This document shows, one piece after another, positions 1 to 23,155 of a DNA stretch of 23,155 bases; positions within the stretch are counted from its first letter, which is position 1, and every line of letters starts with the position of its first letter. Position numbers and translations under genes: made by a program. The stretch lies in the IMG/VR virus record IMGVR_UViG_3300030329_001830, positions 22,817-45,971 of that record; one strand, 5' to 3'. A model generated the notes under the pieces. The model searched no databases. It was not told where the DNA came from and was given only the letters and a program-made list of their open reading frames with translations. The DNA comes from a virus.

Positions 1-2
1 AA

Positions 3-9
3 CTCCTTT
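3..9 (-). promoter_or_regulatory. Probable RBS of the next leftward gene (off the window)
   Basis: Read on the minus strand, an AAAGGAGTT sequence follows the stop codon of the gene at 15-287. It looks like a Shine-Dalgarno site for a further virion-operon gene whose body lies outside the window. An ATG overlapping the stop (ATGA at 15-18) is an alternative start for that gene, but too little sequence remains to decide. Confidence 0.4.
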
Positions 10-14
10 AATTT

Positions 15-287
15 TCATGCTTCATCCTTTACTTCTTCAGGTTCTAAAGCTTTTTTAAGCTCTGCTAAACCTTTTTGGAACTTCTCTACAAATGCTTTTT
101 CACATTCAACTAATTGTTGTCGCATGAAAGCATTCGTATTCAGCTTGTTTTGTATATCTCTTACATGGTCTTGGTTTAATGCAACCTGACCTGCAAGTTC
201 TTTTTGTGAATCAGTCATATCTTCGATGATGTATTCTTCTCCATCAAGATTCAAGACTGGCTTTTGTTCTTTTTCTTTTTTCGCCAT
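15..287 (-). CDS. Small charged protein, possible DUF6447-like
   Basis: This 90-residue protein is Lys/Glu-rich and probably mostly helical. The N-terminal part (LNLDGEEYIIEDMTDSQKEL, about residues 12-31) followed by a helical stretch ending LAELKKALEPEE recalls small phage proteins annotated DUF6447; that resemblance is from memory and unverified. It has no signal peptide, membrane segment or Cys motif. The start is supported by a GGAG site about 7 nt upstream. It is the last complete gene of the leftward virion operon, downstream of the fibre gene, a position that fits a small structural or assembly protein. No function can be assigned. Confidence 0.7.
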   Translation of the reverse strand: MAKKEKEQKPVLNLDGEEYIIEDMTDSQKELAGQVALNQDHVRDIQNKLNTNAFMRQQLVECEKAFVEKFQKGLAELKKALEPEEVKDEA

Positions 288-308
288 TATTGACTCCTTG
301 TTAGTTAA

Positions 309-593
309 TTAAAGTTTTTTAAAATCTTCTATTGCTTTTGCTAGTTCATCACTTTCTGCTTTTGCACTTACAATCTCTGAATCATAACGAGCCTTTTCTA
401 TTTCTAATTCAGATAAAGACCATTCTTGTTTTGAATCATCTAAGGCTTCACCAGTTTCACCATCAAAGCGTTTCTGAGCCAAGACAACATGAGCTTCTTT
501 TGTTACATTGTCATCGCTATCTTTTACTTCAGCAACTTTTTCAAATGCAACCTTTTTTGCAGATTTCAATGTACTATATTTAGACCATTTCAT
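309..593 (-). CDS. Small charged hypothetical protein downstream of the fibre
   Basis: This 94-residue protein has two parts. The N-terminal half begins MKWSKYSTLKSAKKVAFEKV and looks like a short beta/turn domain. The C-terminal half (from about residue 58) is Glu/Lys/Ala-rich and probably forms a coiled coil. The AAGGA site upstream of the ATG supports the start. It lies 20 nt downstream of the 1167-aa fibre gene and 21 nt upstream of the next small gene, so all three are probably co-transcribed. A fibre accessory or assembly role is possible by position only; I do not recognise a family. Confidence 0.7.
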   Translation of the reverse strand: MKWSKYSTLKSAKKVAFEKVAEVKDSDDNVTKEAHVVLAQKRFDGETGEALDDSKQEWSLSELEIEKARYDSEIVSAKAESDELAKAIEDFKKL

Positions 594-613
594 TATTTGT
601 CCTTTAGTTATTG

Positions 614-3600
614 TTAATCCATACCTACATATTCAATTAAAACTTCAACAATTGGTGCTGTTGTAGGGTCTGTGTCGCTACCACTATAATTATTATCATT
701 ATGTGCTAAGTAAACATATAAATCTGCACTAGTTGTATCTAATGTAGATAATGCTGTATCTGTTCCTAAAGCACTTGCGGCATATCCTACTTTATTTGTA
801 TCTCCACTACCAACTGCTATACCATTATTTGTTCCATCAGCCGCACGACCAGACCAACATTCAACGCTTGTACTAATTAAATCTTGAACATTATTTAAAA
901 CAGTTCCATCTGTTCCACTACTATCTGTAGATAAACAAAGTTTTAAAGTGTGGTTTCCTTGATTACTTAATTGAGTTACTAATGCACAAGCCTTTGTAAT
1001 AACTGCATATCGAGGTATCTTACATATTGCAGTTGTATGTGCTGGGTCATTTGCATCATCGCCACCTTTATTGCAAGTAACTGACTTAGTTACTGTTTTC
1101 CAAATAGATTGACCAATAACAGTTTCATTATCTTGAGTTGCTGTTTGTGAATATCCTATTGCAATCTGATACATAGCCGCACCACCAGTTACATTTGAAC
1201 TTGTGCCAATACAAGTGTTAAATGCCCCAGAATTTGTAATTGTGTTTCCAGCATCTCTACCTACCGCAACATTAGAATAACTATCTCCACAAGAAGTAAG
1301 TGCATTATACCCGACAGCTGTATTATTAGAAGAAGTCGTAATTGCATCAAGAGCAGATGCTCCTACTGCTACATTATAATCACCAGTTGTAATTGCAGTC
1401 ATGGCGTGGCGTCCAACAGCGACATTTTCTATACAAGAACTACCACCAGTAGTACCTTCCATTGCTCCGTGACCGACCGCTGTGTTTAAAGAACCATCAT
1501 CTAAAAATCGCCCAGCATAAGAACCAATATAAGTACATTCTTGTGGAGTAGAGCCACTTGAATCTATATCCTCACCAGCCATATAACCAATCAAAGTACA
1601 ATCAGAAGAATCAACCAACCCAAGTCCAGCTGAAGCACCTACTGCGACATTTCCAGTTCCAGAACTATTATTTAATAAAGCCGAGTGTCCAACTGCTGTA
1701 TTATTTGCAACTGTATTAAATTTTAATGCTTGATAACCAACTGCCGTATTAGCACCTACATCAGTGGCTGTGTATAGAGCCTGTTTACCGATTGCTACAG
1801 ATTCACTTCCAGAAGTAATATTATATGCACTTTCAGTACCGACTGCTACAACTCCAGATGCAGATGTTATATCAAGTAAACTTTCTTTTCCAATTCCAAC
1901 ATTTTCTGAATCTGCACCAGACCCTCCTTTACCAGCAGAATAACCGACATAGGTGTTGCTTGCTCCTGTAGTATAAAATCCAGCCTGATAACCAATTCCA
2001 GTATTGGCACTTGCACTTGAATTATGATATAAAGATTCATGCCCCATTGCAGTATTTCCACCGCCACCTACAACTGTAACAAGAGATGCATACCCTACTG
2101 CTGTATTATAATTGTTAGTAGTATTTGCAAGAGCTGTGAATCCTACGGCTGTATTGTAAACACCAGTTTCATTATCTTCTAAAGCTTGATAACCTATTGC
2201 TACATTACCAAACCCAGTTGTCAATGCATAAAGAGCAGAATATCCAACGGCTACTGTTCCGTCTGCATTACTTGGCATGCTACCGCCTGTAGTCATTACT
2301 CCACTTCCAGCAGAATCACCCATTAAAACAGTTCTATTTACTGTACTAAGATTATCGCCAGCACCTCTTCCTACTGCTGTATTTCTTGTTCCTGTTGTGA
2401 TTGCCAACATACAATCAGAGCCAATACCAGTATTGTCGTCATTACTATTTCCATGAACTCCTTTACCAGCATTTGAACCAATGAAAGTATTGTCATCGCC
2501 AGTAGCGTTATTTGAGCCTGCCTTGTGTCCGAAATAGGTGTTATCTACACCACCCGATGCGATGTCCTCACCAGCCAAATATCCAAAGATTGTATTCGCA
2601 CTTGTGCCATCTGAACCACCAGTACCGCCACTATCATTATTTGTAAGTGAGATTCTGGAGTTGGAATCAATAGTAACTCTCTGCGTTCCAGCAGTCCAGA
2701 ATTGTAATGCTCTATCTGCATTGTCATAAACCAATCTACCATCCAAAGCACCATCAGTAGGATTGCCAAACATAACAGCCCCATCTTTTGCTTCTGGCGA
2801 TAAAATTGATATTAATGAATGGTCGCTATTTTCAACAGTTAATACAGTATTAGAATCACTTGCTATGCTACCAGCAGATGCTTTATGAATGTGCAATGTT
2901 TGGTCTGGAGAAGCCGTACCAATTCCCACACGGCTATTTACAGCATTAACAAATAATACATTTTTATTATTTGCAGAGCCTATCCCCACGTCTCTATCGC
3001 CATCACCTTGTATTGATAAATCACCGCTATCACTTGTAATGCTTCCAATAGCTGAACCACCACCAGTTTGAACTTGTAAACTTGCCTTAGTTGTAATTTC
3101 TTCCGTAGCTGTGATTTCATTAACAAAAGTAGCATCACCAGTTGTATCATCAATCGTTAATCTGGTAGTATTATCTGTTTTGAATATTATATCTCCACCA
3201 CTAACGTCACCTGCATTTAATATAAGCTGACCAGTATTAGTATGCTCATTACCAGCTAATTCAATATACGCACCTCTTGTTTGCGAAACATCTCCACCGC
3301 CACCAATTCTTATTCTTCTATTGTCAGAAGCGTCAGACGATGTTTGATATATATCAAAGTTTGTAGAATTGCCTTTTATACTACCTGTGAATGTGGCATT
3401 ACCCGATGAATCAATGGTCATTCTTGGATTTGCTGTAGATACAGTACCACTATTTGATTCTGTAAAAAAATCTATTCTTGTTGCGTAGTAGCCACTTGTA
3501 CCAGTATCCCAATCGGCATCAGCATTAAATTCTATCTTACCACCTAAGTATGGCGGTGAACCACCAGAATCAGAACCTTGTGCTAAAATAGCTCCTATGG

Positions 3601-4117
3601 TATCATCTGCACTTATACTTACATCTGGACTCCATAAAGCAAGAGTTGCTGGGTCATCATTACCACCTGTGCTTTTTATACTTACATCACCAGAAAAAGT
3701 AGAGCCTGTTGAAGAACTAAATGTAACAAAGTTAGTACCATTGTCTTTAAACCTTATATCACCACCATCTGCATCAAGGTTTATATCAGATGTAGCATCA
3801 ATGGTAATATCATCACCGCTACTTATAGTTAATGCACTGTTGTCAGATATAGTTGAACCAGATAAACTTATATCTCCAACTACTACTTTTGAGTTAGTAG
3901 TATCTACTGTGAATACATCACCACCATCACCATTCTTGCGTACAAGCAAGGCTTCTGTGTTGGTCACATCTATTACTTGTGTACCTTCTATTATCTCATC
4001 AAAACTAAGACTACCACCGCCACTTACAGTTAAATCGCCAGATATGGTTAGGTCGCCAGATATTGTACCTCCTGAACCTACCAGCCCAGACTCTGAACTC
4101 ATATATCTACCAATCAT
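614..4117 (-). CDS. Giant tail-fibre/adhesin-like protein with YadA-head-type repeats
   Basis: This 1167-residue protein is Gly, Ser, Thr, Asp and Asn-rich. Residues 1 to about 500 carry short beta repeats of the GDLTVSG / TIDSSGNATF type, seen in phage fibres that form trimeric beta structures. From about residue 505 to 1000 there are about 28 units built around an NTAVGYxAL or NTYVGxxAG core, the signature of YadA-like head repeats in trimeric autotransporter adhesins. The last 165 residues form a non-repetitive domain with several Cys residues, a likely tip or receptor-binding domain. No S74-type peptidase/chaperone end is evident. The start lies 1 nt after the preceding stop; a second ATG five codons downstream is possible. 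Inferred role: trimeric receptor-binding fibre. Confidence 0.85.
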   Translation of the reverse strand: MIGRYMSSESGLVGSGGTISGDLTISGDLTVSGGGSLSFDEIIEGTQVIDVTNTEALLVRKNGDGGDVFTVDTTNSKVVVGDISLSGSTISDNSALTISSGDDITIDATSDINLDADGGDIRFKDNGTNFVTFSSSTGSTFSGDVSIKSTGGNDDPATLALWSPDVSISADDTIGAILAQGSDSGGSPPYLGGKIEFNADADWDTGTSGYYATRIDFFTESNSGTVSTANPRMTIDSSGNATFTGSIKGNSTNFDIYQTSSDASDNRRIRIGGGGDVSQTRGAYIELAGNEHTNTGQLILNAGDVSGGDIIFKTDNTTRLTIDDTTGDATFVNEITATEEITTKASLQVQTGGGSAIGSITSDSGDLSIQGDGDRDVGIGSANNKNVLFVNAVNSRVGIGTASPDQTLHIHKASAGSIASDSNTVLTVENSDHSLISILSPEAKDGAVMFGNPTDGALDGRLVYDNADRALQFWTAGTQRVTIDSNSRISLTNNDSGGTGGSDGTSANTIFGYLAGEDIASGGVDNTYFGHKAGSNNATGDDNTFIGSNAGKGVHGNSNDDNTGIGSDCMLAITTGTRNTAVGRGAGDNLSTVNRTVLMGDSAGSGVMTTGGSMPSNADGTVAVGYSALYALTTGFGNVAIGYQALEDNETGVYNTAVGFTALANTTNNYNTAVGYASLVTVVGGGGNTAMGHESLYHNSSASANTGIGYQAGFYTTGASNTYVGYSAGKGGSGADSENVGIGKESLLDITSASGVVAVGTESAYNITSGSESVAIGKQALYTATDVGANTAVGYQALKFNTVANNTAVGHSALLNNSSGTGNVAVGASAGLGLVDSSDCTLIGYMAGEDIDSSGSTPQECTYIGSYAGRFLDDGSLNTAVGHGAMEGTTGGSSCIENVAVGRHAMTAITTGDYNVAVGASALDAITTSSNNTAVGYNALTSCGDSYSNVAVGRDAGNTITNSGAFNTCIGTSSNVTGGAAMYQIAIGYSQTATQDNETVIGQSIWKTVTKSVTCNKGGDDANDPAHTTAICKIPRYAVITKACALVTQLSNQGNHTLKLCLSTDSSGTDGTVLNNVQDLISTSVECWSGRAADGTNNGIAVGSGDTNKVGYAASALGTDTALSTLDTTSADLYVYLAHNDNNYSGSDTDPTTAPIVEVLIEYVGMD

Positions 4118-4118
4118 G

Positions 4119-4472
4119 CTATATCTCCACTACTTTAACGGTTGTAGTAGAAACTCCAAGATGATTGAAGTAGATCGTATTGCCCAGCCCCCTAGGCACG
4201 GTTATAAATACTAACGTGTTTCCGGGAATTACAAGATCGTTTGCAGCAACGCAGTCATCTGTTGTGCCAGTAGATCCTGCAGTTCCAAACCTAAAATATA
4301 TATTTCCAGCTGCATAAATACCAAGCTGAGCTGCTCCAGATACATCGAGATGTATCGTATCGGTAGACGCTGTACCGCTATGTGTTGATGAAACAGGATT
4401 AACGGTCCATTGACCGCCTGAGCCACCTGCGTTTACGCCTTCTTGTACTGATAATGAATGTAGTTTTGCCAT
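4119..4472 (-). CDS. Small beta-rich virion protein
   Basis: This 117-residue protein is rich in Gly, Thr, Ser and Val, with alternating hydrophobic residues that suggest a beta-sandwich. Stretches such as LDVSGAAQLGIYAAGNIYFRF and VIPGNTLVFITVPRGLGNTIYF are typical of small phage decoration, fibre-base or tail proteins. A GGAGG site about 6 nt upstream of the ATG gives a secure start. The stop is 1 nt from the fibre gene, so the two are probably translationally coupled. It could be a fibre-attachment or head-decoration protein; composition and neighbours do not decide between them. Confidence 0.7.
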   Translation of the reverse strand: MAKLHSLSVQEGVNAGGSGGQWTVNPVSSTHSGTASTDTIHLDVSGAAQLGIYAAGNIYFRFGTAGSTGTTDDCVAANDLVIPGNTLVFITVPRGLGNTIYFNHLGVSTTTVKVVEI

Positions 4473-4536
4473 GTTTGCCTCCTGCTCTAAGGATTGGCTA
4501 TCCGTGAATGAGCTTGTTATCTATTAATTAATAATT

Positions 4537-4983
4537 CTACATTAAGAAACCATCGGCAGGCTTTATGCTAAAGCCCGTTGAATCAAAGTTTCGATTGCCA
4601 TACTCTGTTCCCATTTTTTTACATTGTTCCCAATAGTTTCTAAAGTATCCAGACTTTTGCATAGCCTGTGGATCTTTTGACATTTTATTCTCATAACCTT
4701 TCATGATCGCAAAATGTGCTAAGCCTTCATGAAATTGACTTGGTATATTAGGCTCTTCTGTAAGAGCAATACCAGTACCAGTAGCAACAAAATCCTCATC
4801 ATACACAGAACCATAGACCCTAACGGTCTTTCCACTTGATGCTGTTGCAAAGCTTGTTGATGTATCTGCAGTAGAAACCTGAGATAAAGCAAGGGTTGGT
4901 ACATGATATCCAGTTGATTTTTCTGATGAATATTCTATCCACCAAACATGTTGTAATGCTTTTGTTCTTTCTGTAGTAGCCAT
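4537..4983 (-). CDS. Neck/adaptor-like protein, C-terminal-type half
   Basis: This 148-residue protein includes a segment around residues 75-97 (LTEEPNIPSQFHEGLAHFAI) followed by GYE and a helical part. That pattern is what I associate with the second half of phage head-to-tail adaptor proteins. The ATG overlaps the stop of the preceding ORF as TAATG, so re-initiation is likely. In many phages both parts form one protein of about 200-250 residues; here they are two ORFs in different frames. Function as a head-tail connector component is inferred from position (after the capsid genes, before the fibre) and this resemblance, not from a database match. Confidence 0.65.
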   Translation of the reverse strand: MATTERTKALQHVWWIEYSSEKSTGYHVPTLALSQVSTADTSTSFATASSGKTVRVYGSVYDEDFVATGTGIALTEEPNIPSQFHEGLAHFAIMKGYENKMSKDPQAMQKSGYFRNYWEQCKKMGTEYGNRNFDSTGFSIKPADGFLM

Positions 4984-5279
4984 TATGTACTCGAATATTT
5001 TTCAGGGGGATCTTGAAGTCTAGATATTTGATAGTTATCAAAATCAACCCTGTTCACGTCAATAAATTTATGTTGATCTGCCTCACTGCCATCTGCGTCC
5101 AGATCATCCAGTTTATAGTATCTGGTATCGGCAGTAGTTGTAAAGGTCTGTTGACCTTTTAATATCCTTGTTTTTTCACAAAACTCCGTAAGAGCCTTGT
5201 TTAAATACAGGCGTATCTCTGTCTCACCCATATCTGGATGATGCATTCGTACTAATTCTATTAATTGTAATTGTGTCAC
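4983..5279 (-). CDS. Neck/adaptor-like protein, N-terminal-type half (GTG start)
   Basis: This 98-residue protein begins MTQLQLIELVRMHHPDMGET and continues with EIRLYLNKALTEFCEKTRIL, then TRYYKLDD and a VNRVDFDNYQI strand. This helix-helix-strand pattern is familiar from phage head-to-tail adaptor proteins. The start codon is GTG and overlaps the upstream stop as GTGA. A GAGGG site 4-5 nt upstream supports it over any downstream ATG. It is coupled to the following ORF by TAATG. It probably works together with the 148-residue neighbour at the head-tail junction; this is inference from pattern and gene order. Confidence 0.65.
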   Translation of the reverse strand: MTQLQLIELVRMHHPDMGETEIRLYLNKALTEFCEKTRILKGQQTFTTTADTRYYKLDDLDADGSEADQHKFIDVNRVDFDNYQISRLQDPPEKYSST

Positions 5280-6496
5280 TGTGCCCTCGCTTGAGACGGT
5301 ACTGAAAAAGCTTGAGCATATTCATTCTTAAGGTCTTGCAATCTAGCTGCCATCCATTGATATTCAGATGATTTTTCAGTTATCTCTTGTTGATATGTTT
5401 GCACCTCTGCCGCCACAAGTGCTTGATATTTAGACGCATCTGTTGATACTCTTTGTAATTCTAATGTATAATCTTGTATAGATGCTTGTAATGCAAGGTC
5501 TGCTTCCTTTTGTGCGTCTTGCATATCTATTTGAGCTTGTTGTAGGTTTCTTTGAATAGCCGCTTGATACTCTACATTTGCATCATTGAATATATTTAAT
5601 TGATTCTGCAACGCTGCTTGATATGCCTGTACATATCCTTGGATCTTTCCTAATTGAGAAGTGGCTAATTCAGTATCTTCTTCGTCTTCGATCATGTGAC
5701 CTAATACCTCGAACCACTTACTAAAGTCTACAAAATCTGCATCTGTTCCTATTGTGCCACTGTCAATAGCCGCTGTTATTTCTTCTGTTGCACCAGCAAC
5801 TGCAGGTGCCGTATATACAGGAGCAGTTGGTAAGGACGCTATCGTTATTGCTCCAACTGAACCTCCTGATATGGTAGGAGCACTTGGAACGGTAGCAGGT
5901 GCAGATGCACTTAAGCTAAATGTAGATATATTGATAGATGATAAATAACTCTGTAAAGATTTTATACTAGCATATAATATCACTAGATATATTTTGTCCT
6001 TTGGAAAGAATTTTATACCCGTACTGGCATGGTCCAATGCACTGCCATCTGTTTCTGCGGGTGAGTTATTTACATAATAAACCTTGAAAGCATTTGGGTC
6101 AGAACCCGGAGCAGGAAAAACATTGATAGCTCCGTTATCTAGGACCGTATACGATGGATAATGTTTAGTAGCAAGATGAATACTTCCTGCTGATACTGCT
6201 TGTCCTTGCATTGAAGGATCGATCTTTGAACACTTCCTCCAGTCATTGTCAGTACCAGACTCTCTAACCACAGAACTGATCTTAGCTCCATTCAAATTTA
6301 GTCCCTGAGATGTTTGTTCAGCTGAAACAGCTAAAAATAAATGATCATCAGAAGGTCGCATTCTTAAATGCTTTTCAGTGACATCAATAACACCGTCATT
6401 TAAAAATGTCGAAAATTCTGCTCTGCTAGGAGCAGTAGAGCTTGCGTCTATCGTCAAGCCTGTTAATCCCATTGCCTGTTCTTGAAAATCTGCCAT
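5276..6496 (-). CDS. Virion structural protein with C-terminal coiled coil
   Basis: This 406-residue protein has an N-terminal globular part (about 1-180) with DGVIDVTEKHLRMRP near residues 34-48. An Ala/Pro/Thr/Ser-rich linker follows (about 190-240), then a long Gln/Ala/Glu-rich heptad region (about 260-400) that should form a coiled coil. Its place between capsid and adaptor genes points to a virion or neck-associated protein. No good Shine-Dalgarno site precedes the ATG: the space is taken by a hairpin at 6505-6533. An in-frame ATG eight codons later, preceded by a weak CAGG, is an alternative start. The stop overlaps the next gene's GTG by 4 nt. The exact role is unknown. Confidence 0.75.
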   Translation of the reverse strand: MADFQEQAMGLTGLTIDASSTAPSRAEFSTFLNDGVIDVTEKHLRMRPSDDHLFLAVSAEQTSQGLNLNGAKISSVVRESGTDNDWRKCSKIDPSMQGQAVSAGSIHLATKHYPSYTVLDNGAINVFPAPGSDPNAFKVYYVNNSPAETDGSALDHASTGIKFFPKDKIYLVILYASIKSLQSYLSSINISTFSLSASAPATVPSAPTISGGSVGAITIASLPTAPVYTAPAVAGATEEITAAIDSGTIGTDADFVDFSKWFEVLGHMIEDEEDTELATSQLGKIQGYVQAYQAALQNQLNIFNDANVEYQAAIQRNLQQAQIDMQDAQKEADLALQASIQDYTLELQRVSTDASKYQALVAAEVQTYQQEITEKSSEYQWMAARLQDLKNEYAQAFSVPSQARAQ

Positions 6497-6504
6497 AATT
6501 TAAT

Positions 6505-6533
6505 TCGAGGGGAGACTATTGATCTCCCCCCGA
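6505..6533 (-). other. Intercistronic hairpin downstream of the decoration-like gene
   Basis: Seven consecutive pairs (GGGGAGA at 6509-6515 with TCTCCCC at 6523-6529) plus an outer TCG/CGA flank one mismatch, around a 7-nt loop. On the transcribed minus strand no U-run follows, so it is not a classical terminator. It may stabilise or separate the capsid-gene mRNA from the downstream message. Confidence 0.6.
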
Positions 6534-6546
6534 GTTTGGTTGTTTG

Positions 6547-6945
6547 TTAGCCTGAACTTGCAGCTGCGTTATCAGCGACAGCATACATCGTGACGTAATA
6601 GTTGGTTCCATCGCAGAAAATATCTGCTCTCTCGCCAACTACAGCATTACTAGCTACAAATGTAACTTTGTCCGCTGCGTCAATTACGACATTTGTATCA
6701 CCGCATTCTACGCCATACATCTTGTCTGCAGTTCCACCAATAATATCAAAATCATTACTTCCAGCTGTGCCGACAATGAAAGTTCCCTCCCATCCTTTGG
6801 CATCGCCTACTGCGGGAAGAGTGATGTCATACGCACCCGCTTGGGAACATATGAACACTTTACCACTATCAGCCATAGTAAGCGATTGAGTAGAAGCTAA
6901 CGATTTGATACCACCACTTGAACCACGTAGATAAGGTCTAGCCAT
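6547..6945 (-). CDS. Probable capsid decoration-type protein
   Basis: This 132-residue protein is Gly/Ala/Asp-rich, with predicted beta strands such as YDITLPAVGDAKGWEGTFIV and a C-terminal VGERADIFCDGTNYYVTMYA segment. The latter resembles the closing strand of small beta-barrel phage decoration or fibre-base proteins. A GGAGG site 6 nt upstream fixes the start. It lies 11 nt after the major capsid gene, the usual location of a head decoration protein. Direct family recognition is lacking; a short head fibre or tail protein is the alternative. Confidence 0.7.
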   Translation of the reverse strand: MARPYLRGSSGGIKSLASTQSLTMADSGKVFICSQAGAYDITLPAVGDAKGWEGTFIVGTAGSNDFDIIGGTADKMYGVECGDTNVVIDAADKVTFVASNAVVGERADIFCDGTNYYVTMYAVADNAAASSG

Positions 6946-6956
6946 ATTGTGCCTCC

Positions 6957-8279
6957 TTAATCTGTGATTTTAAACAAATGGTGACTTTCTATTAATGAGA
7001 TACCTACACCTTCATCAGACATATACTGATCTTTAACACCATCAAAGGCATTATCAGTTTTGATATTTGTCTGATACATGGATGAGCGATACTGAGCATG
7101 AAATAGATTTTCATCACTTACAACAAGCATATACTTATTATAAGGTCCACGTAAAGCGGGTGTTGGGATCAACTGAAGAATGCCGTGAGGCGTTTCAAGG
7201 ATCTTATAATTAAATCCAAGAGAATCACGTCTCATGTCACTTAAGTTAACTGTCCAACCAGAGTTTCCTGCCATGCCTGTGGTTCCAGCCATTTTAGACC
7301 AGTAACCTAGAGCACCAGCACCTACGAAAGCTCTCTTAACACCAGCTTCAGGAACATACTGGAATACTTTTTCCATGTCATCGACAAAGCTACTATAAGT
7401 ATAGCTTGCCTCTGAAACAGTAAAGATATTCGTGTAGTCAACGCTTGAAGAACTACTTCCATATGTCTCAATAGCACTTACGATACCGTAAGTCGTTCTT
7501 ACTAGATTCCCATCAGAATCGAGAACACCACCATCTGCGAAAGAATCACTTGTAGAACCATCTTGAAGATCAAGACCTGTTCCACCAACTCTCTTGCCAA
7601 ACAAGAAAGCCTTTTCCTTCTGCATCTTATGTTCTTGGTTCTTCTGTGCTCTCAAACGTGCTAATTCCGAAGATTCACCACGTAGTGAAGCAGCAAGAAG
7701 GGTTCCTGTGATCTGGAGAGGAGTTTTGAAGATCTGTGTAGAGTTCCAAACTACTTCCAGCTCATCAGCCCAAGCCTCTGGAGAGGTCGTACCCTCACCC
7801 TGTGCATTACCAATGATCAAGAAGATGTCATCGTCCGCTAGGGCGATATCACTTCCTGTGGATGTCCAGAGTGTATTTACAACCACTACTGTAGAACTTG
7901 TAACTGAATCTACTCTGACTATGCCTTTTTTAGTTCCATAGCCATCTGTCCATACTTCACAGATCATTCCAATAAGACTATCATCGATACTACAATTACT
8001 CGCACCATCAACTGTTACGGTGGTATTAGTAGTGTTATCAGAGTCAAGATTATCAGTGTCTCCGTTACATAAGAACAACTGTTTTACCCAAGGATTACGA
8101 TGTTCAAACATCTTAAAGATCGGGTCAGGGACTTTTCTAGTTTCCTTGTTTGAAATTACAGTAGTGAAAGGGGCAACGTCCGTCCAAAGTTCTTTTACAA
8201 CATTTGGGCTGACGTAAAAATCCCGTCTATCTGTATAGAGGACACCAGAAGCACCTAGCTTTTTTTCTGTTGCAGCCAT
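6957..8279 (-). CDS. Major capsid protein (SU10/DUF5309-like)
   Basis: This 440-residue protein directly follows the scaffold-type gene. The N-terminal arm (LYTDRRDFYVSPNVVKELW) leads to FTTVISNKE. A variable Thr/Asp-rich insertion lies at about residues 70-165, and a helical segment (SSELARLRAQKNQEHKMQKEKAFLFGKR) at about 200-230. The C-terminal part contains LETPHGILQLIPTPALRG and a conserved-looking end (about 385-440). This matches my knowledge of SU10-type major capsid proteins (DUF5309), an HK97-fold family; no search was run. An AAGGA site about 10 nt upstream supports the start. It forms the icosahedral head shell and should be the most strongly expressed virion gene. Confidence 0.85.
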   Translation of the reverse strand: MAATEKKLGASGVLYTDRRDFYVSPNVVKELWTDVAPFTTVISNKETRKVPDPIFKMFEHRNPWVKQLFLCNGDTDNLDSDNTTNTTVTVDGASNCSIDDSLIGMICEVWTDGYGTKKGIVRVDSVTSSTVVVVNTLWTSTGSDIALADDDIFLIIGNAQGEGTTSPEAWADELEVVWNSTQIFKTPLQITGTLLAASLRGESSELARLRAQKNQEHKMQKEKAFLFGKRVGGTGLDLQDGSTSDSFADGGVLDSDGNLVRTTYGIVSAIETYGSSSSSVDYTNIFTVSEASYTYSSFVDDMEKVFQYVPEAGVKRAFVGAGALGYWSKMAGTTGMAGNSGWTVNLSDMRRDSLGFNYKILETPHGILQLIPTPALRGPYNKYMLVVSDENLFHAQYRSSMYQTNIKTDNAFDGVKDQYMSDEGVGISLIESHHLFKITD

Positions 8280-8298
8280 TTTTTAACTGTCCTTTATT

Positions 8299-9195
8299 TT
8301 AACGCTTCAGGCTCATCAATCCTGCGTTAAAGATGTCTTCATCACTCATGGGAGGTTCGCTTTTTCCTGTTTCCACAGATGCGGTCCTAGGCATAGAAAC
8401 TATCTCCCTTTCTTTGATTATTGCATCCTTACGCTGCTGAACCTGTGCATTGGGTGCGTCCTTCATTTGATAAAGTTTAGCCAAATGATCAATGGTGACG
8501 TTATTTGGATTACTAGCCCAATCAACAAAACCACGTGCTTGATCAGGGGACCATCCATATGAATTAACTGCATGAGAATAAGCATTGTTACGAAGATTTG
8601 TCGTCTCCTGTTCGATCATTGCTTTTTGATAACGCTCTGCGTATTCACGCTCACGATTCTCTTCACGCTTCTCTATGTAGCCAATATACTCATCATTGAA
8701 TCTTTCTTTATCTAAACGATATTTGAAAGACACACTTTCGGGGTCATTGTACGCATCAACCTCATTGTAGTTGACTGGTTTCTCTGGTTTGACGGGTGGC
8801 TGCAATGAATTCTCTTGAACTTGCTGTCCATTAGGTTGTCCATTGGGTGGCTGTTGTTGTTGCATTGCTTGTTCACGATAGTAAGCAAGCTCTTTTTGAG
8901 TTTGCGACAACTCGCCCTTCACCTTGTCTGCCTGACTTTGCCAGTATTCAAACCTACTCGGGTCGTCTTTTGCAGGTTGTTGAGAGACTCTTTCAACACT
9001 TTCAACCTGTTGCTCTCCTACAGGTGTTTCATTGATTGTCCGTTGGGATACATCAACATCGAACATTTGTGTGTTCGTTGTATCATTACCTGCCGGAACC
9101 TCTGTTCCCATTACGGGAACCTCTGGGTTCTCTACTCCGTATCCAAATGGATCAGCATCAACTTTTATTCCAGCCTCTTGTGTTTGTTCAGTCAT
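8299..9195 (-). CDS. Probable capsid scaffolding protein
   Basis: This 298-residue protein is hydrophilic and Gln, Glu and Pro-rich, with a disordered N-terminal third. A helical region at about 80-115 (QSQADKVKGELSQTQKELAY) leads into a Q/P-rich linker. A long charged helix follows at about 155-215 (RFNDEYIGYIEKREENRERE), and the protein ends MSDEDIFNAGLMSLKR. It has no enzyme motif, signal peptide or membrane segment. The GGAG site 6 nt upstream secures the start. Its position between portal and major capsid genes, with this composition and length, is typical of phage scaffolds, which fill the procapsid and leave before packaging. A protease fusion is not seen. Confidence 0.8.
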   Translation of the reverse strand: MTEQTQEAGIKVDADPFGYGVENPEVPVMGTEVPAGNDTTNTQMFDVDVSQRTINETPVGEQQVESVERVSQQPAKDDPSRFEYWQSQADKVKGELSQTQKELAYYREQAMQQQQPPNGQPNGQQVQENSLQPPVKPEKPVNYNEVDAYNDPESVSFKYRLDKERFNDEYIGYIEKREENREREYAERYQKAMIEQETTNLRNNAYSHAVNSYGWSPDQARGFVDWASNPNNVTIDHLAKLYQMKDAPNAQVQQRKDAIIKEREIVSMPRTASVETGKSEPPMSDEDIFNAGLMSLKR

Positions 9196-9230
9196 GTTAT
9201 CTCCTTTTGCGATTTGTTTTCAGCAACCGC

Positions 9231-11417
9231 TTAATCTAAACCGACCTTTTTACTGGTTGCTTTCTTTACCTCTTCACGAAGCTTGGAAAGCTCGTCTGCG
9301 GCTCTTTCAGTATATAGCTTAGTAGCCATCTCTGCTTTAGCCTCAGCCTTTGCCAATTTTTTCTCAAATTCTTTGACCTCAACTCTCTTGCGGTCAGAAA
9401 CAGACTCTCTCTGTGCAGTTTGAAGATCTCCCTTTAATTGTTTGATCTGTTGCTGTTGTTGTTGGACCTGTCCCATTAGTTTTTGCATTTGACCCGCCCT
9501 TTCAAGAACACCTTCCATATCAGCAACGTCTGTTTGTTTTAGAACCTCTGTCTGGTCTATCAAACCAGATTTATATAGTTCCATATAATACTCGAATCTA
9601 GCCCACCTATTAGATGGTAGGGTAGACCCAGAAACAACAATAACATCGTATTTACCTACGGTGATATCGTTTATCTTAGATATTAGCTCTCCAGACACAT
9701 CATCGTAGATGTTCTGGTTTACCTTGACCTCTTTTGGTTTATTATTTGGCTGTATTAGCCTGATCGTCTTTTCTGTTTGATATACAAATTGTATCAATCC
9801 TACCACAGCTCTAGCGAGTTGATTCAATGAAGACTCAATATCGTCACGTTTTGATTTTATTCTACGCTGACCAAATTCATCCATTGCGATCGTACCTTTG
9901 AATGTCTGTGGAGCAGCACCAACATCGCCTTGCATAAATGTATATATACCTAATATTCTCTCAATATCTTGCTTTGCATCTGCTTCATTCTTATAAAGTT
10001 CATTCGGAAGAGGAACAGGACCAGCTACAATAGGCTGCCCAAGCTCAGGATCGAACTCGATCACAGCAGTTCCAGCCTTTGCCCACTCTTCTTCTAACTG
10101 TTTCTTGTTCATAGAACCACGTGGAATAAGAAGTTTTACGTTAGTAGAAGAACTTGCATGTGCAACAATAAGAGAACGTATCTTATTGATATACTCCTGA
10201 AGACCTCTTACAAGCCTTACATCACTTGTAGGATAAGGATTTCTATTATGACCATTCATAAAAGGAACAATAGGATAATCTTCTATAGGCAATACAATAG
10301 AATATAGATAAACATCACCGACAGAGATGCATTGTTTGATATTTGTATTCATGACCTTTGTTACCATGATCTTATCGCTATCTATAAGAACGCCTTTGTC
10401 GATAAAATCTAGAACGGTCGTACTATTTGGTATAGATGTAAGCGTTTCTTCTCCAGCCACAGGGACAGGTTGCCCAGACATTGGGTCCTGTTCAAGGTGA
10501 TACGTAGTACCTACAGTTTGAGATATTTGCATAAAATTACTTACATTGCTTTTATCTGTGAATATTTGCTGATCGTCTCCTGTAGTTACAATAACAGCTT
10601 TCTCTTTTCGATATTCAGCGTATTGCGGATCATTAAGAATAAGCTCACGATTCTCATATTGGTCAAATATCTTGTAATAAGGTATCTTTACCTTTGTATA
10701 TCTCTCAAATACCTCAAGTTCTCTCTCATCTTCTGCTTGAAGAAGGGAATCCTTTCTTGATTGTGGAACCACATCTTCATCGAATAATCCAAACCTGTTC
10801 TGTTCAAAATCGCTAATATGACTTGTTTCTTGTGATTCTCTAATAGCATCCTCGAATTCAGGGTATATTTCTACCAATTCTTTCTCTGTCATGCGTTTTG
10901 CAACGACAATATTAGATGAATCCCGACAGAACGGATCTTCTGCATCTGGATCAAAATAGACAGATAACGGGTCTATTGACTTTACCATGACCTCACCTCT
11001 GCCAAAATCAGCATCTGGCTTGATATAAGCCATCATCACGCCCATGCCTTTTACGTAATAATCGTCTATACAGCGTTTTAATTCTGCATTTCCTACGGAT
11101 ATATCCCATACCCAAGACATAAGATCAGAGAATATACGCCCTACTTTAGTATCTGACGTATCTCTTCCAGTGGATTGGAACTTAGGAGCGTTGGATGTAA
11201 GCATCGCTTTTGCCTGTTCAACAGAAGGATGTATCACATTAACGACCAAAGGCTCCTGTGCACGGGCACGAAGAGCGTTGACCTGTTCTTTTTTCCATTG
11301 TTTACCAGACCGAAACTCTGAATCCTCAACGGCTTGCCTTGACCAGTTCTTTCTGGCAGAGCTATAATCGTTAAATATGTCGTGAGTTAGCTGTGTCTCT
11401 GGATGTTTTTGAGGCAT
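9231..11417 (-). CDS. Portal protein (P22-type)
   Basis: This 728-residue protein is the size of P22-like portals. The N-terminal region has EFRSGKQWKKEQ (about 34-45) and a helix ending MLTSNAPKF. Then come YYVKGMGVMMAYIKPDADFG (120-139) and IDPLSVYFDPDAEDPF (148-163), the latter a hallmark segment of this portal group. The last 90 residues form a charged coiled coil with a poly-Gln run near 660-670, matching the helical barrel crown. It sits 35 nt after the large terminase, the usual order. The ATG is preceded only by a weak AAAGAA, not a clear Shine-Dalgarno site. It forms the dodecameric channel for DNA entry and exit. Confidence 0.92.
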   Translation of the reverse strand: MPQKHPETQLTHDIFNDYSSARKNWSRQAVEDSEFRSGKQWKKEQVNALRARAQEPLVVNVIHPSVEQAKAMLTSNAPKFQSTGRDTSDTKVGRIFSDLMSWVWDISVGNAELKRCIDDYYVKGMGVMMAYIKPDADFGRGEVMVKSIDPLSVYFDPDAEDPFCRDSSNIVVAKRMTEKELVEIYPEFEDAIRESQETSHISDFEQNRFGLFDEDVVPQSRKDSLLQAEDERELEVFERYTKVKIPYYKIFDQYENRELILNDPQYAEYRKEKAVIVTTGDDQQIFTDKSNVSNFMQISQTVGTTYHLEQDPMSGQPVPVAGEETLTSIPNSTTVLDFIDKGVLIDSDKIMVTKVMNTNIKQCISVGDVYLYSIVLPIEDYPIVPFMNGHNRNPYPTSDVRLVRGLQEYINKIRSLIVAHASSSTNVKLLIPRGSMNKKQLEEEWAKAGTAVIEFDPELGQPIVAGPVPLPNELYKNEADAKQDIERILGIYTFMQGDVGAAPQTFKGTIAMDEFGQRRIKSKRDDIESSLNQLARAVVGLIQFVYQTEKTIRLIQPNNKPKEVKVNQNIYDDVSGELISKINDITVGKYDVIVVSGSTLPSNRWARFEYYMELYKSGLIDQTEVLKQTDVADMEGVLERAGQMQKLMGQVQQQQQQIKQLKGDLQTAQRESVSDRKRVEVKEFEKKLAKAEAKAEMATKLYTERAADELSKLREEVKKATSKKVGLD

Positions 11418-11452
11418 ATAGTATTAAATATTCTTTAAAACTTAAATAGTAT

Positions 11453-12946
11453 TCAAGTTGTCATCCAATCAAAATGTTGATTTTTTGCAGGTTGTATGCG
11501 TTTTTCTTCCTTTTTGTCTGTCACTTTATGATACGGTGGGTATATTTTCTTCATTGCGTAGTACATTCCATCCAATAGATCATCATGCTTTGCTCGAGGA
11601 TATAATAGCATTTCATCTTTTAATTCAAGCATATCTTCTTGGAGGAAGACCTTTTTCTGTGCAAAATAGGGTTCAAGCGTTTCTAATCTGGCAGATTTGC
11701 TATTTCTTGGATTTTCTCGTATCTCAAGACCAGATATGAAAAGATTTTCCTGATCGCAACGATCCTTAACATATTCTCGTAACATCTCCTGATATCCTAC
11801 TGATTCTATCCGTACCTTTGCTGGTTTGTATATTTTAAAATATTCAATGATCTGGTCAGCAAGATTCATGGGAGTTGCCCGCTTTCTGTAATATGGGAGA
11901 ACATACCTGTTGTTTTCGTTGTCCATAGCGACAGCAACTATCGTTGAATAATCAGCCGTGCTACGTGTTGAGGATGCAGGATCAACCCCCATGAATATAT
12001 TGACCGGTACTTTTTCGTTTATCGCCTTACCATTTCGCTCTGTTATATGCAAGAATGCCTCATTCTCATCATTATAAGAGACGGTTCCTTTGTAATATTG
12101 AAAATATTTCTCTTTGAATAACTGATCCTCATCCCCGATGATCTCACAGAGATATTCACGGTAGAATACCGATACTCGGTTAATGGATTCCAGTTCTTCT
12201 TTCTTTTTTATTAAATTTTTGATAGAATGCCACTCTTCCCATAGAGATATACCCTTATCTATACTGGGAGCAAAGTGCATATTATTCCAACCTTTCATTT
12301 CTTTCAGCGTTTCTACCATACATCTTTGATGCTGCGGTGTACCAATGATGATGATACGTCCTGTCTGCGGGTCAAGGGACGGAAGGGCAGACTGTAGTAG
12401 CCATCTCAGGTTCACTTCCATTGCTTCTGCTGTTTTTGTGTTGTTCTCGTCCTCTGGATCATCCACAATGATCATGGTAGGACGCTGATTTCCCTTTTTT
12501 ATCCCCCTAAGCTGTTGTCCTGTACCTTTACAGATGATCATGGACCCGTCCTTAAGTTCTATCTCACTCTTAGCCCACTGCCTAGCAGAATGTTGTCCCC
12601 AGTATCCGAATATCGATCTAAAATTAGCAGAATAATCAAGGGTATCCTTTATGGTTCCTAGTAATTTAATAGCATGATCTTGTGTTCTGGATACCAGTAC
12701 AATAAGTTTTTGCCCCTCGTGGAACATAAGGTGATATAGAGGGAATACCCCGCCTACGATAGATGATTTAGCATGTCCACGAGGAGCTATAATGTTTATT
12801 TGCTTTTGAGAATTATCCATAAGGGACTCTGCGATCTCATAATGGAATGGAGGAGATGGCACAGAGTACATATTTGGCATGGTCACTTTACCAAATAGCA
12901 TCAGATTGCCAGATAATTTTTCTTTTATTTTATTCTGCTGGCTCAT
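11453..12946 (-). CDS. terL: Terminase large subunit (ATPase and nuclease)
   Basis: This 497-residue protein is the DNA-packaging motor. The ATPase part shows a Walker A-like APRGHAKSS (54-62), a Walker B TMIIVDDPED (157-166) and a coupling motif IGTPQ (201-205). The C-terminal nuclease part shows three acidic clusters of the RNase H-like fold: MGVDPASS (D322), VRIESVG (E381) and KHDDLLDG (D455/D456). All expected catalytic residues are present and the length is normal. The start overlaps the preceding putative small-subunit gene by 17 nt, so translation is probably coupled; only a weak GAAGAAG precedes the ATG. It docks on the portal and cleaves concatemeric DNA. Confidence 0.95.
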   Translation of the reverse strand: MSQQNKIKEKLSGNLMLFGKVTMPNMYSVPSPPFHYEIAESLMDNSQKQINIIAPRGHAKSSIVGGVFPLYHLMFHEGQKLIVLVSRTQDHAIKLLGTIKDTLDYSANFRSIFGYWGQHSARQWAKSEIELKDGSMIICKGTGQQLRGIKKGNQRPTMIIVDDPEDENNTKTAEAMEVNLRWLLQSALPSLDPQTGRIIIIGTPQHQRCMVETLKEMKGWNNMHFAPSIDKGISLWEEWHSIKNLIKKKEELESINRVSVFYREYLCEIIGDEDQLFKEKYFQYYKGTVSYNDENEAFLHITERNGKAINEKVPVNIFMGVDPASSTRSTADYSTIVAVAMDNENNRYVLPYYRKRATPMNLADQIIEYFKIYKPAKVRIESVGYQEMLREYVKDRCDQENLFISGLEIRENPRNSKSARLETLEPYFAQKKVFLQEDMLELKDEMLLYPRAKHDDLLDGMYYAMKKIYPPYHKVTDKKEEKRIQPAKNQHFDWMTT

Positions 12947-13703
12947 CTTCTTCTACAGTACGGGACATCTTCAGCGTTCTTTCTTCTTTATCAATGATAT
13001 CGCCTATGCTATTAGAAACATCTACTTGCAACATGTCTGTTGTGATCTTCTTGGTAGGTTTCATTTCCAAAAGATCCATAAAAGCATCCGATATCTTGAT
13101 CATATTCGTTACATCCTGCTTGGCTCTAGCTATATCAAGCCCTTCAAGCATGGTGTCCAGTACAGAGGAGTTGTTTATTCCTTTCTCTGACAACACCTCT
13201 TTTAACTTTTTCTCTACCATATCCTTTATTACCTGTTGTTTTAATACTCGTTTTACGGTTGCTGCCGGATCTTGCTGATCTGGGCGGTAGATCATCCCTA
13301 ATGTATTATAATCTACCTGTTTTGTGGAAGTTAATTGTCCCACATAGGCATTTACAAGGTTCTTCGTACGTGTCATCCTAGCCTCACGGTCCACCCACGA
13401 TGTAGGGTTCGCCTGAGTATAGGTATCACAAGCCTTATTCTTAAGATATTCTATCTTATTGGTATTTCCCGCCCAGTTCGCTCCATAAGCAAGTCGAATA
13501 AAGGATTTCACACGACCTTTCTTGTCCGTGTAGTCCTTTCTACCGATGCATTTGCCTACAAATCCATCATCTGACAGGGCATAGTCTCCTGTCTTGGCTA
13601 ATTTCCAATGCACGTAATCCAATCGTGCGTCCTCAGCCTCTTCAAGTGTATAGATATTATACACTTTTACATTGCCTTTTATTTTTCTCTTTAATTTATC
13701 CAT
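12930..13703 (-). CDS. Putative terminase small subunit
   Basis: This 257-residue protein directly precedes and overlaps the large terminase, the usual small-subunit position. The N-terminal half is basic (KLKRKIKGNVKV), with a compact segment around 65-85 (SFIRLAYGANWAG). The C-terminal half is helical, with LEGLDIARAKQDVTNMIKIS and AFMDLLEMKPTKK (about 185-215), resembling the end of many small terminases, then an acidic tail (VEEDEPAE). No clear helix-turn-helix signature was identified. No Shine-Dalgarno site precedes the only plausible ATG; instead a 16-nt element also found at 14127-14142 lies there. Small terminase is the best call by position; a DNA-binding packaging regulator is the alternative. 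Confidence 0.55.
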   Translation of the reverse strand: MDKLKRKIKGNVKVYNIYTLEEAEDARLDYVHWKLAKTGDYALSDDGFVGKCIGRKDYTDKKGRVKSFIRLAYGANWAGNTNKIEYLKNKACDTYTQANPTSWVDREARMTRTKNLVNAYVGQLTSTKQVDYNTLGMIYRPDQQDPAATVKRVLKQQVIKDMVEKKLKEVLSEKGINNSSVLDTMLEGLDIARAKQDVTNMIKISDAFMDLLEMKPTKKITTDMLQVDVSNSIGDIIDKEERTLKMSRTVEEDEPAE

Positions 13704-13719
13704 AGTGTAAGTACACGAG
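13704..13719 (-). repeat. 16-nt element, inverted copy of 14127-14142
   Basis: Read on the minus strand this is ACTCGTGTACTTACAC, ending one base before the ATG of the putative small terminase gene. It matches 14127-14142 (plus strand) in 15 of 16 positions. Its core GTGTACTTACAC is itself nearly palindromic, which suits a dimeric repressor or activator. Confidence 0.55.
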
Positions 13720-13729
13720 TAAGCTAAAT

Positions 13730-13760
13730 GGTATATATACTAACCTATAGTATATATACC
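13730..13760. promoter_or_regulatory. Perfect 12-bp inverted repeat, candidate operator
   Basis: GGTATATATACT at 13730-13741 and AGTATATATACC at 13749-13760 are exact reverse complements, separated by 7 nt. The repeat lies 27 nt upstream of the putative small terminase start and contains -10-like TATACT on both strands. There is no T-run, so an operator overlapping a promoter fits better than a terminator. No convincing -35 element was found. Confidence 0.55.
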
Positions 13761-13765
13761 TAGTG

Positions 13766-13978
13766 TTAATCCTTACTCTCCTCTAGTTTTGTGTTACCTA
13801 TTGGTTTATTCAAGTATTGTTCGATGATCCTGTTGGCTATTTCCAACTCAGCGTTCAATATGTCAGTTTCTTTACTGAGTTCTGTCATTTCACGCAAGAA
13901 TTCAGCCTCAGTGGTCACTTCCTGCTCCCACTTTCCAGTAATAGCATTGAACCTCTCGTATATAACCTTCTTTGACAT
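13766..13978 (-). CDS. Small hypothetical protein, first gene of the leftward operon
   Basis: This 70-residue protein starts MSKKVIYERFNAITGKWEQE and continues with a Glu-rich helix (TELSKETDILNAELEIANRI) that could form a coiled coil. No recognised family, Cys motif or membrane segment is seen. The nearest GGGGAG lies about 19 nt upstream of the ATG, too far for normal spacing. The stop is 62 nt from the next start, and the intervening DNA holds the perfect palindrome and the 16-nt element. It is therefore the first gene on the leftward side of the divergent control region. A small regulator is conceivable but not shown. Confidence 0.6.
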   Translation of the reverse strand: MSKKVIYERFNAITGKWEQEVTTEAEFLREMTELSKETDILNAELEIANRIIEQYLNKPIGNTKLEESKD

Positions 13979-14045
13979 AAGTAAATATACTAAAAAAACT
14001 CCCCAAAAAAATATATCGAGAATGTATGTGAGAGGGATGAGTTAG

Positions 14046-14107
14046 ACCCACCCCCCGTTAGTTACGGGTTAGGGTTGGAATTTAGGTTGAATTCACGGGG
14101 TGTGGGT
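14046..14107. repeat. Long GC-rich inverted repeat
   Basis: The arms ACCCACCCCCCGT (14046-14058) and ACGGGGTGTGGGT (14095-14107) pair in 12 of 13 positions around a 36-nt loop. The loop itself holds GAATT/AATTC. No T-run follows, so a terminator is unlikely. Confidence 0.65.
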
Positions 14108-14126
14108 AAAGGAGTTCGCTATGCTC

Positions 14127-14142
14127 ACTCGTGTACATACAC
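14127..14142 (+). repeat. 16-nt element, second copy
   Basis: ACTCGTGTACATACAC differs in one base from the minus-strand element at 13704-13719 and points the opposite way. The two copies bracket the small ORF at 13766-13978 and part of the control region, consistent with binding sites of one regulator. Confidence 0.5.
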
Positions 14143-14280
14143 CCACCCTGTGCACACAGCTGGCGTGCCCACGCATAGCCAGAGCCTTCGCTTGCACTCA
14201 GCCTAGCTGTCTATACTTACCCCACGCACAGGTGTGCATTGTATACTAATCCTTACTACAGGGGGAGAGTCAACTCATCT

Positions 14281-14332
14281 TTCTTACCCTTTTCTATGTG
14301 TTTATTAACTAACTTAATAAAGGAGTAATCTT
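14281..14332 (+). promoter_or_regulatory. Recurring leader cassette, copy 1
   Basis: CTTACCC plus a T-run, then GTTTATTAACTAAC and AAAGGAGTAA, ends at the ATG of the following gene. This copy has no adjacent hairpin, so the TTACCC-T block is kept even where it cannot be a terminator arm. Confidence 0.6.
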
Positions 14333-14647
14333 ATGTTACAAACACTTAAATCCATCCTTAAGGATGCTATGTGGTTATTTATTGGTACTGTCGCTACACT
14401 AGGCTACGTATCTTACAAAGCTGGTAAGCGTGTGGTAGATGACGTTCCAGAAATGATGGAATTCGCTCAGGATACTTATGGTCAGGTCAAGGACGTATTG
14501 TCCAAGGACGCTGAATGTACTGAGCCATTCCATGATCATCATGACGGTTGTCCTGAATGTCATGAACTATCATCAGAGCGTGGCTTCAAAGACACGTGTG
14601 CTTCATGTTTTGTGAAGATACGAGATATAGCGATGTTCAGATCATAA
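14333..14647 (+). CDS. Small membrane-anchored zinc-ribbon-like protein
   Basis: This 104-residue protein has one N-terminal hydrophobic segment (about 12-27, MWLFIGTVATLGYVSY) preceded by a basic residue and followed by KAGKR, suggesting an anchor. A helical linker follows, then a His-rich HDHH and two Cys pairs, CPEC (73-76) and CASC (89-92), separated by 12 residues. That spacing fits a zinc ribbon. The AAAGGAGTAA site about 5 nt upstream secures the start. It is the first rightward gene after the control region, so probably early expressed. A role at the host membrane is possible but not shown; the family is not recognised. Confidence 0.75.
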   Translation: MLQTLKSILKDAMWLFIGTVATLGYVSYKAGKRVVDDVPEMMEFAQDTYGQVKDVLSKDAECTEPFHDHHDGCPECHELSSERGFKDTCASCFVKIRDIAMFRS

Positions 14648-14658
14648 CACATATCATA

Positions 14659-14688
14659 AAGGGTAGGCTTCGGCTTACCCTTTTTTTT
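14659..14688 (+). terminator. Intrinsic terminator with UUCG tetraloop
   Basis: Arms AAGGGTAGGC (14659-14668) and GCTTACCCTT pair over 10 bp with one G-U wobble around the loop TTCG, followed by an 8-T run. It lies 11 nt after the upstream stop and overlaps leader cassette copy 2. Confidence 0.9.
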
Positions 14689-14721
14689 GGTAATTTTCAC
14701 TAACTAAAAGGAGTAATACCT
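14674..14721 (+). promoter_or_regulatory. Recurring leader cassette, copy 2
   Basis: CTTACCC, a T-run, CACTAACTAAA and AGGAGTAA precede the ATG at 14722. Here the TTACCC block also forms the 3' arm of the terminator hairpin. Confidence 0.6.
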
Positions 14722-14958
14722 ATGCAATATCCTGAATGGTATATTGAGCAACAAGCAATGATCAGAAAACGTAGAGATATGGAACGCTTGTATAATAAAG
14801 CAAGTGCGATAAATGATCATTTTATTATAAAAACTCGTGACTATGAAGAATATGTCGATGCGAATATAGCTTGGGTTATGGAAATGCACGATAATGAATT
14901 CATGCACAGCGTAGTTCGTGGAATGCGAGAATTTCTTAAATCTCCATTTACATCATGA
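14722..14958 (+). CDS. Small hypothetical protein
   Basis: This 78-residue protein (MQYPEWYIEQQAMIRKRRDM at the start) is Met, Glu and Arg-rich and probably helical throughout. It has no Cys pairs or membrane segment and no recognised family. The AAGGAGTAA site about 5 nt upstream secures the start. Its stop overlaps the ATG of a 39-residue hydrophobic ORF as ATGA, suggesting that the two are translated as a coupled pair. It lies between two terminators with that ORF, so the pair forms one transcription unit unless the terminators are leaky. Confidence 0.7.
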   Translation: MQYPEWYIEQQAMIRKRRDMERLYNKASAINDHFIIKTRDYEEYVDANIAWVMEMHDNEFMHSVVRGMREFLKSPFTS

Positions 14959-15074
14959 ATATCATACTTAACTGGTTCAATAACTTGCTTATTATCACGC
15001 TGATGACATTTTTATATGTCGGTGTGATAGTTGGCATGGCTACGGTCATTTGGTTCCTTTTTGGAGCCATTTGA
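14955..15074 (+). CDS. 39-residue single-span membrane peptide
   Basis: The ORF starts at an ATG overlapping the previous stop (ATGA) and encodes 39 residues, nearly all hydrophobic: MNIILNWFNNLLIITL, then MTFLYVGVIVGMATVIWFLF. It should form one transmembrane helix. Its 3' end lies inside a terminator hairpin (15044-15088), which constrains the last 10 codons. Such peptides in phages can be holin-like, superinfection-exclusion or host-inhibitory proteins, but nothing here identifies one. Being short and overlapping a hairpin, it could be spurious; the ATGA coupling and hydrophobic bias argue that it is real. Confidence 0.5.
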   Translation: MNIILNWFNNLLIITLMTFLYVGVIVGMATVIWFLFGAI

Positions 15075-15088
15075 CCTTACCCTTTTTT
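15044..15088 (+). terminator. Intrinsic terminator overlapping the end of a coding region
   Basis: GGTCA/TGACC (15044-15048, 15072-15076) and TGGTTCC/GGAGCCA (15051-15057, 15063-15069) pair with a 2x2 T internal loop and a 5-T terminal loop. TTACCC and six T follow. The hairpin begins about 30 nt before the stop codon at 15074. Confidence 0.75.
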
Positions 15089-15120
15089 CTGTGTTTATTC
15101 ATTAACTATAGGAGTAAAAT
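15076..15120 (+). promoter_or_regulatory. Recurring leader cassette, copy 3
   Basis: CTTACCC, a T-run, GTGTTTATTCATTAAC and AGGAGTAA precede the ATG at 15121. It closely resembles copy 1, including the GTGTTTATT element. TTACCC lies outside the terminator stem in this copy. Confidence 0.6.
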
Positions 15121-15360
15121 ATGAGAATACTAGACTATGAAGAATGGTTAGCTGTATGTAAAGACGATATAGATATTGAACTTGCTGAAAATGGTGCTGA
15201 TAGAGAAATGGACTTTGATCCTGAAGAAGAGTATTATCGAAGATATACAGAATATGGATGGTGGTGTGAAGACTATTTTGATGGTATATTAGATAAAAGT
15301 AAGGGTTCTTTGCTTTTATTGTATAACAAAATGTTTGAAAACCTTCAGGAAAATAAATAA
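15121..15360 (+). CDS. Small acidic hypothetical protein
   Basis: This 79-residue protein is strongly acidic and aromatic, with DPEEEYYRRYTEYGWWCEDY at about residues 32-51. It has no zinc motif, membrane segment or recognised family. The AGGAGTAA site about 6 nt upstream secures the start. An intrinsic terminator begins 5 nt after its stop, so it forms its own unit. Small acidic early phage proteins often bind host nucleic-acid-interacting proteins or mimic DNA; this is only a possibility here and no specific target is suggested by the sequence. Confidence 0.7.
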   Translation: MRILDYEEWLAVCKDDIDIELAENGADREMDFDPEEEYYRRYTEYGWWCEDYFDGILDKSKGSLLLLYNKMFENLQENK

Positions 15361-15364
15361 CAAT

Positions 15365-15392
15365 AAGGGTGAGTTTCGGCTTACCCTTTTTT
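15365..15392 (+). terminator. Intrinsic terminator, related to 14659-14688
   Basis: AAGGGTGAG (15365-15373) pairs with CTTACCCTT around the loop TTTCGG, with one G-U wobble, followed by a T-run. The loop and 3' arm are nearly identical to the terminator at 14659-14688, pointing to a duplicated element. Confidence 0.85.
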
Positions 15393-15429
15393 GTCCTTTA
15401 TTAACAAAACATCTAAAAAGGAGCAAAAC
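15380..15429 (+). promoter_or_regulatory. Recurring leader cassette, copy 4
   Basis: CTTACCC, a T-run, CTTTATTAACAAAAC and AAAGGAGCAA precede the ATG at 15430. The Shine-Dalgarno block differs from other copies by one base (GAGCAA for GAGTAA). Confidence 0.6.
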
Positions 15430-15657
15430 ATGAAAAGATGTTTAAATTGTGGTAATGTCTACGACCACAAATCAGTACAGGACAACTTTTGTTCTGTCGC
15501 ATGTCTTGAATTCATTGAACAAGAGGTCTTTGAAAGTGATAACTGCTTTGCGATCATCTCAAAGATCATCGATCTCAATGAAGACGAACTACCAGAGTTA
15601 GATACAGTTGATAAAGTTGTATCTTACAAAGATTTAAAGGCTCAATACGGTAGTTAG
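15430..15657 (+). CDS. Small zinc-finger protein
   Basis: This 75-residue protein has Cys4 and Cys7 (CLNC), then Cys21 and Cys25 (FCSVACLEF). That pattern is a compact zinc finger of the type seen in small phage and bacterial zinc-ribbon proteins. The remainder is acidic and helical. I chose the ATG at 15430, preceded by AAAAAGGAGCAAAAC. An in-frame TTG at 15391 would add 13 residues but lies inside the upstream terminator. A terminator follows at 15668. Nucleic-acid or protein binding is likely from the motif; the target is unknown. Confidence 0.75.
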   Translation: MKRCLNCGNVYDHKSVQDNFCSVACLEFIEQEVFESDNCFAIISKIIDLNEDELPELDTVDKVVSYKDLKAQYGS

Positions 15658-15667
15658 TGGACACAAC

Positions 15668-15700
15668 AAGAGGGTGGGTATCATACCTGCCCTCTTTTTT
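15668..15700 (+). terminator. Strong intrinsic terminator
   Basis: A 13-bp stem, AAGAGGGTGGGTA (15668-15680) with TACCTGCCCTCTT, has two G-U wobbles and a 3-nt loop and ends in a T-run. It lies 10 nt after the zinc-finger gene. Confidence 0.9.
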
Positions 15701-15724
15701 ACAAACACATAAAAAATAGGGAAC

Positions 15725-15777
15725 CTTCAAAAAATCTCTTTTTTTTGGGCAGATCTTTCAAAAAACCTGTTTTTTTT
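15725..15777. repeat. Tandem A6/T8 palindromic repeats
   Basis: Two 21-nt copies of TTCAAAAAA-N-CT-N-TTTTTTTT occupy 15726-15746 and 15757-15777 and match at 19 of 21 positions. Each is an A6-N4-T8 inverted repeat. No ORF covers them. The second copy also forms the inside of the larger hairpin at 15747-15791. Confidence 0.7.
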
Positions 15778-15791
15778 CTTTGATAGATCCC
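15747..15791 (+). terminator. Bulged hairpin before a T-run
   Basis: GGG/CCC, ATCT/AGAT and TCAAA/TTTGA pair in order (15747-15762 with 15779-15791), with a CAG bulge and one mismatch. TTACCC and eight T follow. It is less regular than its neighbours, so termination strength is uncertain. Confidence 0.45.
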
Positions 15792-15836
15792 TTACCCTTT
15801 TTTTTCATTTGTTAATCAAACACATAAGGAGTAATT
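15790..15836 (+). promoter_or_regulatory. Recurring leader cassette, copy 5
   Basis: CCTTACCC, a T-run, CATTTGTTAATCAAACAC and AAGGAGTAA precede the ATG at 15837. Confidence 0.6.
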
Positions 15837-16166
15837 ATGTTAAAACTAAGTGACGTACTCAAGAAAGTTGTAAAGGGTATTAATTTCCAACGCTCAGAGC
15901 GAGTTAATGGCGAATGGGTTAATGAAACTATCGACATACACGCTGTTAAAGCAACGATATTACCGAAAGATGAGAACGACTCAACACCACCTGTTTATTA
16001 CAATATGTGGGTAAAGTCATTCACGACAGATGATGAGCTTGATAAGGCGTTAGACTACCTAACTTCCAAAAGCTTAACGATACTTACGTCTGATAGCAGT
16101 ACCTATACGCATAAAGATGATGACGGTAACGAATCTTCTTTTCGTTTCATGGTCGTATCTTCATAG
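15837..16166 (+). CDS. Hypothetical protein
   Basis: This 109-residue protein (MLKLSDVLKKVVKGINFQRS at the start) has a mixed alpha/beta pattern. A DDELDKALDYLTSKSLTIL helix-strand unit lies near residues 63-81, and it ends with a beta strand SSFRFMVVSS. No recognised family, Cys motif or membrane segment is seen. The AAGGAGTAA site about 4 nt upstream secures the start. The gene is flanked by a bulged terminator-like hairpin upstream and by a candidate structured RNA plus terminator downstream, so its own 3' untranslated region may be that RNA. Confidence 0.7.
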   Translation: MLKLSDVLKKVVKGINFQRSERVNGEWVNETIDIHAVKATILPKDENDSTPPVYYNMWVKSFTTDDELDKALDYLTSKSLTILTSDSSTYTHKDDDGNESSFRFMVVSS

Positions 16167-16340
16167 TGAAATGCAGTTACTTTAATAACTGATATTGAGA
16201 ATATATTTTGCAATGAAACTCTCATTAACCTTAGCGAGAGACTAAGGGTCTACCCAATCTATCTGAATATTATTGGGGAATATAGTGAATTATAGATAAC
16301 TGCTTAAAGGGAGAGGTGTAATACCCTCTCCCTTTTTTTT
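16167..16340 (+). ncRNA. Candidate structured RNA with pseudoknot and terminator
   Basis: No ORF occupies this gap. GCAGTTA (16173-16179) can close the whole domain with TAACTGC (16297-16303), or instead make a local hairpin with TAACTG (16186-16191, using CAGTTA). CTCTC (16219-16223) pairs with GAGAG (16236-16240), and CCTTAG in its loop (16229-16234) pairs with CTAAGG just downstream (16242-16247), an H-type pseudoknot. CCCAAT (16253-16258) pairs with ATTGGG (16272-16277). A strong terminator follows at once. It may be a trans-acting phage RNA, a 3' UTR or a cis-regulatory element; no known class was recognised. Confidence 0.6.
16306..16340 (+). terminator. Strong intrinsic terminator ending the candidate RNA
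   Basis: AAAGGGAGAGG (16306-16316) pairs perfectly with CCTCTCCCTTT over 11 bp, around a short AT-rich loop and followed by a T-run. It starts 3 nt after the closing stem of the candidate RNA. Confidence 0.92.
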
Positions 16341-16360
16341 CAATTTCTTATGGAGTAACT

Positions 16361-16534
16361 ATGGCAAAAACACTTAAAGCTTTGGTGTTTCACAACATCG
16401 AAGAGGTAGAACTTCTTATTATGTCCATAAATAAGGCGGATATACTACAAGGAGAACCAACAAATCATTTACTTGACTGTCTTTATGAGGTCAGGGAAAT
16501 GTTCTTAAAAGAGGAAGAAAAAAATGATAAGTAA
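16361..16534 (+). CDS. 57-residue hypothetical protein
   Basis: The ORF starts at an ATG preceded by TTATGGAGTAACT, the same Shine-Dalgarno type as its neighbours, and encodes MAKTLKALVFHNIEEVELLI followed by a helical, acidic end. It overlaps the next gene by 11 nt in another frame, consistent with coupling. No domain is recognised. It is short, but the ribosome-binding site, the position right after a terminator and the overlap support it as real. It begins the long run of overlapping small genes that reaches 19638. Confidence 0.65.
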   Translation: MAKTLKALVFHNIEEVELLIMSINKADILQGEPTNHLLDCLYEVREMFLKEEEKNDK

Positions 16535-16811
16535 ATGCTGTGAGGCTGAACTCATCCCTTTTGTCAAGCATGGAAATGATGCATACCTTTGTAAGGCTTG
16601 TGGCAAAACAGCAGAAACAATGGATGAAAAAGACCATCCCTCATGGGATGCAACAACAATGAATCTTTTAAAAGATCATAAGAACTGTATCGAGGAACTA
16701 AGTGAACGGATATCAGATCTCGAAACAAATATTAAATACATATTGCATATGCTTAGGCATATAGATAAAACATTAAACCACAAAAAAGGAGAGAATAACG
16801 AAAATGGGTAG
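16524..16811 (+). CDS. Zinc-ribbon-like protein with coiled-coil tail
   Basis: This 95-residue protein has CC at residues 5-6 and CKAC at 23-26 (AYLCKACGK), a treble-Cys N-terminal zinc ribbon found in many small phage proteins. Residues about 45-85 (HKNCIEELSERISDLETNI and following) form a heptad coiled coil that should dimerise or oligomerise the protein. The GAGGAAG upstream acts as a weak ribosome-binding site and the start overlaps the previous gene. Its stop overlaps the next start by 8 nt. A nucleic-acid-binding accessory role is inferred from the zinc ribbon only. Confidence 0.7.
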   Translation: MISKCCEAELIPFVKHGNDAYLCKACGKTAETMDEKDHPSWDATTMNLLKDHKNCIEELSERISDLETNIKYILHMLRHIDKTLNHKKGENNENG

Positions 16812-17190
16812 ATATTATCATGGAGATATAGACGGTAAGTTCTGGTTTGGTATACAATCTAGCACCGATGCAGAGTTTTTCGGAGTAGAGGGATATAGAC
16901 CAGACGAACTTAATTACCACTTCTCAAAAGAAGACCTTAAAAAGGTCGCTTATAGACTAAAAATATGTGAGAAAGAACTAGGAAAAGACCTAGGAAGACT
17001 TGCGAAATTCTTCAAAGAACACGATGCGTACAATGAAGATCAACTAATAAAACATTGGATAGACGAATATGATGATTATTCATTTGACGTAAAAGACAAA
17101 CTCGAATGGTACGCAAGGCACATACTAGGAGTTAAAATAAGAAAATGTATTGAAGACTTCGGTTCGTGTAGTTTTACAGCAGAGTTATAA
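16804..17190 (+). CDS. Conserved-type phage hypothetical protein
   Basis: This 128-residue protein starts MGRYYHGDIDGKFWFGIQSS, a beginning I associate with a widespread hypothetical family in aquatic phages and bacteria; the resemblance is from memory. The middle is a charged helix (KVAYRLKICEKELGKDLGRL), and the C-terminal part has aromatic residues and IRKCIEDFGSCSF. No catalytic motif is evident. A GGAGAG site lies about 11 nt upstream, and the ATG overlaps the previous gene by 8 nt. It probably belongs to one transcription unit with its neighbours. Function unknown. Confidence 0.7.
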   Translation: MGRYYHGDIDGKFWFGIQSSTDAEFFGVEGYRPDELNYHFSKEDLKKVAYRLKICEKELGKDLGRLAKFFKEHDAYNEDQLIKHWIDEYDDYSFDVKDKLEWYARHILGVKIRKCIEDFGSCSFTAEL

Positions 17191-17204
17191 CTATAGGAGA
17201 TAAA

Positions 17205-17609
17205 ATGATGAAAAAAACAGTTTTTACAGAATTGCAAAAAACGGTTGAAAAAGAATGTAAGGAAGGTAAATATAAACTTCCGAAAAAATTCAAAACAGAC
17301 TGGATAAATAATTTAAGATCAGGCTTGTTTGAACAAACAGAAGGAGTATTGCGAAACGATGACGGATATTGCTGTCTAGGAGTAGCATGTATTTCTAATG
17401 GACATTCAGACGAACACATTTGGGGAGATGAATATATAAGAGTAAGTCGTTATGGTAGTGACGCTCTGTCAAGTATGCCAAAAATACTGGTAGGAGACGA
17501 CAAAGAAAATGATCTGATAAAGTTTCTCACCATATTAAATGATGAAAAGAATGGATATGGTTTTCAAGAAATATCCGATTGGATAGAGACACATGTCCAA
17601 TGTGAATAG
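17205..17609 (+). CDS. Phage hypothetical protein with GYCCLGVAC motif
   Basis: This 134-residue protein has WINNLRSGLFEQTEGVLRND (about 33-52) followed by GYCCLGVACI (about 54-63), then, near the end, LTILNDEKNGYGFQEISDWI. Together these match a common phage family whose members read W-x-x-ALRSGKY-x-Q, then YCCLGV, then LND and I-A-x-WIE. Its function is unknown to me. An AGGAGATAAA site precedes two consecutive ATG codons; I used the first. It overlaps the following gene by 17 nt. The double Cys could bind metal but lacks a partner pair. Confidence 0.75.
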   Translation: MMKKTVFTELQKTVEKECKEGKYKLPKKFKTDWINNLRSGLFEQTEGVLRNDDGYCCLGVACISNGHSDEHIWGDEYIRVSRYGSDALSSMPKILVGDDKENDLIKFLTILNDEKNGYGFQEISDWIETHVQCE

Positions 17610-17817
17610 ATCTCATTGTTATTTTAACGATGAAAATAAATACAAAGAGTTCTGTGAATTAACAGAATATATTGCAGATATGATACTTACAATGTCACAC
17701 AAAGAAAAGATAGGAGAGATATCGTGGTTACTGCAACAAACATATGATAACTATGTGGCAGCAGAAACAGATGATGATCCGATCACAACACTTAAAGAGG
17801 AATGGAAAATCAGATGA
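17593..17817 (+). CDS. Small hypothetical protein
   Basis: This 74-residue protein (MSNVNRSHCYFNDENKYKEF at the start) is acidic and helical and ends DPITTLKEEWKIR. No recognised domain is seen. It overlaps the previous gene by 17 nt and its stop overlaps the next ATG (ATGA), so it lies in a chain of coupled small genes. No strong Shine-Dalgarno site precedes it, which suggests re-initiation from the upstream gene. Function unknown. Confidence 0.6.
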   Translation: MSNVNRSHCYFNDENKYKEFCELTEYIADMILTMSHKEKIGEISWLLQQTYDNYVAAETDDDPITTLKEEWKIR

Positions 17818-17951
17818 AAAGAAGAGGAAACCCTAATTGGTATAAAGGCATGAAAACAGCCAATCCGTATGGAAGAAACGGCAAACCACCTTTTATGCTT
17901 TTAGTTGAAAAAGGATTGGAAAACTTTTTAAGTTCTCCATTCAATAAATAA
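17814..17951 (+). CDS. 45-residue basic protein, DUF5681-like beginning
   Basis: The ORF starts at an ATG overlapping the previous stop (ATGA) and encodes MKRRGNPNWYKGMKTANPYG, then RNGKPPFM and a short helix ending LSSPFNK. The GNPNWxKGM / NPYGRNGKP pattern resembles the DUF5681-type motif found at the start of some phage DNA-associated proteins. It could be a stand-alone version or the remnant of a longer gene; nothing shows which. It is basic and may bind nucleic acid. GAGG and AATGG upstream give only weak support; coupling is the main argument for the start. Confidence 0.55.
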   Translation: MKRRGNPNWYKGMKTANPYGRNGKPPFMLLVEKGLENFLSSPFNK

Positions 17952-17988
17952 CAAGGTAATTCCACATGCCATTACCATTCAATAAATA
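17937..17988 (+). repeat. 14-nt direct repeat across a gene junction
   Basis: CCATTCAATAAATA occurs at 17937-17950, at the end of one small gene, and at 17975-17988, near the start of the next. Both encode PFNK in their own genes. The 38-nt period suggests a small duplication. Confidence 0.6.
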
Positions 17989-18178
17989 TCCTGAATTCAT
18001 CAAAAAGCATCCGATGGGAATAACGATAAAGGACGCTATACGAATGTACAAATGGATGCTTGAAAAAGGAAAACTAAAAGAAAATGGACCAGCACACCAG
18101 CGATTGAAGCAACTAGAGATGAAATACGCATCTGGGCTAAGACATTTTCCAAGACAAACTACATATACGGGCGAGTAA
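17966..18178 (+). CDS. Small hypothetical protein
   Basis: This 70-residue protein (MPLPFNKYPEFIKKHPMGIT at the start) is basic and probably helical, with AIRMYKWMLEKGKLKENGPA in the middle. No recognised domain is seen. An AAGG sequence about 11 nt upstream is a modest ribosome-binding site. Its GAG codon and stop form the 5' arm of an RNA hairpin (from 18173), so the end of the message is structured. Function unknown. Confidence 0.6.
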   Translation: MPLPFNKYPEFIKKHPMGITIKDAIRMYKWMLEKGKLKENGPAHQRLKQLEMKYASGLRHFPRQTTYTGE

Positions 18179-18248
18179 TAACTTATACCCACCTATTCGT
18201 ATCACTCAGGTATAGTTACTCACAACTACAAATACTCGTCCGTTCTAT
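18173..18248 (+). other. Structured 3' untranslated region
   Basis: GAGTAA at the stop codon (18173-18178) and TATACC (18184-18189) pair with TTACTC and GGTATA (18209-18221) through small bulges, followed by an unpaired AC-rich stretch. The terminator at 18249-18292 follows directly. The gap of 138 nt between coding regions has no ORF. Confidence 0.45.
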
Positions 18249-18292
18249 AGGGAATGGTCAGGCTTAACCGCTTGACCACTTCCCTCTTTTTT
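18249..18292 (+). terminator. Intrinsic terminator
   Basis: AGGGAA and TGGTCA (18249-18260) pair with TGACCA-type and TTCCCT arms (18272-18285) with one bulged base. A 6-T run follows. It closes the operon 16361-18178. Confidence 0.8.
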
Positions 18293-18316
18293 CATATTTA
18301 TAATACAAGGAAACAT

Positions 18317-18667
18317 ATGAGTAAAAGTAGAACACTAGCCTACTTTACGTGGGCTATTAGCAATGTTTTAAACATGACTAAAGAATACACGATCAAAGGT
18401 ATTGACTGGGTATCCAACAAGAAGAGATATGATGTAGAGATAACGATAGAAGGTGTTTTAATGGGCGACAAGAAATCGCTCTCAGCACCGCAGATCATAG
18501 CAATGTTGGACACTATGTCAAACTTTGGAAGCTTAGAAATACATATCACAAACCAAGGAGCAAACAATGGCAAGCGAGACATTCATAGCAAAACTAATGA
18601 AGGAAGCAGTCAAGGACATACAACCGATAAAACCATACATACCGACTCAGAGGAATTCAGCGTTTGA
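18317..18667 (+). CDS. Hypothetical protein with out-of-frame overlapping tail
   Basis: This 116-residue protein starts MSKSRTLAYFTWAISNVLNM and has an alpha/beta core up to about residue 83, with two beta strands (KEYTIKGIDWV and YDVEITIEGVL) and a helix (APQIIAMLDTM). The last 33 residues (Ser/Thr/His/Lys/Glu-rich) are encoded by DNA that also codes for the next gene in another frame. I chose the ATG at 18317, after AAGGAAACAT; an earlier in-frame GTG at 18254 lies inside the terminator. The tail looks like read-on sequence, possibly after loss of an earlier stop. Function unknown. Confidence 0.65.
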   Translation: MSKSRTLAYFTWAISNVLNMTKEYTIKGIDWVSNKKRYDVEITIEGVLMGDKKSLSAPQIIAMLDTMSNFGSLEIHITNQGANNGKRDIHSKTNEGSSQGHTTDKTIHTDSEEFSV

Positions 18668-18842
18668 TGAATTAAGGTATATGAAAAAGGTTGAATTGTC
18701 TGACTGGTTCAATAAACATCGTCACTTCTACGACAAGGTAAAAAGTGGCGACAAAAGACCATTTGTACTTAAAATGGTATCTAAATTGCAGTACGCTAAT
18801 TTGCTTTTGAGATACGGTAAAAGAATTAGCGTCTCAGCATAG
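18567..18842 (+). CDS. Small basic hypothetical protein
   Basis: This 91-residue protein (MASETFIAKLMKEAVKDIQP at the start) is basic and helical, with SDWFNKHRHFYDKVKSGDKR and FVLKMVSKLQYANLLLRYGK. The repeated aromatic/basic helices may bind nucleic acid, but no family is recognised. A perfect AAGGAGCAAACA site precedes the ATG, so the start inside the previous gene is convincing. It overlaps that gene by 101 nt in a different frame. A strong hairpin without a T-run follows in the gap to the next gene. Confidence 0.7.
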   Translation: MASETFIAKLMKEAVKDIQPIKPYIPTQRNSAFDELRYMKKVELSDWFNKHRHFYDKVKSGDKRPFVLKMVSKLQYANLLLRYGKRISVSA

Positions 18843-18855
18843 CGTACTCTGGGGA

Positions 18856-18902
18856 ATGTGGTTGGTGGATTCCACTAAGATTCATGATGAAACCAGCCAC
18901 AT
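18856..18902 (+). other. Intercistronic hairpin without U-tract
   Basis: ATGTGGTTGGT (18856-18866) and ACCAGCCACAT (18892-18902) pair over 11 bp with one G-U wobble, around a 25-nt loop. AATTTTGGGAG follows, containing the next gene's ribosome-binding site. It may control translation or protect the mRNA end. Confidence 0.6.
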
Positions 18903-18919
18903 AATTTTGGGAGAACAAA

Positions 18920-19174
18920 ATGATAACAGAAAATGATGTCATATTTGACAATTTAGCTCAAGAGATATTTCCATACTTAGATGAATTACATGAAACTGCT
19001 GGAATAAACTCGATTGGAGCACATATATATATAATGGAAGACTTTAATGTCAATAAAAGCACAGCGATGAAACTTTTAGAAAGCTGGATGGAAACATCAA
19101 ACATTGAACAAAAAATAGATGTATACGAACAAAATAAAAAAGGTCAAATATATAGATATGAAGACCGAAGATAA
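18920..19174 (+). CDS. Hypothetical protein, possible winged-helix-like fold
   Basis: This 84-residue protein is acidic. The segment GAHIYIMEDFNVNKSTAMKL (about 33-52) looks like two helices with a tight turn, and SWMETSNIEQKIDVYE follows, so a small DNA-binding-like domain is possible; no family match is claimed. A TTGGGAGAACAAA site secures the start. Its 3' end overlaps the beginning of the next gene by 17 nt at the start I prefer there. Function unknown. Confidence 0.65.
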   Translation: MITENDVIFDNLAQEIFPYLDELHETAGINSIGAHIYIMEDFNVNKSTAMKLLESWMETSNIEQKIDVYEQNKKGQIYRYEDRR

Positions 19175-19406
19175 GTATGATTACAATGTCCTTTTGTGGA
19201 AAAAAGCAATGTCTGAAGACTATTGGGTAAACGACAACTTCTCAGGTTTTATAAGGTATTATGCAAATAATACTTTGCTGGGAGTTGGGCGTACACAATT
19301 AGTTGAAGAACTAGCGGATCTTATAGAAAAACCATACAAAGATCATTATAGAAGAGAGTATTACAGGTTTTTAATAAAAACATATGGTGACGAAAATGAT
19401 GAGTGA
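19158..19406 (+). CDS. Hypothetical protein
   Basis: This 82-residue protein starts MKTEDKYDYNVLLWKKAMSE and contains FSGFIRYYANNTLLGVGRTQ and LVEELADLIEKPYKDHY, a mostly helical arrangement rich in Tyr. I prefer the ATG at 19158, with AAAAGG about 14 nt upstream. An in-frame ATG at 19119 would add 13 residues and lies deeper inside the preceding gene without a ribosome-binding site. No family is recognised. It overlaps both neighbours by about 11-17 nt, so it is part of the coupled cluster. Confidence 0.65.
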   Translation: MKTEDKYDYNVLLWKKAMSEDYWVNDNFSGFIRYYANNTLLGVGRTQLVEELADLIEKPYKDHYRREYYRFLIKTYGDENDE

Positions 19407-19638
19407 ACATTTCAAAAACTTAGAAATAGAAAAAACCACAGAAAAACGCATTGCAAAGATATATGAACAATCTATCGATGTAATGCATAACTTAGGTCTA
19501 GAACTAGAACAATGTCGAAAAAGAATAACCGACATCGAAGATGAAATACAGGTTTATGAAGAGATAATGAGTGGTGAAATTAAATTCAATAATATCAAAC
19601 CCATAAAGGAGAACAACAATGGGACACGAATTACTTGA
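19396..19638 (+). CDS. Coiled-coil small protein
   Basis: This 80-residue protein (MMSEHFKNLEIEKTTEKRIA at the start) has a long heptad region, with LELEQCRKRITDIEDEIQVY and EEIMSGEIKF. It probably forms a coiled-coil dimer. Two consecutive ATG codons at 19396 follow a GGTGACG sequence; an ATG at 19384 would add 4 residues. The C-terminal end overlaps the start of the DUF932 gene by 20 nt, and the shared DNA carries that gene's AAAGGAGAACAACA ribosome-binding site. Function unknown. Confidence 0.65.
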   Translation: MMSEHFKNLEIEKTTEKRIAKIYEQSIDVMHNLGLELEQCRKRITDIEDEIQVYEEIMSGEIKFNNIKPIKENNNGTRIT

Positions 19639-20638
19639 TGATACAATGTTTTATGTAGGTAAAACACCTTGGCATAATCTAGGAACTAGCCTACCAAACC
19701 CACCAACGATATATGAAGCGTTGGAACATGGAAACCTTAACTGGAAAGTAAAGAAGGTTCCAACATACTATTCAAAAGATGCTGATGCCAATACATGGTT
19801 CCGATCAGGTGCAGATCTACCAACTGGATACTTTGTAACAATACGTAAAGACAAAACTGGTAATTGGTATCCGTTAGGACATGTATCCGAACGATATGAA
19901 GTTCTACAGAACAAAGACGCTTTTGAACCATTTAAAGTATTACTTGATAAAGGTTATACTTTAGAAACTGCTGGATCAATAGAAAATGGTAAACGAGTTT
20001 GGATACTTGCTAAAAGACCATCAAGTCATATGGTAGGTGACGATAAAGTAGAACAGTATGCAGTATTAATGAACTCACATGATGGAACAACACCAGTATT
20101 CTTACAGCCAACCGATATACGGGTAGTATGCAAGAATACACTTGATTGGGCATTAAGCAATCATAAGAATATGAGATTCTCGATAAAACACACAACTGGA
20201 GTTAAAGACAGACTTGAAGAAGTCAGTAAGATACTCAAAGAAGCTGATGGATATTGGGCTAAAGCACATGACATCATGAATATGATGCATGATCACAAAA
20301 TAAACCCAAAACAAGCCGAAGTATACTTTGAAGCGGTAATACCATTCTTACGCAATCGTGGAATGACTGGTAAGAATGAATTTGGTATAGCACATAGAGA
20401 TATGGCTACTCCAGTATTTAACCAGCTAAACCATAACTTTAAGTTTGGTATGGGAAACAAAGGCGAAACACTTTGGGATGCTTATAACGCAGTAACAGAA
20501 TACTACGATCACCAAAAATCCTACAAGGATTGGGTAAAAGGTACTTTATTCGGTAAAGCATCAGAATATAAGAGAACTGCATTTAAATATGCATCTCGTA
20601 TAGTTCTTAAAGATCAAAAGTTAGACGCATACGCATAA
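19619..20638 (+). CDS. DUF932 phage/plasmid-type protein
   Basis: This 339-residue protein belongs to the DUF932 group (TIGR03299 phage/plasmid-like proteins) by its beginning MGHELLDDTMFYVGKTPWHN with LGTSL (1-25) and the central HDGTTPV (154-160) followed by PTDIRVVCKNTLDWAL (164-179). The molecular function of the family is not established. Members often sit beside recombination and replication genes, as here. The helical C-terminal third has KINPKQAEVYFEAVIPFLRN. The AAAGGAG site secures the start. A structured 70-nt RNA region follows its stop. Confidence 0.88.
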   Translation: MGHELLDDTMFYVGKTPWHNLGTSLPNPPTIYEALEHGNLNWKVKKVPTYYSKDADANTWFRSGADLPTGYFVTIRKDKTGNWYPLGHVSERYEVLQNKDAFEPFKVLLDKGYTLETAGSIENGKRVWILAKRPSSHMVGDDKVEQYAVLMNSHDGTTPVFLQPTDIRVVCKNTLDWALSNHKNMRFSIKHTTGVKDRLEEVSKILKEADGYWAKAHDIMNMMHDHKINPKQAEVYFEAVIPFLRNRGMTGKNEFGIAHRDMATPVFNQLNHNFKFGMGNKGETLWDAYNAVTEYYDHQKSYKDWVKGTLFGKASEYKRTAFKYASRIVLKDQKLDAYA

Positions 20639-20645
20639 CTTAAGT

Positions 20646-20715
20646 AAACAGACGCAGGGGACAGTAGATAAGTAACGGTTGAAGATCCGACTATCGACCT
20701 TCCCTGCTGACGTTT
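20646..20715 (+). other. Structured RNA element before the ParB-like gene
   Basis: GCAGGGGA (20654-20661) pairs with TTCCCTGC (20700-20707). AAAC and GTTT (20646-20649, 20712-20715) can close it beyond a 4x4 internal loop. Inside, GAT, AGT and CGG (20667-20678) pair in order with CCG, ACT and ATC (20687-20695) around a loop of 8. The next ribosome-binding site, AAAGG, starts directly after the outer arm, so cis-regulation is likely. No T-run follows. Confidence 0.55.
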
Positions 20716-20727
20716 AAAGGAAAACAA

Positions 20728-21501
20728 ATGACTAAAAGACTACCATCAGACGCTGTAGAAATACGTAAAGTATACAGTAGTCAGGATTACGACTCATTCA
20801 GTTTTATAACTGGAAATAGAAACATAAATAAACTACATCTTGGAAAACTAAGAAGTTCCATGATGGACATGTATATACCAGTACCTATTGTGGTCAATGA
20901 ATTTTTACAGATCATTGATGGGCAACATAGGTTCATGGTATGTAAGGAAGAGAATTTGCCTTTGTATTTTGTAATGATAGAAGGACTTGGGCTTTCTGAC
21001 GTACAAAAGATAAATGAACTTATGAAAATATGGACAGCAGAGGCATTCATGGATTGCTATTGCGACCTTGCTCTTGAGGATCAAAACGGAAAATATGACG
21101 ACTATGTTGAATATAGAGACTTTAAACGACAATACGGATTCGGACACAACGAAACTCAAGCAATGCTTACTAACCAAAGAATGTTCAGTGGTAACTTATC
21201 AGAACGCTTTAGAAATGGAACATTCAAAATAGGTGATATCAGAAAAGCAAGAAATGTTGCTGAACGTATCACCGAGGTAAGCAAATACTATCAAGGTTAC
21301 AAAAGAAGAGGTTTTGTCATATCAATGCTGCACTGCTTTGCAACGCCTGAATATGACCATGACAGATTCTTAAGTAAACTTAGTTATCAAACCTATAAAT
21401 TGAATGATCAGCCTAATTACAAACAGTATTTACAGATCGTTCAAGATATATACAATTATCATGCAAGAGAAGACGATAGATTACTATTGGTATCTCCCTA
21501 A
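20728..21501 (+). CDS. ParB-like domain protein (DGQHR type)
   Basis: This 257-residue protein has an N-terminal ParB/Srx-like domain: KLHLGKLRSSMMDMYIPVPI, VVNEFLQIIDGQHRF (55-69) with the DGQHR signature at 64-68, then a helix-rich remainder. In this superfamily the motif binds nucleotide or forms part of a nuclease-like site; I cannot tell whether this protein is a CTPase-type clamp, a nuclease or a modified relative. The C-terminal part (about 120-257) contains helical repeats of unknown role. AAAGGAAAACAA precedes the ATG. Its position between DUF932 and single-strand annealing genes suggests a role in replication or recombination. It should act on DNA in the cytoplasm. Confidence 0.8.
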   Translation: MTKRLPSDAVEIRKVYSSQDYDSFSFITGNRNINKLHLGKLRSSMMDMYIPVPIVVNEFLQIIDGQHRFMVCKEENLPLYFVMIEGLGLSDVQKINELMKIWTAEAFMDCYCDLALEDQNGKYDDYVEYRDFKRQYGFGHNETQAMLTNQRMFSGNLSERFRNGTFKIGDIRKARNVAERITEVSKYYQGYKRRGFVISMLHCFATPEYDHDRFLSKLSYQTYKLNDQPNYKQYLQIVQDIYNYHAREDDRLLLVSP

Positions 21502-21530
21502 TTTCTCATATTATTGCATTTGGCGTTGAA

Positions 21531-21551
21531 GAAAAACGCCAGAATTCGTAA
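21531..21551 (+). other. Short perfect intercistronic hairpin
   Basis: TGGCGTT (21531-21537) and AACGCCA (21545-21551) pair perfectly over 7 bp around the loop GAAGAAA. No T-run follows. It lies 30 nt after one stop and 30 nt before the next ATG. Confidence 0.6.
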
Positions 21552-21581
21552 ATTAAAACACTAAGAATAAAGAGGAAATAA

Positions 21582-22220
21582 ATGATAGATGACACCCCAC
21601 AACACCCATTTGAATTACTGCGTCCAGTAGATTATAGTAAGTATGTAGAGAATAAGAATCATGGTTCTTTCGATGCAGATTACTTATCTTGGGCAGTATG
21701 TTGGTCAAAGCTTAAGTCTGTTGACCCAAATGCACATTACATAAAACATCCTGTAGAATTCTATCCCGATGGATCTGCAGAGGTTCATATAGAGCTTAGG
21801 TATTCAGATCATAATGGTGACGAATCAGTTCATCACGAATATCTTGCTGTGAGGAATTTCAGGATGCAAGCTGAAAGCAATCCAAACGCTGCACAGATAG
21901 AAAATACATTTCGTAGATGTGTAGCAAAAGCCGTGTCAATGGCTACTGGATTTGGTCTTGAGTTGTGGTATAACGAAGATATAAGAGATCTGGACTATAA
22001 ACCAGAAACTCTTATCAATGGACAGGCTACTGTTAAAGGAAACATAACTGTAGACCAAAATGTAAAACTAGATAGACTTTCTCGTGATCCCGTATTCAAA
22101 GGTTCTGACATGCAAAAACAAGTAAAAGAGTTTATTGCGTCACAACCCACTGAAAAGGAAGCAGAAGAGAAAATAAACAAACTTCAAGAAATGATAAAGA
22201 AGGAGAAGGCGAATGCCTGA
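21582..22220 (+). CDS. Single-strand annealing protein, Sak3/DUF1071 type
   Basis: This 212-residue protein matches the DUF1071 (Sak3) pattern. It has DADYLSWAVCWSKLKSVDPN (31-50), a beta-rich middle (AEVHIELRYSDHNGD), AVRNFRMQAE in place of the usual metal- or DNA-site strand, then NTFRRCVAKAVSMATGFGLE (108-127). The last is the most conserved part of the family. The C-terminal 60 residues form a Lys/Glu-rich helix. Such proteins anneal complementary single strands and serve phage recombination and concatemer formation. The AGAGGAAATAA site supports the ATG. It overlaps the following gene by 8 nt, implying coordinated production with a likely ssDNA-binding protein. Confidence 0.85.
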   Translation: MIDDTPQHPFELLRPVDYSKYVENKNHGSFDADYLSWAVCWSKLKSVDPNAHYIKHPVEFYPDGSAEVHIELRYSDHNGDESVHHEYLAVRNFRMQAESNPNAAQIENTFRRCVAKAVSMATGFGLELWYNEDIRDLDYKPETLINGQATVKGNITVDQNVKLDRLSRDPVFKGSDMQKQVKEFIASQPTEKEAEEKINKLQEMIKKEKANA

Positions 22221-22734
22221 AAACAAAGGTATATTCACTAAAAAGGCAAAGATAGTAGACGTTGTAGCTAGATACAATGTCAAAGAAACGTGGCAGAAAA
22301 GAGAAGATGATATCTCTTTGGAGATCACGTTAGATATAGGAAAAGATTTCCAACCTACTTATAAAATAGGCGGTTATTTTAATCGCAATGATGATGGTAC
22401 TATTAAGAATAATGGTACAGCAACCAAAGTAAAGATACTGCTGGAATCAGCAGGACTAAACTGGGAAGACTCATTGGACGAGAATAACCAACTATCAGAT
22501 ACTGCACTCGAAAAATTGCAAGGTGCTGAAATATGTACATTGTCTTATGTATATGGTACAAAACCAAACGGAAAGACTGGATGGACCTACTGGAACGAAG
22601 TAGGAAAGCCTAGTGACGGTGATGCATTAAAGGGAAAGTTTCTAAATGCAGTAGAAAATGGTTGGGTGAAAGACTACAGACCTAATGAATCAGAAAGCTC
22701 TGGTTCAAGCAGCTCAAAGGACTTTCAGCTCTAA
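22213..22734 (+). CDS. Probable ssDNA-binding-type protein
   Basis: This 173-residue protein has a beta-rich first half (AKIVDVVARYNVKETW, ISLEITLDIGKDF and PTYKIGGYFNR) and a middle helix-strand part (VKILLESAGLNW; AEICTLSYVYGT). It ends in a Ser-rich flexible tail, ESSGSSSSKDFQL. An OB-fold with a short disordered, partly acidic tail fits a single-strand DNA-binding protein. The position just after and overlapping an annealing protein, and just before a primase-like gene, supports this. The classical acidic DDDIPF tip is absent. The GAAGGAGAAGGCG site secures the start. I rate SSB as likely but unproven. Confidence 0.55.
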   Translation: MPENKGIFTKKAKIVDVVARYNVKETWQKREDDISLEITLDIGKDFQPTYKIGGYFNRNDDGTIKNNGTATKVKILLESAGLNWEDSLDENNQLSDTALEKLQGAEICTLSYVYGTKPNGKTGWTYWNEVGKPSDGDALKGKFLNAVENGWVKDYRPNESESSGSSSSKDFQL

Positions 22735-22750
22735 GAGCACGTCATCCCAT

Positions 22751-22785
22751 GCGAGGGAGCTTAACTTTGGGAGTTCCCTCGCTTT
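22751..22785 (+). other. Intercistronic hairpin, weak terminator or attenuator
   Basis: GCGAGGG (22751-22757) pairs with CCCTCGC (22776-22782). Inside it, AACT and AGTT can pair after a 5-nt bulge. Only three T follow, so full termination is doubtful. It lies 24 nt upstream of the primase-like gene. Confidence 0.55.
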
Positions 22786-22808
22786 CACTAATATAATGCG
22801 GAGTAACA

Positions 22809-23155
22809 ATGGACTACAGCAACTATTATGTTGAAGTAGCAATAGGAGATGTAACCTCAAGAAATACGATCATACCATATAAAGACCTAGGCAATATTGT
22901 GATGAGCAATATTGGCAAAGAGGTCTATAGAAGTATGTTCTTATACACTGAGGATATCGCATCTTTTGTTGCAGAAAGCGGAAGTATCAAAAAGTACGAA
23001 GGTATACAGGCGGTTGACAGGATAGTCTTCGACATTGATAAAGGTTCTGATGATGGAGACAAAGTAAAAGATAGAACATTTCAAGTTTATAGAAAGATCA
23101 AAGAACTTGGAGCATCATCAAAATACATCAATGTATGGTTCAGTGGAAGAGGATT
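22809..23155 (+). CDS. Archaeo-eukaryotic-type primase, 5' part (runs off the window)
   Basis: The first 115 codons are present, starting MDYSNYYVEVAIGDVTSRNT; the right edge cuts the gene. GCGGAGTAACA supports the ATG. Residues 72-77 (IVFDID) form the DxD motif that binds catalytic metal in archaeo-eukaryotic primases. The last residues in view (VWFSGRG, 109-115) are the start of the SGxGxH-type motif of the same active site, with the expected spacing of about 35 residues. A primase-polymerase or primase-helicase is likely; the rest must be read outside the window. It completes a replication module behind the annealing and probable SSB genes. Confidence 0.75.
   Translation, partial: MDYSNYYVEVAIGDVTSRNTIIPYKDLGNIVMSNIGKEVYRSMFLYTEDIASFVAESGSIKKYEGIQAVDRIVFDIDKGSDDGDKVKDRTFQVYRKIKELGASSKYINVWFSGRG

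Follow-up and report, generated by a model that had tools for sequence, protein, structure and literature searches.

A 139-nt non-coding segment lies, in the phage studied here, between the stop codon of a small early gene and the terminator that this gene already possessed, and comparison with relatives shows it to be an insertion specific to the lineage. The two ends of the insert are complementary to each other, and our confidence is about evenly divided over whether it acts as a folded 3'-UTR insert that alters how the old terminator works. The phage is uncultivated. The window, i.e. the whole stretch of 23,155 nt that was analysed, comprises bases 22817–45971 of the 45,971-base IMG/VR record IMGVR_UViG_3300030329_001830. 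The structural genes (terminase, portal, capsid) are located in its left half and are read leftward, and small genes in rightward direction begin at about 14.3 kb. The folded segment (16167–16340) occupies the gap between two of these small genes (Table 1). The protein encoded by the upstream one had no match in Pfam or PHROGs and affiliates with no known family.

Relatives with the site were collected among the relatives of the terminase and of the ORF 15837 protein. They comprise five records from four lineages, namely L080, L014 (= L081), L050 (= L082), L020 (= L083) and L024 (= L084), and the orthologues of the upstream ORF in L080, L014/L050, L020 and L024 show identities ranging between 44 and 58%. 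Behind the orthologous gene, the gap between stop codon and terminator is about 4–8 nt in all five relatives versus 139 nt in the window. In L080 orthologues are present on both sides of the site, with the counterpart of ORF 16361–16534 (56% identical) directly behind the terminator, and the insert is missing between them. A search for further syntenic loci via the downstream genes led to the L080 contig only and otherwise to unrelated contexts. The terminator itself, a G+C-rich hairpin followed by a T run, is kept as GGGARAGGG..CCCTYTCCCTTTTTTTT 3' of the orthologue in all five of these records. Since all five relatives have it without the insert, the terminator is ancestral and the upstream gene's own rather than brought along by the insert. 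A tree of the terminases places the window in a group with L014/L050 and L005/L006, where L005 and L080 are one contig, and leaves L020 and L024 outside. On this tree, acquisition of the 139-nt segment once, in the lineage of the window, is simpler than at least three losses.

Table 1 Coordinates of the features discussed; positions refer to the window unless a record is named
Feature	Position	Strand	Remark
Upstream small gene	15837..16166	+	109 aa; its transcript would be extended by the insert
Direct repeat copy 1, ATAGTGAA, 8 nt	16163..16170	+	Left edge of insert
Non-coding insertion, 139 nt	16167..16305	+	Missing at the site in every comparable relative
Closing stem, 5' arm GCAGTTA	16173..16179	+	Perfect complement of 16297–16303
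Alternative local partner TAACTG	16186..16191	+	Partner of CAGTTA 16174–16179
CTCTC/GAGAG hairpin (S1)	16219..16240	+	Arms 16219–16223 and 16236–16240
CCTTAG/CTAAGG hairpin (S2)	16229..16247	+	Arms 16229–16234 and 16242–16247
CCCAAT/ATTGGG hairpin	16253..16277	+	Arms 16253–16258 and 16272–16277
Direct repeat copy 2, ATAGTGAA	16282..16289	+	Exact; spacing 119; near right edge
Closing stem, 3' arm TAACTGC	16297..16303	+	2 nt 5' of terminator stem
Intrinsic terminator	16306..16340	+	11-bp perfect stem 16306–16316/16325–16335, 8-nt loop, T tail
Downstream small gene	16361..16534	+	Syntenic in L080
34-42-nt element	L024:6719-6763	-	
34-42-nt element	L020:4426-4470	-	
34-42-nt element	L023:1140-1184	-	
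34-42-nt element	L060:6270-6314	-	
34-42-nt element	L045:2245-2289	-	
34-42-nt element	L032:6042-6093	-	
34-42-nt element	L034:5501-5545	-	
34-42-nt element	L033:363-407	-	
34-42-nt element	L072:6608-6638	-	
34-42-nt element	L047		
34-42-nt element	L076		

The original prediction described the gap as an RNA of dense, nested complementarity, and every arm that it named is present in 16167–16340. The density was borne out in part: perfect inverted repeats of 6 nt or more number six in the insert versus a mean of 2.7 in dinucleotide shuffles, at P = 0.055. Without the terminator, the folding energy of the insert (MFE) gave z = -2.4 relative to shuffles. Arbitrary stretches of 139 nt over the whole window, on both strands, reach this level in 15% of cases, so folding energy alone says little. 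The best point for more than chance is the complementarity of the two ends. Their duplex energy gave P = 0.003 with 30-nt arms, 0.008 with 35 and 0.02 with 40, and 4% of the 139-nt stretches taken from the window itself have ends of equally strong complementarity. Because the ends of the segment were set independently by the relatives, the comparison does not share the post hoc character of a test on chosen motifs. An interlocked pair of helices, an end-to-end stem and an alternative partner, three features that were picked after being seen, each occurred in 0.5–1.4% of shuffles, two of them together in 0.05% and all three in 0 of 2000.

Within the insert, the long-range closing stem is predicted with a pairing probability of 0.98–0.996, S2 with 0.87–0.90 and the CCCAAT/ATTGGG hairpin, as proposed originally, with 0.74–0.92. 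S1 has a probability of about 0.09, and the best fold containing it lies 0.3 kcal/mol above the optimum. The best fold with the local alternative stem lies 2.5 kcal/mol above the optimum and that stem has a probability of 0.004. By these constrained foldings the interior of the insert has two near-equal folds and the closing stem one, and we infer that the insert mainly adopts one dominant predicted structure and does not act as a switch.

The position of the terminator suggests what such an insert may do. Many small early genes of this phage group have a strong terminator mostly 0–14 nt past the stop codon, with only about 25–40 nt to the next start. In Escherichia coli, the ribosome represses the lambda terminator tR2 almost fully where several bp separate it from the translated gene before it, and the maximum efficiency of about 0.9 is attained beyond about 30 bp (PMC4824070). 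In the proposed explanation, the ancestral layout would similarly allow the terminating ribosome to mask the stop-hugging terminator often, with read-through of the polymerase during translation as the outcome. The insert would be transcribed as the tail of the upstream gene's mRNA and would fold into a multi-branched domain that the 16173–16179/16297–16303 stem closes, with the old terminator immediately behind. By shifting the terminator 139 nt away it would enable termination at full strength and reduce what is expressed from the genes that follow. It would also provide a folded, protected end, either to the upstream mRNA or to a 3'-UTR RNA processed from it. The insertion, its non-coding character, the complementarity of its ends and the older age of the terminator are shown by the sequences, whereas we infer the steps that lead from there to termination efficiency. 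The masking step is borrowed from E. coli and may not apply in the host of this phage.

Similar to the reporter construct with tR2 (PMC4824070), the terminators of this group are located close past stop codons; there the efficiency was set by distance, whereas in this phage an insertion altered that distance in nature. If the distance effect holds, a folded non-coding insertion would have turned a translation-masked terminator into a full one in nature, a simple route for a phage to rewire an operon. The insert also shares its position between stop codon and terminator and a U-rich tail with small RNAs derived from 3' UTRs, e.g. CisR from the 3' UTR of prtV (PMC13250501); phage-related examples of such RNAs have been reviewed (PMC12197685). 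In contrast to CisR and its like, the insert is not conserved. The layout of the early region can be described more generally. At window positions 14333–16340 and in the early regions of L080, L014, L020 and L024, genes and terminators alternate in an operon (gene-terminator-gene-terminator), in which stop codons are followed by terminators after 0–14 nt and, a few tens of nt further on, by the next ribosome site. This arrangement suggests translation-masked terminators, antitermination or processing hairpins.

The main rival to the 3'-UTR insert reading is an insertion or recombination leftover without RNA function, in which the hairpins of an AT-rich stretch are fortuitous and the old terminator is the sole working part. 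We consider it a real possibility, if a less likely one than the main reading. The modest fold z-score, equalled over so much of the window, is consistent with it, and indels of 70–320 nt are common between close relatives. It also agrees with the outcome of all homologue searches. An exact 29-mer from the segment had no match in viral contigs. Searches with the gap by blastn against phages, plasmids and E. coli genomes returned no homologue and one 23-nt chance match in a plasmid, and blastn together with nhmmer over related loci, as well as a search for the insert in 27 related records, found none. A covariance model built from the single sequence and run over 48 sources and 13 records recovered only itself above noise, and a gapped pseudoknot pattern had no match in genome contigs. 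Because no homologue was found, there is no sign of selection on the fold of the insert. The 8-nt repeat ATAGTGAA near both edges would further fit slippage or illegitimate recombination, and it could be due to chance; excision exactly between the closing arms leaves no clean target-site duplication. Against a functionless origin stand the complementary ends of a segment delimited by comparison (P = 0.003–0.02) and the interlocked arms, which are rare in shuffles by a post hoc count.

Some traits of the insert resemble those of MITE-like elements, i.e. a non-coding size of about 130 nt, complementary ends (7 bp perfect, with longer imperfect complementarity) that could represent terminal inverted repeats, and a nearby 8-nt direct repeat. 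It differs from these elements in that it is a single copy in the 45,971-base record, with no other copy in the relatives or collections searched, and in that the direct repeats and the complementary ends bound different segments.

Close relatives of the phage differ from each other at comparable places. Across the area L014 and L050 share about 98.5% identity, and L014 carries an extra non-coding segment of about 154 nt (5570–5729, minus strand), bounded by ATATAATGA/ATATTATGA, exactly between a stop codon and a terminator, that is missing in L050. At another place L014 has a 181-nt non-coding segment (7322–7502, minus strand) that is closed by a 9-bp stem, GGTAACTAC/GTAGTTACC, and carries its own terminator; at the same site L015 has an unrelated 92-nt hairpin segment (1126–1217, minus strand; z = -5.6), and L050 has neither. 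Since the near-identical L014, L050 and L015 differ by such non-coding segments, their turnover in the group is fast, and phage RNAs may arise and vanish quickly. The insert has no sequence similarity to the L014 and L015 segments (P 0.12–0.32), and the two L014 segments, when taken without a terminator, fold no better than shuffles. Their placement is thus similar, and a shared function does not follow from it. A further non-coding stretch, AGCTTACATTAACAAGCAAAG..CACGCCGACTAAGGGTTGTGAGCT, is common to the reverse complements of L020 (6471–6737) and L024 (14831–15164). It has a long closing stem that differs in sequence and yet is paired in both records, and the L024 copy had no match in Rfam.

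A separate, small RNA element of 34–42 nt was recognized in relatives, at several sites 3' of stop codons and in most cases immediately 5' of a terminator (Table 1). It consists of an outer stem, GUAAAA or AUAAAA, a short linker, an inner hairpin, UU and the closing strand of the outer stem. Pairing is kept among the variants of the inner helix (CCCA/UGGG, CUCC/GGAG, CUUC/GAAG and CCUA/UAGG), the outer helix is ACCAC/GUGGU or CCCUGC/GCAGGG, and compensatory changes affect two of nine pairs in the first five sequences. A strict structural pattern of the element matched 14 places versus none in one shuffled set; some of the 14 are duplicates of the same record, and the match in L079 is probably fortuitous. 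The element had no match in Rfam and is missing from the phage of the window. These elements show that real 3'-UTR RNA elements exist in the group at the same kind of site as the insert. A broader and more speculative reading, which we hold only tentatively and think rather unlikely, is that the group keeps fast-changing small structured RNAs between stop codons and terminators, or stand-alone cassettes of an RNA plus terminator. The segment 16167–16340 would be one of them, and they would differ in each lineage and tune termination or act on the host during infection.

Less probable still is the proposal made originally, in which a phage RNA encoded in the gap acts in trans or as a regulator and has a functional pseudoknot or a closing stem with two states. 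The arms on which it was based are real, the S1 fold and the local-stem fold are 0.3 and 2.5 kcal/mol above the optimum, the terminator has a long U tail, and unrelated non-coding segments with structure occur elsewhere in close relatives, one of them with a terminator of its own. The proposed H-type pseudoknot was upheld as far as its helices CTCTC/GAGAG and CCTTAG/CTAAGG are concerned, which form two interlocked pairs within 29 nt (16219–16247) as in pseudoknots of this type. Its geometry is sterically doubtful as drawn: the loops are 5, 1 and 1 nt, and in contrast to H-type pseudoknots in general the third is a single nucleotide, A16241, that must cross a 5-bp stem. By the usual geometry of H-type pseudoknots a 1-nt loop is probably too short for this. 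A frayed pseudoknot of 4 + 5 bp with a 3-nt loop is conceivable. For the two mutually exclusive closing stems, both partners exist, but the states are far from balanced (0.99 versus 0.004, 2.5 kcal/mol apart). The perfect 11-bp terminator announced 3 nt behind the long-range arm is there at a spacing of 2 nt. The regulatory layout drawn from this arrangement is not supported, as neither alternative stem overlaps the terminator stem (16306–16335) or the ribosome site of the next gene; hence no attenuator or riboswitch platform is visible. A balanced bistable RNA or riboswitch is likewise not supported, with stems of unequal stability and no state overlapping an expression platform. Further points against a regulatory RNA are that the segment is not conserved and that no sigma-70-like promoter was found in or just before the gap, where a phage-specific promoter or an RNase site is possible.

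The original remark that no described class was recognized agrees with a search of 4227 Rfam families, none of which matched the window at its gathering score. The weak Rfam matches in the gap were almost all driven by the terminator hairpin. Termite-leu, with an E value of 0.0007 in a 231-base search, reached 26 bits versus a cut-off of 51 and rests on the same hairpin; a tRNA or tmRNA was not detected either. The weakest alternative, in which the segment is what is left of the 3' end of a gene that decayed or was truncated, is largely refuted already and very improbable. A frame of 41 codons is open at 16170–16292 in the frame of the upstream gene, but it lacks a start codon, and 24% of shuffles contain such a frame. 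Its codon score ranks at the 0.6th percentile among pieces of 41 codons from the genes of this phage and mid-range in the out-of-frame distribution, and its translation had no match in Pfam, PHROGs, phages or pattern scans of viral and genome contigs. The segment 16167–16305 is taken as non-coding.

Some additional structures were observed outside the insert. A recurrent leader is located behind a terminator at window positions 15658–15836, in L080 (2336–2494) and in the reverse complement of L014 (12827–13224); it carries the motifs TTTCAAAAAACC and TTACCCTTTTTTTTCATT 5' of the ribosome site and could contain phage promoters. In the other half of the same phage (L166; G000:C1), a terminator-like stem, GGGAGAGGG..CCCTCTCCC, encloses a loop of about 50 nt at 1191–1257, and two strong hairpins are located in a non-coding stretch at 1829–1925. 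Lastly, the strongest fold in a sampled scan of the window was at 18151–18290 (z = -5.95). A terminator-like hairpin at 18250–18283 overlaps the listed start of ORF 18254–18667, and the true start of this ORF may be located downstream of the hairpin.
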